Assembly: GCF_014652635.1 (NCBI RefSeq)
Contig: NZ_BMZE01000003.1
Coordinates: forward strand, 62,001 to 126,000
Direction: 5' to 3'
Source: Devosia pacifica
GTDB taxonomy: Bacteria > Pseudomonadota > Alphaproteobacteria > Rhizobiales > Devosiaceae
Length of the DNA stretch: 64,000 bases
Shown: piece by piece, positions 1-64,000 of the stretch
How the letters are laid out: the number at the start of each line of letters is the position of its first letter
Position numbering within the stretch: position 1 is the first letter of the stretch
Made by a program: the position numbers and the translations under genes
The notes under the pieces: generated by a model
What the model saw: only the letters and a program-made list of their open reading frames with translations
Told to the model about the DNA's origin: nothing
The model's database searches: none

Positions 1-691
1 TTCCAAGCGGATTGATCAGGTGTAGCTGATTTTGGGCCTGGACCAGTATCGCCTCAATAGTTGGAGCAAATCCAGCCCGGCGCAATCGCAGTTCGCTTGC
101 ACCACCGGCAATCTTGCTGACCGCGATCATCAGCCGCGCCGGATTGGCCACCTGCCCCATCAGCGCGGTCATGAACAAGGCGGTCGCAGTAGCGCTCTTC
201 AGCGGCAGCGACCTGATCGCGGTAATGATCTTCTCGTCTTCACCCAAGTCATTGATCACACGTCCGAGCGCCTGGCCTTTGCCGAGCAATCCGACATGCT
301 GCAGCGCCGTGTAAACCTTGGGTAAGTGCTCTAGATGCCCTTCGCCGCCGAGTTGTGCGCGAAGCCGGCGAGCCTGATCTTCCGATTGATCCGCCAGTTC
401 CTGAGCGGCAGCCCATCGCGTCAGCAACTCTGGCGTCGCCCTTGCGAGGGTATCTGCCGGCACGTTGCCACCGGAGCAGATCTCGGGGGCCAAATCACGG
501 CACACCCAGGTCCAAGCAGCCGCGATGTCTTCCCGGCGGATTGCGCCGTCGAAAGAAAAATCAACGACAGGATCGATCGTCACGCTTTCAAGAAGGCCAG
601 CAAACGGCGCGCTGTTTTCGGCCGCGTCAAAAGAGCCAGAGGCGGTGCCTCCGGTCGGATTGACTACGGTTCGGGCAGCTGCATGGCTCAT
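1..691 (-). CDS. Conserved-looking protein of unknown function, C-terminus cut by window edge
   Basis: An open frame starts at an ATG at 691 and stays open for 230 codons to the left edge, so the C-terminus is missing. I do not recognise the family. The visible part is soluble, with no signal peptide or membrane segment. The first 30 residues are Ala/Thr/Gly rich. A segment with two Trp and two Cys follows at about residues 50-75, and then a helical Ala/Leu-rich region. Codon use looks like that of the neighbours, and antisense frames on the plus strand are broken into short pieces. The coding strand is therefore probably this one. It is separated from the lipoprotein gene at 775 by 83 bases and transcribed in the same direction. 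Seen: the frame. Function: not assigned. Confidence 0.6.
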   Translation of the reverse strand, partial: MSHAAARTVVNPTGGTASGSFDAAENSAPFAGLLESVTIDPVVDFSFDGAIRREDIAAAWTWVCRDLAPEICSGGNVPADTLARATPELLTRWAAAQELADQSEDQARRLRAQLGGEGHLEHLPKVYTALQHVGLLGKGQALGRVINDLGEDEKIITAIRSLPLKSATATALFMTALMGQVANPARLMIAVSKIAGGASELRLRRAGFAPTIEAILVQAQNQLHLINPLG

Positions 692-774
692 GTCACTCGC
701 AGATTGGTCGTCCGACTAGGCGTCAACTTAGCCGGCGCAGGTAAACATTACCTATCCGCGAATATTGTCTTTAG

Positions 775-1263
775 CTACGCGTTGCCGTCGACGACGGACC
801 AGTTCCCGGTTGGCTCGCGGCAGGCGGTGCCTTTGCGCACATAGTCGCGGCCATTCTCGGTCACGGTGTGCGTGAAATCCCGGCAGTCGAGATTGTTCAC
901 GCGCACATAGGGGCCAACACTGACGCTTCCAGAGGTGCCGCCATCGCCGGTCCATTTGCGTGGAGCACCGGGACGGCCGAACTGCAGCGCGTAGAATTGA
1001 GCGCTGTTGGCTTCGCTTGCATCTGCGCTTGAAAGCAGCGGCACAACAGCACGGTCGACGAAGCCGTTTCCGACATTGGTTGTCTGCAGCGCCGTCTGCG
1101 TGGTTTGAGATGGCGAGGGCAAACGCACTGTCTGCTGCTGAGTCTGCTGAGGCTGCGGCGCCTGGTAGACCGGCTGCGATGTTGACGCTGTGCGCCCCAT
1201 GCCCGTGCAACCGGCAAGGGTCAGGACAAGCAGTGGAAAGGCTAGTCGAGCAATATTCATCAT
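775..1263 (-). CDS. Surface-antigen lipoprotein, 17 kDa antigen / RT0821-Lpp0805-like
   Basis: The protein is about 162 residues. It opens with a lipoprotein signal peptide: a short N-terminus, a hydrophobic stretch and the lipobox LAGC near residue 18. A Gln/Pro/Thr-rich linker follows, then a C-terminal module with the pattern CRDFTHTVTENG and TACREPTGNW. That module is typical of alphaproteobacterial surface antigens of the 17 kDa type, so the protein is expected to be anchored in the outer membrane facing the periplasm. Tandem ATG codons at 1263 and 1260 are preceded by a purine-rich GGAAG, so this start is preferred over a longer in-frame extension to 1368 that overlaps feuQ. The gene lies downstream of feuNPQ on the same strand, but its own 70-base leader suggests it may be a separate unit. 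The family name is inferred from the C-terminal motif. Confidence 0.7.
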   Translation of the reverse strand: MMNIARLAFPLLVLTLAGCTGMGRTASTSQPVYQAPQPQQTQQQTVRLPSPSQTTQTALQTTNVGNGFVDRAVVPLLSSADASEANSAQFYALQFGRPGAPRKWTGDGGTSGSVSVGPYVRVNNLDCRDFTHTVTENGRDYVRKGTACREPTGNWSVVDGNA

Positions 1264-1333
1264 CTGGGCTTCCGAAGGTGTCTGCGGAACTAGTACTGAT
1301 TCCAGTAGGGCGAAACTACGACAAAATCGAGTC

Positions 1334-2746
1334 TCATGCAGGACCGGACCGCACGGAGCCAGTGGCACGGGCGGCAGGGAGGGTTAATTCGACGAGCAAT
1401 CCGCCGAGCCGTGAGGCGCTGAATGTAATCGCACCCCCATAAACATCCACGAGCTCCTTCACAATGTCGAGGCCGAGACCGCTTCCTGGCGTTTTCTCAT
1501 CCAGCCTGACGCCGCGGCGCATGACTTGCTCGATTTCTTCCGAAGACAGCCCCGGACCATCATCCTCGATTCGCAGGACCACCATGGCGCCTGTTGCGCC
1601 ACTGGCGCTGCCAGCCTCAAGCTGCACGGTGTCACTGGCCCATTTGCAGGCATTGTCCAGGAGATTGCCGACAATCTCTTCGAGATCCGCTTCGTCTCCG
1701 CGAAACCAGGGGGTGGTTTCTGGGTCCGCGACGCACCTCACTGAGCGCTGCGGATGAATCTTTGCCATCACCCGGGCCAAGCGCGTGACGACAGCGCTGG
1801 TATCGCTTCTCTTGCCGACAATCGATGTTCTTGCCGTCAGGCGCGCGCGTTCGAGATAAGTGGAAACAAGGGTACTCATCTTGTCGGTTTCTGAAACCAC
1901 GATCTGTGCAATTTGGCTGTCGCTTGCCGATGCCTCATTGCGCAGCACGGCGATCGGGGTCTTCAGTCCATGCGCAAGGTTTCCCACCTGATTGCGGGCG
2001 CGCTCGATGATCTCCGAATTTGAGCGCAGCAGCTCGTTTACTTCTTCGGCCAACGGCGCAATCTCTCGCGGAAAGGCGCCAACTACACGTGTATTCTCGC
2101 CTTCGCGAACGCCCTCGATGGCAGCGCTCAGCCGGTCTATCGGCTTCAACGCAAATCGTGCCACAAGACCGCTCATCATCGCGAGCATGATCCCGACCGC
2201 ACCGAGGACTATGAAGGTTTGTCCACGAAACTCGCCAACCAGTTCGAGAATTTCGGAAAGACTACCGGTAACAAGAATGCGATAGCGCTCACCGTCGAGC
2301 GAGACGGTGCGCTCGACTGCTCGAATTTCAGTCGCGAACGCGTCTTCGTAGGTGTCGGTGCGCACACCCAGCACATTGGCGGGCGCATCGAGCTCCGGCA
2401 GATCGATACCGACGACAGAGGTCGATAGATTATACAGGTCGCCGTCCGTGTTGCGGACTGTCCAGTACCAGCCAGACCTCGGTCGGTCGAAGCGCGGATC
2501 CGCAAGCCGTATCCGTTCGCTCAGTGGATCACCGGTTGCCAGCAGCGCTCCTGCAAGGCTTTCGGCGTGAAACTCGAGAGTCTCGGTCAGGCTCGTATCG
2601 AGGGCGCGTGAATAAAGACTTGTGAGCAGGATGCCGGTCGCAATCAGTGCGACAACCAGCCACAGCCCGGAAAGCCATATCAAAGAAACGGCAATCGAGC
2701 CACGGCGCGTGGCGGAGGGCCCCTCACTCGTCGATCTGATAGCCAA
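1334..2746 (-). CDS. feuQ: Sensor histidine kinase FeuQ-like
   Basis: A 470-residue inner-membrane sensor kinase. Membrane segment 1 is at about residues 19-42, a periplasmic sensor of about 130 residues follows, and membrane segment 2 is at about 178-198. A HAMP-like linker is followed by the dimerisation/phosphoacceptor helix with His259 (LAHGLKTP) and a C-terminal ATPase with N, G1 (EDDGPGL) and G2 (GSGLGL) boxes. It overlaps the end of the response-regulator gene by 23 bases, which indicates coupled translation. In Sinorhizobium and Rhizobium, FeuQ phosphorylates FeuP, and the FeuN/FeuP/FeuQ system controls envelope and glucan-export genes. The symbol is assigned from the order small periplasmic protein - OmpR-type regulator - PhoQ-like kinase and from the strong likeness of the regulator. 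Orthology should be treated as probable rather than proven. Confidence 0.82.
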   Translation of the reverse strand: MAIRSTSEGPSATRRGSIAVSLIWLSGLWLVVALIATGILLTSLYSRALDTSLTETLEFHAESLAGALLATGDPLSERIRLADPRFDRPRSGWYWTVRNTDGDLYNLSTSVVGIDLPELDAPANVLGVRTDTYEDAFATEIRAVERTVSLDGERYRILVTGSLSEILELVGEFRGQTFIVLGAVGIMLAMMSGLVARFALKPIDRLSAAIEGVREGENTRVVGAFPREIAPLAEEVNELLRSNSEIIERARNQVGNLAHGLKTPIAVLRNEASASDSQIAQIVVSETDKMSTLVSTYLERARLTARTSIVGKRSDTSAVVTRLARVMAKIHPQRSVRCVADPETTPWFRGDEADLEEIVGNLLDNACKWASDTVQLEAGSASGATGAMVVLRIEDDGPGLSSEEIEQVMRRGVRLDEKTPGSGLGLDIVKELVDVYGGAITFSASRLGGLLVELTLPAARATGSVRSGPA

Positions 2747-3380
2747 GCCCCCTCACCGTGCGAATGCAGTCATCGGGCAGCTTCTTGCGCAACCGGCCAA
2801 CAAACACTTCGATGGTGTTGCTGTCGCGGTCGAAGTCCTGATCGTAGAGATGCTCGGTTAATTCCGTACGCGAGATAACCTTGCCCTTGTGATGCATCAG
2901 ATAGCTCAGCAGACGCAGTTCATGGCTGGTGAGCTTGATAGCCTGTCCATCGACCGTCACGCGACCGGCACGGGAATCGAGCCGTACCTTGCCTGCAACG
3001 ATCTCGTTGCTGGCGTGCCCCGCTGCCCGGCGCACCAGCGCCCGCAGCCGCGCCAGCACCTCTTCCATATGAAAAGGCTTGGCGACATAGTCGTCTGCGC
3101 CTGCATCGATGCCCTGCACCTTGTCACTCCAGCGGTCACGCGCCGTAAGCAGCAGGACGGGCATCATCCGCTCCTCCCGCCGCCAGGACTCGAGAACGCT
3201 CAAGCCATCCATCTGCGGCAGGCCAATGTCCAGCACCACAGCGTCGTACGGCTCGGTCTCGCCAAGAAAATGCCCCTCCTCGCCATCGAATGCCTTGTCG
3301 ACGACATATCCTGCCTCCTCCAGCGCTTCGCAGAGCTGGCGGTTGAGATTTATATCGTCTTCGACGACGAGGATGCGCAT
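2724..3380 (-). CDS. feuP: OmpR/PhoB-family response regulator FeuP-like
   Basis: A 218-residue two-domain regulator. The receiver domain (residues 1-115) has the acidic pocket EDD at 7-9, phosphoacceptor Asp51 in VLDIGLPQMDG, the switch Thr near 78 and conserved Lys100 in the KPF motif. The winged-helix DNA-binding domain (about 125-215) ends with the usual VGRLRKKL and TVRGLGYQI elements. The ATG at 3380 is preceded by AGGAC and sits 40 bases after the small periplasmic gene. A longer frame to 3473 has no support. The sequence closely resembles rhizobial FeuP, especially the segment DKAFDGEEGHFLGETEPYDA. It is presumably a DNA-binding activator phosphorylated by the overlapping kinase. An 11-base-spaced direct repeat upstream of the operon is a candidate autoregulatory site. 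Confidence 0.9.
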   Translation of the reverse strand: MRILVVEDDINLNRQLCEALEEAGYVVDKAFDGEEGHFLGETEPYDAVVLDIGLPQMDGLSVLESWRREERMMPVLLLTARDRWSDKVQGIDAGADDYVAKPFHMEEVLARLRALVRRAAGHASNEIVAGKVRLDSRAGRVTVDGQAIKLTSHELRLLSYLMHHKGKVISRTELTEHLYDQDFDRDSNTIEVFVGRLRKKLPDDCIRTVRGLGYQIDE

Positions 3381-3420
3381 GGCGAAGTCCTGTGGTCTGA
3401 TATTCGCTGCTGATCCGGGG

Positions 3421-3720
3421 TTAGCGGGCGCCAAGCTCCAGGTTGCGCGCTTCGCCGGACGGGCTGAGCACACCTACCACATAGACGAGTCGTCCGCCCC
3501 TGTCGCAAACCTGGACATTGAGGACAGACTGGGAGCTATCCACGCCTGCTTCCGCCAGAACCGCGTCGAGCGAGCGTATCTCGCCGCTCGAGACGGCGTC
3601 CTGGATTTCACGGTTTCCCATGCAACCGCCCTCCTGCGCCAGCACAAGGCCCGACATTCCTGCGCCAAGGGCGAAGGCAAGAACTGTCGAAAATATATGG
3701 GAGCGGCGTGGGATCTTCAT
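3421..3720 (-). CDS. Small periplasmic PepSY-like protein, FeuN-like modulator
   Basis: About 99 residues with an N-terminal signal sequence: positive MKIPRR, then a hydrophobic stretch ending near LVLAQ. A PepSY-like mature part follows, containing ISSGE-type and VVGVLSPSGEA segments and two Cys. It is the first gene of the operon with the feuP- and feuQ-like genes. In Sinorhizobium meliloti, FeuN is a small periplasmic protein encoded at this position that restrains FeuQ, so the same job is inferred here from position, size and export signal. I chose the ATG at 3720; an in-frame TTG at 3726 is an alternative. The symbol is withheld because residue-level likeness to FeuN could not be checked. 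Confidence 0.72.
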   Translation of the reverse strand: MKIPRRSHIFSTVLAFALGAGMSGLVLAQEGGCMGNREIQDAVSSGEIRSLDAVLAEAGVDSSQSVLNVQVCDRGGRLVYVVGVLSPSGEARNLELGAR

Positions 3721-3744
3721 GAGCAATACCTACGTCAGGATTGC

Positions 3745-3760
3745 TGAATGCGACATGAAT
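3745..3760. promoter_or_regulatory. Direct repeat TGAAT-N6-TGAAT upstream of the feuNPQ operon
   Basis: Two copies of TGAAT (3745-3749 and 3756-3760) start 11 bases apart, about one helical turn, 25-40 bases upstream of the first gene of the operon. OmpR/PhoB-type regulators commonly bind direct repeats with 10-11 base periodicity. FeuP autoregulation is therefore a reasonable but untested reading. No convincing -35/-10 pair was found in the 55-base gap. Confidence 0.35.
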
Positions 3761-3775
3761 AAATTCCTTATGCGG

Positions 3776-4531
3776 TCATGCGGCAGAATGCTGCATCTTC
3801 ACCCCGCGCCGCAGGAAAATGACAGCGAGCGCCTCAAAGATCAAATGCCCGGCTGCCTGCCCTTCGAACGCTGGAAGGTCCACGCCCAGCAATTGCGCCA
3901 TGCCAGCGATGATCATGGCGGCCGCGATAATGTATGTCTTGTACCCGTCAAGCATTGTGGTCGTCCTTTCAGTTGAGTTGGATGAGGAGCAGTTCTCTGC
4001 CGCTTCGAGCGAAAGTGCCTCGGTCTCGGACACGCGCCGCATCCAGCCCTTGCCGAAGGTTTCGAACTGCGCCAGGGTCTTCAGGAAGGCTCGGCGCCGG
4101 GTGCAATACATCCTGATCAGCGGCACAGCGCCGTGAGCGGCACGATAAGTTTTTAAAGCCAGGAGGGTCTGGGGCCCGACTAGGCCATCCTGCGAAACAC
4201 CCAGAATCGCCTGCAGCAATCGCACGGCGCGGTGCGGTCCAGAGTTCACCGCGTAGTCGAAGACCGCGAGGTCGAGGCCCGGGCAGAGTTCGCCGGCGCG
4301 GCACTGATCCCAGTATTTCACCTTGTAGATCTCTGCCGCTTCGCCTTTGTCGAGGTAGCGCACTGCTGACTTCGCAAGCGCGTGCCACGGCTCGATCCCG
4401 CGCCAGGCGGCCAGCGTCTTGCGGGTAATGCCCAGATTGGTGGCCCCACCCGGGTCGGCCGGATGATCAACATACCCGCCTTCGTGTCTGAGAATAATCT
4501 CGAGGCACGCGTCGAAACGCTTTGAGTTCAT
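3776..4531 (-). CDS. GTA-linked endolysin (GH108 muramidase) fused in frame to a holin-like membrane segment
   Basis: The 251-residue frame has two parts. Residues 1-190 form a glycoside hydrolase 108-type N-acetylmuramidase with the catalytic Glu17 in RHEGGYVDHPADPGGATN. It is followed by a helical peptidoglycan-binding region (VNSGPHRAVRLLQ, DGLVGPQT). Residues about 193-251 form a small membrane protein with hydrophobic stretches at about 199-213 and 225-240, as in small phage holins. The internal ATG at 3955 that begins the second part has a strong Shine-Dalgarno AAAGGACG just upstream, so it looks like a separate gene whose upstream partner lost its stop. The start at 4531 overlaps the end of g15 by ATGA, which places lysis at the end of the GTA operon. 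Family assignment of the holin part is by size and topology only. Confidence 0.78.
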   Translation of the reverse strand: MNSKRFDACLEIILRHEGGYVDHPADPGGATNLGITRKTLAAWRGIEPWHALAKSAVRYLDKGEAAEIYKVKYWDQCRAGELCPGLDLAVFDYAVNSGPHRAVRLLQAILGVSQDGLVGPQTLLALKTYRAAHGAVPLIRMYCTRRRAFLKTLAQFETFGKGWMRRVSETEALSLEAAENCSSSNSTERTTTMLDGYKTYIIAAAMIIAGMAQLLGVDLPAFEGQAAGHLIFEALAVIFLRRGVKMQHSAA

Positions 4532-7500
4532 CGGCTGATCTCCATTTGCACGGCATGGCCCGGCCCGTAGACGGCACTGAGCTGGCAGACTTCGACACTG
4601 AGGTTCGCTGCCGTGGCGCCAGAATCTTCCACCTGCCACGCTGAGGGATAGAGCGCTGACGGCTCTGAAACGCGCCATTCACGCACCACCTCTCCGCCGG
4701 TGCGTAGTGTCACCCGGTAGTGTTCTGGCGCGTGGTCTAGCGCCGGTTCGAACTCCCAGTTCCCGGAATCTGCTCTGCTGCGTCGCACCCAGGTGAGAAG
4801 CGCACCGCCGTCCTCGAGCCGCCGCACGCGCAGGTGCACGGGCGCCAGCGGCAAAACTGTTGCGAGTCGAGCCTCGAATTCCTCCGGTCGTCCCTCGATA
4901 TCGTCCGGACCGGCGAAGAGCCTCAGCGGCACGGACTGTCCGAGCCAGCTTTCGGGTACACCGTTAATCTGCGCTCCGTCATCGAGAACCAGTATCGACG
5001 CCCCAGCTTCAATCGCGCCGATCGCGTGCTCGCTTCCGTCCATACCCCTGATCAGCCGCGACAAGCGGTAAACGCCAGCCGCTTCGAGGTTGCAGCTACC
5101 AAAGCCGATGACTTCCCAACCTGCCTCTGTCGAAACCGCGATTTTGCGCGTTCCCGCCAAGGCACCCGTGTCCCCCTCATCGCTTAAATGTCCCGCGAAA
5201 AGTCTGATTTTCAGGCTCTGACCGGACCAGATCCAGGGACTTTCGACGCCGAGTGGCGTCAACACTTCGCCGAGCCGTCCGGCGTGGGATAGCGCAAGGA
5301 GTTCCTCTCCACCGTCCCGATGCGTGAGACTGATCGGCCCGGGCCACGGCTTTGCATAGGCCACGGTCGCTGCACGCGCTGTCGTCGGCAAATCCGGCGT
5401 CGGCGGCAAAACAGCCATGCTAATTAATGGAATCGCCCGCACATGTTCTGTCCAGCGCGCGCGCCCGATACGGCCCGTACTGCTTGTCACCTTGCCCGGC
5501 GCTCTCATGGCCTGCGCCTTGATCCGCCGAACCGCTCCGTCCTCGATCTCCTCGATCCTGTAAGCCGGGCCCTCGGCGTCGAGGGAGATCAGATCTCCGA
5601 TCTCGAGATCGAGCCGAGACGTGGGCAGGCTGATTTCCAGCTGATCGGTTGCCTCTGCAACACCTGACAACATCTGCTCTGCCGCCATTCGGGCACCGCT
5701 CGCATCCAGCACCAAGTCGAAGGCGTACTGTGCGAGCGCTCCCTGCGTGGCGTTGACGGCGCTGGCAGTGGCGGCCTGATAATCGCTGATCCTGTCGAGA
5801 TGCGTCAGGGTCAGGCGGTTGAATCGCTCTCCGGGGTCACTGCGCCTGCGAAGCGCAAGTGGCTGGCCGGTATCAGCCAGTCGTTCCGGGTCTAGCGTCA
5901 CGCGCTCTGCCCGGTTTGGTCCCTTCAACCAAATCTCACCACGGCTGATGCCGACGCTGAGGTCGCTGATCGCGATGATCGGCTCGAGCGCTTCGCGCGC
6001 CGTACCGGGCGCCGGCAGATGATATCCGGCAATCCAGGGTGGTCGCGCCGAGCACCTGATATTTTCAACCATATGGTCGACGAGGACTGCCGCCGCGAGT
6101 TCGTCTGAGGCCATGCCGCCGAGACGTCCCGTCAGCCAGTGACCCGTCGGATAGTTGACGCTATCGGCCCAGATGTCATCTCGTGCGGGGAACGCCGGAT
6201 AGGCCCGTGCGTCCCAGGTCCACAGGTACAGCCTCTCGGTGTCCACCATTCCCGGCGGATTCTGGCTCTCGTCACGCCAGAAGGTTACGTGAGCACGCAG
6301 GAATTGCCGCTGAATAAGCGCGTCCGGCGTTCCGGTCGAAAAATAGGGGCGCCCGTCTTCGGCGCTTTTTTCATCCCCGAACAGGTTCGGCTGGTTCGCT
6401 CCCTTGTCCACCGCGCCGCATCCAAGTTCGGTGAACCAGATCGGCTTCGAGCCGGGCACCCAAGCCGTTGGCTGCAGCGCACGCACCCCGCCCGGCCGGT
6501 CGTAATGCGGCTTTTCCCACCACGACCGGATGTCCTTGAACCGCCAGATCCAGGGTTCGTCATGCAGCCCGTCGGTGATCGGGGTCCGCACCCCCGCCTT
6601 CCGGTCTGCCTCGGAGGCGTAGAACCAGTCGAACCCTTCACCGCCCATGATGTTGGCCGCGAGATACGCGAGGTCGTGCCCGCTCGCGTATTGTTGCGCA
6701 TCGGCGTGCGCGCCGTCCTCTCTCCAGTCGGCAACCGGCATGTAGTTGTCGATCCCGATGGCATCGATGTCGGCCGAGGCCCACAGCGGGTCGAGGTGAA
6801 AGAACTTCTCACTGCCCTCCTGAACCCCAGAGTACTCCGACCAGTCCGCCGCATAGGTGATTTTGGTGCCAGACCCGACGATGGCGCGAACCTCCGCAGC
6901 CAGCGAGATCAAATCGTCGACAAAGACGAAGCGATTGCCGGTCGAACGCAGCGCGGTCATGCCCCGCATTTCGCTGCCGATCAGGATGGCATCGATGCCA
7001 CCGGCATCAGCCGCCAGTTGCGCATAATGCAGGTGCATCTGCCGGTAGCCATTGGCAATGAATGCCGCAACCTGCCCCTCGATGTCCGCCGTCCCGTTCG
7101 GAGACCCAGCCTCGCCCGGCGCCGGCATCGCGGTTACGCGGCCACGCCATGGATAGGCCGGCTGACTGCTGCCGCCATAGGGGTTTGGCAAGTCATTTTC
7201 GGCCGGTACATCCATCATGATCAGCGGGTAGAGCATGACCTCGAGCCCGCGCGCCTTGAGGTCGACAATTGCCGCATGCACAGCCTCGTCAGAGGGCGTG
7301 CCACCATAGGCCGGTCCGCCCGCATGTTGCGAAACCACCGGCACGTCGCTGCGCCCAAGTCCGGCGACAGACCATTTAACGCCATCCAAATTGCGCTGCG
7401 CAGCCTCGACACGCGGGCCGACTGTACAATGGCCGCACCTTAGATCGTCGCCAAACCAGCTCACCACAAGCGCCACGTGCTTTAGGTTCGGACACAGCGC

Positions 7501-8256
7501 CTGCAACTCGTCGATGGACAGCGTCCAGTCGCTGGTAAACTGCGACAGATGCGTGTTCTCCCCGCGCGTCTCTCCTGGCCCGACGATCCTGACACGCGGC
7601 TGTGGGTCATAGCCGAACTCCGTAGCCCCGGGGATCCCCGTGATTGCCGCGATCTGCGGCTCGAGATCGCCGACGACGCGGCACAATTCTGCAGAAATTG
7701 TCGGTATGCGATTGCCGAACCTGCCAAGCGGCAAGCGCTCGAACACCAGGTAGCACACGCCCCTGTAAGCCGGCGCCTCAGGCCCTTGTCGGGCCTCGAT
7801 CAGGCTGTCCACATTTTGTGTCTCGGAGCCCTTGTAAAGGCGGATCGTCAGCCCTTCGGTTTCCAGCGGCTGCCCGTCCGCCCACAATCGTCCGACATGC
7901 GCCACCTCGCCTTCGCAGAACGCGACCGCGAAGCTCGCCGCAATCTCGTTGCCGCTCGGCGCGCCACCAAGCCCTTTTGCTCCGGCGTCATCGCCGAGAA
8001 GTTCTTCGAGTTCTGTGGCCCAGATGATGTTGCCGCTCAGCCGATTCCAGCCATAAATGCGCGGAATGCCAAGCCCTTCGCTTGCGCCTTGTAGCCGGAC
8101 ATCGCGCACGACCGGCGCAGCAGTTTCGCCGAACAGGCGGGTGTCGAGCGCACTGCCGCCCAGCGCACCGAGCGCGCGTCCGACAGTCGCGCCAAGCGGC
8201 CCTGCGACCATGCCGCCAAGGGCCTGGCCGGCCAGCGATAATGCCAGTGTTGCCAT
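4528..8256 (-). CDS. GTA/phage tail multidomain baseplate protein (g15, megatron-like)
   Basis: At 1242 residues this is the largest gene of the cluster. The N-terminus is a Gly/Ala-rich hydrophobic segment (about 1-45), followed by a DVRLQGASEGLGIPRIYG region typical of tail tip proteins. A long TIM-barrel-like GTA domain follows (about 230-560; LKHVALVVSWFGDDLRCGHC, YRQMHLHYAQL, ITYAADWSEYSG). The phage tail-3 type domain and a C-terminal beta-rich region complete it. In the Rhodobacter GTA the equivalent protein forms the distal end of the tail that contacts the host. Its start is 12 bases after g14, and its end overlaps the endolysin start by ATGA. A long open frame on the opposite strand (6139-7443) is a shadow of this gene. 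Confidence 0.93.
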   Translation of the reverse strand: MATLALSLAGQALGGMVAGPLGATVGRALGALGGSALDTRLFGETAAPVVRDVRLQGASEGLGIPRIYGWNRLSGNIIWATELEELLGDDAGAKGLGGAPSGNEIAASFAVAFCEGEVAHVGRLWADGQPLETEGLTIRLYKGSETQNVDSLIEARQGPEAPAYRGVCYLVFERLPLGRFGNRIPTISAELCRVVGDLEPQIAAITGIPGATEFGYDPQPRVRIVGPGETRGENTHLSQFTSDWTLSIDELQALCPNLKHVALVVSWFGDDLRCGHCTVGPRVEAAQRNLDGVKWSVAGLGRSDVPVVSQHAGGPAYGGTPSDEAVHAAIVDLKARGLEVMLYPLIMMDVPAENDLPNPYGGSSQPAYPWRGRVTAMPAPGEAGSPNGTADIEGQVAAFIANGYRQMHLHYAQLAADAGGIDAILIGSEMRGMTALRSTGNRFVFVDDLISLAAEVRAIVGSGTKITYAADWSEYSGVQEGSEKFFHLDPLWASADIDAIGIDNYMPVADWREDGAHADAQQYASGHDLAYLAANIMGGEGFDWFYASEADRKAGVRTPITDGLHDEPWIWRFKDIRSWWEKPHYDRPGGVRALQPTAWVPGSKPIWFTELGCGAVDKGANQPNLFGDEKSAEDGRPYFSTGTPDALIQRQFLRAHVTFWRDESQNPPGMVDTERLYLWTWDARAYPAFPARDDIWADSVNYPTGHWLTGRLGGMASDELAAAVLVDHMVENIRCSARPPWIAGYHLPAPGTAREALEPIIAISDLSVGISRGEIWLKGPNRAERVTLDPERLADTGQPLALRRRSDPGERFNRLTLTHLDRISDYQAATASAVNATQGALAQYAFDLVLDASGARMAAEQMLSGVAEATDQLEISLPTSRLDLEIGDLISLDAEGPAYRIEEIEDGAVRRIKAQAMRAPGKVTSSTGRIGRARWTEHVRAIPLISMAVLPPTPDLPTTARAATVAYAKPWPGPISLTHRDGGEELLALSHAGRLGEVLTPLGVESPWIWSGQSLKIRLFAGHLSDEGDTGALAGTRKIAVSTEAGWEVIGFGSCNLEAAGVYRLSRLIRGMDGSEHAIGAIEAGASILVLDDGAQINGVPESWLGQSVPLRLFAGPDDIEGRPEEFEARLATVLPLAPVHLRVRRLEDGGALLTWVRRSRADSGNWEFEPALDHAPEHYRVTLRTGGEVVREWRVSEPSALYPSAWQVEDSGATAANLSVEVCQLSAVYGPGHAVQMEISR

Positions 8257-8268
8257 GTCTTGTTTGCC

Positions 8269-8688
8269 TCAGGAAGGAAAAGAGTATCGGCGATGAATGC
8301 GGCGACCCCAGCCGCCACCGAGATTTGCCTCGATAACGCCGAGGCGCTCCTGTGCATGGATGAACCGATCTGTGCCAACGAGAATCCCGCAATGTCGGGC
8401 CACGCCGGCCCGGCGAAGTTGAAACAGCACGACATCGCCGGCGCGCGGCTGATGATCGGCAGGATCTAGAAGGGTTTCCGCTGCTTCCTGCAGCAGGCCG
8501 GCATGCTCGGTGTCGCGCAAATCGACACGGTACGGGGGCACCACGAGCGGTTCACTGCCATAAAGCTCGCGCCAGACACCGCGCAGCAGACCGAGGCAAT
8601 CGCAGCCGGCGCCTCGTGTGGCGGCGCGATGACGATAGGGCGTTCCGAGCCATCGTCTTGCGATCGTGACGACGCGATCCGCGCTCAT
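8269..8688 (-). CDS. GTA tail-associated NlpC/P60 peptidase (g14)
   Basis: 139 residues, a compact NlpC/P60 cysteine peptidase. The nucleophile is Cys31 in the GCDCLGLL motif, the catalytic His is His99 in ARHCGILVG, and the third polar residue is probably His111. In the Rhodobacter GTA this protein sits in the tail tip and is thought to cut peptidoglycan during DNA delivery. The ATG at 8688 overlaps the stop of g13 as ATGA. A longer frame to 8868 is only the g13 region read in another frame. No signal peptide, as expected for a particle component. Confidence 0.92.
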   Translation of the reverse strand: MSADRVVTIARRWLGTPYRHRAATRGAGCDCLGLLRGVWRELYGSEPLVVPPYRVDLRDTEHAGLLQEAAETLLDPADHQPRAGDVVLFQLRRAGVARHCGILVGTDRFIHAQERLGVIEANLGGGWGRRIHRRYSFPS

Positions 8689-9575
8689 CGCACCACCGGG
8701 CGCCCATCGAGCTGGTCGCCATTGCGAGGGTGTCGGAGCAGGTAGTCGTTGCCCGGTATGTGCGGAAAGCCGCGAAAGTTCACGGTGTTCGAGAACTTCT
8801 TGGCGCAGGTCGCGTGCTGCCGATCGCATCCTGCGAAAACGGTCAGAGCCTGCCCTTTGAAAGCCCAATCGCCGACCCGTCGCGAGAACGCCAGTGTGAC
8901 GATTCCCGCTGCTACGGCGTGATCAGTCACAACGTCGCTCATTCCATCCAGGTCGCCCCCTGCCCAGCGCACCGCGCCGAAGGTGAACCATCCCACCTCG
9001 AACGCATCGAGACCCGAAACCGCAACGCGATAGGCATCCTCGACGGTGAGAATTGTCGCCGCCGCCTGTAGGCTTTCATTATCGAGATCCACACCGCAGC
9101 GCCGGTCTCCAAGCTGGGCATCGCAAAGAGAATGGAATACGCGCCCCTGCCTTGTATTCAGCGCCTGAGCTGGCGAGCGCAGCTCCGCCCGAAAGACGCC
9201 GTCCTCTCGCACGATTTCGCCGATCATGTCGCGGCGCATCAGAACTCTTTGCCGGCAGTCCTGCCAATTTACCTTGAGGGTCTCGACGATTGCGCCGTCG
9301 TACCGGCCCAAGGCAATATCGACCTCGCTGATCGTGTCGGACCGCAGAATGCCCAGCACTTCGCCGGTATCGACCTGCCCCCCAAGCCTCGCGGCGACTG
9401 GTGATCCGTCGAATCCCGTAGCGGGCGAGAAGACCGTGCCGTCAAAATCTATCGGGCAGTCATGATCGGTGAAGCCCAGAACGGTCCCATCCATGCGAGT
9501 CAGACGCCAACACCGGCAAACGCTGGTGGCGCCGGAGGCCAGGTGCGCCGCGAAGTCTTCGGCAATCACCCTCAT
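8685..9575 (-). CDS. GTA baseplate hub protein, DUF2163 (g13)
   Basis: 296 residues, the DUF2163 / gpL-like hub at the junction between tail tube and tail tip. Four cysteines are arranged as two pairs, Cys151/Cys160 (CDAQLGDRRC) and Cys250/Cys257 (CDRQHATC). This is the pattern expected for the iron-sulfur cluster described for the Rhodobacter GTA hub and for phage lambda gpL. The C-terminal GFPHIPGND motif is highly typical of the family. The gene overlaps g12 and g14 by ATGA on each side, so translation is coupled. Confidence 0.92.
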   Translation of the reverse strand: MRVIAEDFAAHLASGATSVCRCWRLTRMDGTVLGFTDHDCPIDFDGTVFSPATGFDGSPVAARLGGQVDTGEVLGILRSDTISEVDIALGRYDGAIVETLKVNWQDCRQRVLMRRDMIGEIVREDGVFRAELRSPAQALNTRQGRVFHSLCDAQLGDRRCGVDLDNESLQAAATILTVEDAYRVAVSGLDAFEVGWFTFGAVRWAGGDLDGMSDVVTDHAVAAGIVTLAFSRRVGDWAFKGQALTVFAGCDRQHATCAKKFSNTVNFRGFPHIPGNDYLLRHPRNGDQLDGRPVVR

Positions 9576-10192
9576 TCCAGGATCTCCAGCAGCGGAATGT
9601 CGGGAATATCGGCGGCATCAAACTGCGAAAGCTCCACCTCCAGCTGATCGATGTCGAAGCGCACCGGCACGTCGAACAGGAAGCCTGCGGATATCGTCGC
9701 ACCATCTGCAGGTGCCTCTGAGAAAGTGATGACCCCTGTCAGAGCCTCGATAGCCCAACCCGTCGTAATCTCGTCGCCGTTGACCGCGATCCGGACGGTT
9801 TCCAGGCGTGGCTTGGTAATCGGTCGATCATAGGGGGCAAAAGTGAGCCCGTAGCGCTTGATGAGCTGAAAGCCGGTCCTCGTCCCATCGCCGGTTCCAA
9901 GCGCCTGATCAAACGGCGTCGGCATAGGCTCACCGGATGCATGGTCCATCGCGTCATGCCAGCGAAAGCCGTGAAACCGCCCGCGACGCTCCTCGAAGAA
10001 CGCAATCAGTCGTTGCATGTCCCGGCGGGACTTGACGCCGGAGCCGGCATTATACCGACGGCGCGAGTGCGCCCACAGCGTGTTGCGCTCTTCGCGGCCA
10101 TTGGCCAGCGTCGTCACTTCGGTTCTGCGCTGCGGACCGCCCCGCGCGTTGAGGGCGATATCGAGCGGAAACCTAACATCATGAAATGCCAT
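9572..10192 (-). CDS. GTA distal tail protein, DUF2460 (g12)
   Basis: 206 residues with the standard DUF2460 start (AFHDVRFPLDIALNARGGPQ) and the YNAGSGVKSRRDM and FRWHDAMDH motifs. It forms the distal ring joining the tail tube to the hub. The end overlaps g13 by ATGA; 15 bases separate its start from the tape-measure stop. No unusual features. Confidence 0.93.
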   Translation of the reverse strand: MAFHDVRFPLDIALNARGGPQRRTEVTTLANGREERNTLWAHSRRRYNAGSGVKSRRDMQRLIAFFEERRGRFHGFRWHDAMDHASGEPMPTPFDQALGTGDGTRTGFQLIKRYGLTFAPYDRPITKPRLETVRIAVNGDEITTGWAIEALTGVITFSEAPADGATISAGFLFDVPVRFDIDQLEVELSQFDAADIPDIPLLEILE

Positions 10193-10207
10193 GCTGTTCC
10201 TCCCTCG

Positions 10208-10756
10208 CTAGCTGGCTCTGGTGCCGCGCCTTGCCGCGCGTAGCAGCATGGCGCTGATTTCGGCTTCGCTCGCAATGAAGCTGCGTGCGTCCGTTGCGGT
10301 GACGTTGAAATTGATGCTGGTGGCGCCGGTCGCTGCAGCCGCAACGCCAAGCCGGCCATCGCTGCTGCGGCGCAGCGGCAGGATCGCCTCCGGCCCCGCC
10401 TCGCCCATCAAGCCAAGTTGCTGACCCGTCGGGAAATACGTTGGCCGCGTTACCACCCCGCCTTTGGCAAAAGGCTTGATGCCGATTGCTGGGTTGGCAG
10501 CACTGAACAGTGACTCTACCAGCCCTCCCGCAATCTCACCGATGGGACGGAATGCGGCTTTCAGGGCAATGTCGGCGAAGCTGCGTGCAATATCCGACAG
10601 GACAGTTCTGAGCGAACGTCCGTCCGACACAGCTCCGCGAAACGCGTTGCTCATGCTGCGCGCTACGCCGTCTGCCAGATCCTCGATCCGCTTGAGCTCC
10701 AGAGAAACAGAGCCCAGTTCCGCTTCAAGTTCGCTGCCGAACAATTCATCTGCCAT
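10208..10756 (-). CDS. GTA short tail tape-measure protein (g11)
   Basis: 182 residues, much shorter than tape-measure proteins of long-tailed phages, as is normal for GTAs. The N-terminal half is helical (residues 1-65). A hydrophobic Ala/Ile-rich segment (about 70-95) precedes the typical glycine-rich KGGVVTRPTYFP and MGEAGPEAILPL motifs. The first codons overlap the end of g10.1 by 11 bases. Tail length in phages follows the length of this protein, so a short tail is expected. Confidence 0.9.
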   Translation of the reverse strand: MADELFGSELEAELGSVSLELKRIEDLADGVARSMSNAFRGAVSDGRSLRTVLSDIARSFADIALKAAFRPIGEIAGGLVESLFSAANPAIGIKPFAKGGVVTRPTYFPTGQQLGLMGEAGPEAILPLRRSSDGRLGVAAAATGATSINFNVTATDARSFIASEAEISAMLLRAARRGTRAS

Positions 10757-10937
10757 CGGGAAACCGCTCCATCATCGTGTTGAGCGCGGCACGGCCAGGA
10801 GCGCCGCGCTGCGGGCCATTGAGACCTTCGAACGCGGCGGTCAGTTCGCGCGGCGTCAGCCCCCAGAATTCGTGAGCCGACAGCTTCAGCACGCCAAACC
10901 CGAAGGCCATCGCCTCGCGCCAGGGAAACGGGTTCAT
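10746..10937 (-). CDS. GTA small tail assembly protein, rcc01693-like (g10.1)
   Basis: 63 residues matching the conserved small phage protein between g10 and g11 in GTA clusters. The pattern is PFPWREAMAFGFGVLKLS, then FWGLTPRELTAAFEG, then a short basic tail. It is thought to act as a tail assembly chaperone with g10. It overlaps g10 by ATGA upstream and g11 by 11 bases downstream. Confidence 0.88.
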   Translation of the reverse strand: MNPFPWREAMAFGFGVLKLSAHEFWGLTPRELTAAFEGLNGPQRGAPGRAALNTMMERFPDGR

Positions 10938-11269
10938 CGATCGTCTCCGAATGTTGCTCGCAGCAGCCGCGCCGCAATATCGGCCGCGCCGCGCAAGCCG
11001 CCTTCAATGCGCATGGCCGCAAGGTCCTGATCGGAAATCTGCGCGCCCGCCCCGCGCAGTCCGGCGCCGATTATGGTGATCAGATCGCGCGCCGAAACCC
11101 GCCCGCCAGCGAAGCGTTCGGCCAGGCCCTGCAGATCATTGGCGGCAAGTCCTGCCTCGAGTTCCGCCAGAGCGCCGAGGGTCAGGCACAGCACCTTTTG
11201 CTGGCCATCGATTGTCGCGCCGATCTCACCCCGGCGCGCATTGGGCCGCTGCTGGTCAGTGAACGTCAA
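10934..11269 (-). CDS. GTA tail assembly chaperone-like protein (g10)
   Basis: About 111 residues of the GTA gp10 family, recognisable by RGEIGATIDGQQKVLCLTLG and by the ALAELEAGL stretch. I prefer a TTG start at 11269, preceded by GGGGGAG with normal spacing. It gives an N-terminus of the family length. The longer ATG frame from 11299 would overlap g9 by 44 bases. The overlap with g9 (stop at 11256) is then 14 bases, in keeping with the tight packing elsewhere in the cluster. Confidence 0.85.
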   Translation of the reverse strand: MTFTDQQRPNARRGEIGATIDGQQKVLCLTLGALAELEAGLAANDLQGLAERFAGGRVSARDLITIIGAGLRGAGAQISDQDLAAMRIEGGLRGAADIAARLLRATFGDDR

Positions 11270-11669
11270 ATCCGATCTCCCCCGCGCTCTCGAGCGCAAT
11301 TTCGAACGTCACTTCTCCAGCGTGATCGGCGGCATATTCCAGCGCCACGATCTGAAAGGGCCCGACAATCGTCCCGAAATCCGGCAGGATCAGCTGCCAG
11401 GTGCGGATGGTCCCGCCAAAAAACAGCGCCCGGACGGCGGCATCGGACGTCTGATCCTTGAAGATGCCCGTGCCGCTGATCGCGGCACGCTTGATCCCGC
11501 CGCCGGAGAGCAGTTCGCGCCAGCGCCCCGCGCTTTCCTGGTCGGTGGTATCGATGCTCGCGGCATTGAAGGCGATCGATCGGCTTCGCAGTCCGGCGAC
11601 CGTCAAGAAGCTGCCGGCACCCGTCTGGTCGAGCTTCAGCAGCATGTCCTTGCCACTTTGGGCTGTCAT
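11256..11669 (-). CDS. GTA major tail protein, TP901-1 family (g9)
   Basis: 137 residues with the family signature: an early GKDMLLKLD, then RSRSIAFNAASIDTTDQESAGRWRELL and a central GTGIFKD. It polymerises into the tail tube. A free-standing start at 11669 is preceded by a purine-rich stretch, 23 bases after g8. No anomalies. Confidence 0.93.
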   Translation of the reverse strand: MTAQSGKDMLLKLDQTGAGSFLTVAGLRSRSIAFNAASIDTTDQESAGRWRELLSGGGIKRAAISGTGIFKDQTSDAAVRALFFGGTIRTWQLILPDFGTIVGPFQIVALEYAADHAGEVTFEIALESAGEIGFDVH

Positions 11670-11692
11670 GGTTTCCTGTCCTTGTCGATGTG

Positions 11693-12100
11693 TCAGTGGG
11701 GTTCGCTAACCGCGCGCAACTGCACCAGCGCCCGCATGGCGCCGGAGCGGATCTCGGTTTCGGTGCGCGTTCTCTGGTGGCGTATTGCGATGACGCAAAG
11801 GTCGGTGCTCGAAAGCTCGGCTTCGCCGAGCACCGCCAGCACGCGGGCAATGATCGCAGAGATCGCGGCTCTGTCGGCATCCGGGTGCCAGACGCTCAGC
11901 ACCAGCGTATGCTCGTGCCCCGGCGCCGCATCCCCGTCATAGGGGCGGATATCGTGGCGGGCGATTGCGATGCATGGCGCGCTTTCGCCAATCGACGGGG
12001 CGTCGGATATGCTTCCATCCCCCAGCAGAGCCTGCAATATGCTGTCCCTGTTGAGCGCCGCCAGCATTGCCGTCTGCAGTGCGGTGATCGGGTGCGTCAT
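11693..12100 (-). CDS. GTA tail terminator, DUF3168 (g8)
   Basis: 135 residues of DUF3168 type (MTHPITALQTAMLAALNRD, HEHTLVLSVWH). The protein caps the tail tube at the head side. The ATG at 12100 overlaps the g7 stop as ATGA and gives a family-length protein. A nine-codon upstream extension to 12124 lies inside g7 and is not supported. Confidence 0.9.
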   Translation of the reverse strand: MTHPITALQTAMLAALNRDSILQALLGDGSISDAPSIGESAPCIAIARHDIRPYDGDAAPGHEHTLVLSVWHPDADRAAISAIIARVLAVLGEAELSSTDLCVIAIRHQRTRTETEIRSGAMRALVQLRAVSEPH

Positions 12101-12438
12101 CCGACGATCCGCGTCTCGACGCACGAGCAGCCGAGATAGGCACGGCGCCCGTTCAGGTCTTCGGTACCCTGCACTTCCAACCGCCGCCCTCGATAGACGA
12201 TGCGATCTCCCGCTCGCAGATCGCTGCGATAGCGGATGACGACACTATGGCTGATGCTTGCCGCTCGACCATCGAGATGGCTGGTGCGCCGCCCCCTGAG
12301 CGAGCGGACACGCGCCCACACGCTGCCGTTGGGCACGAAAATCGTTTCCTGCCCGCCACTAGCATTGCGGCTGGTCACCTTGGTGAAGAGCTCGATCCGA
12401 TCGGTCAGCGTGCCGATCGGCGGAACGGCGCCACTCAT
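12097..12438 (-). CDS. GTA head closure / head-tail adaptor protein (g7)
   Basis: 113 residues, a head-closure protein of the HK97 gp7 / SPP1 gp16 type. The signatures are LTDRIELFTKV near the start, a central VWARVRSL, and a C-terminal GDRIVYRGRRLEVQG. It stabilises packaged DNA at the portal exit. It overlaps g6 and g8 by ATGA on both sides. Confidence 0.9.
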   Translation of the reverse strand: MSGAVPPIGTLTDRIELFTKVTSRNASGGQETIFVPNGSVWARVRSLRGRRTSHLDGRAASISHSVVIRYRSDLRAGDRIVYRGRRLEVQGTEDLNGRRAYLGCSCVETRIVG

Positions 12439-13004
12439 ACCGCGACCGCCCGGTACGGCGAAAACAGCCGGTCGATCCCTGGCGGCACGATGGCCCCGCT
12501 ACCAGCTGCGATCACGGCATCTCGATGGGCGTACCAATGCGCCACCAGCAACAGGATTGCCTGGCGCAGATCCGCCGGGACGTCCTCCGGGCTGTCGCCG
12601 AACCCGGCGACATAGTCGATTTCCAGCCCATGCCGGTCCCGCAGGCTCGGCATGCCGGCAATCCGGGCCGGCAACACCAAACGCTCGGGCGCCCCAAGAA
12701 ACTGCGCCAGGCCGATTTCGTGCGCCACGCCATCGGTGTCGTAGGCCTCGATGCTGGTGAGCGTTGCAAAAGGCGTCACCGGCAGCCGGACCAGTCTGTC
12801 CTTGGGCCAGTCGTCCAGCACCAACCGCCAGCTCTGGTAGAGCAGCGCCTTGCCGGTCGCGGCCTCGACATGCGCGCGTGCAGAGAGCAGCAGCGTCTGA
12901 ACGAGCGCGTCTTCGCTTGTCGTATCGACGCGCAGATATGCCTTCGCGTCGGCAAGTGAAACCGGCTCCTCGGCGGGCCCCGCCAGGAGATAAGCAGTCA
13001 TCAT
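12435..13004 (-). CDS. GTA head-tail connector protein (g6)
   Basis: 189 residues with the connector signature near the start (EEPVSLADAKAYLRVD), then helical segments with ARAHVEAATGKAL and a C-terminal ILLLVAHWYAHRD. It docks beneath the portal. Tandem ATGs at 13004 and 13001 follow AAGGA, so the longer frame to 13061 is not used. The end overlaps g7 by ATGA. Confidence 0.9.
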   Translation of the reverse strand: MMTAYLLAGPAEEPVSLADAKAYLRVDTTSEDALVQTLLLSARAHVEAATGKALLYQSWRLVLDDWPKDRLVRLPVTPFATLTSIEAYDTDGVAHEIGLAQFLGAPERLVLPARIAGMPSLRDRHGLEIDYVAGFGDSPEDVPADLRQAILLLVAHWYAHRDAVIAAGSGAIVPPGIDRLFSPYRAVAV

Positions 13005-13064
13005 GATGTTCCTTGAAAATGTTGGAAAGCCGGCTGCGGCCACCGGCGCAGCCGGCTTCAAAGG

Positions 13065-14282
13065 CTAGTTCTGGGCGAACTTCAGCAGCTTGATGGCGTC
13101 GAAATCGGCAATGCCGCCGCCGACGCGCTTGGTCGTATAGAAGAGCACGTAGGGCTTTGCTGAATAGGGATCACGCAAGACGCTCACACCGCGACGGTCG
13201 ACCACAAGATAGCCGCGCCGGAAATCGCCAAAAGCGATCGCAAACGCGTCATCATCGATATCGGGCATGTCCTCTGCCTCGACCAGCGCAAAGCCCATGA
13301 AGCTGGCCCTGCCCTCGGGGCTCGTCGGCGGCTGCCACAGATAATTGCCGTCGGCATCCTTGAGTTTTCGCAGGCTGCTTTGCGTCCGCCGGTTCATCAC
13401 CCAGCTGGCATTCTGGCGATATCCGGCCTTGAGCGCATAAACCAAGTCGATCAGCCGGTCGCAGGGATCGGTCGCGGCAAACCCGCCATCGACACCCGTC
13501 GCCACATAACCGAGCTTGCCCCAGCTCCAGTCGGCTTCGGCAATCGGCGTCGCGTTGAGAAAACCCGCAGGCTTGTTGACGCCATCGCCCTTGACGAAGG
13601 CCTGGGTTTCCTGCGCGGCGAAGGCGGCATTCACCTCCTCGGCAATCCACTGCCCCACATCGACAGCCGCGTCGTCGAGGAAGGTCGTCGTGGCCGCCGG
13701 CATGGCATAGAGCTCCATCGTCGGAAAGCTCAGCTCATCGAGGGTCGGGCTCTGCGTCTGCGGACGCGCCGCCGTCTCGCCAACCCAGCCGACCGCTGCG
13801 CCATCGACCGAAATCGGCCGTCGATAGACGGAGCTCGATACCTGGCGCACCCCGGCAATCGCTCGGATCGGCGATAGCGCCCGCAGCAGCTGGGTGATCG
13901 TGCCTTCGGTCTCCTCGGGCACCACATAGCCGCCATCCGCAGCGTTGCCGGCCTGCAAAGACTTGGTTTCGCCATGCTTCACATAGGCGGAGAACGACTG
14001 CTTGTAGCCGTCAGGCTCTGCGGCACCGGCTTCGAGTGCCGGTCGCGCACCGGCCACCAGCGCGCGGTCCATCGCAGCCTTCTGTCCATCAAGGACGCGA
14101 TTCAGCCGATCAAGCTTGTCTTCAATCAGAGCATCCGCGCTGCCGCGCTTCTCGATCGCATCGAGCCGCGCATCATTGGTGCGCTTGAACTCCTCGAAGG
14201 CGCCGGCAAACTCCGTAAACATGGTTGCGACGTCGGCGCCGGTATCTGCCTTCACTTCCAGTCGGTTGTCGAATTCATCCAT
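13065..14282 (-). CDS. GTA major capsid protein, HK97 fold (g5)
   Basis: 405 residues. The first 100 or so residues are charged and helical, as in the scaffold-like delta domain removed by the prohead protease. The HK97-fold part follows (GGYVVPEETEGTITQLLRAL, SVYRRPISVDG, and the C-terminal YSAKPYVLFYTTKRVGGG). The ATG at 14282 has GAGGA nine bases upstream. A longer frame to 14375 would overlap g4 and is not used. The protein forms the DNA-containing head. It lies 13 bases after the protease gene. Confidence 0.95.
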   Translation of the reverse strand: MDEFDNRLEVKADTGADVATMFTEFAGAFEEFKRTNDARLDAIEKRGSADALIEDKLDRLNRVLDGQKAAMDRALVAGARPALEAGAAEPDGYKQSFSAYVKHGETKSLQAGNAADGGYVVPEETEGTITQLLRALSPIRAIAGVRQVSSSVYRRPISVDGAAVGWVGETAARPQTQSPTLDELSFPTMELYAMPAATTTFLDDAAVDVGQWIAEEVNAAFAAQETQAFVKGDGVNKPAGFLNATPIAEADWSWGKLGYVATGVDGGFAATDPCDRLIDLVYALKAGYRQNASWVMNRRTQSSLRKLKDADGNYLWQPPTSPEGRASFMGFALVEAEDMPDIDDDAFAIAFGDFRRGYLVVDRRGVSVLRDPYSAKPYVLFYTTKRVGGGIADFDAIKLLKFAQN

Positions 14283-14295
14283 CTGGTCGGTATCC

Positions 14296-14775
14296 TCATT
14301 GCTCTTTGAGTACGGATATGGCGGCAGCAATCGCTTTCGCCGCCTGTGAGCTCTTGCCGCTGGCGATGCGAGCACCAGCGAGCATCGGAAACGTGACGAT
14401 CGAGATCTCCCACAGGTCGATCTCTACAAGCCGGCGCCGTCCGCGCCCGCGCTGCGCCGCGACCGTTCGAAAGCCGATCGACAGCCCGTCCAAGGCGCGG
14501 CCGGCGATCAGCGCGCGCAGCGCCTCGGCGCGGGGAACGGCATTGATCAGCCTGCCTTCCACCCAAAGCCCACGCGCGTCTTCGCGCACGGCATGCCAGG
14601 TGCCGACCGGCTCCTTGGGGTCGTGCTGGAACAGCATTCGGATCTCGGCCGGTCCGCGCCGTGCCAGGCTACGGGCAAAGGCTCCCGGCAAGACCTCGTC
14701 ACCGCTGGCGTCGCGCACGTTGAACAGTGAGGCATAGCCGGCAAACCGGCCGGCCGCGTCCACCGCCACCGTCAT
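14296..14775 (-). CDS. GTA HK97-type prohead protease (g4)
   Basis: 159 residues with the U35-type protease fold. The catalytic His is in RMLFQHDPKEPVGT, and the Ser is in the LSIGFRTV-type segment (DGLSIGF). The early GYASLFNVRDASGDEVLPGAF block is typical. It trims the capsid precursor during head maturation. The start overlaps the small upstream gene by ATGA. Confidence 0.93.
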   Translation of the reverse strand: MTVAVDAAGRFAGYASLFNVRDASGDEVLPGAFARSLARRGPAEIRMLFQHDPKEPVGTWHAVREDARGLWVEGRLINAVPRAEALRALIAGRALDGLSIGFRTVAAQRGRGRRRLVEIDLWEISIVTFPMLAGARIASGKSSQAAKAIAAAISVLKEQ

Positions 14776-14909
14776 TGCGTTCGGCTCTCGCTGGCACGCT
14801 GATCGTTCTTGGCGCGCCGCTCCCGCCGTGTTCCCAACGCCTCCGCAAGATTCCAGGTGAACCGACGGAAGGTCTGGCGTGCCTGGTCCTGCCGTTTGTG
14901 TCGTGGCAT
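14772..14909 (-). CDS. 45-residue basic small protein between g3.5 and g4
   Basis: An Arg/Lys-rich 45-codon frame with TFRRFTWNLAEALGT in the middle. Its ATG at 14909 shares one base with the g3.5 stop (TGATG) and has the strong Shine-Dalgarno GAGAGGAG six bases upstream. Its stop overlaps the g4 start as ATGA. This gapless coupling on both sides argues that it is translated. It has no counterpart that I know in the Rhodobacter cluster. Function unknown; a nucleic-acid or head-assembly role is only a guess from its charge. Confidence 0.6.
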   Translation of the reverse strand: MPRHKRQDQARQTFRRFTWNLAEALGTRRERRAKNDQRASESRTQ

Positions 14910-15103
14910 CACTGATCTCCTCTCGAAAACAGACGATTGAGGCTGGCGATTTCGCGCACGAAATCGTCGAAGCGGCGGTTGGCGGCTGCCAGCTCTTTGA
15001 GTGACCACACCAACAGGCCGCTACTGCTTGTTGCCCACATCAGCAGCGCCAGATGTGCGAGGTCGCCGCGCTCGATGACGGATTTCATCACCTCGAGATT
15101 CAT
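14909..15103 (-). CDS. GTA head formation protein, rcc01685-like (g3.5)
   Basis: 64 residues with a hydrophobic stretch (ALLMWATSSSGLLVW) followed by a charged amphipathic helix. This matches the small head formation protein between portal and protease in Rhodobacter-type GTAs. The ATG at 15103 overlaps the portal stop as ATGA. A 25-codon extension to 15178 lies within the portal gene and is not used. Confidence 0.8.
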   Translation of the reverse strand: MNLEVMKSVIERGDLAHLALLMWATSSSGLLVWSLKELAAANRRFDDFVREIASLNRLFSRGDQ

Positions 15104-16266
15104 TGCGCGCCTCCGAGGCCCAGCAGCTTTCGCTTCTCCGTGTCGCTGAGAAAGCTCGCATTGCCGATGCGCTCCCACATCGCCGCCCGGTCCTCGGCGA
15201 GAGCCTCGACGTCATCGAAATTCGCTTCGAGCCGCGCCCCCTCAAACGCCGGTGCCAGCCAGCCGGAAAGCTCTTCGGCCACCCGCCGGACCAGCGGCAC
15301 AACCGTTTGGCGCCACAGCGCCCTGTTGGCCTCGACAAGATTCGAATAGGTATTGTCTCCGGGTATCCCCAGCAGCATTGGCGGCACGCCGAACGCCAGC
15401 GCGATATCGCGCGCAGCTGCGTTCTTGGCCTCGATAAAATCCATGTCCCGGGGGCTCAGGGCGATACTTTTCCAGTCGAGCCCGCCCTCCAGCACCATTG
15501 GCCGGCCGGCATTGGCGGCGCCTGCAAATCCCTCTTCAAGTTCCGTCTTCAGCCGGTCGAACTGCTCGGGCGTCAGCCGTCCCCCATCGATCGAGTAGAC
15601 CAGCGCGCCGGATGGCCGGGCCGCATTGTCCAGCAGTGCCTTGTTCCAGGCACTCGCCGCGTTGTGGATATCGAGACTGGTCTGCGCCGCCTCGATCGGT
15701 GCCATGCCGTAGTGATCATCGATCGGATCAAACAGGGTCAGATGCAGCACCTGTCCCACCGGCCCGCCGTGCTGCTGTAGGCGCTGCGTGCGTCCACCAG
15801 CTGTGTAGCTGAAGGCTTCGGGCCAGCCATCGGCCCCGGGGATGACGCGCACGCGATCCGGACGCAGACCATACAGACCGGCGACATTCTCACCATCGAA
15901 CACTGCCTGAAGATAGGCATTACCCGCTGTTTGCAGGTAGGCGTAGACGGCCTCCAGCATCTCGCTGCCGGATTGATGCGGATTTGGCCGCGCCAACAGG
16001 TCGAGCATTGGGTGTGCGTTCAAGCGCTGATCGTCTTGCCTCGCCACCAGCGGCACACGCGTTGCCGCCTCGGCAATCAGCCGCACACAACGATAAACAA
16101 TAGGATTTCGCTGATAGCCCTCGCGGGCGAGGCTGGTGAACCCGCGCCCCGTCCAGTTGGCCCCAGAGAGCTGGGCGATGCTGACAAAGCCCTGCCCGGC
16201 ATGGGACTTGGTTTCATCAGGCGAGCGCAATCCACCGCCCCTCAGGCGGTTGAACCAGTTCGGCAT
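15100..16266 (-). CDS. GTA portal protein, HK97 family (g3)
   Basis: 388 residues. Typical HK97-portal segments are PIVYRCVRLIAEAATRVPL, HPMLDLLARPNP, TAGNAYLQ and the C-terminal GIPGDNTYSNLVEANRALWRQ. It forms the DNA entry/exit ring. The ATG at 16266 is preceded by AGGAGAG, which settles the start. It lies 13 bases after the terminase stop. Confidence 0.95.
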   Translation of the reverse strand: MPNWFNRLRGGGLRSPDETKSHAGQGFVSIAQLSGANWTGRGFTSLAREGYQRNPIVYRCVRLIAEAATRVPLVARQDDQRLNAHPMLDLLARPNPHQSGSEMLEAVYAYLQTAGNAYLQAVFDGENVAGLYGLRPDRVRVIPGADGWPEAFSYTAGGRTQRLQQHGGPVGQVLHLTLFDPIDDHYGMAPIEAAQTSLDIHNAASAWNKALLDNAARPSGALVYSIDGGRLTPEQFDRLKTELEEGFAGAANAGRPMVLEGGLDWKSIALSPRDMDFIEAKNAAARDIALAFGVPPMLLGIPGDNTYSNLVEANRALWRQTVVPLVRRVAEELSGWLAPAFEGARLEANFDDVEALAEDRAAMWERIGNASFLSDTEKRKLLGLGGAQ

Positions 16267-16279
16267 GGTCTCTCCTAAT

Positions 16280-17536
16280 CTAGATCCGGCGTAGGCGTGG
16301 TTGCGCGCCGGACAGCAGCAGTTCACTGAGCGCCCAGACCAGCGCGTCGACGCGGTCGGGCGAGTGTCCATTGCTGCGATTATCGATACCGAGGGCGCAC
16401 ATTTCGTCCTCGAGCGCGGTCAGGCCCGCCGCGTGCGAAATGAGGCCGCGCCCGTAGAGCGCTGCCACCGGTTCGGCGCGAAGCCATTTGCCCCTTTTGG
16501 CCCGCACCGCAATGACCGGTACGGTCTCGTCGACTTGGGCAATGACTGATTTCACTAGGTCACCGCCCTGGTTCACCTCTGCGATCAGCACATCGGCCCG
16601 GTGGCTGTCGAATGCGGCAACTGCTCGACGCGCCCAGGCCAGGGGCGATGCCGCCTTGAGCGTTGCGTCCTCGAGAACCACCGCACGTTCTCCCGTCTGG
16701 CCGGCGACAATGATTCCGCAGGCATCGGAACGCGCATGTCCCGTCACCGGCGGATCGACGGCGACGACGATCCGATCAATGTCTCCGCCCTGCCAACGCT
16801 GAAACATGTCGCGCCGCCACAGTGCCCCCGGATCGTCCTCAATCAGTTCGCCGTCTAGTTCCTGTCGTCCGAGCACCGACCCGCGATACCGCCCGACGAT
16901 TGTTTCAAGAAATCCCGGCGCCAGGTTGCCGGCATTGTCCGCCGTCGGCATGCGTGTGGTAATCGTTCCCGGCTCTGTCAGCAGCCGCTTGATCAATCGG
17001 GTGGGCCTCGGCGTTGTGGTTGCCAGTTGCCGCGGCCAGTCTCCAAGCCGCAAACCAAACTGCAGCATGTCCCAGGCCGCCTCGGCATCCGGCCATTTGC
17101 CGATTTCATCGCACCATGCAGCGGCATATTGCGGACCGCGAAACCGTTCAGGGTCGGTTGCCGAGAGCACTTCCGCCACGACACCGTTCGGCCAGCGCAA
17201 AACATTGCCCGAGATTCTTGGCCGTTCGGCTTCCGGCGTTACGCGGATGATCCCGCTTTCGCCCTTCACCATCACAGCCATCGCCTCGGTCATGGTCTCG
17301 CCGACTAGAGCGATGGGCGATGTACCTGCGTCCGCAAGGCTTCTGATCCACTCCGCACCCGCCCGCGTCTTGCCGGCGCCACGTCCACCCATCAGCAGCC
17401 AGGTCGTCCAGTTACCCTTCGGCGGCAATTGCTCGGGACGGGCAAATCCCTCCCAATAGTAGTAGAGCTGGCGTACCTCCTCATCCGAAAGCGTCGCGAC
17501 GAGCCCGGCGGCGCTAGGCCTTGCGAAGCTGTTCAA
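16280..17536 (-). CDS. GTA large terminase (g2)
   Basis: About 418 residues. The ATPase part carries Walker A (GGRGAGKT) near residues 45-52 and a Walker B with AWCDEIGKW. The C-terminal RNase H-like nuclease begins at VVAVDPPVTG. It packages host DNA, probably by headful, into GTA heads. The frame stays open upstream to an ATG at 17680, but that part lies within g1. A TTG at 17536, giving a 23-base overlap with g1, yields a family-like N-terminus. The start is therefore uncertain by up to about 50 residues. Confidence 0.9.
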   Translation of the reverse strand: MNSFARPSAAGLVATLSDEEVRQLYYYWEGFARPEQLPPKGNWTTWLLMGGRGAGKTRAGAEWIRSLADAGTSPIALVGETMTEAMAVMVKGESGIIRVTPEAERPRISGNVLRWPNGVVAEVLSATDPERFRGPQYAAAWCDEIGKWPDAEAAWDMLQFGLRLGDWPRQLATTTPRPTRLIKRLLTEPGTITTRMPTADNAGNLAPGFLETIVGRYRGSVLGRQELDGELIEDDPGALWRRDMFQRWQGGDIDRIVVAVDPPVTGHARSDACGIIVAGQTGERAVVLEDATLKAASPLAWARRAVAAFDSHRADVLIAEVNQGGDLVKSVIAQVDETVPVIAVRAKRGKWLRAEPVAALYGRGLISHAAGLTALEDEMCALGIDNRSNGHSPDRVDALVWALSELLLSGAQPRLRRI

Positions 17537-17954
17537 GGCGCTTCGCCAGCTTGTCTCTGAGATCCTTGATTTCGGCCTTGGTCGCTGCTGAAGCCTGCGG
17601 CTTCTGGCGCGTTTCAAGATCGAGCAGTTTCTCCAGTGTCTTTGCCATGGTGCCCAGCAGAGCGACTTGCTTGTCGTCACTGCCGGTTAGTTTTTCGCGC
17701 TGCATGTGATCCTCGAGGTTCTGAACCTGTTGGTCGAAAAGCACGAACAGCCGCCTTACCATCGTGTCCGGCCGATACCCGCGCGGCCGCAGTGGCCAGC
17801 ATTCGCGTTCGCGCCGGTATCGAAGTTGCGCCTCGGTTATTCCGTAGCGCTCGAACAGCACCTTACTGGGCACACGTCCTTCAAGGTAATCTGCCTTGAT
17901 CGCCGCCCAGTCATGCTCGGCAGCAACGTCTTCGTGACCCAATTTTCCGACCAT
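17514..17954 (-). CDS. GTA small terminase-like protein (g1)
   Basis: 146 residues and the first gene of the cluster. An N-terminal helix-turn-helix (VPSKVLFERYGITEAQLRYRRE) is followed by a long helical, coiled-coil-like region rich in Lys/Glu/Leu. That is the layout of small terminase subunits, and g1 has been identified as such in Rhodobacter. The g1 start is only 47 bases after the DUF2254 stop on the same strand. The leader contains CAGG before the ATG but no convincing promoter, so GTA transcription may begin upstream. Confidence 0.78.
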   Translation of the reverse strand: MVGKLGHEDVAAEHDWAAIKADYLEGRVPSKVLFERYGITEAQLRYRRERECWPLRPRGYRPDTMVRRLFVLFDQQVQNLEDHMQREKLTGSDDKQVALLGTMAKTLEKLLDLETRQKPQASAATKAEIKDLRDKLAKRLEQLRKA

Positions 17955-18001
17955 GCCTGAACACTAACAGACGCCCGTCACGCATGGAGAACGTGGATAT
18001 T

Positions 18002-19243
18002 TCAATCGTCCGCCGTTTCGGCAAATCCCATCATCCGGTCAAGTGCGGCGCGATCGGAGTCGGCCTTGAGCGCCGCACGAGCCCGCGCCGCCGCGTCTCG
18101 CGCCATTCTGCGCGCAGGTTCGGACAATTCGGTGTTGGACGTTGCCAGCGTCTCGAGGCCTGTCATCAGCCGCTGCAGCACCTCGATATGGCCGGCGCCG
18201 TCTCGCGCTATCGGGCGAAACGCATCTTCCATCAGATCTGCCGGGGTCAGCGGCTCGACGCTCAGCCGCGGGTATTTTAACTCTTCGGTTTTCTCGTGGG
18301 TTTCCCACTCCATCAGCACCCGGACCAGCGTGCCAACCACATCAATGGCGGTGCCCGGATCATTGACTGCGGGGGACAGAGCGCGGCCGGCGATTTCGTT
18401 GAGAACGATCAGGCCGTAGCGCGGATCGCGGTCAAAGGTTCGGTTGCCGCCAATGATGAACGCGTCGCGCAAACTCTGCTCACATTCCTCATCCGGCTGT
18501 CCGGCAATCATCATCAGCGGACGTTGCGGATCCACATACGTTCCCGGCCGGGCAAGAATGTGCACGTGCAGCCCGGCTTTCTCGGCAACGTCCTGCAGCT
18601 TGTTTGTATCGAAGTACTGCACATAGCCGATCTTGTCCGTCAGAACCGGCGCCCCTTGCGGGTCACCAGTGCGCGGCATGCAGCCGAAATATCGGGGCGT
18701 ATCGATGGCGTGAAAAGCGTTGATCGTTGCCTCCTCCACGCGGTCGATGGTGTGCGACACACGTCCGATCGCAGAAATCTGTCCGATCCAGCGGATCAAG
18801 GCGGCTATGACGATGACGACGACAGCAAGCGTGGCGACAAACAGAACCAGACGGCCGCCGCCGCTATAAAACCCCGCATTGACTCCGATAATGCCGACGA
18901 TCGAGAACAGAAACGCGCCGATAAAGACCGAAACCGATGTCTGTGCGCGCCGATCGCTGACGATCAATGGCACGGCACGCGGCGTCGTGGTTTGCGTCAC
19001 CGCTGAAAGCGCGCTGACGATCGTCGAAAGCGCAAACACCGCGACCGTCAGAAGGCTCGATGCAAGGATCGAGAGAATCCCCGCGACCGCCTCGACCGAA
19101 AGCGTGAACGGCAGTTCGTCAGGCAGCCATCGGCCAACGCCGAAGGCGAGCAGTATGACGAGTGCCGCGACCAGGGAGAAGGCCGCCGGCAAGAACCACA
19201 TCTGCCGGACAATACGAAGCCAATGGAAGGTAAAGTTGTTCAA
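18002..19243 (-). CDS. DUF2254 multi-pass membrane protein
   Basis: About 413 residues. There are four membrane segments in the first 170 residues (about 15-38, 53-77, 105-125 and 135-155). A soluble C-terminal part holds the DUF2254 blocks TTTPRAVPLIVSDRRAQ and NDPGTAIDVVGTLVR. Function is unknown for the family. Two TTG start candidates exist, at 19270 and 19243; I favour 19243 because GGGGG lies six bases upstream. It is immediately upstream of, and co-directional with, the GTA cluster, which may be coincidence. Confidence 0.85.
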   Translation of the reverse strand: MNNFTFHWLRIVRQMWFLPAAFSLVAALVILLAFGVGRWLPDELPFTLSVEAVAGILSILASSLLTVAVFALSTIVSALSAVTQTTTPRAVPLIVSDRRAQTSVSVFIGAFLFSIVGIIGVNAGFYSGGGRLVLFVATLAVVVIVIAALIRWIGQISAIGRVSHTIDRVEEATINAFHAIDTPRYFGCMPRTGDPQGAPVLTDKIGYVQYFDTNKLQDVAEKAGLHVHILARPGTYVDPQRPLMMIAGQPDEECEQSLRDAFIIGGNRTFDRDPRYGLIVLNEIAGRALSPAVNDPGTAIDVVGTLVRVLMEWETHEKTEELKYPRLSVEPLTPADLMEDAFRPIARDGAGHIEVLQRLMTGLETLATSNTELSEPARRMARDAAARARAALKADSDRAALDRMMGFAETADD

Positions 19244-19306
19244 GTGACGCCCCCGGTCTGTACCGTACAAACGTCGCTAGCATCTATTCGGTTGGCACGG
19301 ATGCAA

Positions 19307-19340
19307 AAAAGCCCGCTTCACGGTTCGGAAGCGGGCTTTT
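19307..19340 (-). terminator. Rho-independent terminator after the DUF2147 gene
   Basis: A perfect 13-base-pair stem (arms 19307-19319 and 19328-19340, AAAAGCCCGCTTC and its complement) with an 8-base loop. On the minus strand it is followed by a run of six T. It lies 30 bases past the stop of the gene at 19371. Confidence 0.9.
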
Positions 19341-19370
19341 GCAAGGCTTCGGTTTCGAAAGCGGGTGGGC

Positions 19371-19763
19371 CTAGAGCCGTTCGAACTCCATGGTCTCGCA
19401 CAGCACGAACTTGCACCCGGTGACTTTCATCGAATTGACGCCGAGCATTGTCAGCGATCCCTTCACCACGTGCCCCTTGTAGTTGACCATACCGCGCCAG
19501 CGATTTGCGGCTGTCGGTTTGGCGTCCCAAACCACCAGCTGGTTCATCAATTGAAGGTTCTCGGGCGAATGTGCATCGTCTCTCAGCCAGACAAGCGTCG
19601 CGCAGATTTCGTCTGCCGTGCCATCACAGGCCTTGACGTCGAAACGGGCATCGCCCTCGACGGTCTGCCACATTCCGAAGGGCGAGGCAGGCGCAGCCTG
19701 CGCGGCAGGCACGAGAGCAAGTGCAGCCAGTCCAGCGGAGGCAAAAAGTCGGGAAAACTTCAT
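19371..19763 (-). CDS. DUF2147 exported protein
   Basis: About 130 residues with a signal peptide (MKFSRLF start, hydrophobic core, cleavage likely after AQAAPA). The DUF2147 body has GMWQTVEGDARFDVKACDG near its start, then the ICATLVWLRD and WRGMVNY segments. Family function is unknown; the protein is expected in the periplasm. The ATG at 19763 gives a proper signal peptide, whereas the frame to 19805 adds an unlikely N-terminus. It ends at a strong terminator, so it is probably monocistronic. Confidence 0.85.
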   Translation of the reverse strand: MKFSRLFASAGLAALALVPAAQAAPASPFGMWQTVEGDARFDVKACDGTADEICATLVWLRDDAHSPENLQLMNQLVVWDAKPTAANRWRGMVNYKGHVVKGSLTMLGVNSMKVTGCKFVLCETMEFERL

Positions 19764-19873
19764 TCGGCAAATCCTAGGCTTGATGACGAAACGACAAGGC
19801 CACAACGGCTAACTCTTGCCCATCATCGCCGTTCCAGGCTGAACCCGCTTCAAATCCGGCGTTCATCACCGGT

Positions 19874-21148
19874 TCATGACTGGCCGAACCGTCGTCTCGC
19901 TTCCAGCGCCAGACCTTGCCCGACGCTGCCGAACACGTCTGTCCTGACAAGTTTTGCGCCCGGCAGTGCCGCCTCCAGCCCGGCCAGCACGGTCGGCACC
20001 TGTGTCGAGCCACCCGTCAGCAATACCGCGTCGATCGTATCGCGCGATATGCCAGCGCTCGCGATCACGTCCGCAACCGTGCCGGTGAGCTTTGCAACCG
20101 CCTTGCCGAGAGCATCGTCAAACGCCTCGATGCTCATGCGAGCGCTCAGCAGATCCTCCCGCACCGGGAAGGCGAACGCCACCTCTGGCGCTTGCGACAG
20201 GGCAATCTTTGCGTCCTCGACAGCGCCGATCAGCGCATGTCCGCGCCGATCCTCGACCAGTTCCACCATCAACGCCACGCGCTCCGCCGCCTCTGCCTCG
20301 CGGGCGGTTTCGCGCAATTCGCGTTGCGCCTGCGCAGTGTAAAGCTGGTTCACCCGGTGCCATGTCGACAGATTGTAGTAGGGCGCCACTGGCAGATGAC
20401 GCTTGCCATCCTTCGTTTCGGTACCAAGACCGAGTTCGGGCATCACGCTTGCCATTGACAGCAACCGGTCGAAATCCGTCCCGCCAATATGAACGCCGCC
20501 GGTCGAGAGAATATCGGCAGCCCTGTCGATCTTGCTGCGGCGGTCCGGCGACACCCTGATCACCGAAAAGTCCGATGTGCCGCCGCCGAGGTCGGCGACC
20601 AGCACCAGTTCCTCGCGTTCGACACCCCGTTCATAGTCGAGCGCCGCGGCAATTGGTTCGAACTGAAACTCCACGTGGGCGAAGCCCTGGTCGCGGAAGG
20701 CCTGTTCGAGTTGCGCCTGCGCTTCGGCGTCAGCAGCGTCGTCATCGTCAACGAAACGCACGGGGCGACCCACCACCGCCTGTTCGCACGGCACGCCCAA
20801 CGCCACCTCGGTCCGGCTGCGCAATTGCGCAATGAAGAGGCCAATGATCTCGGGAAAGGCGTAGCGGCGCGCCTTGATGCGTGTCGTCTCCTTCATAAGC
20901 GCGCTGCCAAGAACGCTTTTTAGCGCCCGCATCAATCGGCCTTCAGTGCCCGCCATATAGTGCCCGATCGCGTCGCGCCCGCACCGCACCTCGTCGCTCT
21001 CGAAATCGAAGAACAGAGCGCTTGGCAGCGTGACGTGATCGCCCTCGAGCGCCACCAGTTGCGGTTCGCCGGCTGCATCGAGCGCTGCAACCGTCGAGTT
21101 CGAAGTACCGAAATCGATGCCGAATGAAGACGTCATCGTGCTGCCCAT
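19874..21148 (-). CDS. yegD: YegD-like Hsp70-family chaperone/ATPase
   Basis: About 424 residues, essentially the actin-like ATPase half of DnaK without a substrate-binding domain, as in E. coli YegD. Visible blocks are phosphate-1 FGIDFGTSNSTVA near the start, phosphate-2 VADLGGGTSDFSVIRV, and adenosine motif LLTGGSTQVPTVLAGLE. Its cellular role is not established. An ATG at 21136 is an alternative start four codons later. Free-standing gene with 110 or more bases on either side. Confidence 0.88.
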   Translation of the reverse strand: MGSTMTSSFGIDFGTSNSTVAALDAAGEPQLVALEGDHVTLPSALFFDFESDEVRCGRDAIGHYMAGTEGRLMRALKSVLGSALMKETTRIKARRYAFPEIIGLFIAQLRSRTEVALGVPCEQAVVGRPVRFVDDDDAADAEAQAQLEQAFRDQGFAHVEFQFEPIAAALDYERGVEREELVLVADLGGGTSDFSVIRVSPDRRSKIDRAADILSTGGVHIGGTDFDRLLSMASVMPELGLGTETKDGKRHLPVAPYYNLSTWHRVNQLYTAQAQRELRETAREAEAAERVALMVELVEDRRGHALIGAVEDAKIALSQAPEVAFAFPVREDLLSARMSIEAFDDALGKAVAKLTGTVADVIASAGISRDTIDAVLLTGGSTQVPTVLAGLEAALPGAKLVRTDVFGSVGQGLALEARRRFGQS

Positions 21149-21280
21149 TGGCCGGCGCGCCCCGTTGAGTGACGCGAATTCAAGTGTGCAAGGCCGGGGA
21201 GGCCCTGGCGCTACCCGGGGGCAGCGTGCAAGCGGACGCGTCTCATAGGCAGTGTCGGCGCAAATGAAAAGCCGGCTGTT

Positions 21281-21865
21281 TCAGCTCGCCAGCGGCAGCC
21301 GTTTCTGGCGTGAGCGCAGATCGGCGCAAACGACCGGCTGCGTTGTCGGCTGCATTGCCTGCTCGAGCGCTGCTATCGCCTCGCGCACAACGTCCTCAGA
21401 CTGGCTGCCGATAGCATTGACCGTCGCAATCCCGGCCGACAGATGCAGGCCCTCCTGTGCGGCCGCGTCAATCGTGCGCGAGGCAAGATGTCTGGCCAGC
21501 ATGAGCGGATAGTCGGCCAATAGTACCGCGAACCGGTCACCGCCAAGTTCATGGCAGTGGGTAGTTTCGTGATTGCGACACACGTCGAGAATCCGCATCG
21601 CGTTAGTGAGGCTTTTCTCGTCCGCCTGCTCCTCTGGGAGGCCGAAGACAATTACACTCACCGTCAGGCCTCTCCGCTGCGACTTGACCCATGCCTGCTG
21701 AAATGAGGCGGCGAGCGGCGCCGGCAGGGCGAGCCCCTCGGTATCGGGCTCCGTCGACGGCTGTGCTTGCCAGTAATCTACGCTGACACTCTCCACCGGC
21801 CGCAGCCGGTCGATACTGGCTCGAAGCTGTTCGAGCAGCGTCGTCACGCGAGAACGCACCATCAC
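21281..21865 (-). CDS. Degenerate GGDEF-domain protein
   Basis: 194 residues: a short helical N-terminus (about 1-25) followed by a GGDEF-like domain in which the active-site loop reads GGDRF (residues 108-112). The fold pattern is still visible (AMRILDVCRNHETTHCHELGGDRFAVLL and a later LSAGIATV). With Arg at the fourth loop position, diguanylate cyclase activity is doubtful. A GTP-binding or scaffolding role is possible. Tandem ATGs follow a G-rich Shine-Dalgarno region. No partner gene is apparent. Confidence 0.65.
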   Translation of the reverse strand: MMVRSRVTTLLEQLRASIDRLRPVESVSVDYWQAQPSTEPDTEGLALPAPLAASFQQAWVKSQRRGLTVSVIVFGLPEEQADEKSLTNAMRILDVCRNHETTHCHELGGDRFAVLLADYPLMLARHLASRTIDAAAQEGLHLSAGIATVNAIGSQSEDVVREAIAALEQAMQPTTQPVVCADLRSRQKRLPLAS

Positions 21866-21938
21866 CTACCCCCTTTTGAATGGGGGCCACTCTCGTCTTT
21901 TATGGTTAACGAAAACTTTTTACTGGCCGCAATTGCTA

Positions 21939-22421
21939 CTAGAGCGAATCCGGCGGCTCGTAATCCGGCCAGTCAACGGCGTGCCGCTCCCACTCGTCGG
22001 GAGCAACCTCGGTCTCGTTGAACGTCTTCCCACGAACGGAAACGCCGACGTCCTCGACTGTCTGCATGGTGCCTGTCAGCAATGGATGCCACCATGGCAG
22101 CCCGCGTCCCTCGGCCAACCGGCGATATGCGCAGGTTCGCGGTATCCATTTGATCTCAAGGATGTTTTGAGGTGTCAGCTTGATGCAATCCGGCACCTTC
22201 TGCTGGCGATTGGGATAATCGCTGCACGTGCACTGATCGCCGTCGAGCAGTCTGCAGTGCACATCCGAGGTGATGATCTCACCGCTGTCCTCATCCTCGA
22301 GCTTGATCAGGCAGCAGCGGCCGCAGCCATCGCACAGCGCCTCCCACTCGGAATCGGTCATCTCGTTCAGCGATTTTTCTTCCCAGAATGGCAAGCGTTG
22401 CGCCTCCAGTGGCATGTTCAT
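21939..22421 (-). CDS. YcgN-family cysteine-cluster protein (UPF0260)
   Basis: About 160 residues. The diagnostic cysteine cluster LCDGCGRCCLIKLED is followed by C residues in DVHCRLLDG, CTCSDYPNR and DCIKLT, consistent with Fe-S or Zn binding. The WIPRTCAYRRLAEGRGLPWWHPL block is characteristic. I favour the ATG at 22421; the frame extends to 22463. Divergent from the penicillin-binding protein gene. Biochemical function of the family is unknown. Confidence 0.9.
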   Translation of the reverse strand: MNMPLEAQRLPFWEEKSLNEMTDSEWEALCDGCGRCCLIKLEDEDSGEIITSDVHCRLLDGDQCTCSDYPNRQQKVPDCIKLTPQNILEIKWIPRTCAYRRLAEGRGLPWWHPLLTGTMQTVEDVGVSVRGKTFNETEVAPDEWERHAVDWPDYEPPDSL

Positions 22422-22555
22422 GCAAGACTCGTATTGGTCAGTTCGGCCGCGCCCTGTAATCATAATCCGGCGATGACGCCGATTTCGGCTGAAAAGGCGA
22501 CTAAAGTTTGGTAGCTAACCGCTGCGGCGGGCAGCGGCGAACGGTCAGGACCAAA

Positions 22556-24715
22556 GTGCAAGATCCCTTCTATCACAAGGAGAAGCGGCACAAAACGTCG
22601 GGCATGCTTGCAGCCGACGCTTGGCTCGATTCCTCCCTTTACGAATTCTGGCGGTCTCTCGGGCGTGGCTACGCCAAGGTTCAGGACGCGTTTTCGTTTT
22701 TCCGCGTCAGCGGCATCAAGCGTTTCTTCGTCGAAATATTCTCTGACGCTCTGACCTTCGGCGCCATTGGCGCCGTGATGATGCTCGGTCTCGCCATTCC
22801 AGCTTTCGAGGTCATTTCCTCGGGAGAATTCAACCGCGCCGAAGACTATTCCGTGATCTTTCTCGACCGGTTTGGCAATGAGATCGGACGTCGTGGCATT
22901 CGCTCGGACGATTCGGTGGCGCTCGAGGATCTGCCGGACTACCTGGTCAAGGCCGCGCTCGCGACCGAGGATCGCCGCTTTTACGAGCATTTTGGTATCG
23001 ATGTCGTCGGCACCTTGCGCGCGCTCGCCAGCAATGCGTCCGGCGACACGACGCTTCAGGGTGGCTCCTCCATCACCCAGCAGCTCGCCAAGATCCTGTT
23101 TCTCAGTTCCGAACGGACGCTTGAGCGCAAGATCGTCGAGGCGTTCCTGTCCGTCTGGCTCGAATGGCACTATAGCAAGGACGAAATCCTCAAGCTCTAC
23201 CTCGATCGCGCTTATATGGGCGGCGGCAATTTCGGGGTCGTTGCGGCGGCCGAATACTATTTCGGCAAGGATATCGAGGACATAAACCTGTCCGAAGCGG
23301 CCATGCTCGCCGGCCTGTTCAAGGCGCCGACCAATTATGCCCCGCATGTCGACCTCGCTGCCGCGCGCGGACGTGCGAATGTGGTGCTCACCAATCTGGT
23401 TCAAGCAGGCTTCCTTACGGAAGGGCAGGTCACCGCCGCCCGGCGCCATCCTGCGCGCGCGATCGAACGTACGGCAGAGCTCAACTCGCCGAATTATTTC
23501 CTCGATTGGGCCTTCACCGAAGTGAAGGAGATCGTTGCCGGTCTCGATACCACTGCAAACAACTTCACCGTCAGAACCACGATAGACCCGACGCTTCAGG
23601 GTTACGCCGAGGATTCGATCAATTCGGTTCTGCGCGAGCAGGGCGAGCAGTATCGTGTCGGTCAGGGTTCGATGGTCGCGACCGATACACAAGGCGCCAT
23701 CCGCGCCATGGTCGGCGGAACCGACTACGGCAACAGCCAGTTCAATCGAGCGATTGTGTCGACCCGGCAGCCCGGCTCTGCCTTCAAGCCATTTGTTTAT
23801 GCGACCGCCTTCGAGCAGCTCGGCCTCACGCCTCAGGATGTAATCTCCGATCGGCCGGTATGTATTGGCGACTGGTGCCCGCAGAACTATGGCCGCAACT
23901 ATCGCGGCAGCACGACCTTGCTCTCGGCGTTCGCGTCATCGATCAACACTGTACCGGTGACCTTGTCTATCAAGACCGGGCGTGAACCGATCGCGGAACT
24001 GAGCCACCGCATGGGCATCCGCAACGACTATCCGATCACCCGCTCGCTGGCTCTTGGCGTGGCGTCGGTCTCGGTTCTCGACATGGCGTCCTCTTATGCC
24101 GTTTTCGCAAATCACGGCCTCAAGACGCCGGCATACGGCGTGACACGGATAACGACGCTCGCCGGCGACGTCATCTATGACCGGCCCGTTGATCAGCCAG
24201 GCGAGCGCCTGCTCAGCGAGCAGACCGTCGCCGATCTCAACATGATGATGCGCACGGTGGTTACCGGCGGCACCGGCCGTCGTGCCGCTGTTGAAGGTGT
24301 CCCGGCGGTCGGCAAGACCGGAACCACGTCGTCCTATCGCGACGCCTGGTTCTGCGGCTTCACCGGCAACTATGTGGCCGCCGTATGGTTCGGCAATGAT
24401 GACTACCGCCCGACGAACAACCTCACCGGCGGGTCGCTGCCGGCAATGGCGTGGCAGAAATTCATGGCCTATGCCCATTCCAACGCGAAAATCGAGCCTG
24501 TGTTCGGCGTCGACTTCGAGCCTGAGCAAACGATCATTGCCGATGCGGATATCGAGCAACTTGAAGAACAAAGGCCGCCATCGCTCACTCCTGCGGCGGC
24601 ACGCAAGCTTCTCGAGCTAGCCGAAAGTCTCGACACGGCGCTGCAGGCAAACGTGCCTCCGGCGGATCAGGCCCGCCTCGACCAGGAGCGCTCGCCATCC
24701 AGCGAGAGTCTGTAG
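22556..24715 (+). CDS. Class A penicillin-binding protein (PBP1A-like, glycosyltransferase-transpeptidase)
   Basis: About 719 residues. One membrane segment (about 68-90) is followed by a GT51 glycosyltransferase domain with the catalytic Glu in ATEDRRFYEHFGID and the QGGSSITQQLAK motif. The transpeptidase domain has nucleophile Ser in QPGSAFKPF and a KTGTTSSYRDAWF box. It polymerises and crosslinks peptidoglycan at the inner membrane. A GTG at 22556 with AGGA seven bases upstream is preferred to the first possible codon at 22508. It is followed within 3 bases by the DUF1214 gene, so the three genes to 25839 form an operon. Confidence 0.93.
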   Translation: MQDPFYHKEKRHKTSGMLAADAWLDSSLYEFWRSLGRGYAKVQDAFSFFRVSGIKRFFVEIFSDALTFGAIGAVMMLGLAIPAFEVISSGEFNRAEDYSVIFLDRFGNEIGRRGIRSDDSVALEDLPDYLVKAALATEDRRFYEHFGIDVVGTLRALASNASGDTTLQGGSSITQQLAKILFLSSERTLERKIVEAFLSVWLEWHYSKDEILKLYLDRAYMGGGNFGVVAAAEYYFGKDIEDINLSEAAMLAGLFKAPTNYAPHVDLAAARGRANVVLTNLVQAGFLTEGQVTAARRHPARAIERTAELNSPNYFLDWAFTEVKEIVAGLDTTANNFTVRTTIDPTLQGYAEDSINSVLREQGEQYRVGQGSMVATDTQGAIRAMVGGTDYGNSQFNRAIVSTRQPGSAFKPFVYATAFEQLGLTPQDVISDRPVCIGDWCPQNYGRNYRGSTTLLSAFASSINTVPVTLSIKTGREPIAELSHRMGIRNDYPITRSLALGVASVSVLDMASSYAVFANHGLKTPAYGVTRITTLAGDVIYDRPVDQPGERLLSEQTVADLNMMMRTVVTGGTGRRAAVEGVPAVGKTGTTSSYRDAWFCGFTGNYVAAVWFGNDDYRPTNNLTGGSLPAMAWQKFMAYAHSNAKIEPVFGVDFEPEQTIIADADIEQLEEQRPPSLTPAAARKLLELAESLDTALQANVPPADQARLDQERSPSSESL

Positions 24716-24718
24716 CGC

Positions 24719-25291
24719 GTGCGGTTCGTCGTCTATCTGGCCATGATGGTGGTCGTAGCGCTTCTCGTGGGTTTTGGCCTGTCCTATTACGCCCTGACCG
24801 AGGGCAGGTTTTTCGGCACGCTGCAATCGGGTTCGTGGACGGCTTGGCCGGATATCGGCACGCCCGATCCAAATCCCTACACGCGCGCTCATATTGCCCG
24901 GCTGGGCCAGTTGCAGCTTGGACAAAGCGAGGGCCTCCAGTTCATCGCCGACACCGACAGCGATGGTGAGCCGTTGACGCGATCCTGCAGCTACCGGCTT
25001 GAAGGCACGACGCCATTGGCCACGTTCTGGACCCTGGTCGCCGTTGATGAAGACGGCCGCAACATTGCGCTGCCCGACACACCGCCCGTGATCCGCTCGA
25101 GCGATCTCGCACGCGGCGCGGATGGATCGATTCAGCTCAATATCGGCACGCGCCTGTCGCCGCTCAACTGGCTGGCGCTCTCCGGCAGCGGCCCGTTTAC
25201 GCTCGAACTTCGCCTTTATGACACTGCCTCTTTCACGGATACGGGCAGTTCCACCCGCATGCCGACGATCACGCGCGGAGCCTGCCCGTGA
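24719..25291 (+). CDS. DUF1214 membrane-anchored protein
   Basis: 190 residues starting at GTG. One N-terminal membrane helix (about 4-27), then a DUF1214 domain (GTPDPNPYTRAHIARLGQLQLG, SSTRMPTITRGACP). Paired with a DUF1254 protein by a GTGA overlap. Such pairs are widespread in Rhizobiales and are often small split versions of larger DUF1254-DUF1214 proteins. Function unknown; the domain faces the periplasm. Confidence 0.88.
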   Translation: MRFVVYLAMMVVVALLVGFGLSYYALTEGRFFGTLQSGSWTAWPDIGTPDPNPYTRAHIARLGQLQLGQSEGLQFIADTDSDGEPLTRSCSYRLEGTTPLATFWTLVAVDEDGRNIALPDTPPVIRSSDLARGADGSIQLNIGTRLSPLNWLALSGSGPFTLELRLYDTASFTDTGSSTRMPTITRGACP

Positions 25292-25839
25292 AGCGCTTTC
25301 TGCTCTGGCTACTGGGTGGTCTGATGCTTGGCGGCATCATCCACATCCTGATCGTCCTCAACTTGCCCGCACTTGCCGAGCAGACGTCGTGGCGCCGTCT
25401 CGCGCAGATCGACGCGGACAACCGCCTCGTCGTCCTCGAAGCACCCGAAACCGGTACGGCCAACCCTCTGGGGCTGGACCCTGCCCTGCTCTACGGCATC
25501 TGCCGCGTCGATCTTTCCCAGGGCCCGGCCTATATGAGCGGCACGCTGCCGGATGCGTTCTGGTCGCTCGCAATCTACGACCGCGAGGGTATTGTCACCT
25601 ACGCTACCACCAATCGCGATGGTATTGGTCGGACACTCGACGTCGGAGTGTTCAACGCCGCCCAGACACGCCAGCTCGCGCAGCAGGAACTCGATGTGGA
25701 GGAAGGGCTGCTCATCGTCGAGTCGAGCGCCAATGAACTCTATATGCTGGTTCGCCTTGCCCCTTATGACGAGGCGGTTCGCCCGCGCTTTAGAGAGGCG
25801 CTGTCGCAGATCAATTGCGGGGTCAGCACCGAGGACTGA
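25288..25839 (+). CDS. DUF1254 membrane-anchored protein
   Basis: 183 residues starting at GTG, overlapping the DUF1214 gene by four bases. N-terminal membrane helix (about 4-26), then a DUF1254 domain with GLDPALLYGICRVDLSQGP and FWSLAIYDREGIVTYATTNRDG. The partner of the preceding gene. It converges on the lipoprotein gene with no gap (stops at 25839 and 25840). Confidence 0.88.
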   Translation: MKRFLLWLLGGLMLGGIIHILIVLNLPALAEQTSWRRLAQIDADNRLVVLEAPETGTANPLGLDPALLYGICRVDLSQGPAYMSGTLPDAFWSLAIYDREGIVTYATTNRDGIGRTLDVGVFNAAQTRQLAQQELDVEEGLLIVESSANELYMLVRLAPYDEAVRPRFREALSQINCGVSTED

Positions 25840-26691
25840 TCACTTGCGGAAGTCCTCTCGCGGCGGTGTTGCATAGCGGGAACGAATGACCGCCGTTCCG
25901 GCGCCCGCCACCGCCCCTGCCCCGCCATTGAAGCAGAACTGGTCCGAACGGGCCACGACCACATAATGCTCGAGGCGCTGCAATTCGACATCGACTGCCA
26001 CCGATGCGGCGTGCGGAGTTTCGACGATCAGATAGTCGAGTGCATACTCATAGGATCTGTAGCGGTAGTCGAGCGCATTGGCGAACCAGGCGATGCGCAT
26101 CTCGTTCTCGCTGATCCGGGCGTTCGCCTCGCGTACATGCTCTGCTCCAACCGGCAGGCCGGAGGCTGCAAGAGCGCGCTGGCGATCGATATCGCGGACG
26201 GCGCAAATTGCTGCAAAAGTTGCCGGCAGCGTATCGAGATCGGCCAGCACATGGCGTTTCATCGCCGCGTATCGAATTTCGGACGAGCTGAACCGCGTGC
26301 TGTGCAGCCAGTTGTAGTAGCGGTCGACGCCGAGCCGCTTCGAGCCGATTGCCGTAATCCGGGTGCGCTGCAGCTCCACCGTCACATCCTGGAACCAGTC
26401 TTCGGCATGCGACGCCACAAGGAAGCGCCAGGTGCGATCGCGCATTTCCTGTTCGATGTCGGTCAAATTGAGCGTTGAGACAGGCTCTTCGCGATTGCGC
26501 GCGATCACCTGGCCCACGGCCGGCATCGCGGTATCGTGGGTGAAACTCGGCGCGGCGCGGCCGAAATCGCCGACAGGACGCGCAACGCATGCAGCCAGCG
26601 TCACGCACAGGACCGTCGCCAGCGCCTTCGCCGCCAGGTTTATGCTGTTGCGGGTGCGCGCGGAATGCTGCGCTGCCTCACGCCTTATCAA
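25840..26691 (-). CDS. Putative lipoprotein of unknown function
   Basis: 283 residues. An N-terminal basic stretch is followed by a hydrophobic core and a lipobox-like LAAC near residue 35, so the mature protein would be a periplasm-facing lipoprotein of about 250 residues. The mature part is helical with many Tyr, Trp and Arg (YYNWLHSTRF, EDWFQDVTVE). I do not recognise the family. The start is probably TTG at 26691, preceded by AAGG, 15 bases after the stop of the small gene at 26707. Confidence 0.68.
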   Translation of the reverse strand: MIRREAAQHSARTRNSINLAAKALATVLCVTLAACVARPVGDFGRAAPSFTHDTAMPAVGQVIARNREEPVSTLNLTDIEQEMRDRTWRFLVASHAEDWFQDVTVELQRTRITAIGSKRLGVDRYYNWLHSTRFSSSEIRYAAMKRHVLADLDTLPATFAAICAVRDIDRQRALAASGLPVGAEHVREANARISENEMRIAWFANALDYRYRSYEYALDYLIVETPHAASVAVDVELQRLEHYVVVARSDQFCFNGGAGAVAGAGTAVIRSRYATPPREDFRK

Positions 26692-26706
26692 TGCCTTCGC
26701 CTCTGC

Positions 26707-26850
26707 TCAGCCGCGTCGACGCTTTTTCGACGCCTGGGGTCGTCCGGGTGCAGCCGGCGGCGGCTCGTCCCGGCAGTAGCGAACCCCGGTGAACATCAGG
26801 ATCTGGGCGCTTCCGGCAAATGGCGCCGGCCCCGCAGGGCGGCCCCGCAC
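26707..26850 (-). CDS. Possible 47-residue small protein
   Basis: A GTG-started frame with a central QILMFTGVRYCRDEPPPAA motif and a basic KKRRRG end. I believe similar short FTGVRY-type proteins occur in Rhizobiales but could not verify this. It ends 15 bases upstream of the lipoprotein gene, an operon-like spacing. No clear Shine-Dalgarno precedes the GTG, so the start is uncertain. Confidence 0.42.
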   Translation of the reverse strand: MRGRPAGPAPFAGSAQILMFTGVRYCRDEPPPAAPGRPQASKKRRRG

Positions 26851-26967
26851 GGGTAACGTGACAAGTTTTCCCAACCTGCCCTCCAACTTGTTGAAGTCCC
26901 ACCATTGGGACCTTTTCTCGACTCAGCGCGACGCCCCCGCGCATGGCCGATTAAGGGTTCATCAAGG

Positions 26968-26982
26968 TTAATGCTCTGCTAA
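26968..26982. promoter_or_regulatory. Near-consensus CtrA box (TTAA-N7-CTAA) upstream of the DUF2336 gene
   Basis: TTAATGCTCTGCTAA differs from the alphaproteobacterial CtrA consensus TTAA-N7-TTAA by one base and lies 66-80 bases upstream of the ATG at 27048. The rest of the 26851-27047 gap holds no other gene I can support. Confidence 0.35.
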
Positions 26983-27047
26983 CGAATATCCTCGAAACTG
27001 CAGCTACGCGGGGATTCGCGTCCACTTTGTTACCAATGGTGCTCTAA

Positions 27048-28181
27048 ATGCTCGGTTTTCAGCCATATGAAACATTCCAGCTGCTGATCGAAAATGGTGG
27101 GGAAGACAGAGCCAACACGCTGCTGGTCGCCGCCTGCGATGCTTACGCGCGGCGCGGCATGCCGAGCACTTCGGAGGTCGAGCAGTTCGAGACGCTGGCG
27201 ACGCGGCTGTTTCCCGTTGCGAACACGCAGGCTCGGGCAAAGGCGGCATCTATTCTCGGACGTGCGGCTTTCCTGACGCCGGAACTCGAACAGCTTGTCG
27301 TCGCCAATATCGGCGATGACCTCACCTCGTTTCTTGAGGCCGCCCCTGCCGTCAGCGAATCGACCCTGCTCGCGGTTGCCGCACGCAAGGAGGTCAATTC
27401 GGCCGCTATCATCGCCCGTCGGGAGGATCTCAGCCCGGGTGTTCTGGCGCGCCTGTTTCAGCTTAACTCACGCAAGGTCTATCGCGCCCTTGCCAGCAAT
27501 GAAGCTGTTGCGCCCCGCGGCCCGTTCCTCAGCGCCCTCGCGCGTGCGGCGCAGATGGATTATCTGGTCGCGGAGCGCCTCGCGGCCCGCGACGATTTTG
27601 ATTGCGCCCTGCTCGCACCCGCGTTCTTCGATCTTTCCGATATCGATCGGCTGAAGGTCATCCGCGCCTTTTCGCAGCGCCAGACGCCCGAAGCGCCGAT
27701 CAAGCGCACGATCGAGCAGATCTCGGTTGCGCAAGCCGAACTCACCCGCGCGTTGATGAAGCTGTTTGCCGAAAATCGCCGTCCGGAAGTCACTCGTCTG
27801 CTGCACCAGATCACCGGGCTCGACGAAGTGCGCTGCGGTCAGATTGCGCACGACGTCACCGGCGCTGGCCTCTTCGTTATCCTGCGCGCCTTTGGCTGCA
27901 GCGCGCATGACGGACTCAAGGTTTTGATTCACGCGACCTCGCATGATGACGAGCGCTCCCGCGCCCTCACCGATTTCGCGACGATGTTTGCCGAAGTGTC
28001 GCCCGATTCGATGGCCTACCTGATGAGCGCCTGGCGCGGCGAAGTGAACCTGCTGGAGCTGTCGAAGCCAGAATACAAGCCGTTTGCCCAGCCACGACGC
28101 GCAGCTGCAAGCGGCCAGTCGGGCAATATCGAGCGCGCTGTTGGTGCCCTGTCGCGCCTCAGTGTTCGGCAGGCCAGCTGA
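27048..28181 (+). CDS. DUF2336 helical-repeat protein
   Basis: 377 residues, almost entirely alpha-helical with HEAT-like repeat spacing, no signal peptide or membrane segment. The DUF2336 family is common in Alphaproteobacteria and has no settled function. The body repeats Ala/Leu-rich helices (LVVANIGDDLTSFLEAAP, QLNSRKVYRALASN). It has its own upstream region with a candidate CtrA box and converges on DUF1491. Confidence 0.85.
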   Translation: MLGFQPYETFQLLIENGGEDRANTLLVAACDAYARRGMPSTSEVEQFETLATRLFPVANTQARAKAASILGRAAFLTPELEQLVVANIGDDLTSFLEAAPAVSESTLLAVAARKEVNSAAIIARREDLSPGVLARLFQLNSRKVYRALASNEAVAPRGPFLSALARAAQMDYLVAERLAARDDFDCALLAPAFFDLSDIDRLKVIRAFSQRQTPEAPIKRTIEQISVAQAELTRALMKLFAENRRPEVTRLLHQITGLDEVRCGQIAHDVTGAGLFVILRAFGCSAHDGLKVLIHATSHDDERSRALTDFATMFAEVSPDSMAYLMSAWRGEVNLLELSKPEYKPFAQPRRAAASGQSGNIERAVGALSRLSVRQAS

Positions 28182-28184
28182 CCG

Positions 28185-28523
28185 CTAGCCGCCCCGCACC
28201 ACAAGGCCCGGTTCGTCCTCGCGCGTTTCCAGCGCGATGACCCAGAGATCCGGATCGAAATCGATCTCGCGCCGGATCCGCTCTTCGATGATCAGCGGCT
28301 TTTCGCGTGAGAATCGGCGCTGGAACACCCGGTCGGCCGAGTCTTCATCAAGGCTGGCAGGTGCCGGCGTATAAAGCGTCATCGTGCCGTCGAGGTGATC
28401 GATCTCGATGAAGATCTGGCCGGCAATCGGATCGCCACGCCTGCGCACCACGCACATGGCGCCAAGCGCGTTGTGGCGCCGCAAGAAGGCGCTGCACCAC
28501 AAATCGCTGCGCAAATAGCTCAT
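28185..28523 (-). CDS. DUF1491 family protein
   Basis: 112 residues. The start LRSDLWCSAFLRRHNALGA and the later REIDFDPDLWVIALETRE are characteristic of DUF1491, a small alphaproteobacterial family without known function. It is the third gene of a unit with the peptidoglycan-binding protein and the DivJ-like kinase (5-base gap). Confidence 0.87.
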   Translation of the reverse strand: MSYLRSDLWCSAFLRRHNALGAMCVVRRRGDPIAGQIFIEIDHLDGTMTLYTPAPASLDEDSADRVFQRRFSREKPLIIEERIRREIDFDPDLWVIALETREDEPGLVVRGG

Positions 28524-28528
28524 CGCGC

Positions 28529-29710
28529 TCAGACGCTAGCGCCGGCGGATTCCAGCAACTGGATCAGTTCCGGACGCACTTCGCCGGTCACGCGGTAGTT
28601 GTAGTAGACCTCGAAATTGCGGATCGCGCGCGCCGTGCTGTCGCCCGGTACCCCGTCAATGGTGCCGTGGAGGAAACCGAGGCTCGCAAGGCCGCGCTGG
28701 ATGCGGGTCACAAGCTCGGTATTGGCTGCGGCCGGCCCCGCATCTGGCTGGCGCTGCGCGATTGCAGCGGTCGCCGTCGGCTCCTCGGTGGGTGCTGTCG
28801 CCACTGGCTCGGGCACTGGCGCAGGTGCCGCTTCGGGGGTTTGTGTCAGCGGCGGCATTGGCTGTGTTGCCGGCGTTTCTGCAACGCGCTGCACCGGCTC
28901 GGCGGTCTGAACGGACGACGGGCGAACAACACTATCTGCCTCGAACGCCGCAACGATCGAATCGATCGTCTGGCTGGCGGTCGACCTTTCGGCTGGCGCC
29001 GGGGTCTCCGCCCGAGCCGGATTGGCGGCAACCTGCGCCCTTGCGACAGCGGGCGCCGGTGCCGGCTGTTCCACAAGTGCTTCGGCCACCTGCACGGGCT
29101 CCGGTACTTCTGCTGGTTCTTCGGCCGAAGATTGTCGCTCGCTGGCGCCGAGAATCGCTTGGATCACCTCAGGCTTCAGCGCCCCTTCCGGGGTCATCCC
29201 GTGAGCCTGCTCGAAGGCCCGGATGGCGCGCGCCGTGTTCGGCCCGTAGAGGCCGTCGAGACTACCTGAATAGTGCCCGAGTTCGCTCAGCTTCTTCTGT
29301 ACCGCAAACACGTCCGGATTGCCGACGGGCTCCGTGCTCGAAATGCTGCCCGTGGTTTCCGTCGAGGCGGCCGGCGCGCTCATCTCCGGGGCGACGGGCG
29401 CTTGCTCGACCGGCGGAATCACCTGTGGCTCTGCGGTCCGTGGCGCAACCGGCGTCGGTACGTTCGGCGATTGTGCAAAGAACGGCGCCGGATGCGGCAT
29501 GGTCTGGTTGTAAAGCGCATTAGACATCGCCAATGCGGTCAACGTCGCCATTGCCGCCATGCCGGTATTGGCGACAGGCGCGCGCATGAAGCGGCTGAGG
29601 GCCCATCCGCTAACGCGGGCTACGGACGTCAGGGCGGCGGAGCTGGCCATCACCGGCAACTGCGTCAGGGTCGATGCCGTCATAGAGCTTTTCTTTTTTC
29701 GTCTTGCCAT
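28529..29710 (-). CDS. Peptidoglycan-binding protein with two PG_binding_1 domains
   Basis: 393 residues. A basic start (MARRKKK) and a hydrophobic segment at about 43-66 suggest an inner-membrane anchor. Two peptidoglycan-binding domains (about 130-190, DVFAVQKKLSELGHYSGSLDG; about 325-390, IQRGLASLGFLHGTIDG) are separated by a long Pro/Ala/Thr-rich linker. It probably spans the periplasm and binds the wall. It overlaps the kinase gene by 31 bases. An ATG at 29683 giving an ATGA overlap is an alternative start. The link with a DivJ-like kinase hints at coordination of wall and cell cycle, an inference only. Confidence 0.85.
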   Translation of the reverse strand: MARRKKKSSMTASTLTQLPVMASSAALTSVARVSGWALSRFMRAPVANTGMAAMATLTALAMSNALYNQTMPHPAPFFAQSPNVPTPVAPRTAEPQVIPPVEQAPVAPEMSAPAASTETTGSISSTEPVGNPDVFAVQKKLSELGHYSGSLDGLYGPNTARAIRAFEQAHGMTPEGALKPEVIQAILGASERQSSAEEPAEVPEPVQVAEALVEQPAPAPAVARAQVAANPARAETPAPAERSTASQTIDSIVAAFEADSVVRPSSVQTAEPVQRVAETPATQPMPPLTQTPEAAPAPVPEPVATAPTEEPTATAAIAQRQPDAGPAAANTELVTRIQRGLASLGFLHGTIDGVPGDSTARAIRNFEVYYNYRVTGEVRPELIQLLESAGASV

Positions 29711-31500
29711 TGGCTCGGTTTGATCGATTCGGGCTCGCGATGCAGCACTGCTACGGAGCCAGTATCGTCAGGCTTTATTGCTGGACCGTTTAGGGGAAGC
29801 AAAACAGTCATCGTTGTACCGGCGCCGACTTCCGAGACGGCGCGCAACGTACCACCATGCAGTTCCACCAGCCCTTTGACGATCGAAAGGCCGAGGCCAG
29901 TGCCTTCATGCTCCCGATCGAGGCCGTTGCGAACCTGGAAGAACGCTTCCCCGATCCGCTCGATCGCGCCAGAATCCATGCCGATCCCAGTGTCGGCAAC
30001 CGAGATATTGAGGTTCTGCCCCTGACGCTTGGCGCTCAGTACGATCTGTCCCCCGGCATGTGAGAACTTGATCGCATTGCTCAACAGGTTGATCACCACC
30101 TGCCTGCAGGCACGCTCGTCGGCGACGATCTGCGGCAGATCATCCGGCACTTGCGTTATGATCGCGACATCGCGGCCCTTGGCCATCGGCTCAACAATCG
30201 ACAAGCATGGGGTGATCAGGCTCTCCGGCGCAATCGGCTCCACCTGCAATTCGAACTTGCCGGCCTCGATCCTCGACATGTCGAGCAGCATGCTCATCAC
30301 CTCCAAAAGGTGCTTGCCGCTTTGGTTGATGAGGCTGGCATATTCGCGGTGCACGTCGCTCAACTGCCCGCCGATCTCATGCACCATCATGTCGGAAAAC
30401 CCGACAACGGAATTCAGCGGCGTGCGCAGCTCGTGCCCCATCGTCGCAAGGAACCGCGACTTGGCGTCGGAGGCGGCCTGCGCGGCTTTTTGTGCTTCCA
30501 GCACCGCAGCCTCGCGATCCTTGCGGTCGGTGACATCGCGCAGCAACACCACCAGTTCTGTGGCGCAGCCATCGCCGCCCGCCTCGACCGGCACGAGCGA
30601 TGCCTCGACCCAGACGAATTTCGGATGCGGCGAGTCCGGGGACACCGAATCCTGACGCATGCGAACATCAATCGTGCGTTGGCGGCGTGATTTCAGCACC
30701 TCGGCAAAACTGGTCAGATAGGCTGGCCGGTCTGCCAAATGCACCCGGTCGCTCAAGTGACGCGCGCTCAGCTCATACCGGCGGCAGCCAAACAGCGATT
30801 CGGCAGCGCTTGAGACGAACAGCACCTCTCCGTCCGGGGCAAACCGGACGACCGTATCCTGCACATGTTCCACCAGATGCCGGAAAGCGTTGACCTGCGA
30901 TCGGTCAAAGACCTGGTAAGCTGCTCCTACCTTCGAAGCCGCGCGTGCCACAAACACCGCGGCCGCAACAAAAACACCTGCGGCGAAGACAGCCATGTCG
31001 CCGGCGATCGCCGTTCCCTCAAAGCCAAGCATCTGCGGGACGATGGAGACAGCGAGCACAATCGACAACAGCCACCAGCTCTGCCGACGCAGCATATCCG
31101 GACCGAGCAACGAGGTCAGCACGGGCGCCATCAAAGCCGTCGCAGCACCGAAATCGGCAGCGGCCGGATTGGCCAGAGCCATCAGCCCGCCCACGAGCAT
31201 GATCGCACCGAGTTCGCAGCGCAGCGCGTCATCGACATGGTCGGCCCTGACAAAAATCGTGGCGACGGCGCCAGCGACAAGCCCTACCGAGCAGATGATG
31301 AACGGCAGCGCCAGCGCATCGGTCAGCACATAAATTGCAAACGGCATGGCGAGCGCGCTGACAAGCGCCATCATTGCGGCTGTTTCCGCAATGGCTTCGC
31401 GACGCAGCAGTTCCGGACGCTTACCGGTACCATTCGCTGCTCGCGCGATCTCTCTGCTTGCGCCGAAAGAGAACAGGCTACGCATTACTAATGTACTCAC
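29680..31500 (-). CDS. DivJ/PdhS-type PAS sensor histidine kinase
   Basis: 606 residues. Six or so membrane segments lie in the first 185 residues. A PAS domain (about 200-330, VVRFAPDGEVLFVSSAAESLFG) is followed by the phosphoacceptor helix with His356 in GHELRTPLNSVVGFSDMM. The ATPase has N-box NLLSNAIKFS, G1 VADTGIGMD and G2 GTGLGLSIVKGL. The membrane-PAS-HisKA layout and H-box resemble DivJ, PleC and PdhS, the kinases acting on DivK in alphaproteobacterial cell-cycle control. I infer this role but withhold a symbol. GTG at 31500 or ATG at 31485 may be the start. A candidate CtrA box lies about 90 bases upstream. Confidence 0.85.
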   Translation of the reverse strand: MSTLVMRSLFSFGASREIARAANGTGKRPELLRREAIAETAAMMALVSALAMPFAIYVLTDALALPFIICSVGLVAGAVATIFVRADHVDDALRCELGAIMLVGGLMALANPAAADFGAATALMAPVLTSLLGPDMLRRQSWWLLSIVLAVSIVPQMLGFEGTAIAGDMAVFAAGVFVAAAVFVARAASKVGAAYQVFDRSQVNAFRHLVEHVQDTVVRFAPDGEVLFVSSAAESLFGCRRYELSARHLSDRVHLADRPAYLTSFAEVLKSRRQRTIDVRMRQDSVSPDSPHPKFVWVEASLVPVEAGGDGCATELVVLLRDVTDRKDREAAVLEAQKAAQAASDAKSRFLATMGHELRTPLNSVVGFSDMMVHEIGGQLSDVHREYASLINQSGKHLLEVMSMLLDMSRIEAGKFELQVEPIAPESLITPCLSIVEPMAKGRDVAIITQVPDDLPQIVADERACRQVVINLLSNAIKFSHAGGQIVLSAKRQGQNLNISVADTGIGMDSGAIERIGEAFFQVRNGLDREHEGTGLGLSIVKGLVELHGGTLRAVSEVGAGTTMTVLLPLNGPAIKPDDTGSVAVLHREPESIKPSQWQDEKRKAL

Positions 31501-31589
31501 CGTCGACGCTTCGGAGGGCTTTTCGCCAGCTTGGCGCCAGCCCTCCGGGAAACGTATCTCGTTGTGTCCTCACACTTGCCCGCCAAGAC

Positions 31590-31604
31590 CTAAGACGGGC
31601 TTAA
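31590..31604. promoter_or_regulatory. Near-consensus CtrA box (CTAA-N7-TTAA) upstream of the DivJ-like kinase
   Basis: CTAAGACGGGCTTAA matches the CtrA consensus TTAA-N7-TTAA with one mismatch, 90-105 bases upstream of the kinase start. It sits in the 303-base gap 31501-31803 that otherwise holds no gene. Confidence 0.4.
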
Positions 31605-31632
31605 GCGAAAGCGCCCTACGGCCACATCTGCC

Positions 31633-31647
31633 TGTCAGGGCCTGACA
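31633..31647. promoter_or_regulatory. 15-base perfect palindrome TGTCAGG-G-CCTGACA
   Basis: Arms 31633-31639 and 31641-31647 around a single central G, in the gap between the divergent kinase and DUF5330-like genes. There is no adjacent T-run, so an operator is likelier than a terminator. Just beyond it, GTAAACAA occurs twice (31672-31679 and 31701-31708), 29 bases apart. Confidence 0.4.
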
Positions 31648-31803
31648 AACACCGCCAATTCTCCCAGTAGCGTAAACAAGGTCTTGATGGCTAACAGCTT
31701 GTAAACAAACAATTGATTCAAAGTTTATGCGATTTTCCGAGCAGCACTTAAAGCCTGGTGCCTAGCCTCGAGGCAACGTTCAAACCCGTCTCGGGAGATA
31801 GCC

Positions 31804-32094
31804 TTGTTTATTGTGCGTGCACTGTTTTGGCTGGGGCTTGCCTATGCAGTCATCCGTCCGGATGTCGACCTTCGGCATGCTGCCGCTGATGCAGGCAACC
31901 GTGCCGTGGAAGCGGGACGCACCTACGTCACTTCACAGCTGCGCAGCGAGCCTTGCGAGCCGATCGAGTGCATTGGCCGCGAAGCCTTGATCAGCGCTCT
32001 TCCGACCGGACCGTCCGAGCTCGCCGTTCTGCCGCCATTGCCGAACGAAATGGCACAACCTCTTCCACGCCCGAGGCCACAACATAATGGCTGA
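31804..32094 (+). CDS. Small exported or membrane protein, DUF5330-like
   Basis: 96 residues starting with TTG, with GGGAG seven bases upstream. The N-terminus is hydrophobic (FIVRALFWLGLAYAVI) and could be a membrane anchor or signal. A conserved-looking Cys pair follows (EPCEPIECIGREALISAL), then a Pro-rich tail. Size, N-terminus and position next to sufE resemble DUF5330 proteins of Rhizobiales, a tentative match. Confidence 0.62.
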   Translation: MFIVRALFWLGLAYAVIRPDVDLRHAAADAGNRAVEAGRTYVTSQLRSEPCEPIECIGREALISALPTGPSELAVLPPLPNEMAQPLPRPRPQHNG

Positions 32095-32155
32095 GCATCT
32101 GCGTTTTTCTCAAGCAGCGCTGGAATTATCTCCCCGTCCGGCCTAGCTATAGCGC

Positions 32156-32593
32156 ATGACGCACCCACAAGCATTCCAGGACATCGCCGACAACCTCTCC
32201 CTGCTTGACGACTGGGAAGACCGCTACCGCTATATTATCGAGCTCGGCCAGGAATTGCCGAAGCTGCCCGACGAGCAGAAGACGCCGCAGACCAAGGTCA
32301 ATGGCTGTGTTTCACAGGTGTGGCTCGTCTCGCGCCCGATCGAGGTCGAGGGAGCGCCCGGGCTCAGCTATAGCGGTGAATCGGACGCAATGATCGTCGA
32401 GGGCCTGGTCGCCGTGTTGCTGGCACTTTATTCCGGCCGCCCTGCCCGTGAGATCGCCGAGACCGACGCCATGGCAATCTTCGATGAGATTGGTCTGCGC
32501 GAGCATCTGACGACACAACGCTCCAATGGGCTGGTGGCGATGGTGAACCGCATCCGGTCGGAAGCCTCTTCGATGCTCGACAAGTCGGCCTGA
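32156..32593 (+). CDS. sufE: SufE, cysteine desulfurase sulfur acceptor
   Basis: 145 residues. The family signature WEDRYRYIIELGQELPKLP is followed by the sulfur-accepting Cys in KVNGCVSQVWL and by the LREHLTTQRSNGLVAMV block. SufE takes sulfur from SufS for Fe-S cluster assembly in the cytoplasm. There is no clear Shine-Dalgarno before the ATG. It converges with the DUF6456 gene (5-base gap). Confidence 0.95.
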   Translation: MTHPQAFQDIADNLSLLDDWEDRYRYIIELGQELPKLPDEQKTPQTKVNGCVSQVWLVSRPIEVEGAPGLSYSGESDAMIVEGLVAVLLALYSGRPAREIAETDAMAIFDEIGLREHLTTQRSNGLVAMVNRIRSEASSMLDKSA

Positions 32594-32597
32594 TCAG

Positions 32598-33332
32598 CTA
32601 GTCGCAGCGCAACGCCCGTTCAGATCGAGCGCGGTGGGGCCGCCTGCTCGAGCGGCCCACGGCTACGGGATCAAGCCCCATCTCGCGCGCCAGTTGATCG
32701 AGCCCGATCCTCAGAATCAGCTTGGCGCTGCGACGCGGCCAACCGCGTTCAATCTCGACCGTCTGCAAACCCTTGAGCAGGCCACACACATCAAGAACAA
32801 CGCCAGCGCACTCGCGCGGCAGCGGATCAAGATAGCGCGCAAGCTGGCGGCGTGCTTCCATCGCCATGTCACTGCTGCCGCCTGTGGCAGCCCCCTTCGT
32901 GCCGCGGCTGGCGGTCCGCGTCGGGTCATAGGACATGGTGGTGCGCGCCAGCATCTGCGCCCTCTCCACCGTTCGCCGAATGCGCTCGCCGGCCTCCACC
33001 TGATGCGGCTGCAGAAATGCCTTGCCATCCTCACCCGGCTGCGAAAGCCGGCCTAGGGGGCTTTCGCTGTGGTTAAGCCGCGGCGCCGCCACCGGCGCAG
33101 GTTTACCGCGCGGCGTTACCCAGGCTTCGGCAAAGCTTCCGGGTATCAGATCATCTTCGCTACTGCGTTGAAGGATGTGCCGCTGCAGCAGTTCGGACAC
33201 CGTTCCCTCGTCAAGGCGGAGCGTTCGTCCGGACCTTGTAAAGCCATAGAACCCATCGACTTGCCGCGTGGCAATCCGGCCCGGCAGCATCGCCTTGATG
33301 AACCTGCGGGCAGCCTTTTCCGATTCATCCAT
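32598..33332 (-). CDS. DUF6456-like protein
   Basis: 244 residues. The C-terminal 150 residues carry the block VEAGERIRRTVERAQMLARTTMSYD and the later LILRIGLDQLAREMGLDP, which I associate with DUF6456, an alphaproteobacterial family of unknown function. The N-terminal 60 residues look like a small winged-helix (TVSELLQRHILQRS). It overlaps the DnaA-domain-like gene by 8 bases, so the two are translationally coupled. A role in DNA binding or phage/replication control is only suggested by the partner. Confidence 0.75.
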   Translation of the reverse strand: MDESEKAARRFIKAMLPGRIATRQVDGFYGFTRSGRTLRLDEGTVSELLQRHILQRSSEDDLIPGSFAEAWVTPRGKPAPVAAPRLNHSESPLGRLSQPGEDGKAFLQPHQVEAGERIRRTVERAQMLARTTMSYDPTRTASRGTKGAATGGSSDMAMEARRQLARYLDPLPRECAGVVLDVCGLLKGLQTVEIERGWPRRSAKLILRIGLDQLAREMGLDPVAVGRSSRRPHRARSERALRCD

Positions 33333-33708
33333 CGGCCATCTCCAGACCCTGCTTTGCCAGAAACGCCTCGATGGCGCCCTCGCACCGCACCACCTTCATC
33401 TCATAGTCGGGATCTTCGCGACAATCCTCGACCTTGCCGCAAGCATAGGACACCGTGGTTCGGTCACGGTCGAACACGGCACCGATGGCAGCCATGTCAC
33501 GACTCAGCATGACATTCATCAGGTACATTGCCAGGTGGCGCGCTTGCGCGGCGCGTGCACGGCAGCGCGACGGATGCATCAACAGTCGGATAGGGACATT
33601 TTCTTCGCAGACGACGAGTTCGAGTACGAACGCGACATCCTGATCAAGCAGCGCATTCTCTCCTGTCCCCGCGACAGACCGATCGTTATAAGTATGACGG
33701 CCAGACAT
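33325..33708 (-). CDS. Small protein with a DnaA domain IV-like helix-turn-helix
   Basis: 127 residues. The C-terminal half (about 55-105) reads like the DnaA DNA-binding domain: ARHLAMYLMNVMLSRDMAAIGAVFDRDRTTVSYACGK corresponds to the RQ-AMYL ... IG..FGGRDHTTV.HA signature, but no AAA+ domain is present. It may bind DnaA-box-like sites or act as a regulator. It is paired with the DUF6456 gene by overlap. An AGGAA-N4-TTCCT inverted repeat sits 23-36 bases upstream of its ATG. Confidence 0.75.
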   Translation of the reverse strand: MSGRHTYNDRSVAGTGENALLDQDVAFVLELVVCEENVPIRLLMHPSRCRARAAQARHLAMYLMNVMLSRDMAAIGAVFDRDRTTVSYACGKVEDCREDPDYEMKVVRCEGAIEAFLAKQGLEMADG

Positions 33709-33730
33709 CTCTGCCTCCTCAAAACGAATA

Positions 33731-33744
33731 AGGAAAATATTCCT
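33731..33744. promoter_or_regulatory. Inverted repeat AGGAA-N4-TTCCT upstream of the DnaA-domain-like gene
   Basis: A perfect 5-base inverted repeat with an AT-rich centre, 23-36 bases upstream of the start at 33708. It is a possible operator for autoregulation; no binding factor can be named. Confidence 0.3.
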
Positions 33745-33793
33745 ATATCATTCGCGAGGCAAGCGGGACGTGGATAAGCTGCAGAAGCTCCAC

Positions 33794-33825
33794 AAAAAGG
33801 CAGCGCGCCATCATGAATGGCGCGC
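33794..33825 (-). terminator. Rho-independent terminator after mucR
   Basis: A perfect 9-base-pair stem (arms 33803-33811 and 33817-33825, GCGCGCCAT and its complement) with a 5-base loop. On the minus strand it is followed by TGCC and five T. It lies about 50 bases past the mucR stop. Confidence 0.88.
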
Positions 33826-33875
33826 CGCAGCCTTGGGTGATCCGAGGTGGTCCTCGTAAGGAGGACGTAGTGGGA

Positions 33876-34301
33876 CTAATTCAGCGCCTTGCGCCCTAGC
33901 CCATTGTCTTTCGCAAGTTTCGAGCGCGTAGCGGAGTAGTTCGGTGCGACCATTGGATAGTCTGCAGGCAGTCCCCACTTCTCGCGATACTCTTCGGGCG
34001 AGAGGTTGTAATGGGTGCGAAGGTGCCGCTTCAGTGACTTGAACTTCTTGCCGTCCTCGAGACAGATAATATAGTCAGCCGCGACGGACTTCTTCACTGG
34101 AACCGCCGGCTTCAATTCTTCAGCGGGCAATTGCACGTCATTATTCTGGAGCGACTTCAGCGCACCATGAACTTCTGAGATCAGCTTTGCCAGATCAGTC
34201 GGACTAACCGCGTTATGGCTTACATAAGCCGAAACGATCTCAGTGCTGAGTTCGATCAGATCGTTGTCTGCACTCATCGTCGCGGCATTCGACTCTGCCA
34301 T
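33876..34301 (-). CDS. mucR: Ros/MucR-family zinc-finger regulator
   Basis: 141 residues. The N-terminal half is helical and mediates multimerisation in the family. The C-terminal Ros/MucR domain contains CLEDGKKFKSLKRHLRTHY (zinc-binding Cys and His residues) and the highly conserved EEYREKWGLPADYPMVAPNY. MucR proteins silence AT-rich promoters and control exopolysaccharide, motility and cell-cycle genes in Rhizobiales, usually repressing themselves. The 136-base gap upstream is AT-rich and carries four AAGTCG/CGACTT elements. A terminator follows the gene. Confidence 0.93.
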   Translation of the reverse strand: MAESNAATMSADNDLIELSTEIVSAYVSHNAVSPTDLAKLISEVHGALKSLQNNDVQLPAEELKPAVPVKKSVAADYIICLEDGKKFKSLKRHLRTHYNLSPEEYREKWGLPADYPMVAPNYSATRSKLAKDNGLGRKALN

Positions 34302-34336
34302 TGTTCAACCTTTCGATTTTTAATTTTCCGCACGTG

Positions 34337-34429
34337 AAGTCGCGCGTGTGTAGTGCCTAATACTTAGCTTCATAAGTCGATGCAAGCCCACAACGGCGCA
34401 GGAAAGGTTCGACTTTTAGCCTACGACTT
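34337..34429. repeat. Four AAGTCG/CGACTT elements upstream of mucR and downstream of mnhG
   Basis: AAGTCG occurs at 34337-34342 and 34374-34379; the reverse complement CGACTT occurs at 34410-34415 and 34424-34429. All four fall within 93 bases between mucR and the mnh operon end, forming inverted pairs. Possible binding sites in the mucR promoter; chance has not been excluded. Confidence 0.35.
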
Positions 34430-34437
34430 AGATGACA

Positions 34438-34782
34438 CTATGAATGTGTCTGAAATTCAGCATCCAAATCGTTCATGACAGTAGATTCAGCTGGACGGTA
34501 ACCGGATTGGTAGCTGGCCCGCGCCAAAAGGTGAGAAGCGACAGGTGTAGTAAGCAGAAGGAAGAATATACCGGCAAATGCGCGAAGAGTTACCGCAAGG
34601 TCGAATGACACTATTGCGACAGCGATGAGAATGAAGCCAGCCCCCACGGAGCCCGCCTTAGACGCAGCGTGCATGCGGGTATAAAGATCAGGAAGCCGCA
34701 GCACCCCCATAGCGGAAACCAGCGCAAACCCCGCGCCAAGTAGAATGAGTGCCGCTGCAAGATACTGCGCCAGATCCATCAT
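34438..34782 (-). CDS. mnhG: Mrp-type cation/proton antiporter subunit G
   Basis: 114 residues with three membrane segments and the family motif [17 protein letters not shown]. It is the last gene of the seven-gene Mrp/Mnh (rhizobial Pha) operon. The start at 34782 overlaps the subunit F stop as ATGA. It is part of the hetero-oligomeric inner-membrane antiporter exporting Na+ or K+ in exchange for protons. The hydrophilic C-terminal tail (about 90-114) is ordinary for the family. Confidence 0.92.
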
Positions 34783-35096
34783 TGCTGGTCGTCCTCCCCG
34801 AGATCTGAAGCGATCGCCTCGCTGCGCTTCAGGATGTAGCGCGCAAGCGCGACGGTTGCGAGAAACCCGAGCAGGGCAAGTGCAATGGCAATATCGAGAT
34901 AGAGCATAATGCCCGAGCGCACCGCCACCACGCACACAAACGCCAACGCAAGTAGAGTGAGCGAGTCGAGCGCAAGGACGCGGTCCGGCAAAGACGGCCC
35001 GCGCACGATCCGGACAATGACCAGCAGCATTGCTGCTCCGAGAATCAGCAGGGCGATCAGCGTCGCCCACGCCAGTGCCTCAGTTCCCGAGATCAT
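34779..35096 (-). CDS. mnhF: Mrp-type antiporter subunit F
   Basis: 105 residues with three membrane segments and the motif [19 protein letters not shown] that marks MrpF. It overlaps subunit E by 17 bases and subunit G by 4 bases. Small integral subunit of the antiporter membrane arm. Confidence 0.93.
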
Positions 35097-35574
35097 CTTC
35101 GTAGATCTCCCTGATTTTGGCCTCGAAGCCGTTCTTGATATCCGCCACGACCGCTTCCTTGCTGTCGAGCGTCAGCACGTGAACGAAGAGGGTCTTCTTG
35201 TCCTCGGACACATCGAGACTCAACGTTCCCGGTGTCAGCGTGATCATATTGGCAAGCAGCATGATCTCGGCATCGCGCTTGACGTCGAGCGGAACGGCGA
35301 CGATTGCCGGCCGCAGGTTTTTCTTCAGCTGTGGATCAAGAACGATGCGGGCAACGCGAATAGCGCTGAGCATGAGTTCGTACAAGAACAGCAAGAGCAG
35401 AGAGAGTATCCGCCTGATCTGGCTCGGCGCCTTGGGCTTTGGCAGGCTCGAGCGCAGCAGATACATAGCCGCCACGCCGATCACTGCACCCAGCAACAGG
35501 TTGAGCAGCGTGAAGGTGCCGGTGATCAGAGCCCAGATAAACGACAGCAGGAATGTCAGCAGCAACAGGCTCAT
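35080..35574 (-). CDS. mnhE: Mrp-type antiporter subunit E
   Basis: 164 residues: two N-terminal membrane segments, then a cytoplasmic MrpE domain with [29 protein letters not shown], the strongest family signature. It overlaps subunit D by ATGA. Needed for complex assembly in characterised systems. Confidence 0.93.
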
Positions 35575-37190
35575 GGCGCGCCACCCCCTGCGAGACCGAC
35601 CGCCGCGATGTAGCGCGCGGGCTGCAGCATGTCGCGCGCTGCGGTATCGACAATCTCGAACAGGACCCCCGGAAATAGCCCCGCAATGACGATCAGCGTC
35701 AATAGCGCCGCCGTCGCGCCCATGCCTAGGATGTCCTGCTTGCCGACGAGCCGACGCAGCGGCTCCGCCTCGGCCTCAGCGCCCGCTTCTGGGCCGGCGC
35801 GCCAGAATATGTGTGCCCAAAGCCTGCCGCCCGCCATCAACGTCAGCCAGGCGTTGAGCAGCAGCGCAACCACCATCGCAAGCCCGCCCCAGCCGATTTC
35901 GCTCACGCCTGCCGTGGAAATGCCCGCGTGCTCAAGCCCGGCCTCGATCAGCAGCAGCTTGGGCCAGAACCCCAGAAATGGCGGCACGCCGGCTGCTGCC
36001 AGGACAACGATCATGAACAGGATAGAGAGCGGAGAATTCGCCGCATAAATCCCGCCCATGCGCCGGCTGTCTGTCTGTCCGGTCACCTTCTCGACGAGCC
36101 CCGCAACGAGATAGAGCGCCGTCATCGTCACGATCGCGTGCAGAATGTAGAAGCCGGCGCCAGCGACACCAGGCTGGTTCGGCATGGCAATGCCGGTCAG
36201 CACCACGCCAATGCCGCCAATGACGATAAAGCCCATGGCACGGCGCACATTGGTCTCGGCCAGCGCGCCAAGCGGCGCCACCACCAGCGTCGCCGCTGCC
36301 ACCACCATCAGCACCGGCTCCAGCAAGTCCCGGCTTGCCGGGAAAAGGAAAACCAGGGCACGCATCATCGCGAAAATGCCGACCTTTGTCAGAAGCCCGG
36401 CGAACAGCGCCGACACCGCGGCGGGTGGCGTATGATAGGAAGCCGGCAGCCAGGCGTTGACCGGAAATGCCGCGGCCTTCATGCCGAAGGCCAGCAGCAA
36501 AAGAGAGGCGATGCCGGCAAGCGCCGTCGGATTGGCGCCCTCGGCCTTGCCGATGATGTCGGCCATGTTCAGCGTGCCCAGCAGCGCATAGGTCAGCCCC
36601 AGCGCCAGCAAAAACAGCGTCGTCGCCAGAAAATTCAGAAACCCGTATTTGATCGCGCCATCGAGCTGCAGCCGTGTGCCACCCAGCACCAGCAGGCCGA
36701 ACGAGGCGATCAGCATCACCTCGAACCAGACGTAGAGGTTGAAGAAGTCGCCAGTCAGGAACGAGCCGGTCACGCCGGCCAATAGAAGCAGCACCAGTGC
36801 AAACTGGCCGTCGCGATTGTCACCTCGGCTGCGGTCCATTTCCATGTAGGCGATCAGCACCAGCGTCACCACCGCGGCCGCGAGCGCAAACATCGTGCCG
36901 AAGAGATCGGCGACGAACGTGATGCCGAACGGCGGCAGCCAGTTGCCCATGGTCATCGCTTGCGGTCCGTCCGCAATCACCCGGCCGAGCAACGTCACTT
37001 CGCACCACAGCACGCCGAGCACCACCAGCACGGCGAACCACGCGTGAAAGTCCTTGGATCGCCGCAGCACGAGCAGCAGCGCCGCCCCCATCAGCAACAG
37101 CGCCATGGGCAGAACCAGCACCCAGTCGGCCAGCGGCGTCGCGGTCGCCAGCATGGCCGGAGGCAAATCGAGTTCGGTCGCGTAATCCAT
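35571..37190 (-). CDS. mnhD: Mrp-type antiporter subunit D
   Basis: 539 residues with about 14 membrane segments, homologous to the NuoN/NuoM proton channel subunits of complex I. Family blocks include FNLYVWFEVMLIASFGLL, AFPVNAWLPASYHTPPAAVSALFAGLLTKVG and PPFLGFWPKLLL, which contain the conserved Glu and Lys residues of the proton path. It lies 13 bases after subunit C. Confidence 0.95.
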   Translation of the reverse strand: MDYATELDLPPAMLATATPLADWVLVLPMALLLMGAALLLVLRRSKDFHAWFAVLVVLGVLWCEVTLLGRVIADGPQAMTMGNWLPPFGITFVADLFGTMFALAAAVVTLVLIAYMEMDRSRGDNRDGQFALVLLLLAGVTGSFLTGDFFNLYVWFEVMLIASFGLLVLGGTRLQLDGAIKYGFLNFLATTLFLLALGLTYALLGTLNMADIIGKAEGANPTALAGIASLLLLAFGMKAAAFPVNAWLPASYHTPPAAVSALFAGLLTKVGIFAMMRALVFLFPASRDLLEPVLMVVAAATLVVAPLGALAETNVRRAMGFIVIGGIGVVLTGIAMPNQPGVAGAGFYILHAIVTMTALYLVAGLVEKVTGQTDSRRMGGIYAANSPLSILFMIVVLAAAGVPPFLGFWPKLLLIEAGLEHAGISTAGVSEIGWGGLAMVVALLLNAWLTLMAGGRLWAHIFWRAGPEAGAEAEAEPLRRLVGKQDILGMGATAALLTLIVIAGLFPGVLFEIVDTAARDMLQPARYIAAVGLAGGGAP

Positions 37191-37203
37191 GGTCAGTCCG
37201 GGC

Positions 37204-37581
37204 TCAGTAGCTCAGCGGCGGACGGCATCCGCCTACGGGCTCGGCGAGCCGCATGTTATCGGTGTTGTCGGCATCCAGCGATTGATAGGCGCGAAACGCC
37301 AGCACCAGCAGGAAGCTGAACATCGCAAAGCCGATCACGATGGCGGTCAGCACAAGAGCCTGCGGCAGCGGATTGGCTACCGCGCCCTCCGCCTGATAGA
37401 GGTCCGGCGGCACGATCGGCGGCACTTCGCGGGTCAGCCTGCCGCCAACGAAGATCAGCAGGTTGACCGCATTGCCGAATACCGACACCCCGAGCAACAT
37501 GCGGATGACGGAGCGCGACAGCAGGAAGTACACGCCTACCGTGATGAACAGCCCGATCAGCGCTGCAATGGCATAGTCCAT
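37204..37581 (-). CDS. mnhC: Mrp-type antiporter subunit C
   Basis: 125 residues, homologous to NuoK. Three membrane segments with GVYFLLSRSVIRMLLGVSVFGNAVNLLIF and ALVLTAIVIGFAMFSFLLVL. The ATG at 37581 shares one base with the subunit B stop (TGATG). A longer frame reaching 37851 is the subunit B region read in another frame. Confidence 0.94.
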   Translation of the reverse strand: MDYAIAALIGLFITVGVYFLLSRSVIRMLLGVSVFGNAVNLLIFVGGRLTREVPPIVPPDLYQAEGAVANPLPQALVLTAIVIGFAMFSFLLVLAFRAYQSLDADNTDNMRLAEPVGGCRPPLSY

Positions 37582-38006
37582 CAGTTGTCTCCGTCCCGTT
37601 CGTCCTCGAGCGATAAGGCAATGGCCGACAGCGTTCCGAACACCACGAGATAGACCCCGATATCGAACAATAGTGGCGTCGAGAGGGGCACCTCGGCGTC
37701 GGCAAACTCGATGTAGAGCCAGATGCTGGTCATGAAGGGCTTGCCGGTGAACAGCGATAGCATGCCCGACAAGCCTGCGATCAGGACGCCAACACCCGCA
37801 AAAGTCAGCGGGTCGATACGCATCGCCCGCCGCACCTCCGGCACCCCGCATGCCATGCCGAAGATGGCGATGGCCGAAGCGGCAATCAGGCCCCCGATGA
37901 ATCCACCCCCGGGCTCGTTATGCCCGCGCAGCATCACGTAGATCGAAAACACCACCATGATAGCGACGATCAGCGGCGCGATGGTGCGGAAGATGACGGT
38001 ATTCAT
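37581..38006 (-). CDS. mnhB: Mrp-type antiporter subunit B
   Basis: 141 residues with four membrane segments and the MrpB motif [20 protein letters not shown]. It is encoded separately from subunit A here, overlapping it by ATGA, whereas several rhizobial Pha systems have a fused AB subunit. Confidence 0.94.
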
Positions 38007-40414
38007 CCCTTCACTCCCTCACTGTTTGCAGGATCGCGCGGCGGGGTAATCGTCGTGCCAGCCACGCTGCGCCGGCCACGGATCAGCGCCAGGATTGCAA
38101 GCCCGGCAGTCATCACCACGGCGATTTCGCCAAGCGTATCGAAACCACGATAGTCGACCAGGATCACGTTGACGATATTGTGCCCGTGCGCGATCGGCAC
38201 GCTGGTTTCGAGGAAGAAGTCCGCAAGGCTGCTGTCGAAATTGCCGGCGATGATCGTCATCAGCGTTGCGGCGACACCGAAGCCGCACAGCAGGGCAATC
38301 GTACCGTCCCGCAGCGCGTCCTCGAACGGCCTGTGGTCGCGCTCGTCGAGCCGCAAGCGCGTCATCACCAGAGTCAGGATTACCACCGAGAGAATCTCGA
38401 CCATGAACTGGGTGAAGCTCAGATCAGGCGCACCAAAAAGCAGGAACAGCATGGCGACAGCGACGCCCTGCACGCCCAGCGAGAGGATTGCGACCAGCCT
38501 GTTCTGTGCCACGACAAGCGCCACGAGCCCGATCACCGCGATCGAAACCACCACCCACTCGTAGCTCGTCAGATCCGGCCAGCTGATCACCGCGCGCCAG
38601 TCGCCGAGTGCCTCGGGTGGCATCAGCGCCTCGAGCCCGTTCATGCTGAACAGCGGCACCAGAAGAGCCAGCGCCATGCCGGTGAACACCACCACGAGAT
38701 AGATCTCGAGCCGACCGTGATGGAGGAAACGCGTCAGCGCCCCTGCCCCGCGGATAAGCCCGAACATGAACACATCGAACGCTGCGTCAAAGCTGTATCC
38801 AACGGTATCGTCGATACGCCGCAGCGCGCTGCGAGCACGTGACAGCACGAGAAACGCCCCGAGGGCCAGAAGCCATGTGGCAATGGACAGCCACAGCAGC
38901 GGCGACGTAAAGTTGAGCGCAAGCGTCAGGTGGCTCTCGATCTGCTCGCCGAGAATGGCCGAGGCCGCAGGCACCATCACGTCATGGCCGAACCAGTCGG
39001 TCGGCAATGCAACCGCAACGCCGGCGATGCCGAGGATGGCGGGCCCGGCGATAAGCCCGAGCGGGCCTTCATGTGCATGCTTGGGCGTTTCGACCTTCGG
39101 GCCTAGGAATGGCTTAACGGCGACGGCTATACCGACAGCGCCGAGCAGGGCGTTGCCGAGCACCATGGTCACGGTCGCCACCAGGTTCCAGCCGCCATAT
39201 TGCAGCGCCAGATACATCTCTTCCTTGGCAAGATACGCCACTGTCAGCGGCAGGCCGACCATGGCAATGCCGGCAAGCACCGCAGCGACAAAGCTGACTG
39301 GCATGGCTCGCGCCAGCCCGCCTAGCGCGGTGATTTCACGCGTGCCGGCTTCATGGTCGATAACGCCGGCGAGCATGAAGAAGCCAGCCTTATAGAACGC
39401 GTGGGCGATGAAATAGACAACCATCGCCGCGATCGCCGCCTCATTACCGTAGCCGATCAGCATGACGAGAAGCCCCAGTGAGGCGATCGTCGTCTGCGCC
39501 AGCATCTGCTTGAGGTCGGTCTGCTTCAACGCCGCAAAGGCGCCCCAGAGCAGCGTCACGCCGCCGAACGACATGAGGAGCACGGTCCACATATCTGTGC
39601 CGCCGAGGACGGGCGACATTCGCGCCAGCAGATAGACGCCTGCCTGCACCATTGTCGCCGAGTGGAGGAACGCGGACACGGGTGTCGGCGCCTCCATGGC
39701 GTTGGGCAGCCAGAAGTGCAGGGGAAACTGCGCCGACTTGGTGAAGGCGGCAATCAGGAACAGCGCCAGCACCAGCCCGTAGAGCGGATGCGCGTCGAGC
39801 TGCAGATCACCGACGCGAATGGCGCTCATATCCCAGCTGCCGGACAGCTGATGCATCAGGACCGCGCCGAACAGCAGCGCCAGTCCGCCGAAATTGGTGA
39901 TCACAAGCGCCTGCGTCGCGGCACGCCGCGCCGCCTGGCGGTAGTGGTCAAACCCGATCAGCATGAACGAGGAAACCGAGGTCAGCTCCCAGAACGTAAA
40001 AAGCGCCAGCATGTTGTCGGCCAGCACAAGGCCCAGCATGGCGCCCATGAATGCCATCATGAACCCGAGGAACCGACCCTGATGCTCGTGGCCTGCGAGA
40101 TAGGCGCCCGCATAGATGATGATCAGCGTGCCGATTCCGGAGATGGTCATCGCGAACATGAGGCTGAGCCCATCGATCAGGAAGCTCAGCGACAATTGCT
40201 GGATCGGCACCCAGCTCAGGCTGGCGCGCACCACTTCGCCGTGCGTCACCGGCTCTATAAAACTGGCAAGAAACAAAAAAATGCTTGCTGGAATTACAGC
40301 GAGTATCCAGCCGGCAGCACTGCCAACGAACCGTTGAACTATAGGCGCCATGACTGCCGCCAGAAACGGCGCCAGCGCGACTAGTGCAATGCTCACATCG
40401 ATCGGCGGTCCCAA
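38003..40414 (-). CDS. mnhA: Mrp-type antiporter subunit A
   Basis: 803 residues, about 20 membrane segments. The NuoL-like core has the motifs [47 protein letters not shown] and FKQMLAQT-like [15 protein letters not shown]. The C-terminal part (about 620-800) is the MrpA-specific module ([33 protein letters not shown]-type end). It is the first gene of the operon. The start is TTG at 40414, or GTG at 40396; neither has a strong Shine-Dalgarno. A 195-base gap separates it from the divergent msrB and probably holds the operon promoter. Confidence 0.95.
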
Positions 40415-40609
40415 GTCCCGATATTCTCCCTCGAGGCGGCCGGAACACGATTCGTCTTGGCCAATTCGCTAAACGTGCCGAACCTTATCGAGGAAATTTG
40501 CTGGGACAAGCCAAATCGGCGCAACGAGTTGCCGCACCCACGATTACCCAAAGGTTTCGCTGGCAAGGCGCAGAAGCGATACCTACATAGTTGTCGAAAG
40601 GAGACGGCC

Positions 40610-41014
40610 ATGGTCGATGACTTAAAGCAAAAGAAGACGGATCAGGAGTGGCGCGCACAGCTCACCCCGGAACAATACCGCGTCATGCGCGAACACGGCA
40701 CGGAACGGGCATTTTCTCATCCGCTCAACGTCGAAAAACGCGACGGTGTCTATCACTGCGGGGCTTGCGGGCAAGCGTTGTTCAGCGCCGATACCAAATA
40801 CGACTCCGGCTCGGGCTGGCCAAGTTTTTACGCGCCGATCAACGACACGGCAGTTGAAACGACAACGGACCGTTCGCTTTTCATGGTCCGCACCGAGGTG
40901 CACTGTTCAGATTGCGGAGCACATCTTGGTCACGTCTTTCCGGATGGGCCGGAGCCAACCGGCGACCGCTACTGCATGAATGGTACCGCGCTGGACTTCG
41001 AGCCGCGCGGCTGA
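40610..41014 (+). CDS. msrB: Methionine-R-sulfoxide reductase B
   Basis: 134 residues. Four zinc-binding cysteines (Cys50/53 in CGAC and Cys99/102 in CSDC) and catalytic Cys122 in RYCMNGTAL are all present, with the substrate motif [11 protein letters not shown]. It reduces oxidised methionine in the cytoplasm. GGAG before the ATG at 40610 settles the start; the frame extends further upstream without support. It ends at a strong terminator. Confidence 0.96.
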
Positions 41015-41024
41015 CACATTCCGG

Positions 41025-41050
41025 GAGCGCCGTGGAGGCGCTCTCTTTTC
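41025..41050 (+). terminator. Rho-independent terminator after msrB
   Basis: A 7-base-pair GC-rich stem (41025-41031 with 41037-41043), 5-base loop, then TCTTTTC. It lies 11 bases past the msrB stop. Confidence 0.85.
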
Positions 41051-41080
41051 TTTGGCATCCGCCACCTCCCGGAGATTTAA

Positions 41081-43177
41081 ATGCCGCGTTCGACGCCGCC
41101 TGTTGCTGCGCAAAAACCTCATAGCACCACGCATCACAACATCACCCGGCAGGACCCCTATCATTGGCTGCGCGCCGAGAACTGGCAGCAGGTCATGCAG
41201 GAGCCGGAGAGCCTTGCGCCTCAGATACGCGACTATCTGGAGGCCGAGAATGCCTATTATGAGGCCGAGTTCGGCAAGCCCACCGAGGCGTTGCGCGAGA
41301 CGATCTATGGCGAAATCCGTGGACGCATCAAGGAAGACGACAGCGGTGTACCGACGCCGGACGGGCCCTGGGCCTATAACTCGCGCATGCGCACCGGCCA
41401 GCAATATCCGCTGATCGTACGGACCCCTCGCGATGGCGGCGATGAGCAGATCCTGCTCGATTGCAATGAAGAGGCGGGAGAGGGTTATTTCGGGTTCGCC
41501 GGTGCCGAGCACGATTTCTCGCACCGCTTCATGAGTTGGGCGGCCGATCGCGCCGGTTCTGAATATTACGACATCGCTATACGCGATCTCGAAACCGGAA
41601 CCGACATTGCCGACGTCATCCGTGCAACGACCGGCGACAGCATCTGGTCCAATGACAGTACGGCGCTCTATTACACCGAGTACGACGAAAACCATCGTCC
41701 CTACCGTGTACGCCGGCACGTTATTGGCACGCCCCAGGCAGATGATGCGATCATCTACGAAGAAAAGGATCCTGGCTTTTTTGTCGGCATCGGCCGCACA
41801 CAGTCTGACAAATTCATCGTCATCGACATTCACGATCACCAGACCTCGGAAGTCTGGTTGATCGACGCCGAAACGGACGGAGAGCCGCGGCTTGTCGCGC
41901 CGCGCGTCGAAGGCCGGGAGTACGAGGTCGAGGAACGCGATGGCCTTCTTTATATCCGCACGAACGCTGATGGCGCGGAGGACTACAAGATCGTCACGGC
42001 CCCAGCCGATGAGCCTTCATTTGAAAACTGGTCCGACTTCGTGCCGCACCAGCCGGGCGTACTCATCCTCGATATAGGAATCCTCCAGCGCTACATGGTC
42101 CGGCTGGAGCGCAACGAAGGGCTGCCGCGCATTGTGGTCCACACTTTCGAGGATCAGAGCGAGCGCACAGTTCGGTTCGAGGAAGAGGCCTACGCTCTAG
42201 GCATGTCGCTCGGCTTCGAGTTCGACACCACAAGCTTTCACCTTACATATTCCTCACCAACGACCCCGGCGCGCACCTACGCTTATGATATCGCGACTGG
42301 CGAGCGCACCCTGCTCAAGGAGCAGGAGATCCCCTCGGGTCACAACCCGGATGCTTATGTCACGCGGCGCATCTTTGCCGAAGCGCCTGACGGCGAAATG
42401 GTCCCGGTGACGGTTCTCTATCATCGCGACACCCCGCTCGACGGCACCGCGCCTGCCCTTCTTTACGGATATGGCGCCTATGGCATGGCGATGCCGGCGG
42501 CGTTCTCCACCTCGGTTCTGTCGCTCGTTGATCGCGGCTTCGTCCATGCTACGGCGCATATTCGCGGCGGCATGGAAAAGGGCTATCGCTGGTATCGGCA
42601 GGGCCGGCATCATCACAAGACCAATACCTTCACCGATTTCATCGCGGCGGCCGAGACGCTGATTGCAGAGCGATTTGCGGCACCCGACAAAATCGTCGCG
42701 CAAGGCGGTTCGGCGGGCGGCATGCTGATGGGGGCCATTGCCAACATGCGGCCGGACCTTTGGGCCGGGATCATCGCGCAAGTACCATTCGTCGATGTTC
42801 TCAACACCATGCTCGATGACACCCTGCCCCTGACGCCGCCGGAGTGGCCGGAATGGGGTAATCCTCTCACCTCACCCGACGATTATCGCCGGATCGCAGC
42901 CTATGCGCCCTATGAGCAGGTGAGCCACAAGGACTATCCGCCGATCCTGGCGATGGCGGGCCTTACCGATCCGCGCGTCACCTATTGGGAGCCGGCGAAA
43001 TGGGTCGCGCGGCTGCGCGCAACGCGCAGCAATGATGCACCGTTATATCTCAAGACCAATATGGGCGCCGGACACGCCGGAGCATCTGGCAGGTTCGAGA
43101 GAATCAAGGAAACCGCGATTGCGTATGCCTTTGCGCTGCAATCGGCCGGTGTGGACGGAACTGTGTCGGCAGCGTGA
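41081..43177 (+). CDS. ptrB: Oligopeptidase B-type serine peptidase (S9A)
   Basis: 698 residues: an N-terminal seven-bladed propeller (about 80-415) and a C-terminal alpha/beta-hydrolase. The catalytic triad is visible as Ser in QGGSAGGMLMG, Asp in LTDPRVTYWEPAKW and His in MGAGHAGASGR. It should cut short peptides after basic residues in the cytoplasm. The ATG at 41081 follows CCCGGAG. Free-standing; an SOD gene follows after 87 bases. Confidence 0.92.
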   Translation: MPRSTPPVAAQKPHSTTHHNITRQDPYHWLRAENWQQVMQEPESLAPQIRDYLEAENAYYEAEFGKPTEALRETIYGEIRGRIKEDDSGVPTPDGPWAYNSRMRTGQQYPLIVRTPRDGGDEQILLDCNEEAGEGYFGFAGAEHDFSHRFMSWAADRAGSEYYDIAIRDLETGTDIADVIRATTGDSIWSNDSTALYYTEYDENHRPYRVRRHVIGTPQADDAIIYEEKDPGFFVGIGRTQSDKFIVIDIHDHQTSEVWLIDAETDGEPRLVAPRVEGREYEVEERDGLLYIRTNADGAEDYKIVTAPADEPSFENWSDFVPHQPGVLILDIGILQRYMVRLERNEGLPRIVVHTFEDQSERTVRFEEEAYALGMSLGFEFDTTSFHLTYSSPTTPARTYAYDIATGERTLLKEQEIPSGHNPDAYVTRRIFAEAPDGEMVPVTVLYHRDTPLDGTAPALLYGYGAYGMAMPAAFSTSVLSLVDRGFVHATAHIRGGMEKGYRWYRQGRHHHKTNTFTDFIAAAETLIAERFAAPDKIVAQGGSAGGMLMGAIANMRPDLWAGIIAQVPFVDVLNTMLDDTLPLTPPEWPEWGNPLTSPDDYRRIAAYAPYEQVSHKDYPPILAMAGLTDPRVTYWEPAKWVARLRATRSNDAPLYLKTNMGAGHAGASGRFERIKETAIAYAFALQSAGVDGTVSAA

Positions 43178-43264
43178 TTGTTGCCCCACTGACAAGCGCC
43201 TATAGAGGCACGGCTTGCCGCAAGCTTCTTGCGCGGCGCAATCATCAAGACCAAGGAGGCTGAA

Positions 43265-43867
43265 ATGGCTTTTGAACTGCCCGAACTGCCCTATTCCAAG
43301 GACGCACTTGCACCCTACATGTCGGCGGAAACTCTCGAGTTCCACCACGACAAGCATCACAATGCGTATGTGACGACCGGCAACAAGCTGATCGAGGGCA
43401 CCGGTCTTGAAGGAAAGCCGCTCGAAGAGATCGTCAAGGAGAGCTACAAGTCCAACGACAAGCTCTTCAATCAGGTCGGCCAGCACTTCAACCATATCCA
43501 TTTCTGGAAGTGGATGAAGCCGAATGGCGGCGGTCGCTCGCTGCCGGGCGCTTTGCAGTCGAAGATCGATTCGGATCTCGGCGGCTTTGACAAGTTCCGC
43601 GAGGACTTCCTTGCAGCTGGTGCCGGCCAGTTCGGTTCAGGCTGGGCATGGCTTGCATTCAAGGATGGCAAGCTGGAGGTCACCAAGACCCCGAATGGCG
43701 AGAACCCGCTGGTCCATGGCGGCGTGCCGTTGCTCGGTGTCGACGTCTGGGAGCACTCCTATTACATCGACTACCGCAATGCTCGCCCGAAATATCTCGA
43801 GGCCTGGTTCGATAATCTCGTCAACTGGGACTATGTCGGCGAACTGTTCGAGGGTGCTTCGAAGTAA
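43265..43867 (+). CDS. sodB: Iron/manganese superoxide dismutase
   Basis: 200 residues. The four metal ligands are His27 (LEFHHDKHH), His74 (GQHFNH), Asp160 and His164 (DVWEHSYYIDY). A Gly-Gln pair in the middle region (AGQFGSGWAWL, with Gln from the central domain) is closer to the iron type, but the metal cannot be fixed from sequence alone. The start is set by AAGGAGG six bases before ATG 43265. A terminator follows at 43897. Confidence 0.95.
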   Translation: MAFELPELPYSKDALAPYMSAETLEFHHDKHHNAYVTTGNKLIEGTGLEGKPLEEIVKESYKSNDKLFNQVGQHFNHIHFWKWMKPNGGGRSLPGALQSKIDSDLGGFDKFREDFLAAGAGQFGSGWAWLAFKDGKLEVTKTPNGENPLVHGGVPLLGVDVWEHSYYIDYRNARPKYLEAWFDNLVNWDYVGELFEGASK

Positions 43868-43896
43868 GCATCGCGATTCGCAAACACAGATTTACG

Positions 43897-43922
43897 GGCT
43901 CGGCGTTCTGCCGGGCCTTTTT
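43897..43922 (+). terminator. Rho-independent terminator after sodB
   Basis: An 8-base-pair stem (GGCTCGGC with GCCGGGCC, one G-T pair), 5-base loop, then TTTTTC, 30 bases after the SOD stop. Confidence 0.82.
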
Positions 43923-44002
43923 CTTTGCTGGGAGTAACGGGAACCTGCCGCTTCAACCACGCGTTCGCGCATGATAACGTGGTGTTAACCATGGGGGCAT
44001 GT

Positions 44003-44479
44003 GTGCGGGAACCAATTATCGCTATATTTGCAGCCAGCCCGGCGCTGGCGTCGGTCCTGTCCATGGTGGTCGCCGGCGACCCGAAACTGCGGGTCCGCGT
44101 GTTCGATAGTGCAGTGTCGCTGCGCGCCTATATGCGCATCGCGCCAATTTCCGTCCTCGTATGCGACTGCGATCGCGAAGACGTCGACATGCCCGCTTTC
44201 GTCATGAGCCTTCGCGAAGATCCAGATGCAGCAGAGCGTCGGTTCTCCTCGATCGCTTTGTCACGACAGGTATCGCGCTCGTTCAAGCGCCAGATCGATG
44301 CCTCGGGGATCGATGAAGTGCTGGTAAAGCCGATGTCGCCGCGCCACCTTCTCGAGCGCGTTCACGCCCGCCTTGCCCGCAGGTCGCGCTCCCCGTCATC
44401 GCCACGGCCACGCCACCGTCCGCTCGAATGGGGACCGAACGTCGTTGAGCTCTTCCCCGGCGGCCAGCCCGCCCTTTAG
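44003..44479 (+). CDS. Receiver-like (CheY-fold) protein
   Basis: About 158 residues. The core follows the response-regulator fold: a hydrophobic first strand (IIAIFAAS), a strand ending in acidic residues (SVLVCDCDRED, candidate phosphoacceptor Asp), a Ser/Ala strand and the Lys-Pro pair in EVLVKPMSPRHLLERV. The first-strand acidic pair is absent, so phosphorylation is uncertain. The C-terminus is basic and disordered (RSRSPSSPRPRH). GTG at 44003 has GGGGG six bases upstream; ATG at 43991 is an alternative. No kinase gene is adjacent. Confidence 0.68.
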   Translation: MREPIIAIFAASPALASVLSMVVAGDPKLRVRVFDSAVSLRAYMRIAPISVLVCDCDREDVDMPAFVMSLREDPDAAERRFSSIALSRQVSRSFKRQIDASGIDEVLVKPMSPRHLLERVHARLARRSRSPSSPRPRHRPLEWGPNVVELFPGGQPAL

Positions 44480-44481
44480 CC

Positions 44482-45045
44482 CTAGCGGCCTTCCTCGATC
44501 ATCCGGCTGGCCCTGATCCACAGATCCTCAATGGAATCAGCGAACTGCACGGCACGATCGTAATCCCGCAGACCATGTGACAGCACGTCGGCGCTGAACC
44601 CGCGCAGCACCTCAAAAGCACGGTGCCTGTTGAGAAGGATCACCGGGCGCGCCTTGTTGGCGCCGCGCGCCGCGGCCCAGGCATGAAACAGGCTGGAAAC
44701 CGAGGCCAGAGAGCCGGGCAATCCGATGAATGCGTCTGTTTCGTCATTCAGCTGCGCCAGACGTTCGTCGGCATCGGGAATAACCGTAACTGGCACCGCC
44801 TGGAGGGCCGGCGGCAATGAAACGCTCTCATCGGCCAGCACCTCGACCGAGCCACCGGCGGTGCGCGCAGCCGTAATCAGCGGAATCGGCAGGGTGCCGC
44901 GCTCAGCCAAACACAGAATCCGTGCGCCCCGCTTGGCGAGATAGCTGCCGGTCTGGGACATGATGCTGGAGCGTTCCGGATCCCCCGGTCCCCGGTCCGA
45001 GGCAATGACAGTCAGTTTCGGTGCGTCTTTGTCCGGCATTCCCAC
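44482..45045 (-). CDS. Degenerate LOG / SLOG-fold protein
   Basis: 187 residues with a Rossmann-like LOG (cytokinin-activating, lysine decarboxylase-like) outline: an early GSYLAKRGARILCL strand-helix and DAFIGLPGSLASVSSLF where active LOG proteins have PGGxGTxxE. The phosphate-binding glycines and catalytic Glu are gone, so enzymatic phosphoribohydrolase activity is unlikely and a ligand-sensing role is possible. An ATG at 45039 is an alternative start. It converges on the receiver-like gene (2-base gap). Confidence 0.55.
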   Translation of the reverse strand: MGMPDKDAPKLTVIASDRGPGDPERSSIMSQTGSYLAKRGARILCLAERGTLPIPLITAARTAGGSVEVLADESVSLPPALQAVPVTVIPDADERLAQLNDETDAFIGLPGSLASVSSLFHAWAAARGANKARPVILLNRHRAFEVLRGFSADVLSHGLRDYDRAVQFADSIEDLWIRASRMIEEGR

Positions 45046-45187
45046 TCCGTTCTCGCCTTGGGCCTGTGCGAACCACGAAGGCTGCCAAGACCTTATAGTC
45101 TTTAGGGCTTGGCCGTCACAAGCGCACCGTTCACCACGTCATCGGCTAGTGCTGGTTCTCAGCCATGACAGACGGCATCATCGCATC

Positions 45188-46489
45188 ATGACACATCCAC
45201 ACCTCACGCGCCGCCGCCTGCTTGCCGGTTCTGTCGCCGCCGGAGCATTCCTCGTCGCACCGGCACTCGCAGCCTCTGTTCTTGATGCCTCCGACCTCGG
45301 TGTCGGCGATGCAGGCACGGATCAGGGCGGACGCCTGGCAGAGGCCATGCAGCAGGCAGCGCGCGAGGGCCGTATCCTGCAATTGCCAAGCGTTGACCTG
45401 AGGATCGATCAACCGATTGAAGTGCCCGCGGGTCTTGTGATCCAGGGCGTCGCCGGACAAACGAGGCTCATCATCTCCGGCGAAACCGGGCTGAACCTTA
45501 GTGGCCTCAACGCTGCCGTGCTGCGCGATCTGGTGTTTTCCGGCGGGCGGACGCAGATCTCAATGCAAGCAGTCCGAAGCGCGACGATTGCCAACTGCCA
45601 GTTCACCGATGCGCTCTTGATCGCCATCGATGCGCAGCAGTCTGCGGCCGTTATCGCCGATTGCCGCTTCGAGCGCATGGGTGATGCGGCAATACACTCG
45701 ATGGACGGGCTCGGGCTGACGATTTCGGGCTGCACCATCGATGATTGCGGCAATGCCGGCATTCGCATCTGGCGCAGCGAGAATGGCCGCGATGCGTCGA
45801 TCATCAGTTCGAACCGTATTCAGAATGTCGACTGGCGCGGCGGCGGGAACGGCCAGAACGGCAATGCCATCAACGTTTTCCGGGCCGATGAGGTTATCAT
45901 CGCCAACAATCATCTCGCCGACTGCGCGTTCACTGCAGTCAGGCTCAATGGCAGCCGAGATACGCAAGTATCCGGCAACATTTGTGTGGGGCACGGCGAA
46001 GTCGCGATTTTCTCGGAGTTCTCATTCTCGGGATCAGTGATTGCCAACAACATTGTCGATGACGCTGCTGGCGGCATCTCCATTACCAATCTCGATGTCG
46101 AGGGGCGACTGGCGGTGTGCCAGGGCAATCTGGTGCGCAACATCAGGCCGCGCTCGGACGTCAACCCGGACACTGTCCCCTTTGGCATTCACGCTGAGGC
46201 GTCGACAGCCATCACCGGCAACACCGTCACAAATGTCCCTGGGGTCGGCATCAGCGCCGGATGGGGCCCATTCCTTGACCAGGTGCTGGTCAACGGTAAT
46301 CTGGTGTCCGACACCGAAATCGGCATCGGTGTCAGCGTTGTCGAGGATTCGGGGCCGGTTCAGGTCTCCGGAAATCTCGTGAGCAACGCTGCTGTGGCAG
46401 CCGTCGCTGGTCTCCGGTGGGATCAGGTCGCCGAACCCGACCTGATCGCCAATGCCGGCAACTACGCGCATGTGAGCGTCGGCCCCTAG
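45188..46489 (+). CDS. TAT-exported parallel beta-helix repeat protein, TIGR03808-like
   Basis: 433 residues. The twin-arginine signal (THLTRRRLL, then a hydrophobic stretch to APALAA) directs folded export. The mature protein consists of repeated short strands of the type FERMGDAAIHSM and ISGNxxxxx, the sawtooth pattern of right-handed beta-helix proteins such as pectate lyases. No catalytic motif is apparent. The family is known from Rhizobiales and has no proven substrate. Its stop overlaps the asparaginase stop by 4 bases (convergent). Confidence 0.85.
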   Translation: MTHPHLTRRRLLAGSVAAGAFLVAPALAASVLDASDLGVGDAGTDQGGRLAEAMQQAAREGRILQLPSVDLRIDQPIEVPAGLVIQGVAGQTRLIISGETGLNLSGLNAAVLRDLVFSGGRTQISMQAVRSATIANCQFTDALLIAIDAQQSAAVIADCRFERMGDAAIHSMDGLGLTISGCTIDDCGNAGIRIWRSENGRDASIISSNRIQNVDWRGGGNGQNGNAINVFRADEVIIANNHLADCAFTAVRLNGSRDTQVSGNICVGHGEVAIFSEFSFSGSVIANNIVDDAAGGISITNLDVEGRLAVCQGNLVRNIRPRSDVNPDTVPFGIHAEASTAITGNTVTNVPGVGISAGWGPFLDQVLVNGNLVSDTEIGIGVSVVEDSGPVQVSGNLVSNAAVAAVAGLRWDQVAEPDLIANAGNYAHVSVGP

Positions 46490-47520
46490 ACCCCGTCGCG
46501 CGTCTCCCACTGGCTGGAGAAGGTCTCGGCAAGCCGCATCTCGCCGACAGCGATGCCGCGCACATTGCGCAGTGTCTGATGCTTTAGATCGCGCAGAACC
46601 TCAGCCTGTGCCTCTCCGAGATCGGCGTGTGCCTCAAGCAGGCCGGCCAGCATTGCGAAGGACGCCGGCAGGTTGCCATCGTCGCATTTGAGCGCATAGC
46701 CCCAGCCTTTGGCGCGCAGCGCGCCGCACTGAACACCTTCCGCGCCGCTTTTTTGCATCAATTTGTTGCCGAAGCCGCCGAGCAGTCTTGTATCAGCATG
46801 GTCGGTACCGGCGATCAGGTGCGGATGCGCTGCGGCAGCGTCAAACAGCATCTGCGACGCCTCTGCCAGCCGAGGCTCCAGCCCCTCACCGGTCGCCATG
46901 CGTGCAAAGCCATATGCAAACGATTTGAGCGGCGCCGCGAAGGTCGGAATCGAACAGCCGTCCGTGCCACAGCGGTCGACCGTCAATGGTTCGCCAATGA
47001 CGGCTTCAATCGCGTTGCGAACTTCTTGCTGAACCGGATGATCGATCCCGACATAGCCGCGCGGATCAATGCCTAAGGCTCTTGCGACCGCGAGCATACC
47101 CGCATGCTTGCCGGAACAGTTGTTGTGTAACTGGGTCGGGGCCTCGGCCTTTTCGCGCAAGGTCCTGCGCGCCGCGGCATTGGTCGGCTGATGGGCGCCA
47201 CATTCAAGATCGTTCTCGCTGAGCCCGAGCTTTGCGAGCAGCGCGCCAACCGCTTCCGTGTGGACGGCTTCGCCATGATGCGAGGCGCACGCGAGGGCCA
47301 GTTCGCGCTGGTCGAGCAGCCCCTGATCCCAAGCTCCCGAAGTGAAAATTGCCAGGGCCTGCATTGACTTGACGGCAGAGCGCGGAAAGATCGGCCGATT
47401 GAGATCACCGATAGACGCGATGATCGTGCCTGACGCGTCAACAATCGCCGCGGCACCGCGATGACGATTTTCCACAGAGTTGCCGCGAGAGGCTTCGGCG
47501 AGGACGGGATTTGCTGACAC
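46486..47520 (-). CDS. Class 3 (Rhizobium etli-type) L-asparaginase
   Basis: 344 residues. The residues of the R. etli ReAV active site fall at the same numbers here: Ser48 and Lys51 in RSAVKSM, Ser80 in CASHHG, Cys135 in NNCSGKHA, and Asp187/Cys189 in CGTDGCS. Those two Cys and Asp bind zinc in ReAV, so activity is likely. It hydrolyses asparagine to aspartate and ammonia in the cytoplasm. Monocistronic by position. Confidence 0.92.
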   Translation of the reverse strand: MSANPVLAEASRGNSVENRHRGAAAIVDASGTIIASIGDLNRPIFPRSAVKSMQALAIFTSGAWDQGLLDQRELALACASHHGEAVHTEAVGALLAKLGLSENDLECGAHQPTNAAARRTLREKAEAPTQLHNNCSGKHAGMLAVARALGIDPRGYVGIDHPVQQEVRNAIEAVIGEPLTVDRCGTDGCSIPTFAAPLKSFAYGFARMATGEGLEPRLAEASQMLFDAAAAHPHLIAGTDHADTRLLGGFGNKLMQKSGAEGVQCGALRAKGWGYALKCDDGNLPASFAMLAGLLEAHADLGEAQAEVLRDLKHQTLRNVRGIAVGEMRLAETFSSQWETRDGV

Positions 47521-47585
47521 TAGCGACCTCCAATGGTCCGCCTAGCCAGAAAGCCCCCGGCGTCGATTGTCAACTCGCATCGACC

Positions 47586-47687
47586 CTAGATCGCGGCTAG
47601 TGCCGGTTGGACCGCCAGAACCGCGGTGGCCAGAATGATCGCGCCAGCTGCGAGCGCCGCGATGAGTTCATTGATCTGTTGGTTCAT
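47586..47687 (-). CDS. Possible 33-residue single-span membrane peptide
   Basis: A frame of 33 codons beginning MNQQINELIAALAAG and continuing into a 20-residue hydrophobic helix (IILATAVLAVQPALAAI). The leader contains GGGGCG nine bases before the ATG. Nothing else explains the strand-specific hydrophobic coding pattern of this intergenic stretch. No family recognised; translation is unproven. Confidence 0.4.
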   Translation of the reverse strand: MNQQINELIAALAAGAIILATAVLAVQPALAAI

Positions 47688-47838
47688 TATTGTTCGCCCC
47701 GTTTATCGATGAGCGCACACTGGCCAATTGCGCTTGAACCGGCCGTTACACCATCGTTCATCGGGCGTTCAGGTGCTTGGCTCGCCGCAAGATCCGTGCG
47801 AGGCTGCGCTAAAGACGAGAAAAATCGGGAGGTTGGCT

Positions 47839-48708
47839 ATGGCTAGAGTTCTGGTGACCGGGGGCAGCGGCAAGCTCGGGCGTGCCGTCCTCAAGGATCT
47901 GGTGGCGCATGGGTATGATGTAGTCAATCTCGACCAGAGCCTGCCGCCTGAAGCAGTTTGCCCGACCGTCAGGGTCGACCTGACCGATTTTGGCGAGGTC
48001 TCTTCAGCCATTCTCGGGGCGGTCAACGAACGGGGCGGCAAGTTCGATGCCGTGGCGCACCTTGCAGCCATTCCGGCACCCGGCCAGTTCGCCAATCCAC
48101 GCACCTTCGCCAACAATGTGCCCACGAGCTACAACGTCTTCGAATCCTGCCGCATGGCGGGCATCAAGAATGTGGTCTTCGCCTCGTCCGAAACAGTGCT
48201 CGGACTGCCGTTCGATACGCCGCCGCCCTATGTGCCAGTCGACGAGGAGTATTTCCCGCGTCCTGAAAGCACCTATTCCCTCGGCAAGCTGCTCGACGAG
48301 ACGATGGCGGCGCAATATTGCCGCTGGGATCCGGAGTTGCGGATGATCGGCCTGCGCTTTTCAAACGTGATGTATCCTGAAGATTACGCAAAATTCCCGA
48401 GCTTTGACGATGATGCCAAGCTCAGGAAATGGAATCTGTGGGGCTATATCGATGCTCGTGATGGCGCTCAGGCCGTACGCCGCAGCATTGAGGCCGATTT
48501 CACCGGGTTCGAGCCCTTTATCATCGCCAATGCCGATACGGTCATGAGCCGCTCGAACACCTCCCTGTTGGCCGAGGTGTTCCCGGATGTGGAGCAGAAG
48601 GACAATATCAGCGCCAACGGCACGCTATTGTCGATCGAGAAGGCCAAGCGCATGCTCGGCTACTGGCCGCAATATAGCTGGCGGCACGAGGTATCCGGCA
48701 AGAAGTGA
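47839..48708 (+). CDS. NAD-dependent epimerase/dehydratase (extended SDR)
   Basis: 289 residues. The NAD-binding glycine motif (VTGGSGKLG) begins at residue 6. The family's Ser (FASSETVLG) and the catalytic YxxxK (TYSLGKLLDE) follow. The substrate cannot be told from sequence; sugar or uronate oxidoreductases share this architecture. The ATG at 47839 is preceded by GGGAGG, and the longer frame from 47728 is not needed. It converges on the urocanase-like gene. A link to the neighbouring catabolic operon is not suggested by strand. Confidence 0.87.
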   Translation: MARVLVTGGSGKLGRAVLKDLVAHGYDVVNLDQSLPPEAVCPTVRVDLTDFGEVSSAILGAVNERGGKFDAVAHLAAIPAPGQFANPRTFANNVPTSYNVFESCRMAGIKNVVFASSETVLGLPFDTPPPYVPVDEEYFPRPESTYSLGKLLDETMAAQYCRWDPELRMIGLRFSNVMYPEDYAKFPSFDDDAKLRKWNLWGYIDARDGAQAVRRSIEADFTGFEPFIIANADTVMSRSNTSLLAEVFPDVEQKDNISANGTLLSIEKAKRMLGYWPQYSWRHEVSGKK

Positions 48709-48721
48709 CCGGGCGCGCTGC

Positions 48722-50386
48722 CTAGTGCTTGAGAGCGATGTGGCCGATCCCCTTTTCGGCGATCTCCTCGAAGCTCTCTTCGTAGCCGGCATCGGCGTAG
48801 CGCATCACACCCAACGCCGTATCATTGGTGAGAGCATGGTCGAGGCGTTCGGTCGCCGCGCCGGTGCCATCGGCTACCACAGTGACGCCCGCCGACGTCA
48901 TGTAGCCGGCATAGCCACCACCGCCGGAATGGACCACGACGAGGTCGGCCATTGATGAGCACAACAGCATGGCATCGAGGATAGGCCAGTCTGCAATTGC
49001 GTCTGAGCCATCCTTCATCCGCTCCGTCATGATGTTGGGATGCGCCATCGCGCCCGCATCGAGATGGTCGCGGCTGAAGGTGATCGGGCCTGACAGCTCG
49101 CCGTTTTCGACCATGGCGTTGACAGCTATGGCCAGTTGCGTGCGCTCCCCATGCCCGAGCCAGGCGATACGGGCCGGCAGGCCCTCGAACGGCACATGCT
49201 CGCGGGCCAACCTGATCCAGTTGGTGACGATCTTGTTGTTCGGGAACATCTCAAGAAGCTTGTCGTCGATCTTCCTGATATCGTCAGGGTCGCCGGATTG
49301 CGCCATCCAGCGGAACGGGCCCACCGCCTTGGCAAATAGCGGACGCAGATATGCCTCCGTGAAAATCGGGATATCGAAAGCATTCTTGACGCCGCCGGCC
49401 TTCGCCTGGGTGCGGATCAGATTGCCGTTGTCAAAAACCTCGGCGCCGTTTTGCTGAAAGCTCAGCATGGCCCGCACGTGCTCGACAATCGAGCTGCGGC
49501 TGGCGGTCATCAGCTCTTCGGGGTTGGTCGTCCGCAATTCGCGCGCCCGCTCGACCGAATATCCCTTGGGCACATAGCCATAAACAAGATCGTGGGCTGA
49601 CGTCTGGTCGGTGACAATGTCCGGCACCACGCCGCGACGCGCGATCTCCGGATAAATCTCAGCGGCATTGCCGACAAGCCCGACCGACAGCGCACGCTTT
49701 TCCCGCACCGCCTGGTCAATCATCTCGAGCGCCGTGTCGAGATTCGGTGCGATCTCTTCGAGATAACCGATTTCCTTGCGCTTCCTGGCACGCTCAGCGT
49801 CAACATCGATGCAAAGGATCGCAGCGCCTGCCATGCGTCCAGCCAGCGGCTGCGCGCCGCCCATGCCACCCAGCCCGGCTGTCAGGATGAAGCGCCCAGC
49901 CAGCTCGCCGCCAAACCGACGTTCGGCGATGCGCATGAAGATTTCATAGGTGCCCTGGATGACACCCTGGCTGCCGATATATTGCCAGGCTCCGGCTGTT
50001 AGCCCGCCCCAACAGATAAGGCCTTTCTTTTCGAGTTCGTAGAAGATCTCGGCGCGTGCCCACTGGCCTACGAGATTGCAATTGGCCATGATCACCAGCG
50101 GTGCCTTGGCGTGTGTCTTCACCACGCCGATCGGCTTGCCGGACTGGATGATCAGGGTTTCATCTTCTTCCATCGTCTTCAGAGCATTGACGATCGCATC
50201 ATGACTCGCCCAGTTGCGCGCAGCCTTGCCGAGCGCCGCGTAGACTATGAGGCTGTCCGGGTCTTCACCGACACTCAGCACGTTCTCCAGCAATCGCAGC
50301 AGCGATTCCTGGCGCCAGCCCCTGGCGCGAAGGTCTGAGCCGCCCGGTATCGGAAATTTCGGGTGCCGCGGATTGTCTGTGGGCAT
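48722..50386 (-). CDS. Urocanase-family protein, probable thiourocanate hydratase
   Basis: 554 residues, clearly of the HutU fold: QPLAGRMAGAAIL following the AGLGGMGGA NAD motif, then DQTSAHDLVYGY, and the signature GLPARIAWLGHGER. In true urocanases the signature reads GLPxRICW with the catalytic Cys (Cys410 in Pseudomonas putida); here residue 408 is Ala. Cys-to-Ala change at that site abolishes urocanase activity in P. putida as I recall, so ordinary histidine breakdown is unlikely. Thiourocanate hydratase is the close relative in ergothioneine catabolism, and the rest of the operon fits that pathway. It is the last gene of the operon and follows the DUF917 stop by two bases. Confidence 0.8.
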   Translation of the reverse strand: MPTDNPRHPKFPIPGGSDLRARGWRQESLLRLLENVLSVGEDPDSLIVYAALGKAARNWASHDAIVNALKTMEEDETLIIQSGKPIGVVKTHAKAPLVIMANCNLVGQWARAEIFYELEKKGLICWGGLTAGAWQYIGSQGVIQGTYEIFMRIAERRFGGELAGRFILTAGLGGMGGAQPLAGRMAGAAILCIDVDAERARKRKEIGYLEEIAPNLDTALEMIDQAVREKRALSVGLVGNAAEIYPEIARRGVVPDIVTDQTSAHDLVYGYVPKGYSVERARELRTTNPEELMTASRSSIVEHVRAMLSFQQNGAEVFDNGNLIRTQAKAGGVKNAFDIPIFTEAYLRPLFAKAVGPFRWMAQSGDPDDIRKIDDKLLEMFPNNKIVTNWIRLAREHVPFEGLPARIAWLGHGERTQLAIAVNAMVENGELSGPITFSRDHLDAGAMAHPNIMTERMKDGSDAIADWPILDAMLLCSSMADLVVVHSGGGGYAGYMTSAGVTVVADGTGAATERLDHALTNDTALGVMRYADAGYEESFEEIAEKGIGHIALKH

Positions 50387-50388
50387 GG

Positions 50389-51474
50389 TCAGGCTCCCAT
50401 ATCCAGAGCGTATTTCTGCAACTCGATCCCCATGGATTTTTCGACATGGGGGTAAACCGCCGGGTCCTTGACGCTCGATGCCAGCGGAATGACAGCCTTG
50501 GATACATGCAGCACGAAAATCTTCATGCCCTCCTCCAGCTGTCCGACGCTGAGAGGCTCCCCATCCTGGGACAGCGTGGTGATGACATCCGGGAAGGTCG
50601 CGACCCGTTCGCCGTTCTGGTCGACCGCCATGTATTCGTTCATCACATGCAGCACCGTGCCGTCGGCCAGCGTTACCGTGCCGATGTCGAAGGCTTCCTT
50701 GGTATAGACAACGGCCTTCTTCGTGATTTCTCCCTCGGCGAGAATAGCGCCGCCGGTGGTCTTGACGATGGCATCGATGATGGCGCTGCCACCACGTGTT
50801 TCGGCAGCGATGATCGCCTCACCCAATGTTAGGGCCAGCGATATGCCGCCAAGTGCGGCGTGCTCGCGCACATAGCTGGCGCGGACCGGGTTGCGGCACG
50901 AGGCGATGAATCCGCCCGACATGTCGGAGGCGGTGCGCAGGATCGGCGACACCTTCGCTGTCGCGCCGCGCGTCACCAGCTCGATATAGCGGTTCTCCTC
51001 ACGGTTGCCGCCGACCGCGGTCTGGATCATCGGCTCCGGCGATCCGGCGAGCCCGATCGAGCCCATGTCTCCAGTTGGGTGGGCCCTGATATCACCGACG
51101 GCATCGACGACTTTGGTACCGAGCACCGCAGAGGGCAGCCAGCCGTTGAGCGTCGAGGACTTGCCGTTCTGTCCGACCATCAGCCCGGAAAGCGGTTCGC
51201 CCAGCGCATCCTGCAGCAGTTCCACCGCCCTGATGTAATCAATCCCACGCATCTCCCAGGGCGTTGTCGAGGCCGGCGCGCCGATGGCAGCAGCAGTCGC
51301 CACCCAGTCATCGGCATCGAGTTCCTCGATAGAGACCAGTTCCGGCTTGCCGATCGAGACGGCAGCATGGCCGAGCATGCGGCCATGATCGGCCCAGCCG
51401 CCACCGCCTGCCGCATAGACGGAGCCGCCCTTGACCGCGGCCTCGACGTCTTTTTCCGTCAGAATGCGTCCCAT
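50389..51474 (-). CDS. DUF917 protein, candidate thiohydantoin desulfurase
   Basis: 361 residues. The DUF917 N-terminus (VYAAGGGGWADHGRM), a Gly-rich TTGGAILAEGEI segment and the ALTLGEAII block are recognisable. DUF917 proteins occur with hydantoinase genes. In the published five-step ergothioneine route, the third step, removing sulfur from the thiohydantoin, needed an enzyme type unrelated to earlier ones. Position in this operon makes DUF917 the best candidate, an inference. ATG at 51474 shares one base with the M20 stop (TGATG). Confidence 0.75.
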   Translation of the reverse strand: MGRILTEKDVEAAVKGGSVYAAGGGGWADHGRMLGHAAVSIGKPELVSIEELDADDWVATAAAIGAPASTTPWEMRGIDYIRAVELLQDALGEPLSGLMVGQNGKSSTLNGWLPSAVLGTKVVDAVGDIRAHPTGDMGSIGLAGSPEPMIQTAVGGNREENRYIELVTRGATAKVSPILRTASDMSGGFIASCRNPVRASYVREHAALGGISLALTLGEAIIAAETRGGSAIIDAIVKTTGGAILAEGEITKKAVVYTKEAFDIGTVTLADGTVLHVMNEYMAVDQNGERVATFPDVITTLSQDGEPLSVGQLEEGMKIFVLHVSKAVIPLASSVKDPAVYPHVEKSMGIELQKYALDMGA

Positions 51475-52727
51475 CAAGCAATCTCCTGTAAACGCGTGTC
51501 GAGGCGTTTCACCGCCTCCAGCAATACGGCGGCGCCCATCGCAATGTCTTCATTGGTCGCCGATTCGTCGGGCGTGTGGCTGCGTCCGCCGAGGCAAGGC
51601 ACAAAGATCATTGCCGCCCGCGTCAACCGCGCCATCCATGCCGTGTCATGTCCGGCACCGGACGCCATGCGGCGGTGGCGGGCTCCGACATGCTCGCTTG
51701 CCTCGTCAAGGATATCGAGCAATTCGGCATCACACGGCGTCGGCATATTGTCCGAGATAATCTTTGGTTCGGATGCCGTGACCCCGGCCTGCTCGGCAAT
51801 ACCCGCAACACCCGCTTCGAGCTCACCGAGAAAGCGAACCATGTCCTCGCGACGTTCGGCGCGCGCATCGATCAGCATGCGCACCCGCGCCGGCACAACG
51901 TTCGCAGCGTTCGGCTCCATCGAGAACTCGCCAACAGTCGCGGCAAAATGCGCGTCACCGCTTGCGAGCTCTGTCGCAAAACGCTCGACCGCCAGAACCA
52001 TCCAGCTGGCGGCAGTCAGTGCGTCCTGCCGTGCGCCCATTGGCGTTGTGCCGGCATGGTCGGCCCTGCCCTCAACGATGATTTCCACGCGGGTGATGCC
52101 AGCGATGGCGGTGACCACGCCGACATCGAATTGCTGGTTATCGAGAACGGGTCCCTGCTCGATATGCAGCTCGAGAAACGCTTTGATATCGCTGCGGTCT
52201 TCCGCACTCGCGGGATTGCCTCCGACCTGTTCGATGCCCTCCGCAAGCGTCAGCGAACCGGCCTCTCTTGTCAGCCACTCGTCGGGCCGCACACCCGCCA
52301 GCCCCCGGCTACCGACACATGAGACGCCAAATATCGAGACCTCCTCGGCAAGAAAGTCGACGATCTCAAGATCGTGCTCGAGCGTGATCCCCTGCTCGTC
52401 GAGCGCCCGCGCCACCTCAAGCCCGGCAATAACGCCGGCGATGCCGTCATAACGCCCACCGTCAGGCACCGTGTCGGAGTGCGAACCAAGCATGATCGTG
52501 CCGGAGCCGGGCTGGCGTCCGCGGCGGGTGCCGATCAGATTGCCGGCGGCATCAAGGCGGGTGCTCAGGCCCGCCGCCTCGAAACGCTGAGTGAGCCAGT
52601 TGCGACCCTCGAGAAACATCGGCGTGAAGGCACGTCTCGTGTAGGGGCGGCCAGGATCTGTAAGGCCGCTCAGGGCATCGATATCGGCGCCGATCCGCGT
52701 TGCGTCTGTGACGAGGTTGCGCGTCAT
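51474..52727 (-). CDS. M20-family N-carbamoyl amino acid amidohydrolase
   Basis: 417 residues of the hydantoinase/carbamoylase branch of M20. Metal ligands are visible: His83 and Asp94 (GSHSDTVPDGGRYDG), Glu128-Glu129 (LAEEVSIFG) and His188 (LHIEQGPVLD). It should hydrolyse an N-carbamoyl amino acid to the free amino acid, CO2 and ammonia; N-carbamoyl-L-glutamate is the predicted substrate here, giving glutamate. The ATG at 52727 overlaps the amidohydrolase stop as ATGA. A longer frame to 52829 is not supported. Confidence 0.85.
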   Translation of the reverse strand: MTRNLVTDATRIGADIDALSGLTDPGRPYTRRAFTPMFLEGRNWLTQRFEAAGLSTRLDAAGNLIGTRRGRQPGSGTIMLGSHSDTVPDGGRYDGIAGVIAGLEVARALDEQGITLEHDLEIVDFLAEEVSIFGVSCVGSRGLAGVRPDEWLTREAGSLTLAEGIEQVGGNPASAEDRSDIKAFLELHIEQGPVLDNQQFDVGVVTAIAGITRVEIIVEGRADHAGTTPMGARQDALTAASWMVLAVERFATELASGDAHFAATVGEFSMEPNAANVVPARVRMLIDARAERREDMVRFLGELEAGVAGIAEQAGVTASEPKIISDNMPTPCDAELLDILDEASEHVGARHRRMASGAGHDTAWMARLTRAAMIFVPCLGGRSHTPDESATNEDIAMGAAVLLEAVKRLDTRLQEIA

Positions 52728-54082
52728 ACGGCCTCCGGCCTGACGAATGTGCCATGCCCGGGCTCGGCCAGCACTGTCGTTCCGTCGAACACCAACTGCC
52801 CGTGCAGATAGGTTCCCGCCACCGTCCACGGCAGTTCAATGCCGTTATAGGGGCTCCAGCCGACGACGTTATTGCCGCTGGCCGCGGCATCATATGTACG
52901 CGGGCGATCCGCGAGGATCGTGATGTCAGCATCCTTGCCGATGTCGAGCGCCCCCTTGGTACCGGTAAGCCTGAAATGGCGTGCGGGATTGGCGGCCATC
53001 AGCCGCGCGGCCCAGGTGAGGGAAATGTCGCGCTCCAGCGCCCCCTTGACGAACAGTGGCACCATGGCTTCGAGACCCGGCACGCCGGAAGCATTTGCCA
53101 GCATGTCGGAGTTGGTCTTGCGGTCCTCGGACCAACTGACATGGTCAGTCGAAACCAACCAGACATTGCCGGCGCGGACGTGCTCCCAGAGCTTTTCAAC
53201 TTCTTCACGTGGTCGGATCGGTGGATTGATCTTTGCCTTGCCACCAAGCCGGGCCACATCGTTCTCCTCGTCCAGGGTTAGGTAGTGGATGCAGCATTCG
53301 GCGGTGGCGGCAAAACCTTCGTCGCGATAGCGCCGGGCGATGTCGTAGCCACGCCCCAGCGAGCAATGAACGACATGGGCCGGGCAGCTGGTCTCGGCGC
53401 CGATCTCGTAGATTTCCAGCATCGCCAGCGTCTCGGTCAGCGGGGGACGGCTCATCGCGTGAGCGCGATAGTCCGAAATGCCGCTGGCGCGGACTTCTTC
53501 CATCGCGGCGCGGACATATTCATCGACTTCATTATGGACGCCGGCGGTCAGCCCGGTCCGCGCGATTGCGGCAAAGCACTCCTCGAGGAGCTGCGGCGGG
53601 ATGCGCGGAAACCGCGTCGGATCGGTGCCGAACGTCGAAAACTTGAAGGCGGAAACGCCCGCCGCAACCATTTCGGGAATGCGCCGCGCCCCCTCTTCCG
53701 GATCGACTGTTCCGTAAAGCGCGAAATCGACACGGGCCTGCTCGCCGGCATGGGCGATCTTGCGCGCCACCGCCTCTGCCGAACACACGAGGTTGCCTTC
53801 GTCATAGGGCATATCGACAATTGTCGTGACGCCCCCGGCGGCGGCCGAGCGCGTGGACCAGATGAAGTCTTCCTGGTTCTTCTGGCTCAGAGAATGGACC
53901 TGAGCGTCGATCGCCCCTGGCAGTATCAGGGAGTTACCAAGCTCGTGCCGTTCTTTGGCCTGGGGGGCCTCGCCATCACCGACAGCCGCGATCTTGCCAT
54001 CGCTGACCGCGACATAGCCGTTCTCGATCACCTTGTCCGCCCGGACGACCGTCCCCTTCAGAACCAGATCAAAGTCAGACAT
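52724..54082 (-). CDS. Dihydropyrimidinase/hydantoinase-like amidohydrolase
   Basis: 452 residues of the cyclic amidohydrolase superfamily. The bridging carboxylated Lys147 (SAFKFST), His183 (GVHNE), His239 (VVHCS) and Asp313 (VSTDH) are present. The usual first metal pair HxH after the GAID turn reads Gln61-Val-His63, so one canonical His ligand is Gln. Predicted job: opening of 3-(2,5-dioxoimidazolidin-4-yl)propionate to N-carbamoylglutamate. ATGA overlap with the M20 gene. Dihydroorotase and allantoinase are relatives; the substrate rests on context. Confidence 0.82.
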   Translation of the reverse strand: MSDFDLVLKGTVVRADKVIENGYVAVSDGKIAAVGDGEAPQAKERHELGNSLILPGAIDAQVHSLSQKNQEDFIWSTRSAAAGGVTTIVDMPYDEGNLVCSAEAVARKIAHAGEQARVDFALYGTVDPEEGARRIPEMVAAGVSAFKFSTFGTDPTRFPRIPPQLLEECFAAIARTGLTAGVHNEVDEYVRAAMEEVRASGISDYRAHAMSRPPLTETLAMLEIYEIGAETSCPAHVVHCSLGRGYDIARRYRDEGFAATAECCIHYLTLDEENDVARLGGKAKINPPIRPREEVEKLWEHVRAGNVWLVSTDHVSWSEDRKTNSDMLANASGVPGLEAMVPLFVKGALERDISLTWAARLMAANPARHFRLTGTKGALDIGKDADITILADRPRTYDAAASGNNVVGWSPYNGIELPWTVAGTYLHGQLVFDGTTVLAEPGHGTFVRPEAV

Positions 54083-54112
54083 TGTGGATCCTCGCTCTAT
54101 TGATGCGCTGCT

Positions 54113-54865
54113 TCAGGCTGCAGCGCGCCGGCTCTGACCGGTCCGCCGTGCCAGAAAGCGCTCCAGCGCCGAAAGGGCGTCATAGATCAGCACCGCCAGC
54201 ACACCAACGATCAGCCCGCCTTGCAAGACAAACGATGTGTTGTTGGACAACAGGCCCGCGATGATCACCTCGCCCAGCGTACGGGCAGCAACGGTGGAAC
54301 CGATCGTTGCCGTGGCCAGCGAAATCACCGTCGACAGGCGCACCCCAGCGAGAATGACCGGAAAAGCCAGTGGCAGCTCGACGCGCAGCAGCCTCTGACG
54401 TCCCGTCATGCCCATGCCGCGCGCCGCCTCGGTTACGGCACCGGGCAGATTGGTCAGTCCTGTCAGCGTGTTCTCGAAAATAGGCAGAAGACCATAAAGG
54501 AACAGCGCGACGAGGGTGGGTGCAGTGCCAAAGCCAAGAATTGGCACTGCCAGCGCCAGTACCGCCACCGGGGGAAATGTCTGACCGATATTCGCGAGGC
54601 TGCGCGACAGCGGCAGGAACTCCGCTCCGAACGGCCGCGTCACGAGAATCGCTAGGCCCACTGCCAGCGCCGTCGCCGCCGCGACCGCAATCGCAACGAT
54701 CATCAAATGGTTGATGGTGATCTCCAGCAGGCTTCCCTGGTTGTAGATCACCGGCTGGTTGCCGGTGACGAGCGGCGCAAAGGCAAAGCGAAAGGTTTCG
54801 GGGCTGATCAGGAAAGCGATCAGCAGCGCCAGTACGATCAGCCGGATGACGAGCCCGATCTTCAT
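54113..54865 (-). CDS. Quaternary-amine ABC importer permease (OpuCB-like)
   Basis: 250 residues, about six membrane segments, with the inner-membrane permease EAA-type loop ARGMGMTGRQRLLRVELPLAFPVILAGVR. This belongs to the OpuC/Yeh osmolyte permease group. It overlaps the ATPase gene by ATGA. With the second permease, ATPase and binding protein it forms a complete importer, here probably for ergothioneine. Confidence 0.9.
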   Translation of the reverse strand: MKIGLVIRLIVLALLIAFLISPETFRFAFAPLVTGNQPVIYNQGSLLEITINHLMIVAIAVAAATALAVGLAILVTRPFGAEFLPLSRSLANIGQTFPPVAVLALAVPILGFGTAPTLVALFLYGLLPIFENTLTGLTNLPGAVTEAARGMGMTGRQRLLRVELPLAFPVILAGVRLSTVISLATATIGSTVAARTLGEVIIAGLLSNNTSFVLQGGLIVGVLAVLIYDALSALERFLARRTGQSRRAAA

Positions 54866-55794
54866 TGCGGCCGCGCGGCCTTACGCGCCAATTCCGCGCG
54901 GCTAATGCGCCCTATTGTCTTGCCATTATCAACCACCGGTAGCGCTTCGCGCCCGGACCACAGGCATTCGGCATAGGCTTCGCGTAGGCTCAACCGAGCC
55001 TCGATCGGTGTTCCTTCGGCTTCGCCCTGTTCGACATGGTCCGCCACCCTGTCAAGCGACAGCAGGCGGAACGGCCTGTCGCCACCAATGAGCTCGGCAA
55101 CGAAATCGGTGGCCGGATTGGCGATGATCTCCTCTGGCGTTGCGTATTGCAGCAATTGACCGGCATCCATCACGGCAATGCGCGTGCCCAGATGGATCGC
55201 TTCTTCCATGTCGTGCGTGACGAGCACGATCGTCGTCTTGAACTTGCGCTGAATTCCCAACAGATCATCCTGCGCCTTGGCGCGGATCACAGGATCGAGC
55301 GCGCCGAACGGCTCGTCCATCAACAGGATGTTCGGCTCTGCCGCGAGGGCCCGCGCAACGCCGACGCGCTGCTGCTGCCCGCCCGAGAGTTCGCTCGGCA
55401 GCCGATCGCGGAACTGGTCGGGGTCGAGCTGGAACAGGCGCATCAACTCATCGACGCGCTTGCGCGTGCGCTCCTTCTCCCAGTTCAGCAAGCCCGGCAC
55501 CGTGCCGATATTCTGCCCGACCGTGCGGTGCGGGAACAGGCCGTGCCCCTGGATGGCGTAGCCGATACGACGTCGCAACTCGAACGGCGCAACCTTGCGG
55601 GTGTCCTCGCCATCGATCAGTACCTGACCGGATGTCGGCTCGACGAGGCGGTTGATCATGCGCATCAGCGTCGTCTTGCCGGAGCCGGACGTACCGACGA
55701 TGACGCAGATTTCTCCGGCCTCGACCGTGAACGAGACGGCATCCACAACCGTCGTGTCGCCATAAGTCTTGGTGAGGTCCTTGAGTTCGATCAT
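54862..55794 (-). CDS. Quaternary-amine ABC importer ATPase with C-terminal CBS region
   Basis: 310 residues. Walker A GTSGSGKT (34-41), Q-loop, signature LSGGQQQR, Walker B ILLMDEP and switch His in VTHDMEEA are all intact. The last 70 residues form a CBS-type module (RLSLREAYAECLWSGREALPVVD), as in OpuA/OpuC ATPases, which respond to ionic strength. It overlaps both permease genes by ATGA. Confidence 0.92.
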   Translation of the reverse strand: MIELKDLTKTYGDTTVVDAVSFTVEAGEICVIVGTSGSGKTTLMRMINRLVEPTSGQVLIDGEDTRKVAPFELRRRIGYAIQGHGLFPHRTVGQNIGTVPGLLNWEKERTRKRVDELMRLFQLDPDQFRDRLPSELSGGQQQRVGVARALAAEPNILLMDEPFGALDPVIRAKAQDDLLGIQRKFKTTIVLVTHDMEEAIHLGTRIAVMDAGQLLQYATPEEIIANPATDFVAELIGGDRPFRLLSLDRVADHVEQGEAEGTPIEARLSLREAYAECLWSGREALPVVDNGKTIGRISRAELARKAARPQ

Positions 55795-56981
55795 TTCGGG
55801 CGCTCCGGTGTACTCACCATTTCAACTATTGCATCGAGAACCACGGCTGCGGCAAAGGCGAGCGCCACGGTCGGCACAGCGCCGAGCAGAACAAGGTCCA
55901 TCGCCGTCTGCCCGATGCCCTGGAACACAAAAACGCCGAACCCGCCGCCGCCGATCAGCGCGGCGATGGTGGCAAGCCCGATATCCTGCACCAGAACGAT
56001 GCGGATGCCGGTCAGAATGACAGGAAATGCCAGCGGCAGTTCCACAGCCCATAGCCGCTGCCGGTCGGTCATGCCCATGCCCTTGGCCGCATCATTGGCG
56101 GCCTCCGGCACGCTTTGCAGACCAACCACGGTATTGGCGACGATCGGCAGCAGCGAATAAAAGAACAGCGCAACGAGCGCCGGCGCCGTGCCGATGCCCG
56201 AAATGCCGATGGCCCGCGCGCCCGGCACATGGAGCGCGACCCAGGCCAGCGGCGCGATCAGAAGCCCGAACAAGGCGATCGACGGGATCGTCTGCACAAT
56301 ATTGAGGACATTGAGGATCGCTGCCCGGACTGAGGGCGTGCGATAACAGAATATGCCAAGCGGCACGCCGACGAGAATAGCGATGGCAACCGCACCGAAG
56401 GCCAGCAGCAAATGCATCCGCGCTTCCTGCCAGAAGGCATCGGCACGCGTAGCGTATTCTCGAAGGATCGAGAGATTGTCGAGTGTGCCGCTCCACAGCA
56501 GTACCGCGACTGCCGCAGCGACCGCAGCGAGAATACCGAGACGCGTCCACGCCTTGAACCGCAGCCTTGTGAGCGCATCGGCGACCATCAGCGCAAATGC
56601 GAAGGTGAGTAGCCAGAAGCCCGCCCCCGGCGATATACGCGAGAAATTGTTCTCTTCGGGGGTAAGATAGTCAGCCGACAGGCCGACATTTATCGCGAGC
56701 ACCGCCAGCACCATAAAGCCCACTACAAGCTTTGCCCGCGTATCGACGCGCCACAAGGCGACGACGAAACCTGCAATGAGAACCGCGCACAGAACGAGCG
56801 TCATTACCGGATCGAGCGCTTCGATAAGGCTGCGGCCTTCACCAAGGACGATGCGGTTGGCCCTGAAGATTGTGAACGGCATGAGGGCGCCGGCCACGAT
56901 GATCAGCGCAATCAGGACGCCGAGCTTGTCGAACGCCAGAAACGAACTGCGCTTGCCGCCTTCGGCTTCGGCCACACTCAT
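55791..56981 (-). CDS. Quaternary-amine ABC importer permease, large (YehY-like)
   Basis: 396 residues. An N-terminal extension with about five membrane segments (residues 1-170) precedes the permease core with the EAA-like loop AAKGMGMTDRQRLWAVELPLAFPVILTGIR. The extended form is typical of YehY-like osmolyte importers. The ATG at 56981 follows GGGGGCG. The gene begins 62 bases after the binding-protein gene, with a hairpin in the gap. Confidence 0.88.
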   Translation of the reverse strand: MSVAEAEGGKRSSFLAFDKLGVLIALIIVAGALMPFTIFRANRIVLGEGRSLIEALDPVMTLVLCAVLIAGFVVALWRVDTRAKLVVGFMVLAVLAINVGLSADYLTPEENNFSRISPGAGFWLLTFAFALMVADALTRLRFKAWTRLGILAAVAAAVAVLLWSGTLDNLSILREYATRADAFWQEARMHLLLAFGAVAIAILVGVPLGIFCYRTPSVRAAILNVLNIVQTIPSIALFGLLIAPLAWVALHVPGARAIGISGIGTAPALVALFFYSLLPIVANTVVGLQSVPEAANDAAKGMGMTDRQRLWAVELPLAFPVILTGIRIVLVQDIGLATIAALIGGGGFGVFVFQGIGQTAMDLVLLGAVPTVALAFAAAVVLDAIVEMVSTPERPK

Positions 56982-57007
56982 GACGCCCCCGTTTACGGAT
57001 AGGGAAA

Positions 57008-57030
57008 GCCCCGCCCACAATGGGCGGGGC
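57008..57030 (-). other. Intercistronic hairpin between binding protein and permease genes
   Basis: A perfect 10-base-pair GC-rich stem (57008-57017 with 57021-57030) with a 3-base loop and only three T after it on the minus strand. This looks less like a full terminator than an mRNA-stabilising or attenuating element, a common arrangement that lets binding protein be made in excess over permeases. Confidence 0.7.
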
Positions 57031-57042
57031 GAGACGGTGCGA

Positions 57043-57954
57043 CTAGTCGAGGAAACCGTTGCTGGTGAGGTATTCTTCGGCCACGGCGGAGGGCGACTCG
57101 CCGCCAACCTGAACGCGCCCGTTGAGCTCCTGCAAGGTCTCGAGCGTCAGCGATTCAAACACTGGCGCAAGCAGTTCCTCGATCTGCGGGTACTCTTCGA
57201 GCACTTCGGCGCGGATGATCGGCGCCGGCTGGTAGACCGGCTGAACGCCCTGGTCGTCCTCGAGAACTACGAGGCCGGAGGGCGCAATGCCGCCATCCGT
57301 GCCGTAGACCATTGCGGCATTGGCGCCGTTGGTCTGCTGTGCAGCCGCTGCGATGGTCGCCGCGGTATCGCCACCGGACAAGGTAATCAGCTGGTCGCCT
57401 TCAAGATCAAAGCCGTAGACTTCTTCGAACTTCGGCAGAGCCGCAGGCGAGTTTACGAACTCGGAGGACGCAGCGAGCACAACTTCGCCGCCATTGGCGA
57501 CATACTCACCGAAATCGGTGAAGGTCGCGAGCCCTTCGCTTTCGGCGAGGTCCTGACGAATGGCGACAGCCCAGGTGTTGTTAGCCGGCGAAGGCTGCAG
57601 CCAGACAATGTTATTGGCTTCCATGTCGAGTTCGGCTGCCTGCTCGTAGGCGGATTCGGCATTGTTCCAGATCGGATCGTCTGCCATCTCGAAGAAGAAC
57701 GCGGCGTTGCCGGTATACTCGGGGTAGATGTCGATTTCGCCAGCAGTGATCGCCTCGCGCACGATCGGCGTGCCGCCGAGCTGTGTGCGGTCTTCGACCG
57801 GGATATCGTTTGCCTCGAGCACGTCGAGGATCATGTTGCCCAGAACGCCACCTTCGGTGTCGATCTTTGAGGACACCACGACCTGCGCGTTGGCGGCGGT
57901 CACGGTAAAGGCAAGAGCGGCTGTGGCGCTCAGAAGCTTGGTGGAAAGGGGCAT
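57043..57954 (-). CDS. Quaternary-amine substrate-binding protein (OsmF/ProX-like)
   Basis: 303 residues with a signal peptide cut after AANA (residue 23). The mature protein is of the glycine-betaine/choline binding cluster (KIDTEGGVLGNMILDVLE, GEIDIYPEYTGNAAFFF, VVLEDDQGVQPVYQPAPIIR). Ligands of this family are quaternary amines, and the related EgtU protein binds ergothioneine, a trimethylated histidine. In this operon ergothioneine is the best guess. It follows the lyase gene on the same strand with a 79-base gap. Confidence 0.9.
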   Translation of the reverse strand: MPLSTKLLSATAALAFTVTAANAQVVVSSKIDTEGGVLGNMILDVLEANDIPVEDRTQLGGTPIVREAITAGEIDIYPEYTGNAAFFFEMADDPIWNNAESAYEQAAELDMEANNIVWLQPSPANNTWAVAIRQDLAESEGLATFTDFGEYVANGGEVVLAASSEFVNSPAALPKFEEVYGFDLEGDQLITLSGGDTAATIAAAAQQTNGANAAMVYGTDGGIAPSGLVVLEDDQGVQPVYQPAPIIRAEVLEEYPQIEELLAPVFESLTLETLQELNGRVQVGGESPSAVAEEYLTSNGFLD

Positions 57955-58033
57955 GATGGTCTCCTTGCTTGGCCGGTCTTTGACCGGCGTCCCTACCCTA
58001 ATGCGTCAGCGTCGCGCGACCAGACACAAATGT

Positions 58034-59578
58034 CTAGGCCACGGGGCCAAGTGCGAAAAACTCGTCCAGATCCATAATGGCCGAGTGCTCGATCAGTTCT
58101 CCCATGAACTGTTCCGAGCCGAGTTCCACTTCGATCGCCTCGACCTCGGACGAGAGGGGCCGATCGAACGTGTAGTAGGCGGCGTGACGGCGCACCAGCC
58201 GATAGACCATTCCTGGAACGTTGCCGGGCCTGTCCTCGGAAATGTCCATCGCCTGCGCGGCCAACAGACCCTCGAGAGCCGCCATGCGGCGCAGTGCCAG
58301 CACTTGGCGCTCGAACCGTTCGACAACGAGCGGCAAAAAGGCGGCCTCATCCTCGAGCCCGTTCGCCACGACCAGCGATTGCGCCGAGATGGCGTTCGAG
58401 AGCGACAGCACCCGCGTAAACAGCTCGCCAGCGAGCTTGATGATCGGCCCGAAACCAGTGGCGATGGCGCCCGGCGCCACGAGGTTCACCGGAAGGTTGC
58501 GGCGGCCACCATTGCCGAGCAGTACGCAGCGATTGAAGGAGTTACGCGCCACGTGCGCGAGACCCAGCTGCGCTGTCTGCAAGAATACCGTCACGTCCAG
58601 CGGCAGAGATCCGCCTGACGTCAGCACCTGCCCGGCAGCGACGACCGGGTTGTCATCGGTGCGGCCTGTGGCGGCCAAAACGGTCCGCCCCGCTACGGTG
58701 AGACTTTCGAAGGCTGTGGCGAAGACCTGGCTCATCATGCGGATCGAGAGTGGATCCTGCACGTGGGTGCCCATCGGCCAGTCCCAGCCCATCGCATTGA
58801 AATAGAGCCACGCGCCGACAGCCGCCTCGCGCTCGGTACCGACATGCGCCACCGCTTTCCACGGATCGCGCGACGCCCCCAGTGCCCCGGCAGTCGTCAA
58901 TCCGGTCGCAAGCAAGAGGCGAACAGTCGATGCCGCCTGGCGTATCGCCCGCGATGCCGCTGCGTAACCGACGGCGTTGGTCGAGATCGAAGCCAGGCTG
59001 TCGCGCGGGGCGAGCTTCATAGGCTCGAGCCCTGCGCGCCTGAGCGCCTCGTTCGCCGGAAGCCGCTCACCGCGATAGACGGCTTCCCCGACGCCAGTCA
59101 GAACCGCGCCGATCTGGCCCATGAGCCCGATATCCGCGCAGCCGATCGAGCCGGTGCGCCGCACCACCGGAACGACGTCGTTTTCCAGCAGCTTGACGAA
59201 GATCTCGACGAGCTTCGGGGTGCACCCCACTCGCCCCGTCAACGCCATGTTGACGCGTATGGCCATCGCGTTGCGGATGACTTCCGGGGAGAAAGGGCTG
59301 CCGGTACCAAAATGGTGGGCACGAACCAGCCCGGTATTATAGTCGTCGAAGTCCTCCTGCGACCAGGAGACATCCTTCATCGCTCCGACACCAGTGGTGG
59401 CACCGTAGACCGGTCGGCCCGACACGATAGCATCTTCGATCACGTCGCGCGCCTGAGCCACGCGATCGAGCGCTGCAATATCCGGTTCGACGAGGACGCG
59501 CTGCGTTCCGATGCGTGCCATGTCCGCAAAGCTGAGCGGCTTTCCCTCGAGCACGAGGCGGGGCGCAACTGCATCCAT
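58034..59578 (-). CDS. HAL-fold ammonia-lyase-family enzyme without MIO, probable ergothionase
   Basis: 514 residues of the histidine/phenylalanine ammonia-lyase superfamily: GATTGVGAM near 58-66, FDDYNTGLVRAHH, QDPLSIRMMSQVFATAF and TDDNPVVAAG. In HAL and PAL the Ala-Ser-Gly tripeptide in GSVGASGD cyclises to the MIO electrophile; here residues 144-150 read GSIGCAD, so the MIO site (147-149) is Cys-Ala-Asp and no MIO can form. Ergothionase, which eliminates trimethylamine from ergothioneine by acid/base catalysis, is a known HAL-fold enzyme of this kind. As the first gene of the operon it would start the pathway. Histidine as substrate is unlikely. Confidence 0.8.
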   Translation of the reverse strand: MDAVAPRLVLEGKPLSFADMARIGTQRVLVEPDIAALDRVAQARDVIEDAIVSGRPVYGATTGVGAMKDVSWSQEDFDDYNTGLVRAHHFGTGSPFSPEVIRNAMAIRVNMALTGRVGCTPKLVEIFVKLLENDVVPVVRRTGSIGCADIGLMGQIGAVLTGVGEAVYRGERLPANEALRRAGLEPMKLAPRDSLASISTNAVGYAAASRAIRQAASTVRLLLATGLTTAGALGASRDPWKAVAHVGTEREAAVGAWLYFNAMGWDWPMGTHVQDPLSIRMMSQVFATAFESLTVAGRTVLAATGRTDDNPVVAAGQVLTSGGSLPLDVTVFLQTAQLGLAHVARNSFNRCVLLGNGGRRNLPVNLVAPGAIATGFGPIIKLAGELFTRVLSLSNAISAQSLVVANGLEDEAAFLPLVVERFERQVLALRRMAALEGLLAAQAMDISEDRPGNVPGMVYRLVRRHAAYYTFDRPLSSEVEAIEVELGSEQFMGELIEHSAIMDLDEFFALGPVA

Positions 59579-59674
59579 AAGAGGCCTGACATACTAGAAT
59601 TCGACGCTTAGGCGCTCGCAACCTGCAGCGCCCAATTACGACAATTTCTTATCTTGCCGCCAACTGCAATAGGG

Positions 59675-60016
59675 CTATTCGAGCCAGAACATCGGACGCA
59701 GCGCGGTATCAACAGGCTCGTTGCGCTCATTGGTGGCCATGATGTCCGCCATATGCGCCCACCATCGCTGCATGATTTCGGTCTCCGGGAGGCTTGCCAT
59801 GGTGTGGTTCCTGCGGCGCCAGAGGACGCCGAACAGGATGTTCGTCTCCTCATCAAGGTGAATGGAGTAATCCTTCACCCCCGCATCTTTCAGCAGCGTC
59901 ACCAGTTCAGGAAAGATCTCGTCGTGGCGGCGTTTGTATTCCTCTGCCATTCCGGGATGCAGATGCATCTTGAATGCGTGTTTTTCCCATCCGTCTTTCT
60001 CGATCACGTCAGTCAT
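59675..60016 (-). CDS. rhaU: L-rhamnose mutarotase
   Basis: 113 residues with family motifs [38 protein letters not shown] and [12 protein letters not shown]. It interconverts alpha and beta anomers of L-rhamnose in the cytoplasm. The ATG at 60016 touches the Shine-Dalgarno GGGAGG directly; a GTG at 60007, giving a better spacing, may be the true start. It lies 19 bases after the repressor gene, so the two are one unit. The R. leguminosarum name is used; rhaM is the enterobacterial one. Confidence 0.93.
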
Positions 60017-60035
60017 CCTCCCTTTCGTCGCCCGC

Positions 60036-60839
60036 TTAAGCCGTCCTGGCGCTTTGGTCCTGAATATCAGCGTCGGCGACAATCAGCCTGACGCCGCGCC
60101 CCGCCACCATCTCGCGTTCTTCCTCGGTAATGCCGCGATCGGTAATCAGCGTCGAGACGCGATCCAGCCCGCACAGGATCAGGCTCGAGCGATTGCGCAG
60201 CTTGCTGGAATCCGCAAGGCAGATAAGCTCATCCGCCTGATCGATCAGTTTCAACTCTGCCTGGATGAGCATCGGATCCGTCTCCATCAGCCCGAGAGGC
60301 CCGACCCCCTGGCAGCTGATGAACATGCGGCTGGCATAAAAGGATTTCGACGTATCATTGTCGAACGGCGACAAGATGATGTTCTGCTCGCGATAGATCG
60401 TGCCGCCCGGGACCATCACTGCGGAGCGGGAATGGGCAAGCAGATGCGCCGCGATCGGAAATGAGTTCGTGAAGACATGGGCCCGGCGATGCGACATGTG
60501 GTGCACCATCTGAAAGGTGGTCGTACCGCCGTTGATGATGATCGAGTCGCCATCGGCAATCATATCGGCGGCAGCGCGGGCAATGGCGCGCTTGGCGCCG
60601 GCATGCATCGTCTCATTGACCTTGTAGGGCCGTCCTGCCAGCGCGGATTGCGGCAGCGGGGTCACCGATTCAGCCCCGCCGCGCACGCGCCGCAGCTTTC
60701 CGGCAACATGCATTGAAGCGATATCGCGCCTGATGGTGGCTTCGGACGCGCCTGTCATCTCGACGAGATCGGCGACGGTCGCAACCGGGCGTGACTGGAC
60801 TGCGGCAGCGATAATGCGATGGCGCTCAGTTTCGTGCAC
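60036..60839 (-). CDS. rhaR: DeoR-family repressor of rhamnose genes
   Basis: 267 residues. An N-terminal winged helix ([35 protein letters not shown]) is followed by the sugar-phosphate sensor domain with GGTTTFQM and ADSSK motifs. DeoR-type RhaR controls rha genes in Rhizobium leguminosarum. GTG at 60839, preceded by GGAGG, is preferred to the more distal frame at 60860. It reads away from rhaDI, with an inverted-repeat operator in the shared gap. Effector is probably rhamnulose or its phosphate, by analogy. Confidence 0.88.
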
Positions 60840-60892
60840 TTGTCCTCCAATCACGATCAAACGTGCGCGTTGCTCGACTTATAGCAATCATA

Positions 60893-60922
60893 TTCGATCA
60901 CCAAAACGCATCAATGATCGAA
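60893..60922. promoter_or_regulatory. Inverted-repeat operator TTCGATCA-N14-TGATCGAA between rhaR and rhaDI
   Basis: A perfect 8-base inverted repeat (60893-60900 and 60915-60922) with a 14-base centre, located in the divergent gap and directly upstream of the rhaD promoter-like TTGACA. Likely the RhaR binding site; binding not shown. Confidence 0.6.
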
Positions 60923-60937
60923 ACTGACCGCTTCTGA

Positions 60938-60966
60938 TTGACAGCTTGTCAGAAATCGGGTCCTAG
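60938..60966 (+). promoter_or_regulatory. Possible promoter for rhaDI
   Basis: A consensus -35 TTGACA at 60938-60943, then a 17-base spacer and a weak TCCTAG at 60961-60966. It lies 30 bases before the ATG at 60997 and just after the inverted repeat, where a repressor could block it. Confidence 0.45.
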
Positions 60967-60996
60967 TGCCAAGCAAATCCGCACATCCGGGAGGAC

Positions 60997-63099
60997 ATGA
61001 TGACCGACACCGCGCAATCGCGCCTCGCTAACCTTTGGGACGACGCGAAGACTGCCGGGATGACCGAAGCCGAGCGCCTCGTTTATCGCTCCAACCTGCT
61101 CGGATCAGACAAGCGGGTCACCAATTACGGTGGTGGCAACACCTCATCCAAGATCACCGAAAAGGATCCGCTGACCGGCGCGGATGTCGAAGTGCTGTGG
61201 GTGAAGGGGTCGGGCGGCGACGTCGGCACCATCAAGCTCGAGGGCTTCTCGACCCTCTACATGGACAAGCTTCGCGCTCTCAAGGACATTTATCGCGGCG
61301 TCGAGTACGAAGACGAGATGGTGGGCTACTTGCCCCACGCAACGTTCAATCTGAATCCACGCGCGGCGTCCATCGACACGCCCCTGCACGCCTATGTGCC
61401 GCGCGCCTATGTTGACCACATGCATCCCGACGCCATCATCGCGATCGCTGCATCGAAAGACTCCAAGGCACTGACCCAGGAGATCTTTGGCAACGATATC
61501 GGATGGCTGCCGTGGAAGCGCCCTGGCTTCGAGCTTGGCCTGTGGCTCGAGACTTTCTGCAAGGAAAATCCTGATGCCAAAGGTGTCATCCTTGAAAGCC
61601 ACGGCCTGTTTACCTGGGGCGACACGCCGAAAGAGTGCTACGAAACCACCATCGCCACGATCAACAAGGCGATCGGCTGGCTCGAAGAAAAGACTGCGGG
61701 CAAGTCAATTTTCGGCGGTGCAGCAACCAGTTCTCTCGCTGCTGAAAAGCGGCGTGAAATCGCTGCGCGCCTGATGCCGCGCATTCGCGGCATGATTTCC
61801 GGCGAGAGCCACAAGGTCGGTCACTTCGAAGACACCGATGCGGTACTCGAGTTCGTCAATTCCAACGACCTGAAGCCGCTGGCGGCTCTAGGCACCTCCT
61901 GCCCCGACCACTTCCTGAGAACCAAGATTCGTCCGCTGGTGATCGATTTCGATCCGGCCAACCCGGATGTCGATAGTGTCATCGATGCGCTCGGAAAGCA
62001 GGTGGAGGATTATCGCGCCGACTACGCCGGCTACTATGAGCGGTGCAAGCACGACAATTCGCCGGCGATACGCGATCCGAATGCTGTCGTTTACCTGATG
62101 CCGGGCGTCGGCATGTTCACCTTCGCCAAGGACAAGGGGACGGCGCGCATTTCCGGCGAGTTCTATATCAACGCCATCAACGTGATGCGCGGCGCCTCGA
62201 CGGTGTCGACCTACCAAGGCCTGTCCGAACAGGAAGCCTTCGATATCGAATACTGGCTGCTCGAAGAAGCCAAGCTGTCGCGCATGCCGAAGCCGAAGTC
62301 ACTGGCCGGACGGGTTGCGCTTGTTACTGGCGGTGCCGGTGGCATCGGCCGCGCAACTGCGATCCGGCTCCTACGCGAAGGGGCCTGCGTGGTTCTGGCT
62401 GACATCGATCAGGCGGCACTCGATAGCGCCAGCGACGAACTCGCTCAGGGCTTCGGCAAGGACGTCGTGCGCACCGCCAACATCAACGTCACCTCTGAAG
62501 AGCAGGTGATCAGCGGATTTGCGCATGCGGTCGCCGAATATGGCGGGCTCGACATCCTCGTCTCCAATGCCGGCCTCGCCTCGTCGGCACCGATCGAGGA
62601 AACCTCGCTCGCGCTTTGGAACAAGAACATGGACATTCTCTCGACGGGGTACTTCCTCGTCAGCCGGGAAGCGTTCAAACTGTTCCGCAGCCAGAAGATC
62701 GGTGGCAATGTGGTCTTCGTCGCCTCGAAGAATGGCCTCGCCGCCTCGCCAAACGCTTCCGCCTATTGCACCGCCAAAGCGGCCGAAATCCATCTCGCGC
62801 GCTGCCTGGCGCTTGAGGGCGCCGGCGAGCAGATCCGCGTCAACGTCGTCAATCCGGATGCCGTGCTACGCGGTTCGAAGATCTGGACGGGCGAGTGGAA
62901 GGAGCAGCGCGCCGCCGCCTACAAGATGTCGACCGACGATCTCGAGGAGCACTATCGCCAGCGTTCTATGCTCAAGCGCAGCGTGTTCCCGGAAGACATC
63001 GCGGAGGCAATCTACTTCTTTGCCAGCGAAGCGTCTGCCAAATCCACCGGCAACATCATCAATGTCGATGCCGGCAATGCGCAGTCCTTCACGCGCTGA
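60997..63099 (+). CDS. rhaD: Bifunctional rhamnulose-1-phosphate aldolase / lactaldehyde dehydrogenase
   Basis: 700 residues. The N-terminal class II aldolase part (about 1-425) has metal-binding His residues in VDHMHPDA and a later ESHGLFTWGD. The C-terminal SDR (about 430-695) has the NAD motif VALVTGGAGGIGRA, catalytic YCTAKAAE and a substrate-loop. It cleaves rhamnulose-1-phosphate to DHAP and lactaldehyde and oxidises the latter. The start follows GGGAGGAC, with a second ATG one codon later. First gene of rhaDI. Confidence 0.95.
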   Translation: MMTDTAQSRLANLWDDAKTAGMTEAERLVYRSNLLGSDKRVTNYGGGNTSSKITEKDPLTGADVEVLWVKGSGGDVGTIKLEGFSTLYMDKLRALKDIYRGVEYEDEMVGYLPHATFNLNPRAASIDTPLHAYVPRAYVDHMHPDAIIAIAASKDSKALTQEIFGNDIGWLPWKRPGFELGLWLETFCKENPDAKGVILESHGLFTWGDTPKECYETTIATINKAIGWLEEKTAGKSIFGGAATSSLAAEKRREIAARLMPRIRGMISGESHKVGHFEDTDAVLEFVNSNDLKPLAALGTSCPDHFLRTKIRPLVIDFDPANPDVDSVIDALGKQVEDYRADYAGYYERCKHDNSPAIRDPNAVVYLMPGVGMFTFAKDKGTARISGEFYINAINVMRGASTVSTYQGLSEQEAFDIEYWLLEEAKLSRMPKPKSLAGRVALVTGGAGGIGRATAIRLLREGACVVLADIDQAALDSASDELAQGFGKDVVRTANINVTSEEQVISGFAHAVAEYGGLDILVSNAGLASSAPIEETSLALWNKNMDILSTGYFLVSREAFKLFRSQKIGGNVVFVASKNGLAASPNASAYCTAKAAEIHLARCLALEGAGEQIRVNVVNPDAVLRGSKIWTGEWKEQRAAAYKMSTDDLEEHYRQRSMLKRSVFPEDIAEAIYFFASEASAKSTGNIINVDAGNAQSFTR

Positions 63100-63106
63100 T
63101 CACTAA

Positions 63107-63126
63107 GGGGCGGGTCAGCCCGCCCC
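63107..63126 (+). other. Intercistronic hairpin between rhaD and rhaI
   Basis: A perfect 8-base-pair stem (63107-63114 with 63119-63126, GGGGCGGG and its complement) with a TCAG tetraloop. It is followed by GAAAAA rather than T, so it is not a full terminator; a stabilising or processing element is likely. Located in the 67-base gap before rhaI. Confidence 0.6.
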
Positions 63127-63166
63127 GAAAAACAGAACACCGAACAATCGTCGATGGGAGTGAGGA

Positions 63167-64000
63167 ATGAGCGAAACGATGATCGATCCCTCGGTGATCG
63201 AACAGGATAACGCCGCACGAGAAGCCAATCTGCGCCAGGACTATGACAGCCTCGGCGAACGGCTCGACCGGCAGGGTATCGCTATCGATACCATCAAGGA
63301 CAAAGTCGCGCGCTTCGGTGTTGCCATCCCGTCATGGGGCGTTGGCACCGGCGGAACGCGGTTTGCGCGTTTCCCCGGCACGGGCGAGCCGCGCGACATC
63401 TTCGACAAGCTCGAAGACTGCGCAGTCATCCACCAGATGACCCGCTCGACGCCGACCGTCTCACTGCATATTCCGTGGGACAAGGCAGATCCGAACCGGC
63501 TGAAGGACACCGCCAACCGCCTGGGCCTCGGGTTCGATGCGATGAACTCCAACACCTTCTCGGATGCCAAAGGCCAGGCGAACAGCTACAAGTTCGGCTC
63601 TCTCAGCCACACCGATGCGGCGACGCGCCAGCAGGCGATTGAACACAATCTCGAATGTATCGAGATCGGTCAGGCTATCGGCTCGAAGGCGCTGACCGTG
63701 TGGGTCGGCGATGGGTCGAACTTCCCGGGTCAGGCACATTTCACCCGCCAGTTCGAGCGCTACCTCGACTCCATGAAGTCCGTCTACCAGGGCCTGCCGA
63801 ATGACTGGCGCCTGTTTACCGAGCACAAGATTTTTGAGCCGGCCTTCTATTCGACTGTGGTCCAGGATTGGGGCACCAACTACCTGATCGCCAAGGAGCT
63901 CGGCGATCGCGCCTACTGCCTTGTCGATCTCGGGCACCACGCTCCGAACGTCAACATTGAGATGATCGTCGCCCGCCTGATCCAGTTCGGCAAGCTCGGC
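63167..64000 (+). CDS. rhaI: L-rhamnose isomerase, rhizobial type, C-terminus cut by window edge
   Basis: 278 codons are visible from the ATG at 63167, preceded by GTGAGGA. The sequence has DTIKDKVARFGVAIPSWGVGTGGTRFARFP near the start and FTEHKIFEPAFYSTVVQDWGTNY, the Stutzeri/Rhizobium-type isomerase (RhaI) metal-binding region. It turns L-rhamnose into L-rhamnulose in the cytoplasm. It runs off the right edge; the remaining C-terminal part is missing. Confidence 0.93.
   Translation, partial: MSETMIDPSVIEQDNAAREANLRQDYDSLGERLDRQGIAIDTIKDKVARFGVAIPSWGVGTGGTRFARFPGTGEPRDIFDKLEDCAVIHQMTRSTPTVSLHIPWDKADPNRLKDTANRLGLGFDAMNSNTFSDAKGQANSYKFGSLSHTDAATRQQAIEHNLECIEIGQAIGSKALTVWVGDGSNFPGQAHFTRQFERYLDSMKSVYQGLPNDWRLFTEHKIFEPAFYSTVVQDWGTNYLIAKELGDRAYCLVDLGHHAPNVNIEMIVARLIQFGKLG

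Follow-up and report, generated by a model that had tools for sequence, protein, structure and literature searches.

A stretch of 64,000 nucleotides of Devosia pacifica DNA (contig NZ_BMZE01000003.1; hereafter, the window) encodes a protein of the histidine ammonia-lyase (HAL) family from which the tripeptide that forms MIO is missing. The question raised by this locus is whether such a protein can still be a histidine ammonia-lyase or whether, as an earlier note on this DNA had proposed, it acts on a betaine such as ergothioneine. From comparison of sequences and gene neighbourhoods, we predict that the product is an ergothionase (ergothioneine trimethylamine-lyase), and we put the probability of this reading at roughly 0.92. 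The gene and its loop are located as follows.

58034..59578, minus strand: ertA-type gene, predicted ergothionase (ergothioneine trimethylamine-lyase) with an MIO-less HAL fold; 514-aa ORF, PF00221, best match among solved sequences 6s7j, diagnostic residues
59126..59152, minus strand: contracted MIO loop GSIGCADIG, aa 143-151, from alignments (phmmer, MAFFT)
59132-59140, minus strand: Cys-Ala-Asp, aa 147-149, within GSIGCADIG of the ertA-type ORF

In P. putida HAL, MIO is formed by Ala142-Ser143-Gly144 (HAL residues are given in P. putida numbering). The earlier note had placed GSIGCADIG, with Cys-Ala-Asp at 147-149, at the right residues and coordinates, and the HAL-like fold that it assumed is borne out by PF00221 (280.5 bits vs. 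a cut-off of 27.3) and by an AlphaFold model that matches both HALs and ergothionase. Its description of Cys-Ala-Asp as a replacement of Ala-Ser-Gly holds in part: the triad is absent, as it is in 6s7j, and the loop contains no Ser, but the exchange is not one-for-one. In the phmmer alignment and in two MAFFT alignments, GSIG-C-A-D-I is set against HAL GSVG-A-S-G-D-L with a one-residue gap; Asp149 aligns with P. putida HAL Asp145, the conserved Asp directly after the triad, and two residues, Cys-Ala, stand where HAL has three. Judged from these alignments, the change is a shortening of the loop without Ser rather than a clean tripeptide swap. The contraction is not due to chance: it is found in 28/28 ErtA-type genes among the 397 genomes of the order and in 60/60 aligned ErtA-type rows (a set that includes six partial second copies of member genes); it also occurs in the Treponema denticola ergothionase 6s7j. 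The weight that had been put on the Cys is misplaced, since residue 147 varies among relatives (41 Cys, 14 Thr and 5 Ala in the 60 ErtA-type rows; Glu in 6s7j), which makes a catalytic role for Cys147 unlikely. Among 30 other HAL-family rows, GSVGASGD is present in 24 and absent from six, two of which have the same one-residue contraction, while four miss three residues; the 24 canonical rows were chosen by GSVGASGD, so the presence of Ser in 24/24 is by construction.

The remainder of the active site points in the same direction as the loop. Twelve of the 13 compared positions are identical to 6s7j (Y58, H88, S199, N201, L277, R280, D308, S321, H342, G377, K381 and E409), position 324 being the one that differs; presumably, some of these shared residues are essential for ergothionase. 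At fourteen positions, 6s7j agrees with 62/62 rows (the window protein and 61 ErtA-type rows, counting duplicates), and the residue seen most often in the 24 canonical rows is a different one; Ser199, Asn201, Leu277, Asp308, Ser321, His342, Gly377 and Lys381 are eight of these. Ser199, Leu277 and His342 correspond to HAL Asn195, Tyr280 and Glu347, respectively, whereas Tyr58, His88, Arg280 and Glu409 are common to ErtA rows, 6s7j and canonical HAL rows. Across the 28 ErtA-type genes, taken one per genome, these residue positions are kept in 28/28, except for position 199 (27/28; Arg in G558). In the 30 other HAL-family rows, Ser199, Asp308, Ser321, Ser324 and Gly377 occur in 0/30, Leu277 in six, His342 and Lys381 in two each, and Asn201 in one. 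None of Leu277, His342 and Lys381 suffices singly to tell the ErtA rows and 6s7j apart from the 30 others, but a Gly-x-[Ala/Gly]-Asp-Ile loop without Ser, taken together with Ser199, Leu277, His342 and Lys381, does. For these comparisons, rows counted as ErtA-type if their identity to the window protein exceeded 34% (the least similar of those retained has 34.6%, and the 30 others reach at most 26.3%), and 17 matches with fewer than 380 aligned residues, as well as 10 identical copies, were left out.

In relation to the T. denticola ergothionase (PDB 6s7j, 6s7q), the window protein thus shares the HAL fold, the one-residue contraction and the lack of Ser, but it has Cys-Ala where the T. denticola loop has Glu-Gly, Ser at position 324 where that enzyme has Phe, and Glu at 411 where it has His; Ser324 (HAL Phe329) is therefore a feature of ErtA enzymes that is not common to 6s7j. 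In relation to P. putida HutH (1b8f/1gkj), the overall fold together with Tyr53, His83, Arg283 and Glu414 is common to both proteins, whereas Ala-Ser-Gly is missing, Asn195, Tyr280 and Phe329 are replaced, the curated HutH cut-offs are not reached, and no MIO is expected in the window enzyme. PMC11432326 assigns Tyr52 and Glu414 of a Geobacillus HAL a crucial part in catalysis and names Asn194, Gln274 and Arg280 for positioning.

Two further types of HAL-like sequence appeared in the alignments. The two other rows with a one-residue contraction (L184 in genome G653 and L076 in G253) also have the equivalents of Leu277, His342 and Lys381, with Asn or Val at 199 and Arg for His88. A group of four (L072, L073, L074 and L177) lacks the MIO triad through a three-residue loss (GSAGY---LTHNAHT or GSVGY---LSHMAHI), keeps HAL Asn195, carries Leu and Ala at the positions of Tyr280 and Phe329, respectively, and scores below the HutH cut-off (about 471 vs. 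539 bits in the two tested).

Similarity scores favour ergothionase over HAL, although not at every level. The best match among solved sequences is 6s7j (178.3 bits, 2.5e-51), followed by P. putida HAL (141.4 bits; phmmer), and the HutH models score far below their cut-offs (219.3 vs. 524 and 201.8 vs. 539.15 bits). In the NCBIfam model search, no ergothionase model was matched by the window lyase. Overall identity to 6s7j is about 25%, no higher than to HAL (24.7 and 24.9%). The AlphaFold model, built from the window protein and 21 close relatives, has a mean pLDDT of 78 and a pTM of 0.86, with parts of the active-site loops at pLDDT < 50. Foldseek gives it TM-scores of 0.82-0.84 (query) and 0.85-0.87 (target) against 6s7j, compared with 0.80-0.81 and 0.81-0.83 against P. 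putida HAL entries, whereas by E-value a P. putida HAL entry comes first (5.8e-23 vs. 1.3e-22 for 6s7j); in VIA-align, the Z-score of 6s7j (34.6) is tied with those of HALs (up to 35.2). Thus, the modelled fold alone would not decide between ergothionase and HAL.

The relationship between these enzymes was examined in a tree of 64 rows (33 ErtA-type rows, including the window protein, 6s7j and 30 others), for which rows from 35 close-kin loci were thinned to 11 and partial copies were left out; the columns of the loop stayed in. One branch (100/100) has the 33 ErtA rows on one side, and another (99/94) divides the ErtA rows together with 6s7j from all 30 others. This topology favours one origin of the ErtA enzymes and 6s7j, with the qualification that 6s7j is a long branch and that columns of the loop were among those used; L181, L184 and L076 are long branches as well, and the order near all four is unsure. 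It could be argued instead that loss of MIO and trimethylamine-lyase activity arose separately in the alphaproteobacterial ErtA enzymes and in the T. denticola ergothionase, their active sites having converged on the HAL fold through an identical one-residue shortening and identical residue exchanges. We consider such a double origin improbable.

The ertA gene heads an operon-like run on one strand, with short gaps or overlaps, in which a transporter is followed by ErtD, ErtE, ErtC and ErtB (the labels ErtA, ErtB and ErtC were assigned in this analysis by analogy; ErtD and ErtE are taken from NCBIfam).

57043..57954, minus strand: OsmF-type (glycine betaine class) ABC substrate-binding protein; NF049931, 482.7 vs. 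400 bits
55791..57107, minus strand: ABC transporter permease, start codon uncertain; ORF, with betaine/choline permease models below cut-off
54862..55794, minus strand: ABC transporter ATPase, ProV-like; TIGR01186, 312.1 bits, below the cut-off of 326.6
54113..54865, minus strand: second ABC transporter permease; PF00528, 70.6 vs. 26.4 bits, with NCBIfam permease models below cut-off
52724..54082, minus strand: ErtD, hydantoin-5-propionate amidohydrolase; NF058538, 787.5 vs. 600 bits
51474..52829, minus strand: ErtE, N-carbamyl-L-glutamate amidohydrolase, start uncertain (ORF overlaps ertD); NF058540, 593.6 vs. 520 bits
50389..51477, minus strand: ErtC, thiohydantoin desulfurase; NF058529, 593.8 vs. 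440 bits
48722..50386, minus strand: ErtB, thiourocanate hydratase; NF058530, 1041.6 vs. 930 bits

All four proteins of the NCBIfam ergothioneine-utilisation set (NF058530, NF058529, NF058538 and NF058540) are therefore found over cut-off beside the lyase; the locus differs from that set in that no model is reached by the lyase itself and in that an OsmF-type ABC transporter lies between the lyase and ertD. For ErtE, the generic Zn-dependent hydrolase model NF009531 scores above NF058540 (648.6 vs. a cut-off of 486). ErtB also exceeds the cut-off of the hutU model TIGR01228 (710.2 vs. 375 bits) and could thus be labelled urocanate hydratase by automatic annotation. A Rhizobium plasmid carries an ErtA homologue of 56% identity that is annotated as an aromatic amino acid ammonia-lyase, in a cluster whose further annotations are amidohydrolase, Zn-dependent hydrolase, DUF917 and urocanate hydratase.

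The genome as a whole (4.0 Mb, 99.98% complete) contains one PF00221 match and one urocanase match. The genome search found no second HAL-family protein, no EgtD match and no HutI over cut-off (nine weak matches, the best at 46.4 vs. 298.15 bits). The genome thus seems to be without an ordinary histidine route and without the EgtD step of ergothioneine synthesis. Given the lack of an EgtD match, uptake from outside is the most likely source of ergothioneine, probably by way of the ABC transporter, and the OsmF-type protein is possibly the component that binds it. EgtU is described as the ergothioneine ABC importer of Streptococcus pneumoniae (PMC9732360), and EgtUC entries are among the PDB matches of the OsmF-type protein; both belong to the same broad quaternary-amine-binding class, but the likeness is weak (about 95-102 bits vs. 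450 for glycine-betaine-annotated relatives). Together with the closeness to 6s7j, the ert operon and the lack of HutI and of a second HAL-family protein argue for the substrate that had been proposed earlier, a betaine such as ergothioneine rather than histidine.

Within this context, a mechanism can be outlined. Ergothionase is stated to lack MIO and to yield trimethylamine and thiourocanic acid (PMC13405746). The leaving group of ergothioneine is already a quaternary ammonium, so the MIO electrophile would not be needed and acid/base catalysis would suffice. A general base, probably Tyr58, would take the C-beta proton, Lys381 and Glu409 would probably help in substrate binding and activation, and trimethylamine would depart, leaving thiourocanate. 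As far as family names can be trusted, ErtB would then hydrate thiourocanate, ErtC would take off the sulfur, ErtD would open the hydantoin and ErtE would yield glutamate; family names and general chemistry suggest trimethylamine, sulfide, CO2 and ammonia as by-products.

How strongly the ergothionase reading is preferred depends on what can be said for its rivals. An MIO-less trimethylamine-lyase might have a relative of ergothioneine as its main substrate (S-methyl-ergothioneine, ergothioneine sulfonic acid or hercynine). In NCBIfam, ErtB and ErtC each have an S-methyl variant; the reference list of PMC13405746 includes a catabolic pathway for ergothioneine sulfonate, cited for Agrobacterium radiobacter; and one ErtA-type gene, that of G501, occurs in a genome without an over-cut-off ErtB. 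However, the window proteins stay below the S-methyl models (NF058531, 754.6 vs. 880 bits for ErtB; NF058532, 288.7 vs. 450 bits for ErtC), on which ground the S-methyl-ergothioneine route was rejected, and exceed the ergothioneine versions; by name, moreover, ErtB and ErtC act on thiourocanate and a thiohydantoin. We therefore regard a related main substrate as very unlikely.

Neither of the two remaining rivals is really tenable. If the protein were a histidine ammonia-lyase and ErtB acted as the urocanate hydratase of a Hut-like route, this would agree with the HAL fold and with the hutU score of ErtB. Against this reading stand the HutH scores, a loop without Ser, the replacement of HAL Asn195, Tyr280 and Phe329 and the lack of an over-cut-off HutI in the genome, and it was rejected on these grounds. 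It also sits poorly with the score of ErtB against the thiourocanate model, which at 1041.6 bits compares with at most 720.3 for full-length below-cut-off matches in the order survey (two truncated or broken ErtB genes below cut-off reached 847.7 and 765.3). Formation of MIO from Gly146-Cys147-Ala148, with Cys in place of Ser143, is equally improbable. Shifting the gap one residue earlier would set Cys147 on Ser143, and P. putida HAL reportedly stays active when this Ser is mutated to Cys; nonetheless, residue 147 is Thr or Ala in 19/60 related rows in which the other diagnostic residues are kept, it is Glu in 6s7j, and ergothionase is described as MIO-free (PMC13405746). In view of the variation among close relatives, Cys147 was rejected as a catalytic or MIO-forming residue.

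If the ertA-type gene encodes an ergothionase, a link with genes for thiourocanate processing might be expected in other genomes, and such a link was found: 26/28 ErtA-type genomes of the order have an over-cut-off ErtB. A profile search of the order yielded ErtA in 28 genomes at 352-1040 bits, the next match scoring 153, and ErtB was over cut-off in 29/397 genomes of the order sample and in 6/398 of the phylum sample (both counts include the window's genome). Of 397 order genomes, 26 have both an ErtA-type gene and an over-cut-off ErtB, two have ErtA only (G558 and G501), three have ErtB only and 366 have neither (Fisher p 3e-35, uncorrected for relatedness). The ErtA and ErtB surveys were taken to cover the same 397 genomes, partly on the basis of the equal number; the best few candidates per genome, usually three, were scored, and G501, G558, G719 and G707 were searched again with every candidate scored. 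The broken or truncated genes of G719 and G707 were treated as absent.

The exceptions are of several kinds. With all candidates scored (seven in G501), neither G501 nor G558 has an over-cut-off ErtB. The 14.4-kb ertA contig of G558 also carries a betaine transporter; in G501, a one-contig genome, none of the window's ert genes lies beside the divergent ErtA-type gene (L223; 352 bits), which is near genes for a LysR regulator, a DUF2264 protein and a beta-galactosidase. The ErtB-only genomes (L084 in G289, L112 in G580 and L114 in G653) have an ErtC homologue of 67-78% identity and no ErtA-type lyase. In the first two, the transporter beside ErtC/ErtB is of the amino-acid type (best models, all below cut-off: lysine/arginine/ornithine binding protein and cystine permease), which would fit the entry of a compound without a quaternary amine; the route at all three loci is possibly fed by thiourocanate or another non-betaine thioimidazole. 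In G711, ertA with transporter genes lies about 95 kb from ertB-E on one contig (L225 and L127), and the cluster can thus be split. G719 appears to have a broken ert set, given that ErtB is split there into two neighbouring pieces and that a short fragment is all that matches ErtA (contigs C20 and C22).

Among close kin, the arrangement is largely conserved. Thirty-five loci were fetched by patterns from the window protein and are hence close relatives (31/35 titled Devosia); within the stretch examined, an OsmF-type substrate-binding protein was found in 32/35, ErtC in 29/35 and ErtB in 26/35. Where ErtB or ErtC is missing, the contig ends, the one exception being the Devosia locus L010, in which ertA and the transporter are present with no ertB-E in roughly the following 5 kb. 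The substrate-binding protein is genuinely missing from L007 and L014, whereas the miss in L035 is a contig end. A BCCT betaine transporter was considered for L007 and L014 and rejected, as the nearby large ORF has no Pfam match in the former and is a family-5 solute-binding protein in the latter. In L011, L028 and L036, the cluster lacks ertD.

Ergothionase and the ert genes are already known, and what is new here is one more member, in a Devosia-type genome; a literature search, with most subscription papers outside its reach, found no paper that mentions both Devosia and ergothioneine, and one that mentions ergothioneine along with thiourocanate. The re-annotation is nonetheless useful, as the window protein would easily be mistaken for an ammonia-lyase of histidine or aromatic amino acids. 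According to PMC13405746, the search made there did not cover ergothionases that are divergent or poorly annotated, and the loop-plus-residue test described above helps to map ergothioneine consumers that release trimethylamine. Just upstream of ertA, at 59675-64000, the window carries L-rhamnose catabolism genes (mutarotase, DeoR-type regulator, RhaD aldolase/dehydrogenase and isomerase), some of which are also found no more than 10 kb from ertA in a number of the Devosia loci.
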